From: Methanosarcina spelaei
GTDB lineage: Archaea > Halobacteriota > Methanosarcinia > Methanosarcinales > Methanosarcinaceae
DNA: 57,644 nucleotides
Assembly (NCBI RefSeq): GCF_002287235.1
Contig: NZ_LMVP01000538.1
Location: 1-57,644 of the forward strand
Direction: 5' to 3'
This document shows positions 1 through 57,644 of the stretch, piece after piece (the first letter of the stretch is position 1; each line of letters begins with the position of its first letter). The position numbers and the translations under genes are program-made. Under the pieces are notes generated by a model that searched no databases, was not told where the DNA came from, and worked only from the letters and a program-made list of their open reading frames with translations.

Positions 1-131
1 TCTACAGTATAGTAATTTTTTCCAAGATCAAAGCTTTGAGGAACATTGTAATTATCCGGGGAATTGGAAGCGCCTTCTGCGCATGATATCATAGCAAGCA
101 ATAGAAAAGAGATTATTATCATTTTTTTCAT
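1..131 (-). CDS. Lipoprotein/secreted protein, N-terminus only (runs off the window)
   Basis: The minus-strand frame opens with ATG at 131 behind a strong GGAGG ribosome binding site that lies inside the last codons of the permease gene. The stop codon of the permease and this start are one base apart. The N-terminus is a signal peptide (MKKMIIISFLLLAMISC), and the final MISC resembles a lipobox, so the mature protein is probably exported and perhaps lipid-anchored. Only 43 residues are visible. In Methanosarcina, TetR-ABC-permease operons often end in an S-layer-type secreted protein; that is an inference from family knowledge and cannot be confirmed here. Confidence 0.7.
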   Translation of the reverse strand, partial: MKKMIIISFLLLAMISCAEGASNSPDNYNVPQSFDLGKNYYTV

Positions 132-132
132 T

Positions 133-1239
133 TTATGCCTCCCTCCTGAAGAGACGGACACCTGCAGTGAAAGTAACAATAGCAAATAGTGAAAGTATTA
201 TCAAATCCGTAGATATGGCGTTCAAACCCTGACCCTTGATCATAATAATACGCATAGCATCTATTGCATATGTCAGAGGCAAACAGTAAGCTATATAGCG
301 CATCCAGTCAGGAACCGAACTCAAGGGAAAAAACACACCTGTAACAAACATTGATGGCATAGTAACCAGCATGTTTAACTGAAAGAAAGATTCCATATCT
401 TCTACCCTTGAAGACATGACTATCCCCATCCCTACGCCACCTAGAGTGAAAACAATAAGCACCAGAGAAATAAGAAGCCAGCTACCATTCATATTGAATC
501 CCAACAGAAAATATGCTGCAAGTATCAGGATAACAGCTCTGCCCAATTGCAGTATTAGCTGATATATCGTTTTCCCGAGAATTACAGATCTCTTGCTGAT
601 AGGCGTCATTAACATACGAACAAGTGTACCATCTTCTTTTTCTCCTGCAATAGCAGAACCTGTGGTTGCTACAGAACCCATAAAAACGGTGAGGGCTATA
701 ACACCTGGTATAAGGAAGTCCAGATATTCCAGATTACCGTAAATGTTGGGAATGTTTAAAGACACTGACCCTGTTTTCGACAACAATTGTCTCATATAAT
801 TTACAATTATGCTACTTGTGGTAGTGTCTGAGGAATCAGTAAGGAGTGTCAAAGTCGTACTTTCGTTTTTCGTTGCGCTCTCACTATATTCCGGCGGAAT
901 GATCAGAACGCCTTTATACATTCCATCATTTATTTTACTTTCAGCTTCTGACTGTGACATGTCCTTTGTGTAGGTTACAGAGAACATCGGGTCTCCGTTG
1001 TATTTCTCAGTAAAGCTTCCAATTTCCTGAACAAGAGAACTTGAGGCTCTGCCGGTATCATCATTGACTATGAGAATAGGAGCTTCTTTGACTGTTCCAC
1101 CCATGCCGTAGCCAAAAAAAACTATCATGATTATAGGGAATAAAACAAGAGGGATTATGAGCGCTTTTTTTCTAAAAAGTATTTTGAATTCTTTTTTTGC
1201 TACAATTAAGGAATCCATTAGCTCAGTTTTTATTGTCAT
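133..1239 (-). CDS. ABC-2 type transporter permease
   Basis: This 368-residue membrane protein is the permease half of an ABC exporter. One transmembrane helix near residues 27-47 is followed by a large extracytoplasmic domain (about 50-170) and then five helices between about 172 and 362. That is the ABC-2/YhgE-like topology used by drug and Na+ exporters. The ATG at 1239 directly follows the TAA of the ATPase gene, with AGAGGT as ribosome binding site, so the two are translationally coupled. The substrate cannot be read from sequence. Exporter is preferred over importer because no binding protein gene is present and the regulator is TetR-type. Confidence 0.9.
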   Translation of the reverse strand: MTIKTELMDSLIVAKKEFKILFRKKALIIPLVLFPIIMIVFFGYGMGGTVKEAPILIVNDDTGRASSSLVQEIGSFTEKYNGDPMFSVTYTKDMSQSEAESKINDGMYKGVLIIPPEYSESATKNESTTLTLLTDSSDTTTSSIIVNYMRQLLSKTGSVSLNIPNIYGNLEYLDFLIPGVIALTVFMGSVATTGSAIAGEKEDGTLVRMLMTPISKRSVILGKTIYQLILQLGRAVILILAAYFLLGFNMNGSWLLISLVLIVFTLGGVGMGIVMSSRVEDMESFFQLNMLVTMPSMFVTGVFFPLSSVPDWMRYIAYCLPLTYAIDAMRIIMIKGQGLNAISTDLIILSLFAIVTFTAGVRLFRREA

Positions 1240-1989
1240 TTAATCACGTACCTCTTCTCCTGTAAAGCGTACAAAAACTTCTTCAAGATTTGTACTCCCA
1301 GTTTTTTCCTTTAAAATCTCCGGGTTATCGAGAGCTACCAATTTGCCTGAGTCCATCACAGCAACCCTGTCACAGAGATTATCTGCCTCCTCCATGTAAT
1401 GGGTTGTAAAAATAAGGGTTTTCCCTTCGTCGTTGAACTTTCTGGCAAGTTTCCAGATAACATTTCTGGTCTGGGGATCAAGCCCGGTTGAAGGCTCGTC
1501 CCAGAATAAAATTTCAGGATCATGTAATACTGCAGCGATTACTGATAGTCGCTGCTTCATGCCTCCAGAAAAGCCTCCAGTAAAACGATCGGCACTCGCT
1601 TCAAGACCTACAAGTTTCAGATAATAATCAATTTTTTCTTCCATTTCCTTTTTTGGAACATTATAGAGATTACCCATAAGTTCCAGGTTCTCTCTTGCTG
1701 TAAGGAGTGGGTAAAGGCTGAGCTTCTGAGGGACTATACCTATTAGTGGTCTTATTTTATCGTCCTGTTTGTCAACATTAAAGCCTGAAACTTTTATACT
1801 GCCGCTTGTAGGCTTTATTAACGTGGTAAGCATGGAAAATGTGGTGGATTTGCCAGCTCCGTTTGGTCCTATCATGCCAAAAATTTCTCCTTTGAATACA
1901 TCGAAGCTGACATCGTTCACTGCGGTTATTTTCCTTCCTCGTGAATGAAAAACTTTAACAAGATTTTTAACCTCAATAATTGGTTCCAT
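1240..1989 (-). CDS. ABC transporter ATP-binding protein
   Basis: A 249-residue nucleotide-binding subunit that powers the adjacent permease. Walker A GPNGAGKST is at residues 41-49, the Q-loop glutamine near 88, the signature FSGGM near 140-144, and Walker B ILFWDEP with its catalytic glutamate near 160-166, followed by an H-loop (TTHYMEEAD). Length and order match NatA/CcmA-like single-domain ATPases. The start at 1989 has an AGGTGAG ribosome binding site. It sits 15 bp downstream of the tetR stop, second in a regulator-ATPase-permease-lipoprotein operon. Confidence 0.95.
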   Translation of the reverse strand: MEPIIEVKNLVKVFHSRGRKITAVNDVSFDVFKGEIFGMIGPNGAGKSTTFSMLTTLIKPTSGSIKVSGFNVDKQDDKIRPLIGIVPQKLSLYPLLTARENLELMGNLYNVPKKEMEEKIDYYLKLVGLEASADRFTGGFSGGMKQRLSVIAAVLHDPEILFWDEPSTGLDPQTRNVIWKLARKFNDEGKTLIFTTHYMEEADNLCDRVAVMDSGKLVALDNPEILKEKTGSTNLEEVFVRFTGEEVRD

Positions 1990-2004
1990 TTACTCACCTG
2001 TTTT

Positions 2005-2619
2005 TCAGTTCTCTTCAACCTTCAGGATACCTTTAGTAAATATGTCAATAAACCGTTCAATTTCCTCATCATGTTCACCAAAAAAACTGTCACCAAATAC
2101 TTCTCTTAGTAAAGATGTATAAACAAAATAACTGACAAAAGTTATTGCTGCAGACCTGGAGTTTGTAGTACGCATTTTTCCGTTTTTAATTTGCAAATCG
2201 AAATATTCGCTCAAAGGCTTGATATTCATTTGAAGAAAAGATGATAGAGCCTCAGAAACTTCAGGTCTCCGTCTTCCTTCTTCAAACAACATGAACATAA
2301 ACATCCGGCGTTTGCTATCCTTCTTTTTATCTCTCATAGCTTTTGCAATATTTTTTCCCAAAATACGAAGCTCTGTTTCAAGGTCTACATCTTTTTCGTT
2401 TTGAAACAATTGGAATAAGTCCTCCAGTGATGAAAAAACAGTTTGATTGTTAATTAACACCTCTTTCAGCAGGTTTTTTTTTGACTTGAACTTTCGGAAC
2501 AAAGTTACCTCGGCAACGTTTGCCTCTTCCGCAATTCTTCGGGTAGTCGCACCCGTAAATCCTTCACTGGCGAATACTCTCAAAGCTGCGTCTAAGATTC
2601 TTTGTTCTGTATCATCCAT
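2005..2619 (-). CDS. TetR/AcrR family transcriptional regulator
   Basis: This 204-residue protein has a typical TetR N-terminal helix-turn-helix (residues about 5-50, including FTGATTRRIAEEANVAEVTLFRKF) and a larger helical ligand-binding domain. It heads the ABC exporter operon. Its start codon overlaps a 28-bp perfect palindrome, which is most simply its own operator, so autorepression with induction by an export substrate is the likely scheme. The start ATG at 2619 is supported by family alignment of the N-terminus. No Shine-Dalgarno precedes it, which fits a nearly leaderless transcript. Confidence 0.92.
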   Translation of the reverse strand: MDDTEQRILDAALRVFASEGFTGATTRRIAEEANVAEVTLFRKFKSKKNLLKEVLINNQTVFSSLEDLFQLFQNEKDVDLETELRILGKNIAKAMRDKKKDSKRRMFMFMLFEEGRRRPEVSEALSSFLQMNIKPLSEYFDLQIKNGKMRTTNSRSAAITFVSYFVYTSLLREVFGDSFFGEHDEEIERFIDIFTKGILKVEEN

Positions 2620-2645
2620 GTAAGTAAGTAATTACTTACTTACAT
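2618..2645. promoter_or_regulatory. 28-bp perfect palindrome, probable TetR operator
   Basis: The half-site ATGTAAGTAAGTAA is followed directly by its exact reverse complement, giving a 28-bp perfect palindrome that overlaps the tetR start codon. Each half-site carries an internal TAAG tandem repeat. A TATA-like TATATTTAAA (minus strand, 2645-2654) abuts it, which would place the transcription start near 2624, inside the palindrome. Occupancy by TetR would block initiation of the whole exporter operon. Confidence 0.8.
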
Positions 2646-2654
2646 TTAAATATA
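2645..2654 (-). promoter_or_regulatory. TATA box of the tetR-ABC operon
   Basis: TATATTTAAA reads on the minus strand about 26 bp before a predicted start near 2624. The tetR ATG is at 2619, so the mRNA would have almost no leader. This is inferred from spacing only. Confidence 0.45.
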
Positions 2655-2969
2655 TTGTTAGTATACTAAATAATTTTTTTTAATCTACATAAAACATCGA
2701 AGCTTGTTTTAACTCGATTGTGAACAAAATAAAGCGGAACTTTGAGATATCCGTTTGAAAATACAGATTCTAAAACACGTATCTCATTATATATTGATTA
2801 AACTATATATAAACTGTTATGGTACTTACTTTCTTAGACTTTATTCGACACATTTTTTATATTATTATATTTATACTTAGGATCTAATAAAATCGATATG
2901 ATTTAACTGAAAAATCAATAGCATCAAACCGCTTTGAATCTTTAACTGTTAAAATTGGAGGGAAATGAA

Positions 2970-3666
2970 ATGTCAAAAAGTAAACTTATATATGCAATTT
3001 TCATTTGTATTCGGTTAAGGATTTTGAGCTGCTGATCTCGATTTCGACGGAAAAACTCAAACCCAAATGTTTAGTGTTTAAATTGAAATCGATATCAGAT
3101 TCCAGTTTTGCATTTGATGAATAATTTAACAAATTTTATGAAAATCAATTCAATTGATAACGATTTTTCCTTAACCGATGACCAATGATGCAATTTTAGT
3201 GCTTTCTCTGATAGTGGGGGCAATTCCACTTGTGTTTGGTCAAATTGCTGAGAAAAAAGCTTCACCAAAAAACACATCAAATAATACATCTTTAGAAACA
3301 AGAGAATCCTTGTCAGAAAATGTATCGGTATCCACACCTTTGGAAACGACAGAAGATAAATTATCATCATCACCTGAAAATGTCACGGAAGCACCTGTTA
3401 ATGCCACAGTCGCCAGTTATGGTTATACACAAGACGTGTATTATGATGTACAGGTACGAACCATAGACACAGTAGACGATACAGGTCTTACAAGTGTTAT
3501 GCTTCAGGATAGTTCCGGTAATCCACTAGGTTGGTTCTGGATTAAGTGTCCGCACGATACCCAAGAAATAGAAGTGTATTCAACGCTGCTATTATCCAGA
3601 CAATTTCATGATTACGTAACTGTATATACAGATGAAGATGGATATATTTATCGGGTGACATATTAA
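2970..3666 (+). pseudogene. Secreted protein gene interrupted in its signal peptide by a MITE-like element
   Basis: The original gene starts with ATG at 2970 behind GGAGGG and reads MSKSKLIYAI before a 186-bp element breaks it at 3002. Removing the element and one copy of the 10-bp target duplication restores a 166-residue frame whose N-terminus is a clean signal peptide (MSKSKLIYAILVLSLIVGAI, then PLVFGQ). The mature part has a Ser/Thr/Asn-rich linker (about 30-80), then a compact C-terminal domain of unknown function containing GNPLGWFWIKCPHD. Reading into the element from 2970 hits a stop after about 20 codons. An ATG at 3178, supplied by the element, is in frame with the remainder and would still encode a hydrophobic N-terminus. 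The gene may therefore be altered and still expressed. Confidence 0.75.
3002..3187 (+). mobile_element. MITE-like element, type A, copy 1 (186 bp)
   Basis: The ends are CATTTGTATTCGGTTAAGG and, on the other strand, CATTGGTCATCGGTTAAGG, so the terminal inverted repeats are imperfect but clear. It is flanked by an exact 10-bp duplication ATGCAATTTT (2992-3001 and 3188-3197). No protein is encoded. An internal inverted repeat (CTGATCTCGATTTC at 3032-3045 and its near complement at 3085-3098) could fold the element. It is identical to the copy at 32951-33136 except for one base. Confidence 0.9.
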
Positions 3667-3733
3667 CACAAGATAACATAAGGATTACATATTAACACAA
3701 TAAAACAAATCTGTAAAATCTCAGGAAACTGAA

Positions 3734-3755
3734 CTCATATAGGTTCGAATCTATA
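3734..3755. repeat. 22-bp near-perfect palindrome
   Basis: CATATAG and CTATATG arms flank a centre of GTTCGAAT; only one base pair is mismatched over 22 bp. It resembles a tRNA T-arm at first sight but the stem does not pair as a T-arm. The rest of 3667-3870 shows nothing else recognisable. Confidence 0.4.
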
Positions 3756-3870
3756 TGAAAAAAGACTGTAAGATATCTAAGGCTTTACAGAATTACACTT
3801 CAGAACTACACTTCTACAAAACTATTTATTTTTCTTTTTAAGAGCATATAATATATTTATAAAACTCTTC

Positions 3871-4058
3871 CACTAGTCATCGGTTAAATAATTTTCGTGC
3901 TGAAAGTTATCGATTTTGCATTAGAGGTCGGCTTTAAATTTTGGTCTATTTGCATGGAATCTATACTTTGTTCCATCTCGTAATTTATTAAAATATTTGA
4001 CAAATATTGAGGAAATTGATGAATTTGTCACGATTTCTCACTTAACCGAAGACTCATG
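3871..4058 (+). mobile_element. MITE-like element, type B, copy 1 (188 bp)
   Basis: The left end CACTAGTCATCGGTTAA and the right end (read inward) CATGAGTCTTCGGTTAAG match the terminal repeats of the type A elements, but the interior is a different, shared type B sequence (gaaagttatcgattttgcat and following). No 10-bp target duplication is visible, so this copy is old or its flank has been rearranged. Its right end abuts an IS200-like transposase remnant. Confidence 0.75.
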
Positions 4059-4059
4059 A

Positions 4060-4321
4060 ATTCCATCCAAGTAATTCTCTCTCAGAGGTAATTCAATATT
4101 TGAAAGGAGGCAGTTCTTACAGCTATTCAAGCTCCATCCTGATCTAAAAAACAATATTGGAATAGAAGTCTATGGTTAAATGGCAAATTCTATCGATTCA
4201 TTGGAAAAGTACTGCTGATACAATCAAGCATTACATTAAAAAATCGCAAGGAAAACCGGGTGAAGAGTCTCAATTACATAGGTTCGTGAGATCAGAGCAA
4301 GGAAGACTTGATGATTTCTAA
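4060..4321 (+). pseudogene. IS200-type (Y1) transposase remnant, C-terminal part
   Basis: Conceptual translation across several frameshifts gives segments typical of IS200/IS605 TnpA: LFKLHPDLKKQYW, SLWLNGKFYRFIGKV and TADTIKHYIKKSQGKP, ending at a TAA at 4319-4321. The N-terminal HUH region is missing, apparently cut by the MITE-like element at 3871-4058. It is non-functional. Confidence 0.65.
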
Positions 4322-4400
4322 CTGCCAGACTACCGGGCGGGCGGCCCGAAGCATACCCCATCCTTTTTTAGGGTGGGGTGGCTGCACGCAATTTGATTTC
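4322..4400 (+). repeat. Hairpin-rich right end of the IS200-like remnant
   Basis: This stretch has a GC-rich block CCGGGCGGGCGGCCCG and a stem-loop (ACCCCATCC and GGGTGGGGT separated by a T-rich loop, 4355-4379). Such subterminal hairpins are typical of IS200/IS605 ends. The block resembles one near 38450. From 4401 to 4547 nothing else was recognised. Confidence 0.4.
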
Positions 4401-4547
4401 AATCGTAAGTCACGAGTATAAAGTTCAGGCTCTATAAAAATCCTCTAATCAATCACTAAAATCTAACTTTGTACCTTTAGTTATCTATTTGGAAATTCAT
4501 AAGCCCGAAGATTTCTACGAAAGCCCGGATATGCCATATGAATCTCC

Positions 4548-5051
4548 TTACAGGTAATGAGGATAATTAGTTAACCATTTTTCAGAATCAATTACAACTG
4601 GATATTCTGCATTTACCCATGCTGTAAGGCCGTCTTGAATATTATATACTCTCTTGTAACCGGCATCAACTATTATTTGACTTGCAATGCTGCCTCGTTT
4701 CCCGGTATAGCAATAAACAACGATTTTTGTGTTTTTGTTTTTTGGCAGTTCATTAATTCGATTGGGCAGTAACTGGTCGTCGGACAAATTAACAGGATCA
4801 TGTGCAGGCACGTTTTTTAATGGTATTAATATCGCTCCTTCAATGTGAGAATAGTTATATTCTGCAGGCGTACGAACGTCCAAAAGAAATACGTTTTTAT
4901 TTTCCAGTATGTTTTTAGCTTGACAAGCTGTGATATTCTTATAATCTGGGACAATACAATCAGTCTTAGGTGCTGCTCCTGCAATGCTCGGAGCAATTAT
5001 GAGAAGTGCAATCAGAATTGCAATAAAATATGATATATATTGTTTATTCAA
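4548..5051 (-). CDS. Exported rhodanese-like domain protein
   Basis: A 167-residue protein with a signal peptide (residues 1-26, ending near SIAGAA) followed by one rhodanese domain. The active-site loop CYTGKRG begins at Cys114, and the conserved FLLDVRTPAEYNYSHIEGA lies near 55-73. Rhodaneses transfer sulfane sulfur from a donor to a thiophilic acceptor. An exported single-domain form may act in sulfur handling outside the membrane, but its partner is unknown. The TTG start at 5051 is preferred because GGAGG stands seven bases upstream. It is monocistronic by spacing. Confidence 0.88.
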   Translation of the reverse strand: MNKQYISYFIAILIALLIIAPSIAGAAPKTDCIVPDYKNITACQAKNILENKNVFLLDVRTPAEYNYSHIEGAILIPLKNVPAHDPVNLSDDQLLPNRINELPKNKNTKIVVYCYTGKRGSIASQIIVDAGYKRVYNIQDGLTAWVNAEYPVVIDSEKWLTNYPHYL

Positions 5052-5215
5052 CTCTACTCCTCCAGTAATACATTTTACCTTCTTTAAACTTCAGGGAGAA
5101 CATAGAGCCTTAGAAATACTTTGAAATAGCGCGTTATATAACGTTTTACTTCTTAAAACACCGCCAAACCTAGCTCTCCCTTAAAAATATTTTTATTTTA
5201 GGTAAAATATTTATT

Positions 5216-5303
5216 GAGCCTATCCCAAAACATTATCTAATCTACTATTACCGCCAATATTATAACTACTATTCTGGCATTATATTGGTTTTGGGATAGG
5301 TTC
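5216..5303. mobile_element. Small MITE (88 bp) with GAGCCTATCCCAAAAC ends
   Basis: Sixteen-base terminal inverted repeats with one mismatch (5216-5231 and 5288-5303) enclose 56 bp with no coding potential. A possible 3-bp target duplication ATT flanks it. The ends resemble those at 8222-8379. It lies in the 577-bp non-coding interval 5052-5628, where I see nothing else. Confidence 0.7.
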
Positions 5304-5628
5304 ATTTTAAAAAATACAAAATCCACCAGGAGACAAGTGATATTTTCCGATAAATATTTTTGAAACCTTCAGTTACTAAGTAAACGAAGATTATAACTGA
5401 AATACATTCAAAGATATTTAATAATTTGGTTTTCAATTCAGAGAGTCGAACATTACACAATAAGAGAAATTGCCCTTTAAAAAATAAGTTTTGAAGGAAT
5501 CCTAAACTTTAAGGTTTTATAGATTTTAATGAGAATTTAATTCCAGTTAATATCGATAAAAGGATAATTCTAAAACTTAAAAATGTTTAAAAAGAGAAAA
5601 TAACGTTTATTTTTGCCAAAAAACGTTT

Positions 5629-6381
5629 TCAGAACCAGGACAGTAAAGAGTTGTTTTTCTCTTTTTCATCCTCTGCCATTAAACTATCAACCTTTCCTTC
5701 TTCGTTAGACATATAATACGATTCTGCAATTAATTTTTTCAGCTCTGGTGTTTCTTCAGTGAGATTTGTTAGGCCCATGATTCCGTAATAAACTATGAAA
5801 TAATCTTCTCGAGTTTCAAGGAAAGGTTTCTCATACACTAGAAAATATCCCGAAGTCTCAGGGCTTTGATATCCAGTTGCATTAAACGAGTGAGAACCAA
5901 TAGTTGGACCCCAGGAATTATTAGCTTCATCTCTCTTAATCTTTTCTTGAAGCTCTGTACTAATATTTAGTTTCTGCTGGAAAACACTACCATTTGCGTT
6001 TAGACATCGATAAAGAGTATCTTCCCCTTTTAAAAATTCAGATTCATCGTCAAAGTACCAGACATTTATAAATTTACCTTCGGAGTACTTTCCTAAATTA
6101 CAGTAAGGGGAAATTTGCGGAAAGAATGAAGTACATCTCTGCACATTTCCTCGCCAGGCTCCAGGTATGTACCATTTAGGCATTGACTCTGAACGGGGCA
6201 GCCCTGGCCCGATTAAAAGAGTATCGAGAATAAACCATATTCCAACAAGAGCGACTATTAAGAATACCAGAAAAGCTATCTTTTTATTCACTTTGTTGTA
6301 AAACATATGCTTGGACCAGTCCAATGAAATTATAAAGTGATTAAGTCTGACCTGGATAATTTTTATGAAAAATTTATCCAT
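5629..6381 (-). CDS. Hypothetical membrane-anchored protein
   Basis: I do not recognise this 250-residue protein. A single transmembrane helix (IAFLVFLIVALVGIWFI, about residues 34-51) precedes a polar C-terminal domain containing four cysteines (in RCTSFFPQISPYCNLG and YRCLNANG), suggesting an extracytoplasmic domain with disulfides. The first ATG at 6381 has no clear ribosome binding site. An internal ATG at residue 27 (MFYNKVNKK) would give a more typical short cytoplasmic tail and may be the real start. The tail ends in a charged, Glu/Lys-rich segment. Confidence 0.65.
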   Translation of the reverse strand: MDKFFIKIIQVRLNHFIISLDWSKHMFYNKVNKKIAFLVFLIVALVGIWFILDTLLIGPGLPRSESMPKWYIPGAWRGNVQRCTSFFPQISPYCNLGKYSEGKFINVWYFDDESEFLKGEDTLYRCLNANGSVFQQKLNISTELQEKIKRDEANNSWGPTIGSHSFNATGYQSPETSGYFLVYEKPFLETREDYFIVYYGIMGLTNLTEETPELKKLIAESYYMSNEEGKVDSLMAEDEKEKNNSLLSWF

Positions 6382-7157
6382 TTAACATAAAGAATCTATT
6401 TCTGTTATCTATGCAGTAAAAAGAATAAGAAATTTATTACTACGGGAACGCAGAGGGTCACGAATACCCGTCCTTCAGGAGTTGTCCGACAATTCAAATT
6501 CAGGGCAAAAATCTGTAAAAAAATAAGGCTTTTAAAGCCTTTAAATAAAAAAAGGAGGAATTTTATCGCTAACTACGGTTGTGAAACAGCCTGTGGAGGT
6601 TTGGGTATTCATAATTCTTCGCGCTCCCAATTTAATTGTTGGGAGTTGTGAGATCAGCTCAAAATTACTTTTCTAGATCTTGTATCCCACTTTCCGCACT
6701 TGAACACAAATGTAGAATTTATTTGCCTAATTGCCCAAAATAATTCGTTTAAGGATAGGCTAATCTTAATCTACTGCCATACTGGGAAAGTTGATTGCGT
6801 TTTTGTGTGCATCTGCGGAAAGTGGTTTTTTTGTAAGTAACTGTTCGAGCTTCTGAATTTTGGATTCCAATCTTTGATGCCACCTCTGATTGAATTCCAA
6901 ACATTACAATTTTTAAACACCTATATAATCTGTATTACCAAAGTCTCTAACAATTAACACTTTAATCAACTTTATAAACATTGGTGATTGAAACAAATCA
7001 GTGTGTTAATTTTTATCAATGCATCCGTTGTGGGATGAGTTCATAATAAATGTATAACGAATTAAGGGGAAATCAAGAGAATAATAATCTCTATCTAATT
7101 CCTTTAAGTTGAAAAGCTACGAAGGAGAAATCATCCTACTAAACGTTAGATGGTATA
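6382..7157. other. 776-bp non-coding interval
   Basis: No gene is supported here. A hairpin AAGGCTTTTAAAGCCTT near 6529-6545, with T-rich sequence on its minus-strand 3' side, could terminate transcripts coming from the DUF1638 gene. The stretch 6435-6520, including CCCGTCCTTCAGG, is reminiscent of an IS200/IS605 end, but too little is preserved to call. Confidence 0.4.
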
Positions 7158-8057
7158 TCACATATCTTGTAAGTTATGGAAAAATGATTTCAGAGTATGC
7201 TGGATAACACCGTTTTTGGCTGTCCTGTAGGACTTCTCTGTAAGTTCCACACTTCCTTTTACTTCCATAATTTCCGTGTTGAAAGTGCGGGCAAAATCCT
7301 GGACATTTTTATGGAAATCAGGATCGTATGAAAGGCCAGTATCAAGTTTTACAACTCGTGAGTACCTAGGGTCCTTCAGGAAATTATCTCTGAAATTCCG
7401 GGATTTCTTTCTTTCTTCTTCCATCTGCTTCCAGCTCGAAGCCCACATGGACGTGAAGTAGAGGGCGCCAGTCCCCCTGCAGGCGTACATGATTTCGTCG
7501 TAGGCGGCGTTTCCACCGAGAGCGGCGCTTATGCAGTCTGCCACAACTTCCCCATTTCCGTCTTTCAGCCAGTAAAGGGGGCAGTCAAGTTCCGAAAAGT
7601 TTTCTTCCAGATTCTCAAAGGCTTCTCCGCAGCTGCAGTAAAAGAGGAGGATTCCATCCGAAAACGAGGCCATTTCTTTGATATTTTTGTAGATTTCAGA
7701 CTTAAGGATATTAAGATCATCATGAAGCCCCAGTCTAAGGGGGGGGTTTACGACCACCGTCACCCTGTGAGCCGCTTTGAGTTTTATCTTCTCGTGAATT
7801 TTTCTGAAAAAAGGAAGTATAAACAGGAGTTTTGAAATCGTCATCAAGCCAGAGTCGTTCCCGTTTCCCAGGAGAAAGGGAACCTTGTCCAGGGGCGTTG
7901 TTCTGGGCAGGCAGTTATCGGATTTGAGCTTCTGGAGTAGCCCGAAACTATCCTTGCCTTCCACCACAATCAACTGCTCCAGTTCTCTATCACTCTAAAT
8001 GATATGGGAAAGTTCGTCCTCAAACATCCTGCAGGCGATAATACTCAGTATGGGCAT
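7158..8057 (-). CDS. DUF1638 family protein with an in-frame amber codon (candidate pyrrolysine protein)
   Basis: The frame begins with ATG at 8057, seven bases after AGAGG, and reads MPILSIIACRMFEDELSHII. It then meets TAG at 7997-7995 (codon 21) and continues without interruption for 278 more codons to the stop at 7158. The part after the amber codon carries the DUF1638 signatures: VTVVVNPPLRL, ILLFYCSCG, and YACRGTGALYFTSMWASSWK. Both sides of the TAG belong to the family N-terminus, so a start downstream of it (such as TTG at 7973) would lose conserved sequence. Methanosarcina decode UAG as pyrrolysine and DUF1638 genes are often near corrinoid methyltransferase genes, so read-through giving a 299-residue protein is plausible. 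A simple nonsense mutation is the alternative. Confidence 0.75.
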
Positions 8058-8221
8058 GTGAAAACCTCTTTCAGACTGTTTTTTATTCTGCTTCCAATTT
8101 AGGTAGTTTTGCATATCCCGTCATAACGGTATATTTGCATTTTGTATGCTAATATCACTGTTTTGGGTTACGTTGCAAAAATTGTGAGGAAATTCAATGG
8201 GATAAACAGAAGCTCAGGAGT

Positions 8222-8379
8222 GAGCTATTCCAAAACTCAGTATTGAATCTCTAAGTTTCAAATTCCTATAAAATTAAGTTTTTAATCATGAAAATTATTC
8301 CGAAATTCACCTTATAATCTGAAGTTCTCTATTGATTATCCTTAATTTGACAAGTCATTTTGAGTTTTGGGATTAACTC
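8222..8379. mobile_element. MITE-like inverted-repeat element (about 158 bp), family of 5216-5303
   Basis: The left end GAGCTATTCCAAAACTCA (8222-8239) and the right end, read inward, GAGTTAATCCCAAAACTCA form imperfect terminal inverted repeats. They share the core TATCCCAAAAC-like sequence with the element at 5216-5303. The interior is AT-rich and non-coding. No certain target duplication is visible. Confidence 0.55.
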
Positions 8380-8550
8380 CTATAAAAAAATAGGTGTCAT
8401 CAGTTACCTGTTAAAATTAAATTTTTCTTTATAAGGTTATAAAAGTATAAATAACATTATCATGTTACAAGGTAATAACAAAAACGACATAATTTAAATG
8501 AATATATTACGAATTAATATAAATATGATAAAAATGAGGTGTTAATTATT

Positions 8551-9828
8551 ATGTTAAGCCAAGAATGTATGTTAATTACTGAAAGTAAAATCGATATACA
8601 CAATATTCAAGACACGTGGAACGCAGCGATTGCTCATCAAAAAAATGGTGATTATGATACAACAGCAATGGCTGACATATACAGGCGTATGGATCCCAGC
8701 CTAACGATGAAAGATATTGCTAATGTATTCAGTGCGGTATATGCGGATAATTATTGGAATGGAATAAAAATGGATTCGTCTTTACTTGCTGCTTGTATGG
8801 TGAAGTCTGTAGGCTATGATCCAACACTGGCTCAACAATATGCGTCTTCTGCCATGCTTCAGTGGAGAGGTATATTGATCAGAAGGCTTCAATCGGATCA
8901 AGGAAAAATTCCAGAAAATGACAATTGTAATTGCCTGGATATAGTGTGCAACGAAAATACTCCTCTTGATGCAGAACAGTTAATTACAAATTGGAACAAT
9001 AAATTCTGGAATAGATCGCAAACTGACAAAAATTATGTATATGTTCGTTGTCAAAATCTTCAATTTTTGGGAGCCCTTACTCCAAAAGTAAAGGTGTTTA
9101 ATGCTGATCCCGGTTTTAATCAAAGGCCATCAGACTGGGTACAGCTGGAAACTGTAAACACTGGAGATATTGAAGGAGTTGTAAATCTTATTAATGGAAG
9201 TCCGGGTCCTATGAATATTAATGTTCGTGGAGTTAGTGAAGCATTTATGTTTGACCCTAAAACTGCAAAACATTCATGCTTAGTTGCTGCAATTACCACG
9301 GATTTCTTTACCAAATCCGATCCTTTAACGATATCCGGGAATTGGGACGCAGCAACCTGGCGTAGAAATAACGGAGCGAGTGGGTGGCTTAACGTAGATC
9401 CTATTGCAGTTGAGTCAACTCTCAAATTTAATAACCTGGATGGCCGTCCTGAAAAATTTGCTTTTGAAGCCCATTGCAATAAAGTGCCGGAAGGTACAGT
9501 GGTAGCTCTTAGATGCAAGGACCCTCAATTGTCTGATATAGATAGCGGCGATGTTAAAGTATCGCGTGGATTCCAAATTGTCTCTACCGAAGGTGTGGTT
9601 CCTGCGAATTATAAAGGTGATCTGGAAGTGTTGATAAAAACTCCAGATAACATGCCAATTCCTAAAGAATCTTCTGTTGAGGTGAAGATGATATGGATTT
9701 TAGATCATAATCATGACCGATATTTAGATGCCGCTGATATGCTTGATTTTAATGAAGGGGCTAGAGCATTGAGAAGTGTAAGAGTACCTATGGGCAGCTT
9801 CACTTTCATGGGGTCTCTTAAAGAATAG
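8551..9828 (+). CDS. Orphan 425-residue protein with an EF-hand-like loop
   Basis: I do not recognise this protein. The ATG at 8551 is chosen because GAGGTG (8535-8540) stands about ten bases upstream; a GTG at 8539 overlaps that site. There is no signal peptide or membrane helix. The N-terminal half (about 1-130) is helical. A middle part contains CNCLDIVC and beta-rich segments. Near the C-terminus, LDHNHDRYLDAADML has the D-x-N-x-D-x-x-x-D spacing of a calcium-binding EF-hand/dockerin loop. It is followed by a nested MITE cluster, and no operon partner is present. Horizontally acquired or lineage-specific origin is possible. Confidence 0.75.
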   Translation: MLSQECMLITESKIDIHNIQDTWNAAIAHQKNGDYDTTAMADIYRRMDPSLTMKDIANVFSAVYADNYWNGIKMDSSLLAACMVKSVGYDPTLAQQYASSAMLQWRGILIRRLQSDQGKIPENDNCNCLDIVCNENTPLDAEQLITNWNNKFWNRSQTDKNYVYVRCQNLQFLGALTPKVKVFNADPGFNQRPSDWVQLETVNTGDIEGVVNLINGSPGPMNINVRGVSEAFMFDPKTAKHSCLVAAITTDFFTKSDPLTISGNWDAATWRRNNGASGWLNVDPIAVESTLKFNNLDGRPEKFAFEAHCNKVPEGTVVALRCKDPQLSDIDSGDVKVSRGFQIVSTEGVVPANYKGDLEVLIKTPDNMPIPKESSVEVKMIWILDHNHDRYLDAADMLDFNEGARALRSVRVPMGSFTFMGSLKE

Positions 9829-9920
9829 ATGTGATAACGTAGCGATGTAATTATGGATCATATTAACTGGATGGCTCTTCATAAGCAAAAAGGATTTTAG
9901 AGTCTGTTGATTGGTCCATA

Positions 9921-10236
9921 TAGGACTTACGCGGTTAAACCCAAAAAAGTGACATGGAACATTAAACTTCACTTCATGCGTCTTCGGTTAAGTGAAGAAT
10001 CTTGATAAATTGCCCCCACTTCCTCAATAGTTGTAAAATTTTTGATTCTATTGTAGGCTGGAACAGGGTATCGATTTCATGTGAATTGGCCAAAATTTAA
10101 GGTAGGCTTCTGGTGCAAAATCGATAGATTTCGGGCAAGAAAATTCCTTAACCGATAACCAATGAACTTCACTTTCTACATTACTTATTGCAGAACGGCT
10201 TATACTTTATATAGTTCATTTACTGCGTAAGTCCTA
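9921..10236. mobile_element. MITE with TAGGACTTACGC ends, itself interrupted by a type B MITE
   Basis: TAGGACTTACGCGGTTAAA at 9921-9939 and, read inward from the other end (10236), TAGGACTTACGCAGTAAA are terminal inverted repeats. Without the 190-bp type B element and its duplicated 10 bp, this element would be about 116 bp long. It has no coding capacity. Confidence 0.75.
9975..10164 (-). mobile_element. MITE-like element, type B, copy 2 (190 bp), nested
   Basis: The ends are CATGCGTCTTCGGTTAAG and, read inward, CATTGGTTATCGGTTAAGG. It is flanked by an exact 10-bp duplication AACTTCACTT (9965-9974 and 10165-10174). The interior, read on the minus strand, matches the type B copies at 3871 and 52617 (CGATTTTGCA, CTTAAATTTTGGCC and CCTATTGAGG-like blocks). 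It inserted inside the TAGGACTTACGC element, so that element is older. Confidence 0.88.
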
Positions 10237-10407
10237 CCACAATTAAATCTTAACATCCTTACTATTTTTCATGATTAGGTTAAATTAGGTTAAACAGTAA
10301 GGATGGCAATGTAACCCATATTTCACAGTACTTTTTTTGAAAATCAATACTTTTGTAAAACTAGTCGAATTTTGAGACAGCCTGAAAAGGATTTTTTAGT
10401 TTGGTTC

Positions 10408-11637
10408 TTAACAAACTTTCTCAATAATCTCTTCCAGCGTCAGAAGTTCCTGTTCTCCTGATACCATATCCCTCAGCGTAAGCTTCCCTGCTTCTAATTC
10501 TTTTTCTCCGACTATGACCACGTAGTCGGCATTGATGGTATTTGCATAGGAGAGCTGGGCTTTGAAGTTACGTTCCATGAGGTCTACATGGACCGGCACA
10601 TATTTTCTTAATTCATTTACAAAACCTATCGCTTCCAGATGGACATCGGGTTTCGAGATCAACATAATGGTTTTAGGGGCAGGAGGAGTGAGAGGGCAGA
10701 TCTCCATAATCCTGTCAAAACCTATCCCGAAGCCGGTTGAAGGCACATCTCCGCCTCCGAAAAGCTGGATAAGCTGGTAAGAGCCTCCACCGCATACCTG
10801 TTTCTGGGCACCGAGGCCTTCGGCATAGACCTCAAAAACCATGCCTGTGTAGTAGTCAAGCCCGCGTGCAATCCCGAAATCAAGGGAGTAATCGACTTCG
10901 TATGCGTCGAGAAGCTTGAGGGTCCTTTCAAAGCTCACAAGCTCAGGAATATTTCCTACGATTTTTATTACTTCAGGAAGAATATGCCTGCCTTCAAGCT
11001 TGATCAGGTGAAAAAGGTCGGATTTGAGCTGTTTTTCGGCCCCTATCTCTTCAAGCAGGGCTTCGAGACCTGCATACTCTTTCTTGTCCACAAGCCGCAT
11101 GACATTGCTCACGATTTCGGGTTCAAAACCGCTCAAGAGCGTACGTATGACTGCAAGGTTTCCGAGCTTCATGTCACCCTTCACTCCTACGGCTTTTAAC
11201 ATGGCGTCGGCAAGGGCAATAACCTCGGCATCGGAATCGGGTTTTCCGCTTCCTATAAGTTCAACCCCGAACTGCCAGAACTCCCTGAAACGACCTTTCT
11301 GGGGACGCTCATAGCGGAAACAATTCTCGAAATAAAACAATTTCAAAGGTTTTGGAAACGGCTGAAGTTCGTTTATATACAGGCGCATGACAGGAGCAGT
11401 AAGCTCAGGCCTGAGAGTCATTTCCCTGCCGCCTTTGTCCGTAAAGTTGTAGAGTTCCCCTATAATCCCTTCCCCTGACTTCAGGGTGAAAAGATCTAGA
11501 TGTTCAAACGTGGGTGTAATAATCTCACTGTAGTCCCATTTGCGGGCAACGTCTCGCATAACACTTTCCACGTATCTTCTCCGGGCAGTATCGGCGGGTA
11601 AAAAGTCCCGGGTACCTCTTGGTCTATTAACTGTCAT
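10408..11637 (-). CDS. hisS: Histidyl-tRNA synthetase
   Basis: A 409-residue class II aminoacyl-tRNA synthetase that charges tRNA-His. Motif 2 [10 protein letters not shown] is near residues 107-116, the histidine-binding signature ARGLDYYTG near 256, and motif 3 GFGIGFDRI near 303. These are followed by the C-terminal anticodon-binding domain ([27 protein letters not shown]). The ATG at 11637 is chosen because AGGTG lies nine bases upstream; an in-frame GTG five codons earlier overlaps that ribosome binding site. Length is normal for an archaeal enzyme. It is monocistronic, followed by non-coding DNA with MITEs. Confidence 0.97.
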
Positions 11638-12556
11638 TCTTAAATGCACCTGATAATAAATTAAAACAATTATTTTAAAACATAATGTTGTAAGGCATAA
11701 CTTTAGGGCATAATATTAAGGAGCAGTATTAAGGCATAGGCATGAGATTAGGCATAAATTGCCAGTCCATAAGATAATCTGGGTAATCTCTGGTTTACTG
11801 ACACACATATTTCTGATTTACTGATATTCTAATAAGGGCCTTATTACTTATCCGAATTTTACGCTGCTTAGCTTAATTGATGATATGCTTTTTAGCGATT
11901 CTGGAAGGTAGTAGTTAAAAGCAAACTATTTTACTTTTTCGATACTATATAAATTCGGCAAAAAATAGTAACTTGAAGTTGGCAAAAAAATGGCAGCTCA
12001 AGGAAGAAGTTTGAATGAACCGAAAAAGGCTGAAAGAAATGAAATTTTTGAGTAGTGAAGAAAGAGTCTTAAGTAACAAAGATTAAAGTTGGAAAAATAA
12101 GTAAAAAATAGTTCAATGAGTTTTGTAATTTGAGATTCACGGCTCTAATGCAAGCAATAACTTCAAGGTTTGAGGTACACAGGGCAAGAATCTCTTCACG
12201 TTTTATCAAGGAGAAAAGTGACTCGCTTTATATCCAAATTTTCCCTGGAAAGAGAAAGTTGTGTAACCGTAGCAAAAATGCTGGCAATATGCTGATTTTT
12301 CTGCATATCATTATTTCAGGAACTGCTGGGTAAAAATTCCATATTAAGATGTCAATTTTCTCCATAGTATGTAAAAATTTGAATTCAAATTTACAGCAAA
12401 TAATAAACACTGCCAATGAGAATCAAAGAAATAAGGGCATTTCTTATGAACTATTAAAGAAAAATTTCAAACAAATGAAAATTGATGCTCGGAAACACAA
12501 CAAAATAAAACTCTCCCAAATAAAACTCCCCTACATTCCAAAAAATATAAAAACGT
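11638..12556. other. 919-bp AT-rich interval upstream of hisS and the methyltransferase
   Basis: Around 11690-11760 there are imperfect repeats of AGGCATAA-like units. A 73-codon open frame at 12349-12570 (Lys/Asn-rich, containing NKGISYELLKKNFKQMK) overlaps the next gene by 14 bases. It could be a small gene or a decayed N-terminal piece of the methyltransferase, but its composition is that of AT-rich non-coding DNA. Nothing else was recognised. Confidence 0.35.
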
Positions 12557-13408
12557 ATGGTCCAATATAATAACATGAAACATCTAATGGAAAATTTGCG
12601 TGTTAAAACAAATATTCCCTTAAATTTAGTTAAAAAGGTTCCACGTAAAGTTATTACAAGTTTATCAGATGACCAAGTCTATCCACAATCATGTCTCAAA
12701 GCAAGTAATGACTATAAATTTTTCGTTAATTTTAGGAGAGATCCAATTTATAATCGGGTTTTAGAGCACGTTTCTTGCGATCAGGGAAGTGAATACCTTA
12801 AACTACTATATGACCGTAACGATGCTGAGATATTATATTCAATAAGCTCATTCAAGAAGAATGACCTCTACGGAAATCCAAGAATGTACGAATACCACAA
12901 AATTGGCATGATCTCACCCACTACCCTTCGATATATTAAGGTTCTTTCCGACCTTAAGATTCATTTTCAAACACTGAACAACTTCAATATTTGTGAAATC
13001 GGCGTTGGATATGGAGGACAGTGTAGGATTATCAATGCTTATTATAAACCAGCAACATACTGTTTAGTAGATATAAAGCCAGCTCTTGATCTCGCTCAAA
13101 GATTTTTAGATAATTATATTATCCCCTCTACTTTGTCTTATAAAACAATGAACGAATTGGATCAAAAAAACTATGATTTGGTCATAAGTAACTATGCCTT
13201 TACAGAGCTTCCTCGTGTTATTCAAGACGTTTACTTAAACAAAGTAATTTTAAACTCAAAAAGAGGTTACATAACATATAACGAAATCACTCCAGAAGAA
13301 TTTAATTCGTATAAAGCAAATGAACTAATTAAAATAATTCCTGGCTCCATAATATTAAAAGAGGAGCCTCTTACTGATCCAAAAAATTGTATAATAATTT
13401 GGGGTTAA
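12557..13408 (+). CDS. Putative sugar O-methyltransferase (SAM-dependent)
   Basis: A 283-residue protein with a Rossmann-type methyltransferase core. NICEIGVGYGGQCRII (about residues 151-166) is the glycine-rich SAM-binding motif, CLVDIKPALDLAQRFL carries the acidic residue after strand 2, and YDLVISNYAFTELPRVIQ is motif 4. It resembles proteins annotated as putative sugar O-methyltransferases found in surface polysaccharide loci. The gene is markedly AT-rich compared with hisS and cobD, stands alone, and is flanked by tandem repeats, so transfer is likely. The start is uncertain: ATG at 12557 or at 12575. Confidence 0.7.
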   Translation: MVQYNNMKHLMENLRVKTNIPLNLVKKVPRKVITSLSDDQVYPQSCLKASNDYKFFVNFRRDPIYNRVLEHVSCDQGSEYLKLLYDRNDAEILYSISSFKKNDLYGNPRMYEYHKIGMISPTTLRYIKVLSDLKIHFQTLNNFNICEIGVGYGGQCRIINAYYKPATYCLVDIKPALDLAQRFLDNYIIPSTLSYKTMNELDQKNYDLVISNYAFTELPRVIQDVYLNKVILNSKRGYITYNEITPEEFNSYKANELIKIIPGSIILKEEPLTDPKNCIIIWG

Positions 13409-14123
13409 CATATAAGCAATTGCCCTAACATTTAGAGTTCTCTAAAAAAGTTTTTTCAAGGGTTTTGAGTCTTACTAGCCAGATTAAATTATTTACCAGA
13501 TTAAATTACTTATCAGATTAAATTATTTACTAGATTAAATTATTTACCGGATTAAGTATAGTAGGCAGCTCTTTAATAAAAGTACATATTAAAAATAATT
13601 TTTTTACCTTTTAGTAGCTTTAAATTTTCCTATTTTTGCGATTAAACTCATTTTCCGTAGTAATACACAAAACTACTATCACATAAAAACTACTATCACA
13701 CAAAAACTACTATCTCAGCTTCTTAATTGCAGGTAGATTAAAAATGAATTAATCAGCCAATCAAGTTTTTTAGGCAATTTAGCAAATAAATCTCCATATA
13801 ATATCTTTGCAGAATGCGGAATTAATATTTACTACTATATTTAACCCTTAATTCTAAATTGATCCAATTTTAATTCGTTTTTATTCGTTGTTTATATGCT
13901 TAATTCTTACTACAAATCTATAACACTGGAGATTTACGTTTGGATTTTAAAGAGCTTAATAAAATTAATTAATATCTTTCATCTGTAAAATAAAGTATAA
14001 TGGATTCCGAAAGCCTAAGTTTTCGCAATCAAACAATTGTAAAGCAAATAAAGGCAAGTTTACGTTGAATAATATAATAAGCAGATTAATATACATGATT
14101 CACACTAAATATTTGCGATTACC
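13409..14123. other. 715-bp interval with two minisatellites
   Basis: It holds a 17-bp repeat (consensus CAGATTAAATTATTTAC, four full copies plus a partial, 13480-13561) and a second 17-bp repeat (ACAAAACTACTATCACA-like, three copies, 13667-13716). A TATA-like TTAATATAC near 14086 lies about 37 bp before the cobD start. No gene is supported. Confidence 0.6.
13480..13561. repeat. 17-bp tandem repeat, about 5 copies
   Basis: The consensus CAGATTAAATTATTTAC is repeated in register from 13480, with a degenerate final copy. Confidence 0.85.
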
Positions 14124-15614
14124 GTGTCCGAGCAAAGAAGTGTACCTTTAAGGAAACATCTACTGGACCTGAAGCCCTGCAGGCATGGAGGGTTAGTTCA
14201 GGAAACATCTGAAACTTACGGGATTCCTGAAAGTGAAATTCTTGACTTCAGTGCAAACTTTAATCCTCTGGGAAATCCTTTTGAGCATCCGGAAAGCGGA
14301 TTGAACTTTGGTGAGATTCTTAATACTGGCTTTAAGAAACTTACCGAATATCCTGACAACAGGTATCCTGAGTTTCGGGAGGCTGCTGCAAAGTTCGTAG
14401 GGCTTGGAGTAAGCCCAAAGAATATTATTCCGGGTAACGGTTCAACGGAAATTATCAGACTTGTAGTGGAATGCGTGGTTGAAAAAGGAGATATTGTCCT
14501 TCTGCCCTGGCCCACTTTCGGAGAATACGAGATGCAGTGCCGGATTATGGGAGCAGAACTGCAGTACCCAAGCCAGGATGAAGTCGAAACACTTCCTGAT
14601 GAGCTTCTGGAAAAAGCAAAAATTCTCTTTATTTGCAACCCCAATAACCCGACAGGTAAACTCCGTACCCGAGAAGAAATCAAAGCTCTTGCAGAACGCT
14701 GTACTAAGCATAAAACCCTTCTTTTCGTGGATGAGGCTTTTATCGAGCTATCTGATCCTTTACAGAGCGTTGCAGACCTTGCAGCAAACAACAATTACGT
14801 TTTTGTCATGCGTTCTCTCACAAAGGACTTTGCAATCCCGGGAATCAGAATGGGCCTCGGAATAGCTTCCCCTGAAGTAGCTGAAATTCTGGATACTGCC
14901 AGGCTTTCCTGGAACCTCGGAACCGTAGCAAATGCTGTAGCGACCTCCCTTCTTAATATTGAAGGCGGGATTGAAAACCCATACCTGAAAAAAGCAAGAA
15001 CTATGATCAGGGAAGAAGGAAAGATTTTTAAAGCTAAACTCGACAGGATAAGGGGTTTTCAAGCCGGAGAAGTGAATGTAAACTTTATTTTAGTTAATAT
15101 CAGCAAATTCATGCTTGATTCAACGGAATTAACTGCACGTCTGGCAGCTCGCGGAGTCCTCATAAGGGACTGCTCTTCCCTCCGCGGTCTTGGAAAGGAT
15201 TACATAAGGCTTGCAGTCCGGACCGCAGAGGTAAACGACAGGCTAATTGCCGCAATCGGGGATGTAATTACCCAGTGGGGTAAAGAACAGGCAAAGCAAG
15301 AACTGAAGAATGTAATAGAAAAGGCTTCTGAAGAAGGCATTGGAGGCAGGAAAACCTGCGAATATTATCCCTGCCATTTTGAAGGCCAGAACTGTACCTT
15401 CTGCTTCTGTCCATTCTATCCCTGTGAAGACGAACGTACAGGAGGAAGGTGGATCCAGAGCTCAAGAGGTGGAAAAGTCTGGAGCTGTGTTGACTGTCAT
15501 CTGGTTCACAAAACCGAAACTGCGCAGAAAATCCTTGACTGCCTTATGCAGGAAGGAGATACTGATGAACTCGTGAAAGTTGCCTGGAAGAAAGTAATGG
15601 AGCCTATCCTATGA
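14124..15614 (+). CDS. cobD: Threonine-phosphate decarboxylase with C-terminal Cys-rich domain
   Basis: A 496-residue fold-type I PLP enzyme resembling histidinol-phosphate aminotransferase. In the cobalamin pathway CobD decarboxylates L-threonine phosphate to aminopropanol phosphate. The substrate region IIPGNGSTEIIRLV, FICNPNNPTGK and the PLP lysine Lys234 in SLTKDFAIPGIRMG are visible. Beyond the catalytic domain, residues about 405-475 form a cysteine-rich metal-binding-like domain (CEYYPCHF, CTFCFCPFYPC, WSCVDCHLVH), a fusion seen in methanogens. The start is GTG at 14124 with no good ribosome binding site. Its end overlaps cbiB by ATGA, and context supports the cobalamin assignment over histidine biosynthesis. 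Confidence 0.92.
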   Translation: MSEQRSVPLRKHLLDLKPCRHGGLVQETSETYGIPESEILDFSANFNPLGNPFEHPESGLNFGEILNTGFKKLTEYPDNRYPEFREAAAKFVGLGVSPKNIIPGNGSTEIIRLVVECVVEKGDIVLLPWPTFGEYEMQCRIMGAELQYPSQDEVETLPDELLEKAKILFICNPNNPTGKLRTREEIKALAERCTKHKTLLFVDEAFIELSDPLQSVADLAANNNYVFVMRSLTKDFAIPGIRMGLGIASPEVAEILDTARLSWNLGTVANAVATSLLNIEGGIENPYLKKARTMIREEGKIFKAKLDRIRGFQAGEVNVNFILVNISKFMLDSTELTARLAARGVLIRDCSSLRGLGKDYIRLAVRTAEVNDRLIAAIGDVITQWGKEQAKQELKNVIEKASEEGIGGRKTCEYYPCHFEGQNCTFCFCPFYPCEDERTGGRWIQSSRGGKVWSCVDCHLVHKTETAQKILDCLMQEGDTDELVKVAWKKVMEPIL

Positions 15615-16597
15615 TTGTGCCAGACAGCGGGCATCTTGCCCTGGTGCTTTTGCTTGCAGCCGCTATAGATATAGTTTTCGGAGAGCCGCCTGCTGCCGTG
15701 CACCCTGTAGTATGGATAGGAAAACTAATCAATGTCTTAAAAAATGCAGCTCCTCAGACCCACAGGAAAGCCTACGGAGTTGTAATGGCTCTCTGCTGTG
15801 TTTTTTTTACAGCTTTACTGGGTTACTCCGTGCTGTACATTACAGCCCTTCCGGGAATTCCCAGGGTGCTTGCCCTTCTTATAGAGGCTTATTTCCTAAA
15901 AGCCACCTTTGCTATTAACTGCCTGCTCAGCCCTGCAAAAGATATTTACGGACATCTCGAAGCAAATAGGTTTGACAAAGTCCGGGAAATGCTCCCTATA
16001 TATGTAAGCCGGAACACTTCAAAACTTACCAGGACCCAGATGTCTTCTGCAGTTATCGAATCTGTGTCCGAAAACTATGTTGACGGCATCCTGAGTCCCA
16101 TTTTTTATTATGCCCTTTTCGGAGAATTCGGGCTTGTGGCGGCATATGCGTTTAAAGCCATAAGTACTCTGGATTCTATGGTTGGGTACAAAACCGAACC
16201 TTACAAGGAACTTGGATATTTCTCAGCGAAATCCGATGATGTATTGAACTGGATTCCTGCTCGCATCTCAATCATATTCATTCTGGGAGCAGCCCTTATA
16301 ATGAGTCTGCTCCCGAAAAAACTGGGGAAAATTTCCCCTCTAAATAGCATAAAAAGTGCCTTTGAAGACGGAATGAAAACTCCGTCTCCTAACTCCGGCT
16401 ATCCCATGGCAGCTACTGCAGGAGCGCTCGGAGTCAAACTCGAAAAACCCGATACTTATATACTTGGGGCCTTATACCCTCCAACCGAAGTAAAAGATAT
16501 AATACGGGTATCCCAATTAATAGCAGTTGCTTCAGGCTTCTCGCTTGCTGCCTGTGCGGCAGTAATTCAGTTAGCAGGAGTATACCTGCATCTGTGA
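15611..16597 (+). CDS. cbiB: Adenosylcobinamide-phosphate synthase
   Basis: A 328-residue polytopic membrane protein that joins adenosylcobyric acid to aminopropanol (phosphate), the product of the preceding CobD. The family N-terminal signature DIVFGEPPAAVHPVVWIGK (residues about 20-38) is present, as are YVDGILSPIFYYALFG, the STLDSMVGYK region and NSGYPMAATAGALGV. It overlaps cobD by four bases (ATGA), so the two are translationally coupled. Called CobD in Pseudomonas-style nomenclature. Confidence 0.95.
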   Translation: MIVPDSGHLALVLLLAAAIDIVFGEPPAAVHPVVWIGKLINVLKNAAPQTHRKAYGVVMALCCVFFTALLGYSVLYITALPGIPRVLALLIEAYFLKATFAINCLLSPAKDIYGHLEANRFDKVREMLPIYVSRNTSKLTRTQMSSAVIESVSENYVDGILSPIFYYALFGEFGLVAAYAFKAISTLDSMVGYKTEPYKELGYFSAKSDDVLNWIPARISIIFILGAALIMSLLPKKLGKISPLNSIKSAFEDGMKTPSPNSGYPMAATAGALGVKLEKPDTYILGALYPPTEVKDIIRVSQLIAVASGFSLAACAAVIQLAGVYLHL

Positions 16598-16769
16598 CCC
16601 TCCCTTTGCTTGCCAGAGCCCGATTCCTGATATAATGCGAATTCTATGCGGAAATAGGTTCTATGCGGAAATAAGTTATGGGGAAATAGGGTTTTGAGAA
16701 AAGCCAGTGTATAGCGTTAAAGATTTTCGAAAACTAATAGAACCGTTTTAACAACCCCGAAGTGATCAT

Positions 16770-17312
16770 ATGAAGTTATCCGATATTGAGGAAAGAGACC
16801 TGAAAAAAGGGCAGCCCGAGAAAGTAGAAGAAAAATCTACAATCAACATCCTCGATGTCCTTGCTGAAGAAGGCATCGGTGTTCAGGACCTTGCTGATAC
16901 GGCTCTGGAAATGTATGTCCCGCATCCAGGTTTAGAGACTCGGGAGAAAGCAGACGCTTTATTTAAAAGGGAACTCAAGTACGCACTTTCGGATCCAAAC
17001 CTCTGCCTTCTAATCTATTCCGGGGTCCTGCTGGAGCGAGAAGGCAGGGCAGGAAACCTTCCGAACCTGAGCAAAAGTTCCTATGAAAAAGACCTCACTT
17101 TTATAATTGCGGATGAAGTGCTCGGCACAAGTATTGCAACATATATCAGCGGTTCCAAGGGTGCTTTTGAGTTTGTCAGGTTTGACAAACAGAAGCCTGG
17201 AATCCTTGCAAAGCTCGGGCCTTTTATGGATGACGTGATCGGGGGCCTTATAGGAGGCGTGTCTTCCAATATGTACTCAAGAGGTATGGCAGAATTTGTA
17301 GGAAAGGACTGA
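16770..17312 (+). CDS. cobZ: Alpha-ribazole phosphatase, archaeal CobZ type
   Basis: A 180-residue protein of the phosphatidylglycerophosphatase A-like fold. In Methanosarcina mazei the homologue CobZ removes the phosphate from alpha-ribazole-5'-phosphate or cobalamin-5'-phosphate, replacing bacterial CobC. Visible features are a charged N-terminal extension, an all-helical core with [20 protein letters not shown], and a C-terminal [20 protein letters not shown] segment. It lies 172 bp after cbiB and 34 bp before cobS. The gap contains short repeats of TATGCGGAAATA but no gene. Confidence 0.9.
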
Positions 17313-17346
17313 TAGAAGGAAAGGATTAAAAAACAGGCGGTTCGCA

Positions 17347-18189
17347 ATGAATTCATATTTTCTTGCTTTTAAATCTGGGTTTGGATTCCTGTCAACGATT
17401 CCTGTGGGAATTAGCATGGAAGGAATCGATGAACTCATGAAGAAAATCTACTTTTATCCCATTGTGGGAGCAGTACTCGGGCTTCTCATAGGGGCAGTTG
17501 CATTCATAGGGCAGGTAATATTTCCAGGGCCTGTGCTTGCAGCCCTCATCATGGGATTCATATATTACATTACAGGCTTTAACCATCTCGATGGAGTCAC
17601 GGACATAGGGGACGGTTTTATGGCCCATGGGTCACGTGAGAAGAAAATCAAGGCCCTGAAAGATACGACAATAGGGACAGGAGGCGTGTCCTTCTGTATT
17701 CTCTTACTACTTACTCTGTACAGTTCGATAAGGGCAGTCCAGCAAGTAGGCTCCGCTGCTTTCGGGGTTAACCTTCCTACTTTAATGTTTGCATCAATGT
17801 TTATTGCAGAGGTCAGCGCAAAACAGTCCATGCTAACTATTGCTGCTTTTGGGAAGCCAATACCTCCTCAGGAAAAACAGGCTTATCCTGGCCTGGGAGC
17901 TATGACTATAAACGGAGCAACCAGAAAGAATTTTCTGATTGGATTCATATTCGGGGCCATCGTTTGCCTTTTGCCTTTCGGGTGGATAGGACTGCTGCCT
18001 TATCTGGGAGCCTGCATTTCGGCTCTGGTGATTCTTAATCGAAGCTATGTCCATTTTGGAGGCTTAAATGGCGATGGAATCGGTACTGCTAACGAAATTG
18101 GTAGAGTAACTGCGCTCATTGTTCTTGCAGTTCTCCTGAATTTTTCACTGAACGGATACATGGGAGGTTTAAAATGGACGCTATTGTAA
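17347..18189 (+). CDS. cobS: Adenosylcobinamide-GDP ribazoletransferase (cobalamin synthase)
   Basis: A 280-residue integral membrane protein with about seven helices. It joins GDP-activated cobinamide with alpha-ribazole (or its phosphate) to complete the nucleotide loop. The acidic family motif [20 protein letters not shown] (residues about 76-95), followed by [17 protein letters not shown], is diagnostic, and a second conserved segment [14 protein letters not shown] lies near the C-terminus. It overlaps cobY by 16 bases, consistent with tight co-expression. Confidence 0.95.
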
Positions 18190-18779
18190 TGGCAGGAGGA
18201 TTCGGACAGAGGCTTGGAATGGGGGAAAAGCCCTGTGTTGAATTGCTTGGAAAACCACTTATAGCCTATGTGATAGATACCCTAAGGGCCTCAGAGAATA
18301 TAGACAGGGTTTTTGTAGCGATCTCACCTGTTACTCCCAGGACCGAGATTATGATTCAGGAACGCTATAAAGGCGAAGTTCGTGTAATCAGGACTTTTGG
18401 CGGAAATTATGTAGGGGATATGATTCATGCAGTAGAAACCGCAGAAACGGTTGGGCCTGTAATGATTATTATGTCAGATCTTCCCCTGATAAACCCTGAG
18501 ATTATCGATTTGGTAATCAAAAAATATAAAGAAGAAGGAAAGCCGGCACTTTCGGTATATGTCCCTATTAATGTTTGCAAAGGAGCAGGAATCAGGCCGG
18601 ATACGGTCTTTAACAAGGATGGGAAGCTGATAGTACCTGTCGGAATTAATATTCTGGACAGTTCTCAAATTCGAAAAGAACAGGAAGACTTTAATCTAAT
18701 ACTTGATAATCCCAAACTAGCAATAAACGTAAATACGGTTCAGGATTTGCAGCACTGCAAGGATTTGCTGCAGGGCTAA
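18174..18779 (+). CDS. cobY: GTP:adenosylcobinamide-phosphate guanylyltransferase, archaeal type
   Basis: This 201-residue nucleotidyltransferase makes adenosylcobinamide-GDP, the substrate of CobS. Archaea use CobY, which is unrelated to bacterial CobU and lacks kinase activity. The N-terminal [20 protein letters not shown] with GKPLI is the nucleotide-binding signature, IIMSDLPLI carries the metal-binding aspartate, and the C-terminal region has PVGINIL. It starts within the end of cobS and closes the cobalamin cluster. Confidence 0.93.
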
Positions 18780-18805
18780 GTAAAAAACTTATAGAGGTGT
18801 CGTAG

Positions 18806-19537
18806 ATTCTATCTTTAAAAAACCTGGTGTTGAGCCGTGATGGGAAGAAAATCCTCCGAGGGGTCAATCTCGAGATAGGCGACAGGGAAATTCACAGTAT
18901 TATTGGCGCGAATGGTGCAGGAAAAAGTACTCTTGCCTATACTCTGATGGGACTCCAGGGTTACGAACACGAGGAAGGCAGCCTCATCTTTAATGGGGAA
19001 GATATTTCAAAACTTTCGATAACCGAGCGTGCAAGAAAAGGTATTACCCTTGCCTGGCAGGAACCTGCCCGCTTTGAAGGACTGAGAGTCAGAGATTACC
19101 TGGCAATTGGAGCAAAAGGTAGTGGAGGCGTTACTGAAGAAGAGCTAAAAGAAGCTCTAAGGAAAGTCGACCTTAAACCTGAAAAATACCTGGATAGGGA
19201 AGTTGGAGAGGCGCTCAGTGGAGGCGAGAGAAAACGCATAGAACTTGCTTCCATAATTACAATGAAGCCGAAACTTGCAATTCTTGACGAACCCGATTCC
19301 GGAATTGATGTAGTTTCCTTAAAGGAAATTGTAAACCTGATCCAAACTTTCAAAGAAAACGGCTCCTCGGTACTTGTAATTACGCACAGAAAGGAAATTG
19401 CAGCCGCTTCCGATAAAGCATCCCTAATGTGTGAAGGGGTTATCCTCAGGAGCGGAGACCCTCTGGAAATCAGTGAATTTTTCAAAAACAGGTGTATACC
19501 TTGTGACAGCAGGGTATCACCACCAAAGGCGGCCTGA
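18806..19537 (+). CDS. sufC: Fe-S cluster assembly ATPase SufC (probable AUU start)
   Basis: An ABC-type ATPase that works with SufB/SufD to build Fe-S clusters. Walker A GANGAGKST, signature ALSGGERKRIELA, Walker B LAILDEPDSGID and the H-loop ITHRKE are all present; length is 243 residues from the start chosen here. Family N-termini begin with a residue pair equivalent to ML just before the LKNL-like strand. Here that position is ATT at 18806, preceded by a stop codon and by GAGGTG six bases upstream. The next standard start, GTG at 18827, lies 27 bases from that ribosome binding site and would delete the first beta strand. A non-canonical AUU start is therefore the best reading. Confidence 0.9.
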   Translation: MLSLKNLVLSRDGKKILRGVNLEIGDREIHSIIGANGAGKSTLAYTLMGLQGYEHEEGSLIFNGEDISKLSITERARKGITLAWQEPARFEGLRVRDYLAIGAKGSGGVTEEELKEALRKVDLKPEKYLDREVGEALSGGERKRIELASIITMKPKLAILDEPDSGIDVVSLKEIVNLIQTFKENGSSVLVITHRKEIAAASDKASLMCEGVILRSGDPLEISEFFKNRCIPCDSRVSPPKAA

Positions 19538-19540
19538 AAA

Positions 19541-20503
19541 ATGACTCAGATAACTCTTAATACACTTTCCAGCGAAATCAAAGATATGGACGCAGCCTAT
19601 TCGGCAGCCGGGGGAGATGCTGCGGTTCTGCATAAACATGAGCTTTCAAGCCTTGTGATAAGTGGAAACAAAGTGCTTAATGCGAACGGAACAGAGGGAA
19701 TCGTACTCGAGACACAGGAAACCGAACATGGAGTGGACGTTAAAATGACCATTAAGAAAGGGTACAAAATTCCACTTCCTGTTCATCTTTGCTTCGGACT
19801 TATTCCTGAAGACGGGCTCCAGAAAATAAATATGAATTTCACGGCCGAAGAAAATTCAGCTGTTGAACTTGTTGCCCACTGTACATTTCCTAATGCTGTA
19901 AAGATTATTCATAAAATGGACGCTCAAATGCATGTAGGAAAAAATGCCTCTCTAAAATACACTGAAACTCACTTTCATGGCCCTCATGGAGGAATTCAGG
20001 TAATCCCAAAGTCCCATATAAAAATAGAGGAAGGAGGCAGCTACTACACAAATTTCTCACTTGTTTCGGGCAGGGTAGGGTATCTGGAATTTGACTACAG
20101 TGTGGACGCCGAAAAAGACTCGATTTGTGAGATGGTTACCAAGGTCTATGGGAAAAAAGATGATAAAATAAAAATCCTGGAGAAAATATCCCTTAATGGG
20201 GAAAATGCCAGAAGCGTAATCAAGAGCCGATTGGCCATTACTGATAATGCAGAGTCGGAGTTCAGGGGGATCACTGAGGGTCACGCCCCAAGATCAAGGG
20301 GACACGTAGACTGCATGGAAGTTATTCAGGGCAATGCAAAAGCCGAAGCTGTTCCTATTGTACGAGTAGATAATCCTCTGGCCAAGGTAACTCACGAGGC
20401 TGCAATAGGGTGTGTGGACAAAAAAGAGGTCGAAACCCTAATGGCTCGCGGTCTTGAAGAAGATGAGGCTATTGATATTATTGTAAAGGGAATGCTGGCT
20501 TAA
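19541..20503 (+). CDS. Fe-S cluster assembly protein SufB/SufD family
   Basis: A 320-residue SufB/D-type scaffold protein, the short archaeal form. The beta-helix core is recognisable (VELVAHCTFPNA, ETHFHGPHGGIQVIP, GRVGYLEFDYSVDAEKDS), with the conserved C-terminal block RGHVDCMEVIQGNAKAEAVPIV and AIGCVDKKEVETLMARGL. It starts three bases after the sufC stop and forms a two-gene suf operon, the minimal SufBC type of many archaea, where sufS and sufU are absent. Whether it is called SufB or SufD is a matter of convention. Confidence 0.92.
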   Translation: MTQITLNTLSSEIKDMDAAYSAAGGDAAVLHKHELSSLVISGNKVLNANGTEGIVLETQETEHGVDVKMTIKKGYKIPLPVHLCFGLIPEDGLQKINMNFTAEENSAVELVAHCTFPNAVKIIHKMDAQMHVGKNASLKYTETHFHGPHGGIQVIPKSHIKIEEGGSYYTNFSLVSGRVGYLEFDYSVDAEKDSICEMVTKVYGKKDDKIKILEKISLNGENARSVIKSRLAITDNAESEFRGITEGHAPRSRGHVDCMEVIQGNAKAEAVPIVRVDNPLAKVTHEAAIGCVDKKEVETLMARGLEEDEAIDIIVKGMLA

Positions 20504-20606
20504 GCCTTTTTATTCCCTTTTACAGGCCATTATTTCAGTTCAACCAGAAACATTGGAAGTTACTCAGGAACTACTCAGGGAGCTTGAAATTTAAATTGAG
20601 TAAGAG

Positions 20607-20978
20607 GTGGGAAGTATAATTGGCGAAATCATTATCTTTGAGAAAAAGTATTCCGAAAAAAACCTGCAACTTATTAGCGGAAAAAAAGATATATCCTCAC
20701 ACTACCAGGATATTCCTGAAGAGATGCTACTTTTAAGTGAAGTTATAGAAGATCCCCTCAAACTTCCTTACCTCCTTGAAACTTTCTATACTACGCCGAT
20801 TAAGAATGAAAAAGCCTTTCATTTTGCTCTCGTACGAGTCCAGGTAGATTCTGATCTCAGGATGCACGAGGATATCCAGAAGTACCAGCAAAGGAAGTAT
20901 GTAGCCGAAACTCTCGAAAAGCTGCTTTACGGAGAACTCATGCTTTCAGTAGAAAACTCAGGCATTGAAAATGACTAA
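20607..20978 (+). CDS. Hypothetical protein downstream of suf
   Basis: I do not recognise this protein of about 120 residues. It is soluble, acidic and predicted mixed alpha/beta, with LLLSEVIEDPLKLPYLLETFYTTP in the middle and a helical C-terminus. The start is unclear: GTG at 20607 lies inside the ribosome binding site GAGGTG (20604-20609). Six bases after that site come ATA and ATT codons in frame, a situation much like sufC. It is 103 bp behind sufB/D and could belong to the same transcript. Confidence 0.6.
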   Translation: MGSIIGEIIIFEKKYSEKNLQLISGKKDISSHYQDIPEEMLLLSEVIEDPLKLPYLLETFYTTPIKNEKAFHFALVRVQVDSDLRMHEDIQKYQQRKYVAETLEKLLYGELMLSVENSGIEND

Positions 20979-21447
20979 TTCTTTACTTTCCTTCTTAAAG
21001 CAGACTTTTTTTCTAATTATAAATGTTATTTTTACTCAATCTGAATAGTTACGTTATTTGTCACATTACAAGTGTCATTTTACTCAATCTGAATAGTTAC
21101 TAAGTTTTGAGCTTAGAGATATACTTTTTTAAATTTTGATCGTATTCTAATTTGGAATATTATATAAAGATAATTATATATCGTAAAAGAAGAATCTACT
21201 TTTACCAAACCTGTTAGTTAATATAGGAAAAATTATTATCTGTTTACATACAATTATTTTTCATAGTTCTGTGAAATCTTGTTCATGCAGTCGTTTTTAT
21301 AGCAGCACTTAGTTGCGATAACCAGCTTACCCAAAAAAGCTCTGACTTCGATAGATTGCTATACTATCTTTTATAAACACCAGTCAAATTTCAGGGTTGC
21401 TCAAAATCCCGGTAAATTCAAAATGATCCATATACTGGCGGTCTAAA
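20979..21447. other. 469-bp interval with a 23-bp direct repeat
   Basis: A poly-T run follows the upstream stop (about 21004-21013, possible terminator). The sequence TTTTACTCAATCTGAATAG plus TTAC occurs twice, at 21030-21052 and 21078-21100, 48 bp apart; these could be regulator sites for the surface protein gene. No gene is seen. Confidence 0.5.
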
Positions 21448-24400
21448 ATGAAAGGAAAGAATTGTGTTAGAAGGTTTAGGGGACAGACCTTAAATAAAGT
21501 TTTGGGGATAACGGTACTTACTTTTTTAATGTTGGTGAGCATTGCAGGAGCCTCGCCATTTGCATACATTACAAATTCAGAGAGTAATAGTGTCTCTGTA
21601 ATTGATGCGACTACAAACAAAGTTACAACTACAATACCCGTAGGATCCAACCCTATTGGAGTTGCAATTAACCCGAATGGGACAAAGGTTTACGTAGTAA
21701 GTGCTCGTAGCAGTGATGTATCTGTAATCGATACGGCAACAAATAGTGTTGTAGCCACTGTGCGTGCAGGAAATTCTCCCCAGGGAATTGCAGTTAGTCC
21801 TGACGGAAAAAAAGTTTATGTGACAAACCGTTTTAGTAACAATGTTTCTGTAATTGATACCGGTGCAAATACTGTTGTAAGTACATTGAATACTGGAAAA
21901 TCTCCTGCTGGAGTAGCGGTAAGTCCGGATGGAAAAAAGTTATATGTTACAAATTATGAGGATAACACAGTTTCTATATTTGACACTACCACAAAAACCG
22001 TTATAACCACGATATCCGTAGGAAGAGGTCCTAAAGAAATTGCGGTCACACCGGACGGAACCAGAGTGTATGTGGCGAACTCAGATAGTGAAAGCATTTC
22101 TGTGATTGACACGGCGACAAACAGCGTTACAAATACATTGACGGTAGGGGGAGTTCCTTCTGGAGTTACAGTTAATCCAGATGGAAAAAAGGTGTATGTG
22201 ACCAATAATGATGAGTATTTCAGCACTGTCTCTGTAATTGACACTGTAACAAACAAAATTACAGCTGCGATCCCTGTAGGCTCCGATCCTATGGGAATTG
22301 CAGTCACCCCGGATGGAAAAAAAGTATATGTAGCTATCAGCTTCTATAACACTGTCTCTGTAATTGACACTGCAACCAATGCTATTACAGCCACGGTGCT
22401 TGTAGAAAACAGCCCTTATGCTTCGGGCCAGTTTATAGGTTCTATCCCAATAGAACCAGTTTATCCTTTAGCGAATTTCAGCAGCAATATCACATCGGAA
22501 TATGTTTTCCCTTCTGTACCTGTGCAGTTTACGGATCTCTCAAAAGATGCAACTAAATGGGTCTGGGATTTTGGAGACGGGTCTGGTTCAACAAAGCAGA
22601 ACCCTGCGCATACTTATTCTGCAACAGGAATCTATACTGTTAGCCTGACAGTAAGCAATCCAAACGGCACAGATTCAAAGCTTGCTACGGTAAATGTTGT
22701 ACCAAAAGGTTTTCCTGCACCTTCGTATGCATTTATTACAAATCTCAACAGCAACACTGTTTCTGTAGTTAACACAGGAGATAACACCCTTACAGCTACA
22801 GTGCCCGTAGGGACCGAGCCTTTTGGGGCTGCAGTGAGTCCGGATGGAACAAAAGTATATGTGACAAATACCAGGTACGGCAACAGGGGTACGGTTTCTG
22901 TAATTGACACGGCAATAAATAAGGTTACAGCTATAGTGGATGTAGGCTATAAATATAGTCCCTGTGGAATTGCAGTCACCCCGGACGGAAAAAAGCTGTA
23001 CGTGGCAGATCGTGATATCAAAGGTGTCTCTGTAATTGATACGTTTACAAACACTGTTATAGCCACGGTGCCTGTAGGAGTTAATCCGCTAGGGGTTGCA
23101 ATTACACCGGATGGGAAAAAAGTATATGTGGCAAACCGTTATAGCAACACTGTCTCTGTAATTGACACCAGCACAAACGCTGTTATAGCGACTGTGGAAG
23201 TTGGATCTGGCCCCTGTGGAGTTACAGTTAACCAGATGGGAACAGTACTGTATGTGACTAATTGTGAAAGTAATACTATTTCTATAGTTGATACATCTAC
23301 AAACACTGTTACAGCCACAGTGCCTGTGGGAGAATGGCCCATGGGAGTTACAGTAACTCCTGATGGAACAAAAGTGTATGTGGCAGATGAAGGCAGTAAC
23401 AATGTCTCGGTAATCGATACCGCAACAAAAAATGTTATAGCAACTGTGAAAGTCGGAAAAAACCCTTATGGAATTGCAGTCACTCCGGATGGAACAAAGA
23501 TATATGTAGCAAACTCCGGCGATAGTGATAATCTCGGAAGTACTGCCTCTGTAATTGATACGGTTACGGATAGGGTTATATCTACAGTAAACACAGGTTT
23601 CAGTCCTACTGCTTTCGGTCAGTTTATCGGTCCTCTCCCGGCGCAACCAGATTATCCCGTTGTAAACTTCAGCAGCAATCTCACATCAGGTTATGCTCCT
23701 CTTTCAGTTCAGTTTACGGATTTCTCGAAGAATGCGGATGGTTGGAACTGGAATTTTGGAGACAAATCCACTTCGACACAGCAGAATCCAGTACACACTT
23801 ATTCCAGAGCAGGGAATTACAATGTAACACTTACAGTAAACAATAAAAACGGTACTGATTCGAAAATTGCTACAATAACCGTTCTAGCAAAGCCAGGGTT
23901 CTCTGTATCCCCAACTTCAGGAACGTCGCCACTTAGCGTTAGTTTTACTGATCAGAGTACAGGATCACCAGCCTCATGGAAATGGGATTTTGGAGACGGG
24001 ACGAATTCAACAGAAAAGAATCCTGTGCACATATATCGAAAATCAGGTAAATATTCTGTTACATTGACATTGAACGAAACTGGAAACAAAACTGAAGTAA
24101 CAAAATCCAGCTATATAACTATTTCAAATGGATATGAAGCTCCTATTGCTGCTTTTTCTGCATCCCCAACTTCAGGGAAAACACCTCTTACTGTTAGTTT
24201 TACTGATCAGAGTACAGGATCACTAACCTCAACGAAGTGGACTTTTGGAGACGGAACGTATTCAACCGGGAAGAACCCTGTACATACGTACAGCAAAGCA
24301 GGATTATATTCTATTACATTAGCAGTAAGTAATGCCGATGGCAGTAGTACATTAACAAAAACCGGCTATATTCTTGTTTCAAACGTTTTAAATCCGCCTG

Positions 24401-26448
24401 TCCCAGGCTTCTCTGCATCTCTTACTTCAGGAAAAGCGCCTCTTACGGTTGACTTTATCGGCCAGAGTACAGGCTCGCAAACTGAACGAAAGTGGAGTTT
24501 TGGAGATGGGAATACTTCAACAGAAAAAAATCCTGTGCACACATTCAACAAATCAGGACTTTATTCTGTAACATTGACAGCAAGTGATGAAATAGGCAGT
24601 AATGCCTTGACAAAAACCGGCTATATTGCTGTCTCAAGCGATTTAAATATACCTGTTACCAGTTTCTCTGCGTCCCCAACTTCAGGAAAATCGCCTCTTA
24701 CTGTTAGTTTTACTGGCCAGAGTACAGGGTCACCGACTGCATGGAAATGGAATTTTGGAGATGGAAGTAATTCAACAGAAAAGAATCCTGTACATACATA
24801 CAACGAATCAGGGCTATACTCCGTTAAATTGACAGCGAGTAACTCAAACGGCAGCAACGCCTTGACAAAAACCGGTTATATTGCTGTCGTTTCAAACGTT
24901 TCAAACACTTCTGTTACCAGCTTCTCTGCATCCCCTACTTCAGGAAAAGTGCCTCTTACTGTTAATTTTACTGACAAAAGTACAGGAAAGCCAATTTCAT
25001 GGAAATGGACCTTTGGAGATGGAGGTAATTCAACAGAAATGAATCCTGTACACACATACAATAAATCAGGGAATTATACTGTTGCTCTGACGACGACCAG
25101 TGAGGGAGGTAGTGATAAGGTGCAAAAATCAAACTATATAAGTGTAGTTTCTGTGAACGGTAGTGTGGTATCGAGTCCGGACCATATTGTTCCTGTCACC
25201 GCCTTTTCAGCAACTCCGACTGCAGGAAGTATGCCTCTTACTGTTAGTTTTACTGACCAGAGTACAGGTTCGCCAGCTTCACGGAAATGGGCTTTTGGAG
25301 ACGGAACCACCTCAGCAGATAAAAATCCTGTACACACATACAATAAATCAGGACGATATACCGTTACATTGACAGCGAGTAATGCAAACGGCAGCAATAC
25401 CTTGACAAAAACCGGTTATATTTATGTGTCAAATATTTTAGCTGCTCCTATTACCAGCTATTTTGCATCCCCTGCTTCAGGAAGCATGCCTCTTGTTGTT
25501 TGTTTTACTGGCCAGAGCACAGGAGCACCAACTGCATGGAGATGGGCTTTTGGAGACGGAAACACTTCAACAGAAAAAAATCCTGTACACACATATAATA
25601 AATCCGGACGATACACTGTTACATTGACAGCGAGTAATGCAAACGGCAGCAATGCCTTGACAAAATCCAGCTATATTGCTGTCTCTAGTGTTTTAGCTGC
25701 TCCTGCTGCCAGCTTCTCTGCATCTCCTATTTCTGGAAAGGCTCCACTGGCCGTTGGTTTCACTGACCAGAGCACAGGTTCGCCAAATTCATGGAAATGG
25801 GATTTTGGAGATGGAAGTAATTCGACAGAAAAGAATCCTGTACACACATACAATGAATCAGGACTATACTCTGTTAAATTGGCAGTAAGCAACTCGAACG
25901 GCAGCAATGCCTTGACAAAAACCAACTATATTGCCGTTTCAGGTATTTTAAATGCTCCTGTTACCAGTTTCTCTGCATCCCCTACTTCAGGAAAAACACC
26001 TCTTACTGTTAGTTTTACTGACCAGAGCACAGGCTCGCCAACCTCATGGAGGTGGGTTTTCGGAGATGGGAATACTTCAACGGAAAAGAACCCTGTGCAC
26101 ACATATAATAAGTCAGGCCTATATTCTGTTACATTAACAGCAAGTAATGCAAATGGCAGTAATGCGTTGACAAAAACCGGTTATATTGCGGTTTCAAATT
26201 CTCTTGCTGCTTTTTTTTCAGCATCTCCAGGTTCAGGGCCTGCACCGCTTAATGTCAGTTTTACTGACAATAGCACAGGATTGCCAAATACATGGAAATG
26301 GGATTTTGGAGATGGAAATAATTCAACTGAAAAGAGTCCTGTATACGTATACAATAAAGCAGGACGATACACTGTTAGTTTAACCGTAAATAATTCGGAG
26401 AGCATCAGTACTGAAACCAGGTCCAGATATATTGTAGTTAACAATTGA
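21448..26448 (+). CDS. Large surface protein: two YVTN beta-propellers plus 12 PKD domains
   Basis: A 1666-residue secreted protein. A signal peptide (residues about 17-35, ending near SIAGA) precedes seven YVTN-type blades (about 38-335), one PKD domain (about 345-420), another seven blades (about 425-735), then eleven PKD domains to the end. Blades follow the pattern VYVTN...VSVIDTATN...VPVGSNP.GVAVSPDGKK. PKD domains follow SFSASPTSGK.PLTVSFTDQSTG...W.FGDG. There is no C-terminal transmembrane anchor or sorting motif, so attachment to the S-layer or other proteins is likely to be non-covalent. Such proteins are cell-surface adhesion or matrix proteins in Methanosarcina. The PKD array is nearly repetitive at DNA level, which favours copy-number change by recombination. 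Confidence 0.93.
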   Translation: MKGKNCVRRFRGQTLNKVLGITVLTFLMLVSIAGASPFAYITNSESNSVSVIDATTNKVTTTIPVGSNPIGVAINPNGTKVYVVSARSSDVSVIDTATNSVVATVRAGNSPQGIAVSPDGKKVYVTNRFSNNVSVIDTGANTVVSTLNTGKSPAGVAVSPDGKKLYVTNYEDNTVSIFDTTTKTVITTISVGRGPKEIAVTPDGTRVYVANSDSESISVIDTATNSVTNTLTVGGVPSGVTVNPDGKKVYVTNNDEYFSTVSVIDTVTNKITAAIPVGSDPMGIAVTPDGKKVYVAISFYNTVSVIDTATNAITATVLVENSPYASGQFIGSIPIEPVYPLANFSSNITSEYVFPSVPVQFTDLSKDATKWVWDFGDGSGSTKQNPAHTYSATGIYTVSLTVSNPNGTDSKLATVNVVPKGFPAPSYAFITNLNSNTVSVVNTGDNTLTATVPVGTEPFGAAVSPDGTKVYVTNTRYGNRGTVSVIDTAINKVTAIVDVGYKYSPCGIAVTPDGKKLYVADRDIKGVSVIDTFTNTVIATVPVGVNPLGVAITPDGKKVYVANRYSNTVSVIDTSTNAVIATVEVGSGPCGVTVNQMGTVLYVTNCESNTISIVDTSTNTVTATVPVGEWPMGVTVTPDGTKVYVADEGSNNVSVIDTATKNVIATVKVGKNPYGIAVTPDGTKIYVANSGDSDNLGSTASVIDTVTDRVISTVNTGFSPTAFGQFIGPLPAQPDYPVVNFSSNLTSGYAPLSVQFTDFSKNADGWNWNFGDKSTSTQQNPVHTYSRAGNYNVTLTVNNKNGTDSKIATITVLAKPGFSVSPTSGTSPLSVSFTDQSTGSPASWKWDFGDGTNSTEKNPVHIYRKSGKYSVTLTLNETGNKTEVTKSSYITISNGYEAPIAAFSASPTSGKTPLTVSFTDQSTGSLTSTKWTFGDGTYSTGKNPVHTYSKAGLYSITLAVSNADGSSTLTKTGYILVSNVLNPPVPGFSASLTSGKAPLTVDFIGQSTGSQTERKWSFGDGNTSTEKNPVHTFNKSGLYSVTLTASDEIGSNALTKTGYIAVSSDLNIPVTSFSASPTSGKSPLTVSFTGQSTGSPTAWKWNFGDGSNSTEKNPVHTYNESGLYSVKLTASNSNGSNALTKTGYIAVVSNVSNTSVTSFSASPTSGKVPLTVNFTDKSTGKPISWKWTFGDGGNSTEMNPVHTYNKSGNYTVALTTTSEGGSDKVQKSNYISVVSVNGSVVSSPDHIVPVTAFSATPTAGSMPLTVSFTDQSTGSPASRKWAFGDGTTSADKNPVHTYNKSGRYTVTLTASNANGSNTLTKTGYIYVSNILAAPITSYFASPASGSMPLVVCFTGQSTGAPTAWRWAFGDGNTSTEKNPVHTYNKSGRYTVTLTASNANGSNALTKSSYIAVSSVLAAPAASFSASPISGKAPLAVGFTDQSTGSPNSWKWDFGDGSNSTEKNPVHTYNESGLYSVKLAVSNSNGSNALTKTNYIAVSGILNAPVTSFSASPTSGKTPLTVSFTDQSTGSPTSWRWVFGDGNTSTEKNPVHTYNKSGLYSVTLTASNANGSNALTKTGYIAVSNSLAAFFSASPGSGPAPLNVSFTDNSTGLPNTWKWDFGDGNNSTEKSPVYVYNKAGRYTVSLTVNNSESISTETRSRYIVVNN

Positions 26449-26754
26449 ATATCTTAGATCGAAAAAAGAGCTTTGTAGAAACCTATCTACCAGTTGCAAG
26501 AAGCAATGATATAATGAAACATGACGACATTCAGTTTAAATTAGCAAAGATCCATTATTTCTTAGGATTTCTATAGAGCCAAAAAACATATTTCAACTGG
26601 ATATGCAGTAAAAACAGTGTTTAAATTAATATTAGCAAGAAATATTCAAACAACAATTTTTTTAATAAATTGTTATACCAAATATAAAGGACCAGCCAAA
26701 AACTGATGTTTATCGAAATTCTCCTAAAAAAAGAGAAAAAGAAAGTGCTTAGTT
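26449..26754. other. Convergent intergenic interval, nothing recognised
   Basis: 306 bp between two convergent genes. It is AT-rich, with a purine-rich run near 26728-26745 (TCTTTTT on the minus strand side). No gene or clear hairpin terminator is evident. Confidence 0.4.
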
Positions 26755-27447
26755 TTAAAGAAGGTACCAATCAGTGTCATCAACCGAAATATCTTCTTTA
26801 AGTCCTACTTTTCTCCCTGGGAGTTTAAGAGCATCCGTAATTGCGTCTGAAAAGTCCTGAAGGTACTCTCTTGAGGATAGGCTGTTATAGATAAAAGGTT
26901 TATCTGGCTGGATCATTTTCTGAATAGTTGATTCTTTCGGCACGATATCAACTTCTATGTCAACCATTTCCACGGCTTTTTCCATTGCAGTTCGGAAATC
27001 TCCTATACAGTAAGCTATTCTGTGTTTGTAATTATCCCTTGTTTTTTCAAGGTAAGCGGCAAGTCTTTCGCTTTCCATTTTTATAAAATCTCGTTTAATT
27101 TTTGCCACGTTACATTTACCCATCATAAAGCTGTAATGCATGAACGGATATTGAGTATCAAGTTCCCTGGGGGTAATTCCGCATGTCCCGAAGGTTACTA
27201 TATGTACATCCTCAGGTTTTGCAATTCCAAAAATTATTCTATCAAATTTTTTGTGAGAAGGACTTTCATGATAGGGTTTCCTTTTGGCACAGGGAACAAA
27301 AATACAGAGTTCCTTATAAGGAGCTTCATATTCGTTCAGGACCCATTCATTAGCCCTTATCATATCCGGGTGATAAATTACCCTATCAGTGTCAAGAGGT
27401 TCTTTAGAACGCTCATCTTCAGGAATAATGGGTTTCATAAACGTCAA
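26755..27447 (-). CDS. DUF5591 protein related to archaeosine synthase
   Basis: A 230-residue protein with the motif VPCAKRKPYHESPSHKKF (residues about 51-68), followed by VTFGTCGITPRELDTQYPFMHY and a C-terminal segment. This matches the DUF5591 domain found in ArcS-type archaeosine synthase, which acts on preQ0-modified tRNA position 15. Here the domain stands alone, without the TGT-like catalytic or PUA domains, so it is a paralogue or partner and not full ArcS. The start is not certain: ATG at 27447 or the internal ATG at residue 4. Confidence 0.75.
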   Translation of the reverse strand: MTFMKPIIPEDERSKEPLDTDRVIYHPDMIRANEWVLNEYEAPYKELCIFVPCAKRKPYHESPSHKKFDRIIFGIAKPEDVHIVTFGTCGITPRELDTQYPFMHYSFMMGKCNVAKIKRDFIKMESERLAAYLEKTRDNYKHRIAYCIGDFRTAMEKAVEMVDIEVDIVPKESTIQKMIQPDKPFIYNSLSSREYLQDFSDAITDALKLPGRKVGLKEDISVDDTDWYLL

Positions 27448-27555
27448 GCTAATTGAGCCTGGATATCGTATATATAATTAACTAACTTCGGCAGCAGTAG
27501 GGGTTATAACTTTGAGAAATGTCCTAAGTTAAACTGAACATGAGCAAAATAAGAA

Positions 27556-27747
27556 GCAATAAAAAGGTAAAACAATAAAAGAGTAAAACAATAAAAGAGT
27601 AAAACAATAAAAGAGTAAAACAATAAAAGAGTAAAGCAATAAGAAAGTAGAGCAATAAGAAAGTAGAGCAATAAGAAAGTAGAGCAATAAAAAAGTAGAG
27701 CAATAAAAAAGTAGAGCAATAAAAAAGTAGAGCAATAAAAAAGCAAA
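27556..27747. repeat. 16-bp minisatellite, 12 copies
   Basis: Twelve units in perfect 16-bp register, in three blocks of variants: ACAATAAAAGAGTAAA, then GCAATAAGAAAGTAGA, then GCAATAAAAAAGTAGA. The block structure indicates local amplification of single variants. Its open frames (Leu/Phe/Tyr-rich on the minus strand) are an artefact of the repeat. Confidence 0.95.
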
Positions 27748-27795
27748 GAAGTAAAATAGAAATATAAGACAAAAGGGACGGAAAGTCTGCTGAGT

Positions 27796-28977
27796 TTACT
27801 GCTTTAAACCGTCCACAAAGTCTTCCATTCTATCTAACGCTTTTCTAATATCATTTGTAGACGCCGCGTAGGCGCAGCGCAGGAAGCCTTCACCTGCCTC
27901 TCCAAAGGCATCTCCGGGGATTGCAACGACTTTCTTTTCATCCAGAAGGCGTTCTGCAAACTCAGAGGAAGAAAGGCCGGTATTTCCTATATAGGGGAAG
28001 GCGTAAAATGCACCTTTAGGGTTGCAGCACTCAAGCCCTATTCTGTTAAAGCCTCTTACAATAAAGTGCCTGCGCCGGTCATATTCCCGAACCATCCTCT
28101 CCATTTCATCTTTTCCGTGACGAAGTGCTTCGATTGCGCCTACCTGAGCAGTTACGGGAGCACACATCATGCAGTACTGATGGATCATCATCATTGAATG
28201 GATGATCTCCGGAGAGCCCATTGCAAAGCCGAGCCTTAGTCCTGTCATTGCATAGGCCTTGGAAAAGCCATTAAGCATAACAGTCCGCTCTTTCATGCCT
28301 TCAAGTGAAGATAATGGGACATGCTTGCCTTCATAGGTAAGGCACTCGTAAACTTCGTCCGAGATAACAAACAGGTCATTCTCCACAACCAGGTCAGCAA
28401 TATCCTCGAGTCCTTCCTTTGACATAATCGCTCCTGTGGGATTATTAGGAAAATTGAGAATTATTGCTTTTGTCTTGTCCGTGATTGCGGGTTTGAGGGA
28501 TTCTGCAGTCAGGCTAAACTCATCGTCCCTGTGGGTGGAAACTATAACCGGTTTACCTCCTGCAAGAATCACCGAAGGCATATATGCCACATAAGAGGGC
28601 TGGACGATAATAACCTCATCACCAGGGTTGACTACGGTCCTTACTGCTATGTCCAGAGCTTCACTCACACCTGTTGTAATGAGGATCTCGGATGAAGGGT
28701 TATAGTCCAGACCGTAACGCCTGTAGTAGGTTCTGGTAAGTTCGTCTCTGAGTTCCGGAAGCCCGTAATTTGAAGTATACGAGGTTTGCCCTTTTTCCAG
28801 AGAGTGAATACACATTTCACGGATATGCCATGGAGTAATAAAGTCAGGCTCTCCTACACCAAGGGAAATTACATCCTCAAGTCCGGAAACCAGATCAAAA
28901 AAACGGCGTATTCCTGAAGGAGGAATTTCTTTCATAACGTCGGCAACAAACTTTGAAGGATCACATGAAGGTCTCAA
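27796..28977 (-). CDS. Class I/II pyridoxal-phosphate aminotransferase
   Basis: A 393-residue aspartate aminotransferase-like enzyme. ISLGVGEPDFITPWHI lies near the N-terminus, ILNFPNNPTGAIMS near 180, and the PLP lysine is in NGFSKAYAMTGLRLG; the conserved arginine segment FLRCAYAAS is close to the end. The TTG at 28977 is chosen because GGGGTG stands six bases upstream and a family-like N-terminus (SCDPSKFVADVMKEIPPSGI) follows. A longer frame to 29061 would overlap the Lrp gene. It is transcribed behind the Lrp-family regulator, suggesting amino-acid-responsive control. The amino-acid specificity is not determinable from sequence. Confidence 0.93.
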   Translation of the reverse strand: MRPSCDPSKFVADVMKEIPPSGIRRFFDLVSGLEDVISLGVGEPDFITPWHIREMCIHSLEKGQTSYTSNYGLPELRDELTRTYYRRYGLDYNPSSEILITTGVSEALDIAVRTVVNPGDEVIIVQPSYVAYMPSVILAGGKPVIVSTHRDDEFSLTAESLKPAITDKTKAIILNFPNNPTGAIMSKEGLEDIADLVVENDLFVISDEVYECLTYEGKHVPLSSLEGMKERTVMLNGFSKAYAMTGLRLGFAMGSPEIIHSMMMIHQYCMMCAPVTAQVGAIEALRHGKDEMERMVREYDRRRHFIVRGFNRIGLECCNPKGAFYAFPYIGNTGLSSSEFAERLLDEKKVVAIPGDAFGEAGEGFLRCAYAASTNDIRKALDRMEDFVDGLKQ

Positions 28978-29057
28978 GCAAAACACCCCATAAAAATTAT
29001 ATAAGTATTCTGGAATGTAAAATCTGATAGGAAAATCAGGCTCTGAACCATCTCGTA

Positions 29058-29549
29058 TCAAAATGAGACTGGTAGCCTTTGAATCGTTTCAGGTTCATGG
29101 AGGATAACCCCATCTTCTTTATAGGTTTTCAGCACGAAGTGGGTTGATGTGCTTTGTACCTGATCGAGGGTTGCAATTTTCTCTGCTACGAAAAAAGCCA
29201 CATCCTTCATCGATTTTCCTCTGACAGTCAGGGATATGTCATAATTTCCAGATAGGAGCCTTACTGACCTGACTTCTGGAAACTTGTAGATTCTTTCTGC
29301 AATTGCCTGATAGCCCTGATTACGCTCGAGAGTAACCTTCAACTCAATAACTGCATAAACATAGTTTTCCCCAACCAGATCCCAATCAACTATGGTTTTG
29401 TAGTGCCGGATAACTCCCGTCTCTTCAAGTTTTGCAATTGCCTGGGAAACTTCCTGTGCAGACATATCCGTAAAGGATGCTATTTCCTCTGGACTCGTTC
29501 GTGCGTCATTCTCAAGAATTTCCAGTATATGTCGAATCTTTTCATCCAT
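29058..29549 (-). CDS. Lrp/AsnC family transcriptional regulator
   Basis: A 163-residue regulator with an N-terminal winged helix (residues about 1-55: ILEILENDARTSPEEIASFTDMSAQEVSQAI) and a C-terminal RAM/ACT-like effector domain (YAVIELKV..., VRSVRLLSGNYDISLTVRG). The ATG at 29549 follows GGTGA by five bases; a GTG five codons upstream is the alternative. It lies directly upstream of the aminotransferase, which it probably regulates. Confidence 0.92.
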   Translation of the reverse strand: MDEKIRHILEILENDARTSPEEIASFTDMSAQEVSQAIAKLEETGVIRHYKTIVDWDLVGENYVYAVIELKVTLERNQGYQAIAERIYKFPEVRSVRLLSGNYDISLTVRGKSMKDVAFFVAEKIATLDQVQSTSTHFVLKTYKEDGVILHEPETIQRLPVSF

Positions 29550-29617
29550 ATTAGTCACCGGCACAAGGTAAGGGAATTTGATAAAGAATCCCCGTTTTGG
29601 GGTAAGTTAAATTTTAA

Positions 29618-29995
29618 TTATTCAATTAATACAGCATTTACAACTCCTTCCTGCCCCGGTCTGCTTGTAACTTTAGCAGTTCCGAGAGAAGTCCTTATTA
29701 CTGAGCCTTTTGTCAGAATGTTACGCCTGATGTAGTGCTTGTTTGCAACGTTGTCGAGAACTGTCTCAATGGGAGTTGAAGTGGTTTTTCCGTCTTTGGG
29801 ATTGGTTACGTTTGCAGTATTGCACTGAAGAAGTCTTACTTTCCTGTTGCCTCCCATAGTGTGAACATTTTTCCTCTTTGTTTCACTTATACGGGTTTCT
29901 GCAGACTCACGGCCCATTTCGAACTTGCGCTTCCCACGGGCAGCAATAACTTTCCCACCAGTCACTTTTCTTCTGGAGCTACCTTGCCATCTCAT
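29618..29995 (-). CDS. rps8e: 30S ribosomal protein S8e
   Basis: A 125-residue basic protein of the archaeal/eukaryotic small ribosomal subunit. [20 protein letters not shown], the central [16 protein letters not shown] and the C-terminal [15 protein letters not shown] are characteristic of S8e. Length is typical of archaea. It is monocistronic here. Confidence 0.97.
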
Positions 29996-30678
29996 TTTAA
30001 AACCTCATCATGTATTGAAATTATAATTAATGCTTATCTTTAATGATTATTTATGTATTTTCCTATTGTAATTCTATATTTTTCCTATTGTAAATATACT
30101 GTAATCCTGATCTGGTGATCGTGTCAGGGCATAAGCATTACTTATCGCTCTGATTATATATTAATTATATTAGCAGGAGTACTTAACTAGCATATTTGCT
30201 ATGGACTAATCAATACAAATAGGATCGTATAAGAACTTTACGATCAGAAAACCAGGAAAAAATTCAATTTTACATCCTGCCTGTATCTGTAAAATGAGAT
30301 TAAATTAGAGAGCTGTAAATACAGATACAGAGGTGTAAATACAGATACAGAGGTGTAAATGTGGATACGGAGATGTAAATACAGATACAGAGGTGTAAAT
30401 GTGGATACGGAGATGTAAGTATGGATTATAGAGGCGCAATTAATAATGCTGCAAATATGGATTACAGAGTTGCAATTAAAAATGTTGCCGAGTCCTAAAC
30501 AGAAGTTCTATAATACGTTCACAGGCGCAAGTGAAAAAAAGGTATATGCTAAAAATTATATAAATATAAGGTAAATGAATCTTTTGCAGGTTAAAGTTGG
30601 GATATTAATTTCCAATTTAAACTCCATGCTAAAAAAGGTCCGATATCACGGGAAAAATAACAATAACGAGGAGAGATA
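29996..30678. other. 683-bp interval with a 20-bp minisatellite
   Basis: It contains a duplicated TTTTCCTATTGTAA near 30057-30090 and the tandem repeat at 30311-30430. An AT-rich promoter-like stretch (ATTATATAAATATAAGG, about 30555-30571) lies upstream of the next gene. No coding sequence is supported. Confidence 0.5.
30311..30430. repeat. 20-bp minisatellite, 6 copies
   Basis: The units AGGTGTAAATACAGATACAG and AGATGTAAATGTGGATACGG-like variants alternate in exact 20-bp register, then degenerate to 30480. Confidence 0.9.
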
Positions 30679-31005
30679 ATGGTTACAGAGATTTCATTGA
30701 ACACAATATGTGGACATACGACAAAGATAATTGCCACTAAGGAGGGAAAAAGTACTCATATACATATTAAGTCTACATGCGAAAAACTCCGAAAATGGGG
30801 CACACGTTTTGATGTGGAAATGAAAGACCTTATGGGGGGTCCAGAAACTATACTTGCCAGGAAATCAGCTGAAATGCCTCTTACGCCTACCTGTCTTGTT
30901 CCGGCAGCAGTAATGAACGCTTGCTGGCTTGAAAACGGCATGATTTCGAAGAATCTTGCTCGAGAAATGGGAAAGATGGAGATTATTTTCGATAAATTAG
31001 AGTGA
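30679..31005 (+). CDS. Small conserved protein (possibly DUF6951 family)
   Basis: A 108-residue protein with a good ribosome binding site (GGAGAG) and ATG at 30679. Conserved-looking features are TICGHTTKI, a cysteine in STCEKLRKWG, a C-terminal PTCLVPAAVMNACWLENGMISKNLA block, and four cysteines overall that could bind metal. Similar proteins occur in methanogens. The assignment to DUF6951 is from memory of the motif and uncertain. No function can be stated. Confidence 0.75.
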   Translation: MVTEISLNTICGHTTKIIATKEGKSTHIHIKSTCEKLRKWGTRFDVEMKDLMGGPETILARKSAEMPLTPTCLVPAAVMNACWLENGMISKNLAREMGKMEIIFDKLE

Positions 31006-31147
31006 ACTTTCCCATAAACCCCCTTATTTCTTTTGGAAAGATCCTCCGAGATTCTCAGTACTGAAAAAAACAGCCGAAAATAGTAGTACTGTGAGAAACT
31101 GCCTGTATACATATAAACTTGGGAATGCTTATATCGAATCTTATCAT

Positions 31148-31215
31148 GTATTATTTGCCTGTAACTGATAAGAATTGACCTTAACCGATAAGAATTTGTC
31201 CGTAACTGATAAGAT
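31148..31215. repeat. Imperfect tandem repeat, 3 copies
   Basis: GTAACTGATAAGAATTGACC, TTAACCGATAAGAATTTGTC and GTAACTGATAAGATAATTC follow one another with a period of about 21 bp, between the two neighbouring genes. Confidence 0.65.
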
Positions 31216-31365
31216 AATTCTAAAGTTTCCAGTAAAAATTTGATAAAAATTGTCATGTCTTATTTGTCCCGAACTAGACAAACAAGTTCTAAAAATACTT
31301 TGGAAATTATAAAACGGTATTATTGTCTTAGAAGTGACAAAAGTTTCAAAACCCGAGTTGAGAAT

Positions 31366-32055
31366 ATGGATGTAAAAGAGATAAACAAATATGGACAAGA
31401 ACTTATAGATTGTTTGAAACTGAAGACTTCCCCTGTTGCCGTGAAACTGGTCCCAAAAGGAGGAGAAGTTCCGGAGGGAATAAAAAAAGTAGATGAGACT
31501 ATGAGGCATTGCCAGCTGGTTGATAGAGTTAGAAGAACAGGTGAGGAGTTCTATACTCTGGGTGAAGACCAGATGTGCAAAGGTGGAGCTGGCGCAATGG
31601 GTCTTGGAGAAATGCCTCCTAAAGTCGCAAGTGGAGAATTTTATTTTAATAAACTCAAACAGTTCAGCACCCAGGGCGCTGCCAGGCGCACCCTTGAAGG
31701 AGTCACCAAGCTTCCCCCAAACTCAACAGAAGCCATTCTGTATTCTCCCCTGGAAAAAACCACGTTTACTCCGGATGTTGTTGTAATTATCTGTACTCCC
31801 AAACAGGTTATGTTACTTACACAGGCGATGATGTACAAAATGGGCGGCAGAATCGAAGCGAGTTTTGCAGGAAAGCAAAGCTTATGCTCGGATGCGGTTG
31901 TGAAGACATATAAAGAAGGCAAAGTGGGAGTCACAGTCGGTTGCAGCGGCAGCAGGACGTACACCAAGATCTCAGACGAAGAAATGATTATGGGAATTCC
32001 TATCGAACTTCTGGCTGATGTAGCAGCTGGCCTTAAGGCAATTTGCCCGAAGTAA
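31366..32055 (+). CDS. DUF169 family protein
   Basis: A 229-residue DUF169 protein. LKLKTSPVAVKLVPKG near the N-terminus, RHCQLVDRVRRTGEEFYTLGEDQMCKGGA, and the C-terminal VTVGCSGSRTYTKISDEEMIMGIP are characteristic. Cysteines in CQLV, MCKGG, LCSD and VGCSG are conserved-looking. The family is common in methanogens and its biochemical role is unknown. The ATG at 31366 is preferred to a frame starting at 31240, whose first 42 codons look like translated non-coding DNA. Confidence 0.88.
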   Translation: MDVKEINKYGQELIDCLKLKTSPVAVKLVPKGGEVPEGIKKVDETMRHCQLVDRVRRTGEEFYTLGEDQMCKGGAGAMGLGEMPPKVASGEFYFNKLKQFSTQGAARRTLEGVTKLPPNSTEAILYSPLEKTTFTPDVVVIICTPKQVMLLTQAMMYKMGGRIEASFAGKQSLCSDAVVKTYKEGKVGVTVGCSGSRTYTKISDEEMIMGIPIELLADVAAGLKAICPK

Positions 32056-32642
32056 AATCTAAAAATAATATTTTTCTCTTCAAAAGTAAATTCCTTCATG
32101 TTCAAGCCCTTTGACAAGATTTTCAAAACAACATGAAAAGGGCTTGTCAATATATAAGCAAAATATTTGTCAATACATAAGCAGAGGTAGTCCACCAGTA
32201 GTCGATTGACAATTATTCCAAATTAATCGAAATCCAGTTTCTGCTCTTTCTGTTCCCACATTTTTGGCGCCCCACATTTTTGGCGCTACTGTGTTCATCC
32301 TGCTGTACGAGCAAATAAACGCACGCAAAAGCCATGCTGAAGAGAACGTTATGAAAACATCAATCACGTATTAGTGAACGACCTAAGCAGAACACTTTTG
32401 CTATATTTAACTCAAAAAACATCTTTAGTTTTATCTTTTTTGAGCAAACACTAATCTTTTCTTGTCATTCAAAGGTGTAACTCATGAAAAATAAACTGGA
32501 TCATAAATTAATCATTTAAGAGGAGCAAGATTCAAAACCATAAATTAGTCCTCTTAAGTGATGAAGCATAGCAAAAAGGATAACGGGCCCCTTATATGCA
32601 GTTTGGGTAGCAAAACTCAGGTTGTGAAAAGATGTCAGTTGT
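32056..32642. other. 587-bp interval, nothing recognised
   Basis: A tandem pair of CCACATTTTTGGCGC lies near 32256-32287. The rest is AT-rich, with no supported gene or hairpin of note. Confidence 0.4.
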
Positions 32643-33393
32643 TTAAATGCTAGTGCCAAAAGCTTGCGCTTTATTTAGCCAATCTCCTTGTAAAATATCT
32701 CCTTTTGCTGATACGCTAGTAGCTATTAAGATACCCCTGTCTTTCCATTTCATATAATCTGCCGTATGCTTGTAAGTATCTATGGCGCCGCTGAAAAATC
32801 GTTCTTCATCGCACTCTCCACACATAATTAAAGCAGATTCTTTTACCTTAAGAGATTTTTTACGGCTATCCACACAGTAGGCACAAAACCTGTCAATTAC
32901 AGCCTTTAACTGTGCAGAAATCCCAAAAAAATACAAAGGGGAAACCAGTACATTGGTCATCGGTTAAGGAAAAATCGTTATCAATTGCATTGATTTTCAT
33001 AAAATTTGTTAAATTATTCATCAAATGCAAAACTGGAATCTGATATCGATTTCAATTTAAACACTAAACATTTGGGTTTGAGTTTTTCCGTCGAAATCGA
33101 GATCAGCAGCTCAAAATCCTTAACCGAATACAAATGGAAACCAGTACAAGCATATCTGCACTCTCGAGTAATGGTTCAATTTCTTTCATATCGTCACATT
33201 GAACACAGGCTCAATCCTTTGTCCAGCACATAATACAGGCTTTGCATCCATTAACATTGAGTTTTGCCACTTCTATTTTATTTACTGTATGCCCCTTTTC
33301 CTTTGCTCCTTTCATAAAGGCATCTGCCAGCATATCGCTATTCCCGTTCTTCCGTGGACTACCTGTAAGTATCAGTATATTTTTATTCATCAT
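32643..33393 (-). pseudogene. NADPH-dependent FMN reductase/flavodoxin-like gene, broken by nonsense codon and MITE
   Basis: The minus-strand N-terminal part (33393-33137) reads MNKNILILTGSPRKNGNSDM, the flavin-binding start of the family, then the Cys-rich CKACIMCWTKD. At 33213-33211 there is a TGA where the frame (and family) expects Gly. The frame then continues as ACVQCDDMKEIEPLLESADM and LVLVS. A 186-bp MITE-like element follows, and the remaining half resumes as PLYFFGISAQLKAVIDRFCAY through to the stop at 32643. Removing the element and one 10-bp duplication fuses both halves in frame. The intact protein would be an iron-sulfur flavoprotein-like reductase of about 184 residues. It overlaps the acetyltransferase gene by 11 bases, a former operon. 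Confidence 0.88.
32951..33136 (-). mobile_element. MITE-like element, type A, copy 2 (186 bp)
   Basis: It lies in reverse orientation on the plus strand, identical to copy 1 (3002-3187) except for one base (CAATGCAATTG versus CAATTCAATTG). It is flanked by the exact 10-bp duplication GAAACCAGTA (32941-32950 and 33137-33146). Relative to the interrupted gene it has the same orientation as copy 1 has to its target. Confidence 0.93.
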
Positions 33394-33979
33394 GTAGCAT
33401 CTCTAAAAAATTAATTTTATCTTTTTCTGTAATTTTGCGTTTGACCCTACACGGACTGCCAACAGCTACTACATTGGCCGGAATATCCTTTGTTACTACA
33501 CTTCCAGAACCGATGACGGCGTTATCGCCAATGGTAACACCAGAATTCACAATAACGCCACCTCCAAGCCAAACACTGTTGCCTATAAAAATAGGGAGGG
33601 CATATTCCAACTGTTCATTCCGTATATCAGGATGTACGGGATGTCCTGCAGTAAAAAGACTCACATTGGGTGCAATAAAAGCGTTGTCACCGATGATAAC
33701 TTTAGCGCAGTCGATAATCGTGCAATTATAATTGGCGTAAAAATTCTCCCCTATGGAGATATTATATCCGTAATCGCAGCGAAAGGGCGGTTCAATAATG
33801 AAGTTTTTACCTGTTTTGCCAAAGAGTCTTTGAATAATTTTGTTTCGCTGCTCAGTTTTACCTGGATGGAGAGAATTAAATTCAAAAATCAATTCCTTTG
33901 CAGCCTGACGTTCTGCGATCAGTTCTTCCTCAAAAGCTCTGTAAGGTTTGCCTGCTATCATTTTTTCTTTTTCTTTCAT
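33383..33979 (-). CDS. Hexapeptide-repeat O-acetyltransferase (maltose/galactoside type)
   Basis: A 198-residue left-handed beta-helix acetyltransferase using acetyl-CoA. An N-terminal maltose-acetyltransferase domain (MIAGKPYRAFEEELIAERQ, with PFRCDYGYNISIGENFYANYN) is followed by hexapeptide repeats (VIIGDNAFIAPNV, VWLGGGVIVNSGVTIGDNAVIGSGSVV), and the catalytic histidine is in FTAGHPVHP. The substrate is probably a sugar, but this family is often mis-specified by name. The gene precedes the broken flavodoxin-like gene in the same direction. Confidence 0.92.
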   Translation of the reverse strand: MKEKEKMIAGKPYRAFEEELIAERQAAKELIFEFNSLHPGKTEQRNKIIQRLFGKTGKNFIIEPPFRCDYGYNISIGENFYANYNCTIIDCAKVIIGDNAFIAPNVSLFTAGHPVHPDIRNEQLEYALPIFIGNSVWLGGGVIVNSGVTIGDNAVIGSGSVVTKDIPANVVAVGSPCRVKRKITEKDKINFLEMLHDE

Positions 33980-34397
33980 TTTAAATTCCTTATATATTTC
34001 AATATGATGATACCACTTTAAGCTTTTTGATTGTAGTAGGCAGCAATTGTCCCTTATGAACTCACATTATCTTTTGATGTACAAATTTTGGAGTATACCT
34101 TTTATATAATTACGAAACAGTGACTATAAGTAGCGGACGATTTTTCACACTGAAACAAATTTGGCAAAATAGAGTTTTGAAACTTCGTATGAGATTAGTC
34201 TTTTTGAGTAAGCGAAACACAAATGAGCAAAACAGGTTCTTGCTTCCTATTCCGAATTTGAGACACACTAAAAGAGCTGCCAGCTGCTGAAAAGAGCGCA
34301 GTCTTCCCGAGACGAAACTAGGGCTGTAGGGCCGCAACTCTGCCGGGATGGGACTCGCGGGAATCAATTATATACTAAAAGAGAAAAGAGAAGAAAA
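33980..34397. other. 418-bp intergenic interval, nothing recognised
   Basis: The sequence holds an open frame on the minus strand (34110-34367) without a ribosome binding site or family resemblance; I do not call it. A purine-rich AGAGAAAAGAGAAGAAAA precedes nob1 at 34379-34396. Confidence 0.4.
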
Positions 34398-34898
34398 ATG
34401 ACCTATTACATAGCAGACTCAGCGGTTTTTATAATGGGAAACTGTGACCTGGACAGTTCTCTCATAATTACCGTTCCTTCGGTTGCAGAAGAATTAAAAA
34501 GTGGGGATGCTTCCCTTCGTTTTGATCTTGCAAAAGAAGGAGGGTTACGTGTAGAATGGCCAGATCCCGAAATGGTAAAAGAGGTTCGGAAAATGGCTGA
34601 GCTCACGCGGGACTCGGAAGAACTCTCAAAGACTGACCTGGAAATCCTTGCAAAGGCTCTTGAATATAGGGATAGGGGCTTATTGCTTACGGATGATTAT
34701 GCAGTCCAGAACGTTGCAGTGCAGCTTGGGATTCAGGTTAAGCCCATTGCCCAGAAAAAAATAAAGGATATTATTATCTGGCAAAAACAGTGTATAGGCT
34801 GCAAAAAAACTTTTGACAAAGGGGATGTTTGCCCTATCTGCGGTTCCCCTCTTAAGAAAAAGAGGAAAAAAAGTAGAAAAGAAAAGAGTTATTTTTGA
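34398..34898 (+). CDS. nob1: Nob1-type PIN-domain ribonuclease with zinc ribbon
   Basis: A 166-residue archaeal homologue of Nob1, the endonuclease that trims the 3' end of 16S rRNA during small-subunit maturation. PIN-domain acidic residues are visible at Asp7 (YYIADSAVF), Asp80 (SKTDLEILA) and Asp99/100 (LLTDDYAV). A zinc ribbon follows with Cys132/135 (CIGC) and Cys145/148 (CPIC), and the protein ends in a Lys-rich tail. Length and order match archaeal Nob1. It is monocistronic. Confidence 0.92.
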   Translation: MTYYIADSAVFIMGNCDLDSSLIITVPSVAEELKSGDASLRFDLAKEGGLRVEWPDPEMVKEVRKMAELTRDSEELSKTDLEILAKALEYRDRGLLLTDDYAVQNVAVQLGIQVKPIAQKKIKDIIIWQKQCIGCKKTFDKGDVCPICGSPLKKKRKKSRKEKSYF

Positions 34899-35085
34899 GC
34901 TAAAGAAAAAGATATAATGCTTGATAATGTAATAGTGTCTTTAATTGAGAGAATATACATTTGAACATAGTTTACCAGGCAGTATTCAAGGCAAGTATTG
35001 CGAATAAGTTGTAAAATCGTGAAAAAAATGCAGAGAAAAGTGCCGAAAAATACAGCCAGATAAAAATTCAGGTGGGAATGGAGGC

Positions 35086-35700
35086 ATGAAGAACATAGAA
35101 GATTTAATCCAGAAAGCTGTGGAATTGCAGAGTAACGGGCTTGTAACCGGCCAGATTGCCGACGAACTCAATGTTTCAAGGGAAACTGTGACCTGGCTTT
35201 TAACCCGTTCAAAAAAAGAAGTAGCAGCCCCCGCTCCAAAGGATATTTCCGTAAATTGGAGCAGCATAGGGAAAAGTGCTACACGGCTCCACTACATCTC
35301 ACTTGCGCTCTGTGACATGGTACTTGAGACTCTGGAAAAAACAAACACCGAAGTCGACGTTGTTGTCGGTGTCGCTGCCAGCGGCATTCCCCTAGCAAGC
35401 ATGATGGCAAATGAACTGGGAGCTGACTTTGCCCTCTATCATTCCCGTAAAGGACAGGATGTAGTCCAGCCAGGTCATAAAGGGACAATAAGCAGAAACT
35501 TCGGAAGCGTTGCAGGCAAGAACTGCGTGATCGTGGACGATGTTATTACCACAGGTTCCACAACTATGGAGGTAATTGAGCAGCTTCGGGAAATGGGCGC
35601 CAAACCAAGGGCTGTAGTAGTTCTTGTAGATAAAAAAGGCGCAGATATGATTGCTAATGTCCCGATCCAATCCCTTGTAAGGATTGTACGCCTGGACTAA
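35086..35700 (+). CDS. gfcR: Orotate phosphoribosyltransferase-like transcription regulator GfcR
   Basis: A 204-residue fusion of an N-terminal helix-turn-helix (residues about 5-45, [20 protein letters not shown]) with a PRTase fold carrying the PRPP-binding motif [13 protein letters not shown] at 148-160. In haloarchaea GfcR activates sugar-degradation genes. In methanogens the same architecture is widespread and probably regulates carbon metabolism in response to a phosphoribosyl ligand. GGAGG precedes the ATG at 35086. It is not PyrE itself because of the DNA-binding domain. Confidence 0.92.
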
Positions 35701-35809
35701 AAAGGCAAGACAAGAATAAATCGTAGTATCTTTTTGAACTGAAAGCCTTTCCAAGTGAAATGTGATGGAAAGGCAAGCCTTTTTAACCTTTTACTTCTTT
35801 TTTCTTTTT

Positions 35810-36280
35810 ATGGGGAATGAGCTGGAATACTGGCAAAATTATTTTGACAGTGCACAAGTTAAGATGTTAGGCGAAAATTATGCGGCAATTCGAAAGCATG
35901 TTCGGCAACTAAAAGCAGCTGGAATGCGAGAACGCACTCTTGTGAACCATTACCAATTCTTAACGCAGTTTGGTGTTTGGTGTAAGGTGCCTTTCGAAAG
36001 ATTGACTGAAGATGATATACTAGATTTTTGCGAATACCTTGACAAACAGGTATACAAAGGAAAAAATAACCCTCAAAAATATAAAGAGGGAACCAAATAC
36101 GTAAAGCTAGCAACAGTAAAAGCTTTTTTAAAGGGCATAAACAATGAAGCTGCGAAAGCAATAGCAATAAAGCCTCAGCAAAGTAGAAAGTTACCTGAGG
36201 ACTTGCTCACGCAGCCAGATATTGAAGCACTTTTAAATAATTGCGGTAATAATAGAGATCGGGCTCTGATTGAAAAGTAG
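35810..36280 (+). pseudogene. Truncated tyrosine recombinase (integrase), N-terminal domain only
   Basis: About 156 residues resemble the SAM-like core-binding domain of XerA/integrases (MGNELEYWQNYFDSAQVKML, RTLVNHYQFLTQFGVWCKVPFERLTEDDILDF). The frame reaches the start of the catalytic domain (TQPDIEALLNNCGNNRDRALIEK) and stops at TAG. The Arg-His-x-x-Arg-Tyr catalytic part is absent from the following sequence, so the gene is 3' truncated. The stop is amber, but reading through it meets another TAG two codons later. It is likely a relic of an integrated element. Confidence 0.8.
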
Positions 36281-36416
36281 CTTTAGAAAAAGTTTAGAAA
36301 GAAAAGTTAATTTTCTTCCTTTCATAGAAATTTTTCTGAAATTCTACTTTCTCAACAGTCTCACAAATTCCATGTTAACTAATCATCACAAAAATTATGT
36401 AGCCTTAAAAGGCTAC

Positions 36417-37070
36417 TTAAACAGATGATTTGTTTTTAATTGCGCTCAATAGTTCATCCTGATTGACAGTTTTATCACGTCTTACCGCTTTCCCATCATC
36501 AGTCAATGTGAACTTACCTAGCATACATCCTGTGGCTCTAAAATGTTTTGGCCCTATTTTACTAGTACCTGCAACAACATCGTCCGTCAAAAAAAGTAGA
36601 ACCTTTTCACCTGGTTTGAACGTTGGTTCATAATCAGCTTCTAAAGTATCATTTCCTACTGTCCCGCCATCTAGTCTCACTGTGACTTCTTTAGATGAAG
36701 ACGGGTTTTTGAGATACTTGTCTACATTTATTGTGATATCGGTGTAGATGGAGTTCTCCAGGCTAAATGAATCAATGCCCTTAGGTCTTTTACCGTCAGC
36801 AGAAGTCCATTTGCTTGGAAGTGTTTCTTTCACTGTACCTATTATAATCATTTCAGAACGGTTACTCAATTCTTCATTATCTAGTAGTGGAAGGGACGCA
36901 CTGGATTTACTATATAAAGGCATATCATTATTTGAAAGTTTAGTGTTATCTTGTGAGGGACTGTTTGTATTTTTAATAACATCGTGTGAGCCGGACAATG
37001 CTAGAGAACTTAATATTATCAATGAAACTGCTCCAAAAAAAACAATCATATATTTTATGTTCTTATTCAT
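36417..37070 (-). CDS. Hypothetical exported protein, partner gene of the metalloprotease
   Basis: I do not recognise this 217-residue protein. A signal peptide or membrane anchor (YMIVFFGAVSLIILSSLAL, residues about 7-25) precedes a Ser/Asn-rich linker (about 26-65) and a beta-rich domain (IIIGTVKETLPSKW, TDITINVDKYLKNPSSSKEVTVRLDGG, KPGEKVLLFLTDD) that resembles OB-like secreted domains. The ATG at 37070 is chosen because GGGGTG stands six bases upstream, directly after the metalloprotease stop, so translation of the two is coupled. A role linked to the protease (inhibitor, chaperone or substrate) is possible but unproven. Confidence 0.75.
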   Translation of the reverse strand: MNKNIKYMIVFFGAVSLIILSSLALSGSHDVIKNTNSPSQDNTKLSNNDMPLYSKSSASLPLLDNEELSNRSEMIIIGTVKETLPSKWTSADGKRPKGIDSFSLENSIYTDITINVDKYLKNPSSSKEVTVRLDGGTVGNDTLEADYEPTFKPGEKVLLFLTDDVVAGTSKIGPKHFRATGCMLGKFTLTDDGKAVRRDKTVNQDELLSAIKNKSSV

Positions 37071-37082
37071 TGTCATCACCCC

Positions 37083-37640
37083 TTAAGGATAAATATGTTT
37101 GATTCCGTTTATATCGTCTGAATCAAGAGTTCTCTTCTTTATTTCGTTGCTAGCTGTCCACTCATACATTGTTTTCTCAGAATCTGTAGAATCGTATAAA
37201 TCATACAAAGTTAACCAATGCCCGAATTCGTGAGTAGCCACACTCTGCACATCCCACTTTCCAGATTCTCCACCTGATGCGGTTGACCAAGAATAATCAG
37301 TGTTAAAACACGTTTTATAACCTATGTTATAATTCCCATCACGGGTTGGAGTAGATTGTCCTAAATATGTATCTCCAGCACTTGCGCAATATACCTTGTT
37401 GTTGGCTAGGCTTGTTATCCATTTGAAGGTGAACGCTGCACCTGCATTATTCCATGCAGTTGCACCTGCCTTTATAGCAGTTGTCCAAGAGCTTGGAACT
37501 GAAGAGTCTATCTTAGGAACTACATAATTTGCGTTCCATTTATATCCACCATACGAGTATGCTGACGCCGGAGCTGCTAAATTTACCAGAAATATAGTCA
37601 ATAACAGCATTCCCATTAACAGTCTTTTACCATGCTTCAT
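37083..37640 (-). CDS. Secreted zinc metalloprotease, matrixin/snapalysin-like
   Basis: A 185-residue protein with a signal peptide (residues 1-27, ending PASA) and a metzincin core. The zinc site is HEFGHWLTLYD, with His137, Glu138, His141 and a third ligand Asp147, the HExxHxxxxxD form of snapalysins. The Met-turn is probably KTMYEW, near residue 157. The domain is followed by DSDDINGIKHIYP, the usual matrixin C-terminus. The ATG at 37640 is chosen because CAGGAGGC stands a few bases upstream. That ribosome binding site is part of an inverted repeat. The next gene starts immediately downstream. Confidence 0.9.
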   Translation of the reverse strand: MKHGKRLLMGMLLLTIFLVNLAAPASAYSYGGYKWNANYVVPKIDSSVPSSWTTAIKAGATAWNNAGAAFTFKWITSLANNKVYCASAGDTYLGQSTPTRDGNYNIGYKTCFNTDYSWSTASGGESGKWDVQSVATHEFGHWLTLYDLYDSTDSEKTMYEWTASNEIKKRTLDSDDINGIKHIYP

Positions 37641-37644
37641 TTTA

Positions 37645-37776
37645 TGCCTCCTGTATATTTTTCCCCAGGAGGCAAAAGTAAGCAAGCTTAAATATATGCA
37701 AAGCTAACTTATTATGCCTCCTGGGGCGTATCTTATGGAGTTTAGAGAACTTGGAAGGTGCTTTCAAACTCCATAA
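37645..37776 (-). promoter_or_regulatory. Stacked inverted repeats in the metalloprotease leader, including its ribosome binding site
   Basis: TGCCTCCTG at 37645-37653 is the complement of the ribosome binding site and pairs perfectly with CAGGAGGCA at 37666-37674. The latter, extended to CCCCAGGAGGCA (37663-37674), also pairs over 12 bp with TGCCTCCTGGGG at 37715-37726. A third inverted repeat, TTATGGAGTTT and its complement, lies at 37733-37743 and 37766-37776. A TATA-like TATATTTAA (minus strand, 37688-37696) sits inside the long loop, so a promoter there would give a shorter leader. Confidence 0.7.
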
Positions 37777-38315
37777 ACTCATTTTTATTAATTCTTTATA
37801 ACTTTTGTGTACAGGTTCCCTAACAGTGCAATTTTCAAACGAATTCTGAGTCTGGATTACTTTCCAACACTTATACTATTTAATGATTTAATCATAAATT
37901 ATTTATTTGAGTATATGCCTCAACTCATATTCAGAAATAAGTATAAAAGAAAACATTATTCAATCTTAGTGTATATAAGTCTTTTTTAAGTTAAAAATTA
38001 ATATAAACAGCGTTTTTTGTCTATAAACAGCTTAACTCTGACTATACTGACGTAAGCAATTCAAGAGTTCGAAGAGTGTAATTTTTTACTTTATATATAT
38101 TAACTTTCAGTCCAAAACAATGAACAAATGTGAAAACTTTCTTTTTGATTAGGCTCTTGCAACACCCTAATTTTTATTGCAAAAACTAACTGAAATAAGG
38201 AATTTTATACCCTTGTTTTAGTCGTTTTCTGAAACAATTTTTTTCGTAGATACAAAAACACTATCAAAATATGATCCTTGCAGAATGACGTACAATTAAT
38301 AATATAATAATCTTA
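37777..38315. other. 539-bp AT-rich interval
   Basis: No gene is supported. A 60-codon open frame at 37807-37989 has no ribosome binding site and AT-driven composition. Nothing else was recognised. Confidence 0.4.
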
Positions 38316-38545
38316 GAAGGTACTTACTATCATAACTAATAGTTTAGACATGCTTGTCATGCCAGAAGTACCTCAAGAACCAATCAAAAGCAAAGGATCC
38401 ATACAGACGCCTGCTTGAAAAGCTTCAAAACAAAAACAAGGACTAAGTAAAAGGTAGGCGGGCGGGAGCTCAACCCCGCCCAGGCTGAGGTTAGAACAGA
38501 TTCGATGAAAGTCTGTCCCAGAAGACCCACTAATTAGGGTCTACA
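38316..38545 (+). mobile_element. Internally deleted insertion-element remnant with terminal hairpins
   Basis: AGGTACTT and AAGTACCT form an inverted repeat at the left side (about 38317-38370). A short coding tail in one frame reads NQSKAKDPYRRLLEKLQNKN then KD and a stop, like a transposase C-terminus. The right side has GGGCGGG paired with CCCGCCC (about 38459-38482) and AGACCC paired with GGGTCT (about 38523-38543). The GC-rich block resembles that at 4333. The family is probably IS200/IS605-like, but this is not certain. Confidence 0.45.
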
Positions 38546-38707
38546 TAATAATATCAGTATTAAAAATATTTAAATGTTTTTACAGTACTTATTTCAGAAG
38601 TCCTAGCCTAGTCAATCGTTTTCTTCTTTGAGATAGCCTCATATAATACCCGTCCTATTTATAATAAACTTAAGTAATTTTTTATTCCTAAAGGTCATAA
38701 TAATGAT

Positions 38708-38905
38708 ATGCGCCCTCCCAGTGTTTTTGAGAGATCTTTATATATAATTTTTGCAATATTTATGACGTATATCTTTTTTGTGTATATTATCCCGGGCTCG
38801 TTCTGGGAACTTCCAAGGGCGCTTGTTATTATCTTATTTTACTCGATAAACTTCATTTGGCTAATGCTCGCTAACAAAATTAGAAACTATCTTAATCTTA
38901 TTTGA
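38708..38905 (+). CDS. Small two-helix membrane protein
   Basis: I do not recognise this 65-residue protein. It has two hydrophobic helices (LYIIFAIFMTYIFFVYII, about 11-28, and ALVIILFYSINFIWLMLA, about 38-55) with charged ends (MRPPSVFERS, NKIRNYLNLI). GC content of the first half is higher than its surroundings, which supports a real gene, but the ribosome binding site is weak. Confidence 0.45.
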   Translation: MRPPSVFERSLYIIFAIFMTYIFFVYIIPGSFWELPRALVIILFYSINFIWLMLANKIRNYLNLI

Positions 38906-39309
38906 AAAAGAGTGTTAGTTGGGGACGAGCAGGCGTATAAGAAGTACAACCATTTTAAATAATCCCAAAATTTTTTCTCAGCCTCCCTTTCTTATTTTTG
39001 CAACGGAAACACATATACTCCTAAATTTCTAATTATTCAGTAAATCCCTATCATAATTTTTTTCGTAACGGAACTGAATGGATAGAAAGTCGAATTATAC
39101 TGCAATCGATGGTATAACTTCTCGTCGTATACCTTTTCGGGGGCATGTGCAAAAATACTCAACTTCTTGTCGCACTTACAGAACTTTAGGTACACTGCCC
39201 GGAAAAAGCTAGTGATAGATAAAAATGCAATAAGTTAATCTAAAAACTTAATTTTTTTGGCTCGGCGGGCACACTTACTTTGACGATGTTCTCGTCGATC
39301 CCTGCTTTA
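38906..39309. other. 404-bp interval with degenerate coding traces
   Basis: On the minus strand a frame without a start codon runs from about 39220 to 39050 (FFRAVYLKFCKCDKKLSIFA, HAPEKVYDEKLYH), which may be a fragment of a lost mobile-element gene. No identification is possible. Confidence 0.3.
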
Positions 39310-39846
39310 CTAGTTTGGATCATAAACGCAAAATAACTCTTGAGATAGCTTATTTTGCTTGCCGGAGGCAGCCCGGAAAATCCTTTTTATTTGGGGGATT
39401 GTAAAGTGACTTACGCCTGCTGCTTTTGCTACTTCTTCACGGACGTCAATGCTTTGAACTTCCAGTTTCGCAGAATTCTGCGAAACTGGGTCTATATAGT
39501 TTTCTTTGTTTACATGTTTTCTATTTATGTTAGAAGCAATGACAGCTTTAGATCTATTCTCCTCAGCTTTTTTCTTAAAAAATACGTCCAGCTTCAAGCC
39601 CAGCTCCCCACGTACAAAATTTGTGAGATTACGTCTTGCAAACTGATTTTGGATCATCCAAATACATACATCGTTCTTGGTTTCAAACTGCTTTTCAACA
39701 GTTCTGAAGGACAAGTTGTGCTTGCTGCATATGGAGTAACGGTTATGACCGTCAATTATGAAGTCATTCCAAAGGATTATTGCTTCCCTGCAGCTTTCTT
39801 CAAGTATACTTTTTTCGTCCCTGAGCTTGTTGCAGTAAAATGAAGA
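39310..39846 (-). pseudogene. ParB-like domain protein fragment, N-terminally truncated
   Basis: The open frame from 39846 has no start codon but carries the ParB/Srx-type block CREAIILWNDFIIDGHNRYS then ICSKHNLSF. This is followed by the helical region WMIQNQFARRNLTNFVRGEL and a helix-turn-helix-like DVREEVAKAAGVSHFTIPQI. A shorter reading from TTG at 39714 would lose the ParB core. The first strand and start of the family are missing. Such proteins belong to plasmids and integrated elements, which fits the nearby integrase fragment. Confidence 0.65.
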
Positions 39847-40176
39847 TTAAAAGAAAAAGCTGAAGCAAAGGATTATAAACATTATCTTCTATTAAGGTAT
39901 ATACATAAAAAGTCCTTTTTTAAATTAAAAATTTAGTGTTTTCTAAAAAGACAAAATCTTTAAAAGGCTGTGGTCACTTTTCCACTTCCAAGTGAAATGT
40001 TTCCTAAATTTTTCCATTCTTTTTTGAAATTTTTGCAGCTGTTTAAAACTATCTGCTTAGTTTTAAGAATAAACAGTATGTAGATTCAAGAATCCAATTT
40101 TTAAAAATAGACTATTTAAGAATGAAATTTCTCTATTCAGAATAGAAGCAAAGGAAGAAAAGAGTATTAAAACCAT
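39847..40176. other. 330-bp interval, nothing recognised
   Basis: AT-rich sequence between the ParB-like fragment and the DHH gene; no gene or hairpin stands out. Confidence 0.35.
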
Positions 40177-42309
40177 TTAATACTCGACATCGGTGGATGC
40201 TATCTTTTCGGCAAGTTTCGATAACACCTCAGTTCTCATTCCTTCCACAAATTTGATACTACCTACAACCAGATGTCCTCCTCCGCTGACACCTGCGCCT
40301 TTCATTTCTTCCCTGAGTTCCCTGACGATTTTTGGAATATTCATAAGCACGCCCTTTGAACGGATGACTGCAAAGTCAGGACCGTATCCGATAGTTACCA
40401 CGGGTTTATCCGGATACCGTTTGGTAAGTATGTCATGAACTTCGCCTGAGGTCTTTCCTGGTGGCGGGAAGGTGAATTTCTGGGCGTAGTTTTCAACGTC
40501 TATCACATTCATAATAGTCCCATTTGACAGTTTTTGAGACTTGACATTAAAGAGGCAGGTTTCAAGCTGTTCCTGTATCATGTTATTTGCCTGTTCGCAG
40601 AGCAGGGAAACCAGTTTTTTATGAGTGTCGTGGTCCCCTAGATCCAGAATGTCATCGATAATGCCTTTTCCACTGCTGAATTTCAGCCAGAACTGCTCAT
40701 AATCCAGAGCCAGAGCCATTTCTTTCAGCTCTTCAAGGGTATAACGGTCCGAAACAAGAGAAATGTACCTTTCAGCTTCCGGAGCCTCTGAACGGTCTCC
40801 AACTGCAGAAACTGCTGGAAGATGTTTTATTGTATCGCTAATCTTGGGATTGATCATACGAGCAACTTCAGCACAGAGCATTCCGGCAGTAACCCCGAAA
40901 TCCCCTCCCACATGCGCAGGATTTACGTGTCCTATCAGGTACTGGTCAACAATCTCATCCGGATGGTGATGGTCAATAACAAGCATATCGATTCCATAAA
41001 CTCCGGCTTGCCGCATTGAAGGTACGTCTTCTTCCGTTGATCCGTTGTCTACAAGGATTACAAGTGGCATTTTCTGACCGTGCCTTGAAAGATCTTCAAG
41101 CGCAAATGAAATATCCCTCGTAACATCGGCAAGTTCATAAAAAGGAGCTTTCGAAGGGGCACGTTTGTAGAAGTAATATTCTGCATCCGTTCCTCCAATT
41201 TCCGTAATAAGGGGCAGAATCGCCCTCTCAATTGCAATTGCCGAGGTAATACCATCAGCATCGGCATGATGCCTTAGAATAATCGGGGTTGAATGGAGAA
41301 TAGCTTTTTTGATTTCTTTGGCGACATGGAGCATCCTGGGTTTAAGTTTCTCCATAATTTCGCTTTTGATAAGGAAAGGGATATCTGCAGGAGCTGCTTT
41401 TTCGTCAATTACTCTCTCAACTCTGCTCTTGACAAGTGCTTCCTTCTCTCCTGTCAGCAGTTTCATGCTCATGACCTCGATCTGGATCTGGTCATCTCGC
41501 AGAGTCACTTCTCCAGTAATGGAAACAATCATCTCTACATCAATATGCGGATAGGACCTTTTCCCTGCACTCTCAAAGGCTGCACAGGGCACAAAGCCTC
41601 CCTCATCGCTAATTGTGAAAATCGTGGGCCCACTCGTCTGCTTTACCTGAATTACTTCTCCTTCTATTCTTAGGAGCCTGCCCTTCATACTGGAGTCGAT
41701 TTCAGCTGAGTTTTTTAGTGGAAGCTCCTTTTCAAGCTCAATAGTTTCGTATTTTTTAAGAGTTTTAGGGATCAGATCCAGCTTTCCTCCGGTTTTGATG
41801 CTTTTTACCAGTACAATCACGGCATCCCCTACTTCAGGAGGAATTCCGACATTGCTAGAATGCATGAGCCCTCTTACGTGAGGGTTAAGATCCACAAAGA
41901 CCCCAAAAGATGCTTTACTGCTCACTATCCCATGATAAAGTTTTCCGGCCTCCACGTCTTTAAGGTCGCAGGACTCATCAAGGGCATAAACGTACTGAGA
42001 ATGGGCGCAGGAATCGCATACGTCTTCATCGGGATCCTGAGGGTTCTCAATACGTGCTCCACAAATCTTGCATGTGTATATTTTTCCCAGCCCCTTACAT
42101 GTTTTACAGGGAGTAGTTACTTCAATACTTCCGGTGCCGTTACATTTCTCACAAGCGGCACCATTTTTTAAAAAGCTGTCAAGATTTTTTTCTGACATTC
42201 TCATGAAATCAATTGATTTTGATTTACCTTTGCCCTTGCACTGAGGACATATTTCAGTTGAAACAACTTCATAGCCACGACCGTGGCAGTCTGGACATTC
42301 CTTACTCAT
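40177..42309 (-). CDS. Archaeal RecJ-like DHH phosphoesterase with DnaJ-type zinc fingers and S1 domain
   Basis: A 710-residue multidomain protein. Four CxxCxGxG repeats (CPDCHGRG, CPQCKGKG, CEKCNGTG, CKTCKGLG) and a CKICG...CDSC pair form an N-terminal zinc region. Then come an S1 domain (YHGIVSSKASFGVFVDLNP, about 130-180), an OB-fold (about 210-300), and the DHH core with ILRHHADADGITSA, LVDNGST and LVIDHHHPDE. The DHHA1 end has GVSGGGHLVVGS. Such proteins are annotated as single-strand exonucleases of the RecJ/GAN type. The ATG at 42309 follows GGTG by about nine bases. The fusion suggests a nucleic-acid processing role. Confidence 0.93.
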   Translation of the reverse strand: MSKECPDCHGRGYEVVSTEICPQCKGKGKSKSIDFMRMSEKNLDSFLKNGAACEKCNGTGSIEVTTPCKTCKGLGKIYTCKICGARIENPQDPDEDVCDSCAHSQYVYALDESCDLKDVEAGKLYHGIVSSKASFGVFVDLNPHVRGLMHSSNVGIPPEVGDAVIVLVKSIKTGGKLDLIPKTLKKYETIELEKELPLKNSAEIDSSMKGRLLRIEGEVIQVKQTSGPTIFTISDEGGFVPCAAFESAGKRSYPHIDVEMIVSITGEVTLRDDQIQIEVMSMKLLTGEKEALVKSRVERVIDEKAAPADIPFLIKSEIMEKLKPRMLHVAKEIKKAILHSTPIILRHHADADGITSAIAIERAILPLITEIGGTDAEYYFYKRAPSKAPFYELADVTRDISFALEDLSRHGQKMPLVILVDNGSTEEDVPSMRQAGVYGIDMLVIDHHHPDEIVDQYLIGHVNPAHVGGDFGVTAGMLCAEVARMINPKISDTIKHLPAVSAVGDRSEAPEAERYISLVSDRYTLEELKEMALALDYEQFWLKFSSGKGIIDDILDLGDHDTHKKLVSLLCEQANNMIQEQLETCLFNVKSQKLSNGTIMNVIDVENYAQKFTFPPPGKTSGEVHDILTKRYPDKPVVTIGYGPDFAVIRSKGVLMNIPKIVRELREEMKGAGVSGGGHLVVGSIKFVEGMRTEVLSKLAEKIASTDVEY

Positions 42310-42892
42310 TAATATCAACACCAATGGTTCTTCCGAACCTGCGTTTTCTTGACTTACTGTTTGCGGCTCAAAACATTTTTGAACCTGACAATATTTATCG
42401 TTCCGATTGTCAGTTTTTAAATACGCTGTCCTAACTCTGTGACCTTAGAAGGGCCGAAAACCAATAATATTCTGACCTTTTTCCCTGTCAACTTACTTTT
42501 CTCTGTTTTATATTTTCTATGTTTCAAATATAAGTGTTTTCAGAGACAAGTGTTTTCAGAGACAACTAATTCTCAGAATGAGTCTCTTGCAGCCTCTTTA
42601 TAATTTTACACAATCAGGCATCTGCATTTTTGACACTTATTTCCTTCTCCGATGTTGTTCGAAATCTGAAAAACTGAAGTCAATTGGAAATCTAGAGAAG
42701 GAAACAATATAAATAATAATACACTAAATAATAATATAGCCTTTCAGATATTTGTATAATGCGGGGTGTAAAATTTTTGAACTATGAAGACTTACTTTAT
42801 AGAAACTTTTATTATTGTTTATCTGAACAAAGAGTACTTAATTATTATTAAATCTAATTTAAACATTAATGGAATAAGAGGTCATAAAAACT
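42310..42892. other. 583-bp divergent promoter interval
   Basis: Between divergently transcribed genes. It contains a 17-bp direct repeat AGTGTTTTCAGAGACAA (about 42532-42565) and AT-rich TATA-like stretches (for example ATATAAATAATAAT near 42708). No gene is supported. Confidence 0.4.
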
Positions 42893-43675
42893 ATGAGTAT
42901 CTTTGCCAGTCAAATCTATCTTCCTGTATTATTAGTTTTAATATTAATACTCTCACAATCAATAAAAATGGTTAACGAATACGAGAGAGTAGTAATTTTC
43001 AGGCTGGGCCGCCTAAGTGGTGTAAAAGGGCCAGGGATTTTCCTGATTATCCCGATTGTTGATAAAGCTATAAAAATCGATCTTAGAGTTGTTGCAATCG
43101 ATGTACCCAAGCAGGCAGTAATCACAAGAGATAATGTCACGGTTGAGGTGGATGCCGTTGTTTATTACAAGGTCATAGAGCCTGGAGCTGCCATAACTCA
43201 GGTTGAAAATTATATGTTCGCAACTTCTACCCTTTCACAGACCACCCTGAGAGATGTTATGGGCCAGATGGAACTCGATGAACTGCTTTCGGAAAGGGAA
43301 AATATCAATAAGCAAATTCAGGAGCTTCTGGACAAGTATACCGACCCTTGGGGGATCAAGGTTACAGGTGTTACAATTCGAGATGTTTCCCTGCCTGATA
43401 CGATGAAGAGAGCAATTGCCAAACAGGCTGAAGCCGAAAGAGAAAAGCGTGCCAGAATTATCCTTGCGGAAGGAGAATCCCTGGCTGCGCAGAAAATGAA
43501 AGAGGCCGCAACTCTCTATGAGGGAGTCCCCGCAGCAATCAAATTGAGGGAACTGCAAACTTTAGCCGAGATTGCAAGAGAAAAGAACCTCATAGTAGTT
43601 ACCCAGTCTCAGCCTCTTGAAACCGGGAATATAGCGGCTTTATCTACGGCTATTGCGGAAAGAAAAGAGCGGTAA
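42893..43675 (+). CDS. Slipin/stomatin-like SPFH (band 7) membrane protein
   Basis: A 260-residue protein with a single N-terminal membrane helix (residues about 5-24) followed by the SPFH domain (MVNEYERVVIFRLGRLSGVK, IDLRVVAIDVPKQAVITRDNV) and a coiled-coil Ala/Glu/Lys-rich segment (AIAKQAEAEREKRARIILAE). It oligomerises at membranes as a scaffold. In archaea the next gene, an NfeD/STOPP protease, cleaves the slipin C-terminus. AGAGGT precedes the ATG at 42893. The pair forms an operon with a 56-bp gap. Confidence 0.95.
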   Translation: MSIFASQIYLPVLLVLILILSQSIKMVNEYERVVIFRLGRLSGVKGPGIFLIIPIVDKAIKIDLRVVAIDVPKQAVITRDNVTVEVDAVVYYKVIEPGAAITQVENYMFATSTLSQTTLRDVMGQMELDELLSERENINKQIQELLDKYTDPWGIKVTGVTIRDVSLPDTMKRAIAKQAEAEREKRARIILAEGESLAAQKMKEAATLYEGVPAAIKLRELQTLAEIAREKNLIVVTQSQPLETGNIAALSTAIAERKER

Positions 43676-43731
43676 AGGCAAAAATAAGCGTAAACAAAAA
43701 TTATAGCAGCAAAAAGAACTGAAGGAAATGG

Positions 43732-45060
43732 ATGAGCAAGAAAAGATCGATAACCATGCCTGTAGAAAGAGGTTCACATCTCTTCTTTATTTTCTTCCTG
43801 TGTTTCATCCTCATAGCCGTTTCTATACCCTCTGTGGATGCAGGACCTGAACAGAAAGTACTTGTGCTTGAAATATCCGAGGCTATAACACCAGCTTCAG
43901 ATGATGTTGTAGCTGATGCAATAGAAAAAGCTGAAAATGAAAACTTTGAAGCTCTTATAATTGTCCTGGATACCCCAGGCGGAGGACTGGACGAAACTCA
44001 AAAAATTATAAGTACAATTGAGAATGCAAGCGTGCCTGTTATCGGATATGTGCCAGAGGGTGGGAAAGCCTGGTCAGCCGGCACACTCATCCTTATGGGG
44101 ACAGATATTGCTGCAATGGCGCCATTCACGGTTATAGGGTCAGCTCAGCCAGTTCAGATGTCGGCAGAGGGAACAAAACCCATTACAGATGAGAAAATAA
44201 TAAATGCTCTTGTCAAATTCTCGGTTGCAACAGCCAGTAAACACGGGAGAAACGAGACTTTTGCAGAAGAGGTTATAACGAAAAATAAAAATCTTGACGC
44301 ACAGGAAGCTCTGAAGAGCGGTGTAATAGAGTATATAGCTCCTTCTATCCCAAACCTGCTAGTACAGATAAACGGGCAGCAGGTAAAACAAAAAGTCCTG
44401 CAAACCGAAAATGCAGGAATAGAAATCTATGAACCTCCTCTTTCACTATCCCTTTTAGGACTCATCTCAAACCCGATTATTTCCTCCCTTCTTTTGACTC
44501 TGGGAATTTATGGGCTAATTTTCGGAATCTCAAGTCCTGGAGCCGGAGCAGAGATTTTCGGAATCATGTCAATTGCACTTGGGTTAATGGGTACAGGCTT
44601 TGATATCAATTTAGGGGCAATCTTCCTCATTCTTTTGGGAATAGGACTTTTGATTGTTGAAATTAAAGTCCCCGGATTTGGGATATTCGGGCTTGCAGGT
44701 CTCATCAGCCTTATAATAGGAAGTATACTTCTTGTACCGATGGGAAGCGAAAACATTTACACCCCTGAATTTCAAAAGGTCCTTATCCTGACGGTTGTTG
44801 CCCCTACGGTTGTTTTCGGATTATTCCTGGTTTTTGCAATCTACAAAGTAACAGAGATCAGAAAGAAAAAACCGGTAATTGGAGTGTTTATTGGGGAAAC
44901 CGCCGAAACCATAGATCCTTTAGGGCCTCAAAAGACAGGCTATGTCCGCTATAACGGGGAATACTGGAAAGCCAGTTCAGAAGAGGAAATCGAACCGAAT
45001 GTAGAGGTCGAAATCACTGGAAAATTAAGGGAAACTCTTTTAGTAAAAAGAAAAATGTAA
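43732..45060 (+). CDS. NfeD-like membrane-bound serine protease (STOPP, ClpP class)
   Basis: A 442-residue protein with a signal peptide (about 17-37), a ClpP-like protease domain (about 40-215), four or five membrane helices (about 230-375) and a C-terminal NfeD OB-fold (about 380-442). The catalytic serine is probably Ser115 in AWSAGTL and the catalytic lysine Lys155 in TDEKIINAL, matching the Ser-Lys dyad of Pyrococcus PH1510. The probable substrate is the slipin encoded just upstream, so the pair forms a membrane quality-control unit. Confidence 0.94.
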   Translation: MSKKRSITMPVERGSHLFFIFFLCFILIAVSIPSVDAGPEQKVLVLEISEAITPASDDVVADAIEKAENENFEALIIVLDTPGGGLDETQKIISTIENASVPVIGYVPEGGKAWSAGTLILMGTDIAAMAPFTVIGSAQPVQMSAEGTKPITDEKIINALVKFSVATASKHGRNETFAEEVITKNKNLDAQEALKSGVIEYIAPSIPNLLVQINGQQVKQKVLQTENAGIEIYEPPLSLSLLGLISNPIISSLLLTLGIYGLIFGISSPGAGAEIFGIMSIALGLMGTGFDINLGAIFLILLGIGLLIVEIKVPGFGIFGLAGLISLIIGSILLVPMGSENIYTPEFQKVLILTVVAPTVVFGLFLVFAIYKVTEIRKKKPVIGVFIGETAETIDPLGPQKTGYVRYNGEYWKASSEEEIEPNVEVEITGKLRETLLVKRKM

Positions 45061-45097
45061 TTGTTCCCTTTTTTCCAGTTCGATTTCTCTTTTGCTA

Positions 45098-45224
45098 AAG
45101 CCCTTTTTACTAAATTTTCGCTAAAAACCTTTTACTAAATTTTCGCTAAAAACCTTTTACTAAATTTTCGCTAAAAACCTTTTTACTAAATTTTCGCTAA
45201 AAACCTTTTTACTAAATTTTCGCT
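45098..45224. repeat. 27-28-bp minisatellite, about 5 copies
   Basis: Units of GCTAAAAACCTTTT followed by ACTAAATTTTC repeat in tandem, some with an extra T, between convergent genes. Confidence 0.9.
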
Positions 45225-45262
45225 AAAGCCTTTTTTTAAAAGGCTTTTTTTTAAAAGGCTTT
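45225..45262. terminator. Bidirectional terminator between nfeD and the AIR-synthase-like gene
   Basis: AAAGCCTTTT and AAAAGGCTTT form a hairpin with a three-base loop, followed by a T-run, then a second AAAAGGCTTT. It serves the plus-strand nfeD gene and overlaps the stop codon of the convergent minus-strand gene. Confidence 0.7.
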
Positions 45263-46586
45263 ATTTACTTCTTATTTTTTCGAGGACTTTTTGTTTCTTT
45301 TCAATAGCTTCAAGCGCAGCCTTATCAATTGCTGTTCTCATTTCTTCAAAATCCCTGGGATTCTCTTCTCCATGAACTTTTTTGACTGGTGTGTAGGCAG
45401 ACTCTCTAAATCTTGGTGTAAAATCTTTGCATTCACCATTTAAGAAGATTTCAGCTCCGCTTCCTTTATCAACATGCCCTATAACATCAATTTTAATGCC
45501 TTCAGCTCTGACAGCATTAAGAATTTCGTCAGCGTATGCAGGGGGAACAATTATAAGCAGGGCATCGAGAGATACTCCGAGATAGTCGATTTTCAGGTTT
45601 TCAAGCATTGAAAGCACTTTTGGGTTCACAAGAGCCCTTATTTTTTCCTCTTCAAAGACAAGTTTTACCCCTGCGGTCTTTGATATTTCCTTGGCATCTC
45701 CCCTGATCCCGCCATTAGTAACATCAGTCATCGAATGGACTTTCTTATGCAGTCCGGATTGCAACAGGATCTCACAGGCTTCCAGAAAACGGATATTGAT
45801 GGTTTCCTCCACAACCTCATGCATCCCGTAGTAAAGCGCAGTTGTAGAAACCGTACCCCCACCTGCGCCTTCGGTCATAAGGATAAGGTCTCCTGCTTCG
45901 GTCCGGTTCCGCGAGGTAAGAGAAGAAGTTATGCCTACAGCTCCAACTCCACCTGTCATACGTTCGCCTATGACCATATCCCCGCCGATTCGGAGTGTGC
46001 TCCCCGTAATAAGAGGTATTCCGGTAAGTTCCGAAACCGTGGTTATTCCTGCGATATGGTCGAAGATCTTTGCTACATCTCCGTCGTCTGCTACATGAAT
46101 GTCGGAAAGCATCGCCAGAGGTCGAGCTCCCATAGCATATATATCACGCAAAGCTGCTCGTGCTACATGAAAGCCCGAGAGAAAAGGAAAGTCGCTCAGA
46201 CGAGAGTGAATTCCGTCAATTGTAACCACGAGGTAGTCTTCACCGATTTTGACAACCCCTGAGTCATCAAGCTGGGAGCTATCCACAACAGCACCTGTCT
46301 TGCCTATAACTTCCCCTAGCTTGGAATGGACGTAGAAATCCCCTGTACCCCTTGAACCTACCCCGAATTCACCCATTGAAACTCCTGAGAAAGTGGAGCT
46401 TAACACGTCTCCTTTTACATCAAGTGTCGCTTTTGCCTCACAAACAACCGCAGCTGCGATCTCATGAGCTTTTTCCAAGCTTATATGCTTAATTTCAATA
46501 ATTCTTGAAGCCAGCTTTGCTTCAAGCCCTGCTTCGTTTGAGGGGTCCTCTCTGAGAGCCCGTTTTGCGTAGCCTTCTATATCCAT
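45261..46586 (-). CDS. AIR synthase-related protein (HypE/ThiL/SelD superfamily)
   Basis: A 441-residue protein of the PurM-like ATP-binding superfamily. GEFGVGSRGTGDFYVHSKLG, DDSGVVKIGEDYLVVTIDGI, the HVARAALRDIYAMGARP helix and the C-terminal SMTDVTNGGIRGDAKEISKT are typical. It is longer at the N-terminus (about 55 extra helical residues) than HypE. Related proteins are conserved in methanogens and sometimes called AIR synthase-like or methanogenesis-marker proteins; the substrate is unknown. The ATG at 46586 is chosen by family length; another ATG lies three codons upstream. The frame extended to 46652 runs into repeat-flanking DNA. Confidence 0.85.
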   Translation of the reverse strand: MDIEGYAKRALREDPSNEAGLEAKLASRIIEIKHISLEKAHEIAAAVVCEAKATLDVKGDVLSSTFSGVSMGEFGVGSRGTGDFYVHSKLGEVIGKTGAVVDSSQLDDSGVVKIGEDYLVVTIDGIHSRLSDFPFLSGFHVARAALRDIYAMGARPLAMLSDIHVADDGDVAKIFDHIAGITTVSELTGIPLITGSTLRIGGDMVIGERMTGGVGAVGITSSLTSRNRTEAGDLILMTEGAGGGTVSTTALYYGMHEVVEETINIRFLEACEILLQSGLHKKVHSMTDVTNGGIRGDAKEISKTAGVKLVFEEEKIRALVNPKVLSMLENLKIDYLGVSLDALLIIVPPAYADEILNAVRAEGIKIDVIGHVDKGSGAEIFLNGECKDFTPRFRESAYTPVKKVHGEENPRDFEEMRTAIDKAALEAIEKKQKVLEKIRSK

Positions 46587-46661
46587 AGTAACCATCTCTT
46601 GCGGATCTTTCTGCCCTAAAAGATATGCAGGGCAGGATAGTTTGGCATTCAAGTATCAGTC

Positions 46662-46822
46662 TATTTTTAGTAATCTGTTATTTTTAGTAATCTGTTATTT
46701 TTAGTAATCTGTTATTTTGAGGTATTCCGTTAACTTGAGGTATTCCGTTAACTTGAGGTATTCCGTTAAACTTGAGGTAGTTATTTTGAGGTAGTTATTT
46801 TGAGGTAGTTATTTTGAGGTAG
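46662..46822. repeat. Compound minisatellite: three different tandem repeats in series
   Basis: Three copies of a 17-bp unit (TATTTTTAGTAATCTGT) are followed by three copies of an 18-bp unit (TTGAGGTATTCCGTTAAC) and about four copies of a 15-16-bp unit (TTGAGGTAGTTATTT). The last two share TTGAGGTA, so one probably arose from the other. They lie in the divergent or shared upstream region of the AIR-synthase-like gene. Confidence 0.9.
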
Positions 46823-46933
46823 CGTGTTGATTTCAGACGCTTCATCGTAAAGTGTGCAGGAACCAGAACTTCATAATCGGGAAAAAGTGAAAAAAACGGT
46901 TTTAGCAAAAGGTAATTTCTTAGATAAACCCTT

Positions 46934-47542
46934 TCAGCACATATTTACAAAGTTTTTCAGAATCTTCAGCCCGATAGTTCCACTTTTTTCAGGGTGGAAC
47001 TGGGTACCCATAACATTACCTTTGGAGTTTACGACAGATGCTGAAAAGTCGAGTCCATAGTTGCAGGCTGCAAGGGTGTTTTCAGATGCCGTGTCCACGT
47101 AGTAGGAGTGGACGAAGTACACAAACGAGTTGTCAGGGATCCCTTCGAATAGAGGGTGATCCTGCTTGATTTCAATATTATTCCAACCAATGTGAGGCAC
47201 CTTTAGTTCGGATTTTGGAAAGCGCAGTACCTTACCAGAAATAAGATCAAGCCCGTCAGTAAGCTTTCCTTCCTCCGAAGAACTCATGAGAACCTGTTGC
47301 CCAAGACAGATCCCGAGCATGGGCTTGCCTGACCGTGCGTATTCTTCTATAGTCCCTTTGATGGGTGCAAGGCACTTCATCGCGTCCACAAAAGCGCCAA
47401 CACCCGGGAGAATTAAACCGTCTGCGGCAAGAATCTCCTCAGGATCCCCTGAGATTGCGGGACTTGATCCGACTTGTTCAAGCCCCTTTTGGACACTGCG
47501 GAGGTTTCCAAGCCCGTAATCGAGAATCACAATTCTTTTCAT
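46934..47542 (-). CDS. hisH: Imidazole glycerol phosphate synthase, glutaminase subunit
   Basis: A 202-residue class I glutamine amidotransferase that supplies ammonia to HisF in histidine biosynthesis. MKRIVILDYGLGNLRSVQKG starts the domain, the nucleophile cysteine is in MLGICLGQQVLM, and the catalytic His-Glu pair is in GTQFHPEKSG. The ATG at 47542 is preferred to a frame starting at 47557 since it matches the family start. No ribosome binding site is obvious, so a short-leader mRNA is likely. It is not clustered with other his genes, as usual in Methanosarcina. Confidence 0.95.
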   Translation of the reverse strand: MKRIVILDYGLGNLRSVQKGLEQVGSSPAISGDPEEILAADGLILPGVGAFVDAMKCLAPIKGTIEEYARSGKPMLGICLGQQVLMSSSEEGKLTDGLDLISGKVLRFPKSELKVPHIGWNNIEIKQDHPLFEGIPDNSFVYFVHSYYVDTASENTLAACNYGLDFSASVVNSKGNVMGTQFHPEKSGTIGLKILKNFVNMC

Positions 47543-47697
47543 ATTTCTAACAAACAAAGTTAAGATAGATTAACTTTACGAGTAACGAAAAGAGTATCAA
47601 GAAGATAATTTAAGGATAGAAGAAACTAATTAAAAGAAAGATAAAAATGAAAATAAAAAATAGGCAATAAATGAAGGGGCTATAAAATCCTTTACAG

Positions 47698-47913
47698 TTA
47701 AGACCTCCCAGCAGGAAGGCTGTAAGAATTGTTTTCACTTTCAAAAGTCACCTTGTATTTGCCACAATGTATACATTCGTAGCGTTTTTCGAGCACTGTT
47801 GGCAAAAAGCACAATGCACCGCTTTTCCGTTTCCATTTATGCAATCCTAAAAAACACAAGAAACTACGGTTACGATCCGATTCGTCTGAATCATCAGAGC
47901 ATTCTTGATTCAA
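47698..47913 (-). CDS. Small putative zinc-binding protein
   Basis: A 71-residue protein with an acidic N-terminus (MNQECSDDSDESDR), then CFLGLHKWKRK and a C-terminal YECIHCGKYKVTF zinc-knuckle-like motif. The arrangement Cys...His-x-Trp...Cys-x-x-Cys resembles small zinc-ribbon proteins of phages and archaea. The TTG start at 47913 has AGGGGA upstream. Function is unknown. Confidence 0.55.
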   Translation of the reverse strand: MNQECSDDSDESDRNRSFLCFLGLHKWKRKSGALCFLPTVLEKRYECIHCGKYKVTFESENNSYSLPAGRS

Positions 47914-48099
47914 AAAACTGTTTCCCCTTGTTTATGGTTGTTTAGTTTATTCCATAACAGTAAGGAAAATATGGTCAAAAGAACTATATAAATATATAGT
48001 TTTTATGGAAAATATCAAGAAGTTCTGCTATGGAACAGTATTTACGTCTAAGAATAAAGAAGTGAATCCATATTATAAAAATGTTAATAATATTTAGCC

Positions 48100-48291
48100 T
48101 TAATACTTTAGCAAAGTCTTTAAGGTTTGTATGCTTACTTCAAAGTTTTTGCAAGGGAACCAATTTGTTGACTTTTCAAAGTCCACTTGATTTTCAAGCT
48201 GGTCTTTAATATATTCAAGATTATTTTTAACGTACTCAATTTCGTTTTCTTTAAACATCTCAATCACTACTGACCTTTGATAGGCTTCCAT
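48100..48291 (-). CDS. Small hypothetical helical protein
   Basis: A 63-residue, highly charged, predicted helical protein (EYVKNNLEYIKDQLENQVDF). The start ATG lies within the block TTCCATTCTTCGCTT, which is duplicated at 52878, upstream of the pilin-like gene. The ribosome binding site is weak. It could be a real small gene or a chance frame. Confidence 0.35.
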   Translation of the reverse strand: MEAYQRSVVIEMFKENEIEYVKNNLEYIKDQLENQVDFEKSTNWFPCKNFEVSIQTLKTLLKY

Positions 48292-48396
48292 TCTTCGCTT
48301 ATTTTAAAGCTTCAAGAGAGGTCAAACATTACTGTAATAAAATATTAACAGCGTCGTGTGTTAATAACTTAATAAAATTTTTGAGGGTGGTAACAC

Positions 48397-48483
48397 GTGA
48401 AGAAAATTAGATTTATCAGACATGATGAAAAAGCCATGGAACTACCGATTAATATCGTGGTCATACATTGTAAAATTCTATAA
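48397..48483 (+). pseudogene. Truncated 5' copy of the pilin-like gene at 52989
   Basis: The region from about 48287 to 48466 repeats 52877-53055 with substitutions: shared blocks include TTCCATTCTTCGCTT, TTTTAAAGCTTCAAGA, TAAAATATTAA and a ribosome binding site GAGGGTGG. The frame from GTG at 48397 reads MKKIRFIRHDEKAMELPIN, then VV, and after GTGGTCAT diverges into IHCKIL and a stop. The rest of the pilin-like gene is absent. It is a partial duplication, expressible at most as a 28-residue peptide. Confidence 0.8.
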
Positions 48484-48643
48484 GAATTACAAATTGAAGC
48501 ATTCTTATTGGAAATTTGCTGTTATGTCGTCATATACATACCAATAGACTATAAATATTACTAATCTTTTGAGTTTTCTTGTATGCGTTGCATAGCTCAA
48601 GCGAGAGATCTGGTATTTCTCGATAAAAGAATAAATCTAGAAA

Positions 48644-51643
48644 TTAAATTAATTCACATGATTCTAATTCTTTGAGTTTTTTCTCTATCAAACAGGGAAT
48701 AAGTTCAAATGTAGGTGGTGGACGTATTTCTACTTCTATTTGACTACTTTTAAGATGCTGAACAGAAGGTGATCCAAGTGCAAAAATTATAATAAAAGCC
48801 AAAAAAGTTAGTGGTACGGTATTTTCTTGCCAATTAACTGAAGAAAAAAAGTTACCTAAAGAAACGATAACTGAGGATATTACTGATATAAATATTGGAA
48901 AACCAGATGTAAATTGAGAAGTAAATATCGGGTTGAAAACTGAGTTATATACATAAAAAATTAACTTGCTCGCTAAAGAGGGAAATAAAGTCCCAAAGAA
49001 AGAAAGAACAAGAGTTAAGAATGAAAGCCTCCTAAACCAAGGGTTTATAGGCGAATAAAGCCACCAATTCCATATCGAGGGTCTCATTTTATTATCCCAA
49101 ATACTACTAAGAATTTGGCAAGAAGATTTCTTTATATAAGAGTCAGAATTTAGGTTCTTGCATTTTTTAAGATAATCAACTGCTGTAAAGTAATCATTAA
49201 TTTTATAGTAAAAACAACCCAAAAAATAATAATTGTAAGATACAATTTTTGGACTTTCGAGGCTAATTGAGACAGAGTTCATTTTATGTAAGAATCTTAC
49301 TATTAATTTTTCACTTTTATCAACGTTCTTTTTGTCTAATAGCCTTAGCCTTAAAATTTTACTTTCACTAAAATAAATAAAAATTTTTGTTATAATTTTT
49401 ACTAAGAGTTTAATTAATCTTTTTAACCAACTCGGGATAATTCTTAAACAGCTTTTATTCTCATAAGAAGCATATATATTTACTTTTTCGAGATCTCTTA
49501 TAATTGCAAGTATTATATCTTGATACATTTTTTCATTCGACGTAAACTCTAATTCTGCATGTAGATATCTTGCATAAGAGTCCCATAAAAGATATATCGG
49601 GTTTCTTAAATCTGAAGAAGTAGCTCTTTTAAAGTATTCACTTGATTTAACATAATCTTGTTCTTCAATTTTGATCTTGCCCCTTAGACCTAGAGAGAAC
49701 GCATTTTCTTTATCAATTACAAGAGCTTTTTCTACATGTTTTGAAGCGTTTTTAAGATCTCCAAAGGTTAGATAATATTCTGCGAAGAGATTATTTGTAA
49801 AAGTAGAATAAGGATTGATGTTAAATGCTTTTTCGAGTGATTCTCTGAATTCGGCGTACTTCTTGGTTTCAAGATGAATTTGTGCTTTATTTAGCCATAC
49901 ATAATCAAGATTTGGTTTTATAGATATCGCTTTTATACTAGCTTCCAAAGCACGATCATATAGCTCTAAATCAAAAAAAATTTTGCTTCTGCCAACCCAA
50001 GCATGTCCGTTATCCGGCTCGAGATCTATCACTTTATCAAATGTTCTTAGAGCTTCTTCATATTTATTAAATTCGAATAAAATATATCCCTTTATAACCC
50101 ACGAAAGGGCATTATCTGGTTTAATTTCTATTGCCTTCTTAATTATTGCTAGAGCCTCTTCATATTTTTTGATTTCACCTAGAACTTCTCCTTTTTTAGC
50201 CAATGCAAGAGTATTATCCGGCTCGAGCTCGATTGCTTTATCAAGTGCTCTCAGAGACTCTTCGTATTTTTTAAGTTCACCTAGTACAGTTCCTCTATTA
50301 ATCCAAGCAAGAGCATCATCCGGCTCGAGATCTATCGCTCTATCAAATGCTCTCAGAGCCTCTTCGTACTTTTTAAGAACATTGGCAAGAAAAGTTCCTC
50401 TGCTAATCCATGCACGAGTATCATTCGGTTTAATTTCTACTACTGTATCAAATGCTTTTAGAGCCTCATCGTATCGTTTAAGTTCGTCTAGTAAACTTGC
50501 TTTTTTAAGCCATGCATCAATATTATCCCGATCGAGATTTATCGCTCTATCATATGATTTTAGAGCATCTTCGTACTTTTTAAGTTTACGTAGTACAACT
50601 CCTCTATTAGTCCATGCAAGCTTACTATCCTGTTTGAGATCTATAGCTTTATCAAATGTTCTTAGAGCCCCTTCATTCTCATTAAGAACATTAGCAAGAA
50701 AAGTTCCTTTACTAATCAACGCACAAGTGTAATCAGGTTTGATTTCTATAGCTTTATCAAATGCTTTCAGTGCTTCATCATATCTTTTAAGTTCGCCTAG
50801 TAGAGTTCCTTTTTGAAGCCATAAAAGTATATTATCCTGTTTGAGATCTATAGCTTTATCAAGTACTTTCAGCGCTTCATCATATTTTTTAAGTTCCTCT
50901 AGTAAACTTCCCTTTTTAATCCATACATTTATGTTATCCTGATCGAGATCTATTGCTTTATCATATGATTTTAGAGCATCTTCGTACTTTTTAAGTTTGC
51001 TTAGTACAATTCCTCTATTAGTCCATGCAAGTGCATTATTCGGTTTGAGATCTATAGCTTTACCAAACGCTTTTAGCGCTTCTTCGTATTTTTCAAGAAC
51101 ATTCGCTAAAAAATTTCCTTTATTAATCCATGCTCCAATATAGTCGGGCTTGATTTCTATTGCTTTATCAAATGCTTTCAGAGCCTCTTCATATTTTTTA
51201 AGTTTGCCTAGAACGTGCCCAATTTCTCCCCATGCAGTTAAATTCCCCGGTTTAATTTCAATTACTTCTTCATATACTACCAAAGATTCTTCGTATTTTT
51301 TAAGTATTTGTAGAATATCCCCTTTTTTAATTAACGCAAGAGTATTCTCAGATTCAAGTTTTATCGCTTGTTCATATGCTTCAAGAGCTTCTTCATACAT
51401 CTTAAATGCTCGGAGAACATCTCCTTTTTTAATCCACGCAAGCGTATTATTAGGCTCGAGTTTTACCGCTTGTTCATATGCTTTCAGAGCTTCTTCGTAC
51501 TTTTCAAGCCTTAACAGAACATGCCCTTTTTTAATCCATGCAAGCGCATTATTATCAGGTTCGAGTTCAATCACTTCACTGAATACTTTTAAAGAATTAC
51601 TTTTGATACTCGAATCCACATTTCCTAGTTCTATATCATTCAT
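48644..51643 (-). CDS. Giant TPR-repeat protein with C-terminal membrane segment
   Basis: A 999-residue protein. About nineteen tetratricopeptide repeats of 34 residues (pattern W..KG..L..LKKYEEALKAFDKAIELEPDN) occupy residues about 32-680. A helical linker follows, then a region with three hydrophobic helices (about 870-960: FLTLVLSFFGTLF, FPIFISVISSVIVSLG, VPLTFLAFIIIFAL) and a short polar tail. It probably acts as a membrane-tethered protein-binding scaffold in the cytoplasm. Units with the 35-residue variant FLANVL recur at repeats 5, 9 and 12, showing duplication of blocks of three to four repeats. It stands alone. Confidence 0.9.
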   Translation of the reverse strand: MNDIELGNVDSSIKSNSLKVFSEVIELEPDNNALAWIKKGHVLLRLEKYEEALKAYEQAVKLEPNNTLAWIKKGDVLRAFKMYEEALEAYEQAIKLESENTLALIKKGDILQILKKYEESLVVYEEVIEIKPGNLTAWGEIGHVLGKLKKYEEALKAFDKAIEIKPDYIGAWINKGNFLANVLEKYEEALKAFGKAIDLKPNNALAWTNRGIVLSKLKKYEDALKSYDKAIDLDQDNINVWIKKGSLLEELKKYDEALKVLDKAIDLKQDNILLWLQKGTLLGELKRYDEALKAFDKAIEIKPDYTCALISKGTFLANVLNENEGALRTFDKAIDLKQDSKLAWTNRGVVLRKLKKYEDALKSYDRAINLDRDNIDAWLKKASLLDELKRYDEALKAFDTVVEIKPNDTRAWISRGTFLANVLKKYEEALRAFDRAIDLEPDDALAWINRGTVLGELKKYEESLRALDKAIELEPDNTLALAKKGEVLGEIKKYEEALAIIKKAIEIKPDNALSWVIKGYILFEFNKYEEALRTFDKVIDLEPDNGHAWVGRSKIFFDLELYDRALEASIKAISIKPNLDYVWLNKAQIHLETKKYAEFRESLEKAFNINPYSTFTNNLFAEYYLTFGDLKNASKHVEKALVIDKENAFSLGLRGKIKIEEQDYVKSSEYFKRATSSDLRNPIYLLWDSYARYLHAELEFTSNEKMYQDIILAIIRDLEKVNIYASYENKSCLRIIPSWLKRLIKLLVKIITKIFIYFSESKILRLRLLDKKNVDKSEKLIVRFLHKMNSVSISLESPKIVSYNYYFLGCFYYKINDYFTAVDYLKKCKNLNSDSYIKKSSCQILSSIWDNKMRPSIWNWWLYSPINPWFRRLSFLTLVLSFFGTLFPSLASKLIFYVYNSVFNPIFTSQFTSGFPIFISVISSVIVSLGNFFSSVNWQENTVPLTFLAFIIIFALGSPSVQHLKSSQIEVEIRPPPTFELIPCLIEKKLKELESCELI

Positions 51644-51923
51644 TCATTTATTTTAGTTGGGATTAAGCAATATCAAACTATCGAAATTAATCAATAAAAG
51701 ATTATCTGATGATAAAAAGAAATGAACTCCAGAAAAAAATATAACGTCGGTAACGAAAAAATGGTACTTACAAAACTCCTACCAATTATTCTATATATGC
51801 CAAGAGTGAGCTTTACAAAGGTAGTAAAACAAAGATAAGTCAAATTTGTAAAAATTTACTGCGCGCTCGCCGTTATACGCACTCACCCTGTTCGCGTCGA
51901 AAACTGAAGAAATATTAAAAATA
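51644..51923. other. Interval with no recognised feature
   Basis: 280 bp of AT-rich sequence between the TPR gene and the toxin gene; only a short GC-rich patch (about 51860-51900) stands out. No gene is supported. Confidence 0.35.
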
Positions 51924-52184
51924 TTAGTAAATATTATCGTGATGGTCGTAGTCTTCTAACGTCACTGTCATTGATTCCTCGTCAACAGAAAAAACTAGGA
52001 CAAAATGTTTATCGATATGAACTCTTTTTAAATGGTTCATTGGAGATCTCAAATTTTTATATCTGTGAGGGTCCTGGACAATTTCGTCAGCTTTATTTAA
52101 GATAATTTCAAGTTGTTTTTTATTCTTTTTTGCTAATTTTTCAAACTTGTTATCAAGCTCCGCTCTGATCCTTAATGTATACAT
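51924..52184 (-). CDS. RelE/ParE-type toxin
   Basis: An 86-residue basic protein of the RelE fold: MYTLRIRAELDNKFEKLAKK opens the domain, and the C-terminal RVHIDKHFVLVFSVDEES and DYDHHDNIY are typical of mRNA-interferase-type toxins. It starts five bases behind the antitoxin stop; a TTG overlapping that stop (52193) is the alternative start. The pair is a type II toxin-antitoxin module. Whether it cleaves ribosomal mRNA or acts otherwise is not determinable. Confidence 0.85.
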   Translation of the reverse strand: MYTLRIRAELDNKFEKLAKKNKKQLEIILNKADEIVQDPHRYKNLRSPMNHLKRVHIDKHFVLVFSVDEESMTVTLEDYDHHDNIY

Positions 52185-52189
52185 AGGAA

Positions 52190-52438
52190 TCAAAGACCAT
52201 AACGTTTTCTTAAGTTCTCAACTGTCCCAACTTCTAATACTTCCTGTTTCTGTATTCTTCTCAATTTTTCAATGTACTCAGGTTTTAACTCTGGCTCCAG
52301 AATCATTTCTTCATACTCTTGAGCCATTTTATTAATAGCAGCACTTTTGTCCTTTAAACCATACTTTGCTTTTATAATATTCAGAATCCGGTTGGTGTTA
52401 TCATCAATGTTTATGATTGCTTGAACCATATATACCAT
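52190..52438 (-). CDS. Antitoxin of the RelE-type module
   Basis: An 82-residue protein preceding the toxin, with an N-terminal ribbon-helix-helix-like segment (VQAIINIDDNTNRILNIIKA, then KYGLKDKSAAINKMAQEYEE) and an acidic C-terminal tail that would wrap the toxin. Similar small proteins are annotated DUF2683. ATG at 52438 or 52429 may be the start. Autoregulation by binding the promoter just upstream is expected from the family. Confidence 0.8.
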   Translation of the reverse strand: MVYMVQAIINIDDNTNRILNIIKAKYGLKDKSAAINKMAQEYEEMILEPELKPEYIEKLRRIQKQEVLEVGTVENLRKRYGL

Positions 52439-52616
52439 ATTAACAAAAGATTAATGCCATATTAATACGTATTGTTCCGCAAAATTTTAAGAAATTTATG
52501 AAGGCCTTCGAGTGACCCGTTTAACATTCCAGTGAGAACTACTGGAATTGTCAATATCTCTTAAAGGTTACTTATTGTGTTCTCCTGTAAATGCTTATAA
52601 TCACATTATAATTTTT

Positions 52617-52805
52617 CATTGGTCATCGGTTAAGAATTTTCTTGCCTGAAAGCTATCAATTTTGCATTAGAAGACTGGCCTTAAATTTTGACCTATTTAT
52701 ACGAAATGATATCCTATTCCAGCTTACAATTTATTATAATGTTTGAAAATGTTGAGTTAATCGATACAATTTTTTCCCGCTTCCTCACTTAACCAAAGAC
52801 GCATT
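52617..52805 (+). mobile_element. MITE-like element, type B, copy 3 (about 189 bp)
   Basis: The left end CATTGGTCATCGGTTAAG and the right end, read inward, AATGCGTCTTTGGTTAAGTG match the family. The interior aligns with the copy at 3871 (GAAAGCTATCAATTTTGCAT, TTAAATTTTGACCTATTTAT blocks). The terminal base is changed and no 10-bp duplication is visible, so it is an older insertion. Confidence 0.8.
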
Positions 52806-52988
52806 CTTTCTTTTTAAACTCGAATATACATCTTCGATTTTCTCCTAACTCAAGTTCTGATACTAATCTCTACTAAGCTTCCATTCTTCGCTTGTTTTAA
52901 AGCTTCAAGATAGGGCAAACACGACTGTAGTAAAATATTAATAACCTCATGTAATAATACTTACTAAAGTTCTTGAGAGTGGTAAAAC

Positions 52989-53474
52989 ATGAAGAAATTT
53001 AGATTTATCAGACATGATGAAAAAGCCATGGAACTACCGATTAATATAGTAGTCATGTTGGTTGTCGGGATGGTTGCGCTTGCAACGCTGATTTCGATCA
53101 TGCCGACTCCTACAAAGGATATGTCGGTATTTGTTGAAAGCACGGCTCTTAACGGAGGTAATTCTGTAAAAGGAAACTCAATAATAGTGAGTGCCAGTAC
53201 TGCAGAAAACCCTTTTGCCATAACCGCAGTTGTAAAGATAACTGACAGCGATGGAAACCCTGTAAGAAATGCAAACGTTATTTTGAGAGGGCTTGGTGGA
53301 GCAGCATCAAACACTACGGATGCTAACGGGGTCACTTTCCTGACAACACCGGAAAATGCAAGGGTAAGGCTTGACCCTAACCAGAATGAAGGAACAATGG
53401 ACCTGAAGATCGTTGCTGACGGCTTTTATGACTACGAGAAAAAAGATGCAGTTATGATCATCAAGACCAGGTAA
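52989..53474 (+). CDS. Pilin-like surface protein with Ig/carboxypeptidase-regulatory-like domain
   Basis: A 161-residue protein. A short basic N-terminus (MKKFRFIRHDEKAMELP) precedes a hydrophobic helix (INIVVMLVVGMVALATLISI, residues about 18-37), an arrangement like archaeal type IV pilin/class III signal sequences. A beta-rich domain follows (ITAVVKITDSDGNPVRNANV, NTTDANGVTFLTTP, LKIVADGFYDYEKKD) resembling carboxypeptidase-regulatory-like or Big-type domains. It is followed by a paralogue 42 bp downstream. A truncated copy of its 5' end exists at 48397. Confidence 0.8.
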   Translation: MKKFRFIRHDEKAMELPINIVVMLVVGMVALATLISIMPTPTKDMSVFVESTALNGGNSVKGNSIIVSASTAENPFAITAVVKITDSDGNPVRNANVILRGLGGAASNTTDANGVTFLTTPENARVRLDPNQNEGTMDLKIVADGFYDYEKKDAVMIIKTR

Positions 53475-53516
53475 TTGTGCATCTCCCAAAAGTAAAACTG
53501 AAAGGAGGAGCGGTAC

Positions 53517-53978
53517 ATGCTGCGTGAAAAATTCAAACACGATGAAGCAGGAACTTTGGGGCTTCCAATAAGGATCGTCGTGCTTACGGTTGTAGGTCTT
53601 ATAGGATTTTGCACGATTCTTACTGCCCTGAGCAATGCACCTGCTCCTCCAAAACCCATGTATGCTACAACAAATATGAGCGTACTTTCCTTGCCTTCCA
53701 CTGAAGGGGGCGGCAATAAGGAAACAAACCTGAGCTTGCCTGTAAAAGTGTTTGACAGCGAAAATCGTGGGATAGCAGATGCAAATGTGATTGCCTGGAG
53801 CCCGGATAGGAAAAGAGCTTATTCAGGCGTTACCGATCTCAAAGGAAATGTAATATTGAAAATTTCTAATCCCGAACTGCCTTCGGGAAAAGCTGAAGGA
53901 TATATCAAGATAAAAGTAATGAGAGAAGGATACAGAGATTTCACCAGCGATTATTTTCTGAAGGTAATTCAGAGTTGA
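53517..53978 (+). CDS. Pilin-like surface protein, paralogue of the preceding gene
   Basis: A 153-residue protein with the same plan: basic N-terminus (MLREKFKHDEAGTLGLPIR), hydrophobic helix (IVVLTVVGLIGFCTILTAL, about 20-38), proline-rich linker, then a beta-rich domain with LPVKVFDSENRGIADANVIA, SGVTDLKGNVILKI and YIKIKVMREGYRDF. A GGAGGAG ribosome binding site precedes ATG 53517. The two genes probably form one operon encoding a heteromeric filament or membrane-anchored pair. Confidence 0.8.
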   Translation: MLREKFKHDEAGTLGLPIRIVVLTVVGLIGFCTILTALSNAPAPPKPMYATTNMSVLSLPSTEGGGNKETNLSLPVKVFDSENRGIADANVIAWSPDRKRAYSGVTDLKGNVILKISNPELPSGKAEGYIKIKVMREGYRDFTSDYFLKVIQS

Positions 53979-54146
53979 ATTGTTCTGGATAGATTTATGC
54001 TGGAAGAGGCTGAGGCAAAAAACACCGGATCTTGTTTCACCGGATCTTGTTTCTGCGTCATTTCTCCGTACTTCCTGTTCTCTGGATTTTCTATTTTTCA
54101 TGTTGTTACTTTAATTTCTTACTCGATCTTACTCGATATGCAAACA
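53979..54146. other. Short convergent interval with a direct repeat
   Basis: The 15-base unit CACCGGATCTTGTTT occurs twice in tandem near 54022-54051. No gene is supported. Confidence 0.5.
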
Positions 54147-55922
54147 TTAGGTTCGTGTTTCCTCTACTATTGCAAGATCACTTATTATATTGCTAACTGA
54201 GTTGGGAGCCTCATACACATACTTTTGTCCTCTCATTGCCGACAGCACTGCAGCTATGCCACAGAGTACAGCTCCGATTATGAACGAAATCCTCAACGCT
54301 GGCATGAATGCCTGTTGCAATGTCTGCGGGAACCAGTAGTTGCTTGTCAGTGTTGTCACGATTTGTTGCGGTATTCCACTGACGACACTCGAGCTCATGG
54401 AGCTGAGGATTGAATTCATTGGGTTGTAGCCTAAGAAGGCAGAGAACAACGCATTTGTCGGTGACATGCCTGCTAGATAATTTGCGAGTTGCTGCAAAGC
54501 CGGGTCAATCTGTCCAGATCCAAGACTTGCAAACGAGCTTTGAACCGCGCCTGGAAAAGCTTGTTGAATTCCCACAATCACGATAGTAAAGAATACTGAC
54601 ATACTCAATGTACTTGCCGAGTTTCCCAGTGTTGATAACATACCCGATGCCACACCTCTGTTCTGAGGTGGCACAGAATTCATTATTGATGAGCTGTTAG
54701 GCGAAGCAAACATACCGTTGCCAATGCCCATGAAGAAGATCAATATTCCCAGCTCCCAGTAGTCGAAGTTATATGGCAGCAGAGCAAGCCCTAAGAAAAC
54801 AAGCGTAACTATAGTCATCCCGGCAGTTGCAATCCATCTAGGCCCGTATTTATCCGAGAGCATTCCGGAAATCGGTCCCATGACCATAAAGCCGATAGTC
54901 ATAGGTAACATATAGATGCCTGCCCATAACGGTGTGTCCTCAAAGTTGTAACCATGAAGCGGCAGCCAGATTCCTTGCAGCAGAAGGATGAGCATGAACA
55001 TAGCACCGCCTCGTGCAATAGCTGACGTGAAACTGGCAAGACATCCATATGCAAAAGCTCTGATTTTGAAGAACTCCAGCCTGAACATAGGGTTCTCCAC
55101 CTTGCTCTCTACGAATGGGAACGCGACCAGTAATGCGATTCCGATACCTAATGCTGCCATTACCCAGGGGTTGTTCCAGCCCATTGCATCGGTTATACCA
55201 TTATGCTCGTACGGCATCAGGGCATAAGTGACACCTATCAGAAGCGAGGTTAACCCACCAACAAAAAGTAAGTTTCCCACAATATCGAGGCTGGTCCTGG
55301 CTGCCCTAAACGAAATATCTTTCATTTTCCAGTAAGACCACACTGTTCCAAGAATAGCAAAGGGAATGTTAACCAAAAAAACATAGCGCCAGTTGTATGT
55401 CGCCAGTACGCCACCAAGCAGCAAGCCAATGAACTGGCCGGACATGAAAGCAACCATATTTATGCCCAGGGCTTTTCCTCTTTCGCTGACCGGAAACGAG
55501 TCCGTAATTATGGCTGAGCCGTTTGCTATAGTAAATGCACTACCTACAGCCTGTATTAGCCTGAAAATTATTAGCTCAAGTGCACCAGTGTTGCCTGTTC
55601 CAGGCGTCAGATAGAGCAAAATTGAACCGATGGCGAATATCAGGAAACCTATCCTGAACAGTTTTACCCGACCATACATGTCAGCCAGACGACCAATAGT
55701 GAGAAGCAGTGTAGCCGTTATCAGGCCAAAACCCATAAGGAGCCAGAGCAAGTACTGGAACGCACCTGGGTCCGTCGGGTCCATCTGGATTCCTTTGAAT
55801 ATTGCGGGCAGTGAGATCAGGATGATGCTGCCGTTGATAGAGCCCATTAATGATGCTAAGGTCACATTGAACAGTGCAACCCACTTATATGCAATGCCCT
55901 TTCCACTGTGATTTTCACTCAA
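54147..55922 (-). CDS. MFS drug exporter, DHA2 (14-helix) family
   Basis: A 591-residue major-facilitator protein of the EmrB/QacA type. The family motifs are visible: [20 protein letters not shown] (loop 2-3), the antiporter motif region [20 protein letters not shown] with GKALG, and the second-half LSDKYGPRW. About fourteen hydrophobic helices are present. The start is TTG at 55922, with GGAAGG upstream and four bases after the padR stop; a longer frame to 56024 would translate part of padR in another frame and a poly-Lys stretch. It is probably an exporter of toxic organic compounds under PadR control. Confidence 0.93.
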
Positions 55923-55926
55923 TTTA

Positions 55927-56409
55927 TTACCTTCCGTTTTTATCGTTTTCTTCTTCTTTTTCTTCTTTTTCTTCTTGATCCTGAAAATCACAGTCATGCG
56001 CCGTCTCAGACTTCTGTTTACCATTCAGGGTATCATCGTCTTTCATCTCAGCATCACTGTTATCGTCACCTTCAATCACATTGTTGACGATTCGGGACAT
56101 TTCGTTCAGGAGTTCAAGTTTTTCCTGTGTCATCCGGTCCAGTCCTGCTACTCCCTTGGGAGTGATCGTGTAGACTTTCCTGCGTTCTATTCCTTCGCTC
56201 CGGATGAAACCTTTTGACTCCAGTTTCTCCAGGATTGGGTAGATCGAGCCTGCACTCGGAGTCCATCGCCCGTTTGAGCGAAGTTCGACCTTCTTTATGA
56301 TGTCATAGCCATGAGTAGGCTTTTCTTTAATAATTTTCAGCACGACATACTTGAGAAAAGCTCGCCTGATTTCTGTACACATTTTATTATTGTCGGTACT
56401 TTCTTCCAT
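55927..56409 (-). CDS. PadR family transcriptional regulator
   Basis: A 160-residue regulator. The winged helix has the PadR signature [60 protein letters not shown]. It is followed by a helix and an acidic tail ([17 protein letters not shown]) unusual in length for the family. The ATG at 56409 follows GGAGTG by six bases. It is first in an operon with the MFS exporter and probably represses it until a substrate is bound, as PadR proteins usually do. Confidence 0.92.
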
Positions 56410-56420
56410 GACTCGCACTC

Positions 56421-56450
56421 CGATATATTGGTAGACGATATATCGGTAGA
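56421..56450 (-). promoter_or_regulatory. Tandem 15-bp sites in front of padR, probable operator
   Basis: CGATATATTGGTAGA and CGATATATCGGTAGA lie head to tail on the plus strand, directly upstream of the padR ribosome binding site. The second carries the palindrome CGATATATCG. They lie between the expected promoter and the start codon, so binding by the regulator would block transcription of the operon. Confidence 0.6.
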
Positions 56451-56761
56451 TGACATAGTATTTATATCTTTTTGGTAACTGCCAAGTCGTCTAAAAAGAG
56501 TCGGATTATAATGGTTTTGAAGTGATAGACGTACAAGATAGCTGATAATGAAAAAAAGAAAAAAATGTGATCAATTGATATTAATTAAAGGCGATGAACT
56601 CGCTGAAATTTACCAGTTGAATCTCAGTAAAGGAAGTTATTGATTCGGTCTAACCTGGATTGAATAGTTATATTCAAATTAATGTTATGTCCTTTCAAAC
56701 CGCCTCTTATCCACTTAACCTTGATGAATATAACTATGACAAATTCAAGCACATGTATCAA
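56451..56761. other. 311-bp interval, nothing recognised
   Basis: AT-rich sequence upstream of padR and downstream of the convergent-side gene, with TATA-like ATTTATATC near 56459-56467 for padR on the minus strand. No gene is supported. Confidence 0.4.
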
Positions 56762-57463
56762 TCATGCATACATACAATCGTCGTTTGAACGCCTCGATGT
56801 GAACAACTTAGTTATTATTGGCAAATCGGTATTCTTCACAACAAACAATTCGCTTTTACCAAAACGTACACAGCCTTTGTGTATACTGTAGTTCACCCCT
56901 CCTGATTTTAATCTATTCCTTGCTTCATCAAAGTGTTTGTAAGGAACTTGCAAAACGGTGATGTCGGAAGAATTCACTTTTAACATACACTCACTATATG
57001 CTTTGTTAAGGTTGCAGTCTTTTTGTTTCGATCTTATTTCAGTTATTATAGCTTCAGCCTCGGCTTTATCCGGAAATACTTTGTCTGCAAACTTCCTGAA
57101 CTCATCAACAGTTACAAAGATCACAGGAAGCCAGCACTTAATTTGAGTGTTACTTTCAGAAATATCCCAGGCGAGTGGCAAATCTGGAATATTGCCTGAG
57201 AAGTGTTCGAAAAGAATACTCATGCAAGGCACAGGAATAAGTTCTCTCTTTTCAATTAATGCATTCAATGCCATGCATACTGGTTCTGAAAGTCCAAAAG
57301 CGTGTAAAACATTTCGTTGCTCAGGGTCGGATAAAGTATATTCTCCCTTCCCGAATGTTTTAGATAAATCAGTACTTGTTGCAAATCCTACACTTTCTAT
57401 ATAACAGAGAATCTGTTGTTGTAAAGGACATGACTTTATTATCTCAGCTAGGTCGTCATTCAT
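56762..57463 (-). CDS. Hypothetical protein with possible N-terminal winged helix
   Basis: I do not recognise this 233-residue protein. The first 75 residues (LQQQILCYIESVGFATSTDL, VLHAFGLSEPVCMALNALIE) could form a winged helix. The rest is mixed alpha/beta, with KCWLPVIFVTVDEFRKFADK and a C-terminal segment (HKGCVRFGKSELFVVKNTDL). There is no signal peptide or membrane helix. It is followed upstream by a minisatellite and has no operon partner in the window. Confidence 0.65.
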   Translation of the reverse strand: MNDDLAEIIKSCPLQQQILCYIESVGFATSTDLSKTFGKGEYTLSDPEQRNVLHAFGLSEPVCMALNALIEKRELIPVPCMSILFEHFSGNIPDLPLAWDISESNTQIKCWLPVIFVTVDEFRKFADKVFPDKAEAEAIITEIRSKQKDCNLNKAYSECMLKVNSSDITVLQVPYKHFDEARNRLKSGGVNYSIHKGCVRFGKSELFVVKNTDLPIITKLFTSRRSNDDCMYA

Positions 57464-57525
57464 CTTCTAAACTCCCCCAAATTTTCTAAACATTAATTAG
57501 AGTGAAAGCTGCATTATTAGATTAT

Positions 57526-57644
57526 AGACTGAGTAAATTGCAGACTGAGTATATTGCAGACTGAGTAAATTGCAGACTGAGTAAATTGCAGACTGAGTAA
57601 ATTGCAGACTGAGTAAATTGCAGACTGAGTAAATTGCAGACTGA
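57526..57644. repeat. 16-bp minisatellite, at least 7 copies, running off the window
   Basis: Units of AGACTGAGTAAATTGC in exact 16-bp register, with a single variant (TATATTGC). It continues past the window end, so its full size is unknown. Confidence 0.95.

Follow-up and report, generated by a model that had tools for sequence, protein, structure and literature searches.

The window analysed here, a stretch of 57,644 nucleotides corresponding to an entire contig in a draft Methanosarcina assembly (5.09 Mb in 559 contigs, 99.9% complete), contains a DUF1638 gene interrupted by an in-frame TAG codon, and the question it raises is whether this codon ends a gene that has recently died or is translated as pyrrolysine. 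The gene is encoded on the minus strand, a detail that can be added to an earlier note on this DNA, with its ATG at 8057 and a terminal TGA at 7160-7158; a plus-strand reading of 7158-8057 encodes nothing sensible. As that note had stated, codon 21 is TAG (7997-7995, minus strand) and the frame then stays open for 278 sense codons up to the TGA, giving 299 codons plus the stop if the TAG is read through. Its account of the upstream part also agrees with the orthologues: codons 1-20 (MPILSIIACRMFEDELSHII) encode family residues in all of them, and a GAGG ribosome-binding site (8065-8068, minus strand), positioned 7 bases 5' of the start codon (AAAGAGGTTTTCAC-ATG), is common to them. Because both the 20 residues before the TAG and the ribosome-binding site are kept in orthologues, the upstream frame is genuine and a chance upstream ORF is excluded.

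The remainder of the gene is intact. The window protein matches Pfam DUF1638 (PF07796) over residues 107-276 (E=5.5e-37; 127.6 bits against a cut-off of 27), and it retains all 24 columns that are invariant in an alignment of 25 family members, so the family motifs are preserved, as had been claimed. No further lesion besides the TAG was found in the DUF1638 gene, and the sole private structural change is an in-frame 3-base insertion in a run of C (NPPLRLG versus N-PLRLG). Two substitutions considered as signs of decay, Cys to Trp and Pro to Ser, were dismissed, both being common to the two nearest orthologues. The longest conventional ORF (7158-7973, minus strand) starts with TTG at codon 29, and a start at this codon would drop strand 1, helix 1, and the invariant residues Cys9, Asp14, and Glu15. 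The main rival to neutral acquisition of a translated UAG is that the gene is a young pseudogene, in which the TAG acts as a nonsense codon, translation yields no more than a peptide of 20 residues or an N-truncated, unstable protein initiated at codons 29-32, and later lesions are still pending. A GGAG motif that precedes the TTG/GTG starts at codons 29-32 fits this reading, which we regard as a serious minority possibility.

Comparison with relatives, proposed earlier as a check on whether the codon is conserved, returned a Ser sense codon in every orthologue examined. In the closest orthologues (74-86% identity; about nine or ten genomes) codon 21 is TCG or TCC, in paralogues at 51-56% identity it is TCA or TCG, again Ser, and distant homologues from Methanolobus and Methanohalophilus mostly have Glu at this site. 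Among all homologues examined, none carries TAG at site 21, where a sense codon, mostly for Ser or Glu, is found. The TAG is private to this lineage, where it arose from TCG by a single base change. An assembly or sequencing error, with TCG as the true codon 21, would leave the same picture, and the genome is indeed a draft in many contigs; however, an isolated C-to-A error here would be hard to account for, and the same pattern is seen in three other genes through different base changes, so we consider an error very improbable.

The position of the codon also bears on what a pyrrolysine could do there. In a structure model of the protein (mean pLDDT 83, confident), residue 21 is the last residue of the first helix (10-21), at a site where residues differ between subfamilies and which is probably exposed to solvent. 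The orthologous residue, Ser, is not Lys-like, a point against pyrrolysine read-through. Neither a sequence relative among solved structures nor a significant fold neighbour of the model was found. A conserved functional pyrrolysine is ruled out, because the TAG is private, occurring in none of the homologues examined, and orthologues have Ser. The earlier note had left it open whether pyrrolysine would be functional or merely tolerated; tolerance is the more likely of the two, and a special function finds no backing in homologues that all have sense codons at this helix-end site. A catalytic role for pyrrolysine in the window protein is likewise not supported.

The host is equipped to decode UAG as pyrrolysine, as had been supposed. 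Both pylT and pylS, whose presence had been listed as a check, are in the genome: the gene for tRNA-Pyl(CUA), with CTA as its anticodon, and a pylS match of 410 bits. ORFs that we take to be pylB, pylC, and pylD lie in that order and adjoin RamA and a corrinoid methyltransferase gene, presumably MtbA, these names having been assigned by reading the sequences. The MttB gene contains a single in-frame TAG inside its Pfam domain, near codon 334, where M. barkeri MttB has its pyrrolysine (Pyl334; PMC9842639). MtmB was not found in the assembly, and MtbB occurs only as frame fragments at contig ends (G000:C152:3-158 and G000:C156:4007-4162, G000 being the window's genome), which probably reflects assembly gaps and collapsed multicopy genes. 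This decoding machinery argues against the pseudogene reading. However, TAG also terminates 13 of 342 long ORFs (3.8%), and the pylB frame itself terminates at TAG. The pyl genes and the TAG of MttB, set beside these TAG-ended ORFs, imply that UAG is both sense and stop in this genome, as it is in M. acetivorans (PMC2933860), and its continued use as a stop counts against read-through.

Substitution rates bear on whether the gene is still under constraint. Fitting a codon model to ten sequences gave an overall omega of 0.33, with 0.44 on the window branch versus 0.32 on the background (2dL 0.61, not different), and omega = 1 on the window branch was rejected (2dL 4.69, p = 0.03). The window branch is thus under purifying selection, its omega being an average that takes in the periods preceding and following the origin of the TAG. 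Had the whole branch been neutral, the expectation is about 2.2 stops, against far fewer than one after a recent loss. These expectations and the omega values together mean that the gene was constrained over most of the branch, and that a recent death would look alike. The lack of a second lesion and a branch omega below 1 therefore speak against the pseudogene, but a short neutral interval itself predicts one stop or none (P(<=1 stop) = 0.93-0.99 at 0.02-0.05 substitutions per codon). The earlier argument that a dead gene would gather further lesions is consequently weak, since a recently dead gene would not have them yet. That the stop is TAG is also weak evidence alone, because 41% of the nonsense outcomes reachable by chance in this gene are TAG.

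Further evidence comes from other interrupted genes in about 1.05 Mb, around a fifth of the genome, screened together with 0.8 Mb of the relative G008. Unfiltered matches to G008 proteins were swamped by antisense ORFs and a filtered set was used; a composition-based screen, weak at N-termini, recovered few real cases. Three more genes in the 1.05 Mb are intact except for one private TAG where near relatives have a sense codon. The first encodes a CLC chloride channel with CBS domains (L078:12888-14660, minus strand, TAG at 13118-13116; G000:C543), and its orthologues, 93-95% identical, have AAG (Lys). The second, a DUF2115 gene (L070:11205-11675, plus strand, TAG near 11247; G000:C368), lies between pylD and a pair of DUF1638 genes, and the codon is GAG (Glu) in an orthologue of 78% identity. 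The third encodes a GNAT acetyltransferase (L132:6141-6566, minus strand, TAG near 6434; G000:C516), with TGG (Trp) in the five orthologues checked. The Ser, Lys, Glu, and Trp codons of the four TAG genes are each one base from TAG. No equally clean TAA or TGA case was found among twenty higher-ranking candidates: one TAA lay in a beta-propeller fragment that is itself truncated, and one TGA was common to relatives. This outcome favours tolerance of UAG as a sense codon and argues against the pseudogene, in a search that was not fully symmetric across stops, the DUF2115 case having come from a TAG-only ORF listing, and in which numbers were small. In a broad count, TAG made up four of six interruptions, which is not a significant enrichment (P = 0.19). 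The genome also holds what are probably real pseudogenes: a GntP permease gene (L108 around 10637-11332, minus strand) looks dead because it is frameshifted besides carrying an in-frame TAG, a case that lends weight to the young pseudogene and counts against read-through.

The distribution of the DUF1638 gene is a point on the side of the pseudogene. Comparison of the locus among relatives shows that the gene is accessory and patchily distributed: the segment that contains it (7077-10340) is missing in the close relative G004, where the flanks, 91-96% identical (94% for the right flank and 91% for the left in the segment comparison), are 67 bases apart, and in G022 the gene is present and adjoins the same downstream neighbour. 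The window's genome has four further DUF1638 loci. Loss of the gene would cost little, because it is accessory and has four paralogues, and its accessory status weighs against read-through. One apparent second TAG-bearing DUF1638 gene, scored as having one TAG at locus L005, was discarded, the TAG being that gene's own terminal stop.

Published work backs the association of DUF1638 with corrinoid methyl transfer that the earlier note had mentioned. In Phaeobacter the family has been tied to the reactivation of B12 for methionine synthase (PMC5764234), and in Ruegeria to growth with methylated osmolytes (PMC12478193). Genetics suggests a corrinoid/B12 auxiliary role for the family member PGA1_c13340 of Phaeobacter inhibens (PMC5764234), from which the window copy differs in its in-frame TAG, and by analogy the window copy probably has an auxiliary part in corrinoid-dependent methyl transfer. 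Two tandem DUF1638 genes follow a TetR gene about 2.2 kb 3' of pylD (L070:12897-14700, plus strand), an arrangement that suggests a tie between DUF1638 and methylamine metabolism. A selected role for pyrrolysine, or regulated read-through, would have the UAG couple production of full-length DUF1638 protein to the supply of pyrrolysine, that is, to growth on methylamines. The paralogues near pylD and the link of DUF1638 to corrinoid reactivation and methionine synthase (PMC5764234; PMC12478193) are in keeping with such coupling, but TAG is conserved in no homologue examined, a search for PYLIS-like RNA structure 3' of the UAG revealed nothing special (z -0.32), and no pyl or methyltransferase gene stands beside the DUF1638 gene in the window. 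We consider this the least probable of the explanations.

Together, a host with pyl genes and a canonical pyrrolysine protein, a UAG that is private, and a gene otherwise intact lead us to favour neutral capture of a UAG codon, which we hold on balance to be probable. The single base change, TCG to TAG at Ser21, arose in the window lineage alone; we hypothesize that at least some of the ribosomes reaching the UAG insert pyrrolysine, yielding full-length protein, and that pyrrolysine at this permissive site, where helix 1 ends, would be tolerated and not required. Read-through is proposed because the cell has genes for charged tRNA-Pyl; the product may be active and the change neutral. The methylamine methyltransferases MtmB, MtbB, and MttB resemble this gene in that a UAG interrupts an open frame in a host with pyl genes, and are loosely linked to it through corrinoid methyl transfer. 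Their UAG, however, is conserved and catalytic, whereas that of the DUF1638 gene is private, sits at a Ser/Glu helix-end site, and belongs to an unrelated family. The closer parallel is Thg1 (tRNA-His guanylyltransferase) of M. acetivorans, in which pyrrolysine was physically observed and was not essential (Heinemann 2009, via PMC2933860). Both genes have a species-specific in-frame UAG with sense codons in orthologues, both occur with pyl genes, and neither encodes a methyltransferase. They differ in that pyrrolysine has been seen and is dispensable in Thg1, whereas in the DUF1638 protein it is predicted, and in that the DUF1638 gene is accessory and has paralogues.

If the UAG is read through, the gene would be a further natural example of a pyrrolysine protein that is not a methyltransferase, and with the CLC, DUF2115, and GNAT genes added, this Methanosarcina would be well suited to measuring the neutral drift of UAG towards a sense codon. 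The case is also a warning that automated gene calling will miss or shorten such genes in organisms with pyl genes. A bolder proposal, that the DUF1638 protein is made in full only on methylamines, as one of about 20 conditionally expressed, lineage-specific UAG genes in the genome (a count scaled up from the four seen in about a fifth of its length), seems to us highly unlikely.

The variable segment has other features. A 429-residue ORF (8539-9828, plus strand) with no Pfam match adjoins the DUF1638 gene within it. Dispersed repeats lie at 9973-10166, 6829-6964, and 5215-5305 of the window, and the repeat of about 190 bases, present in many copies in several Methanosarcina genomes, is located at the edge of the segment.
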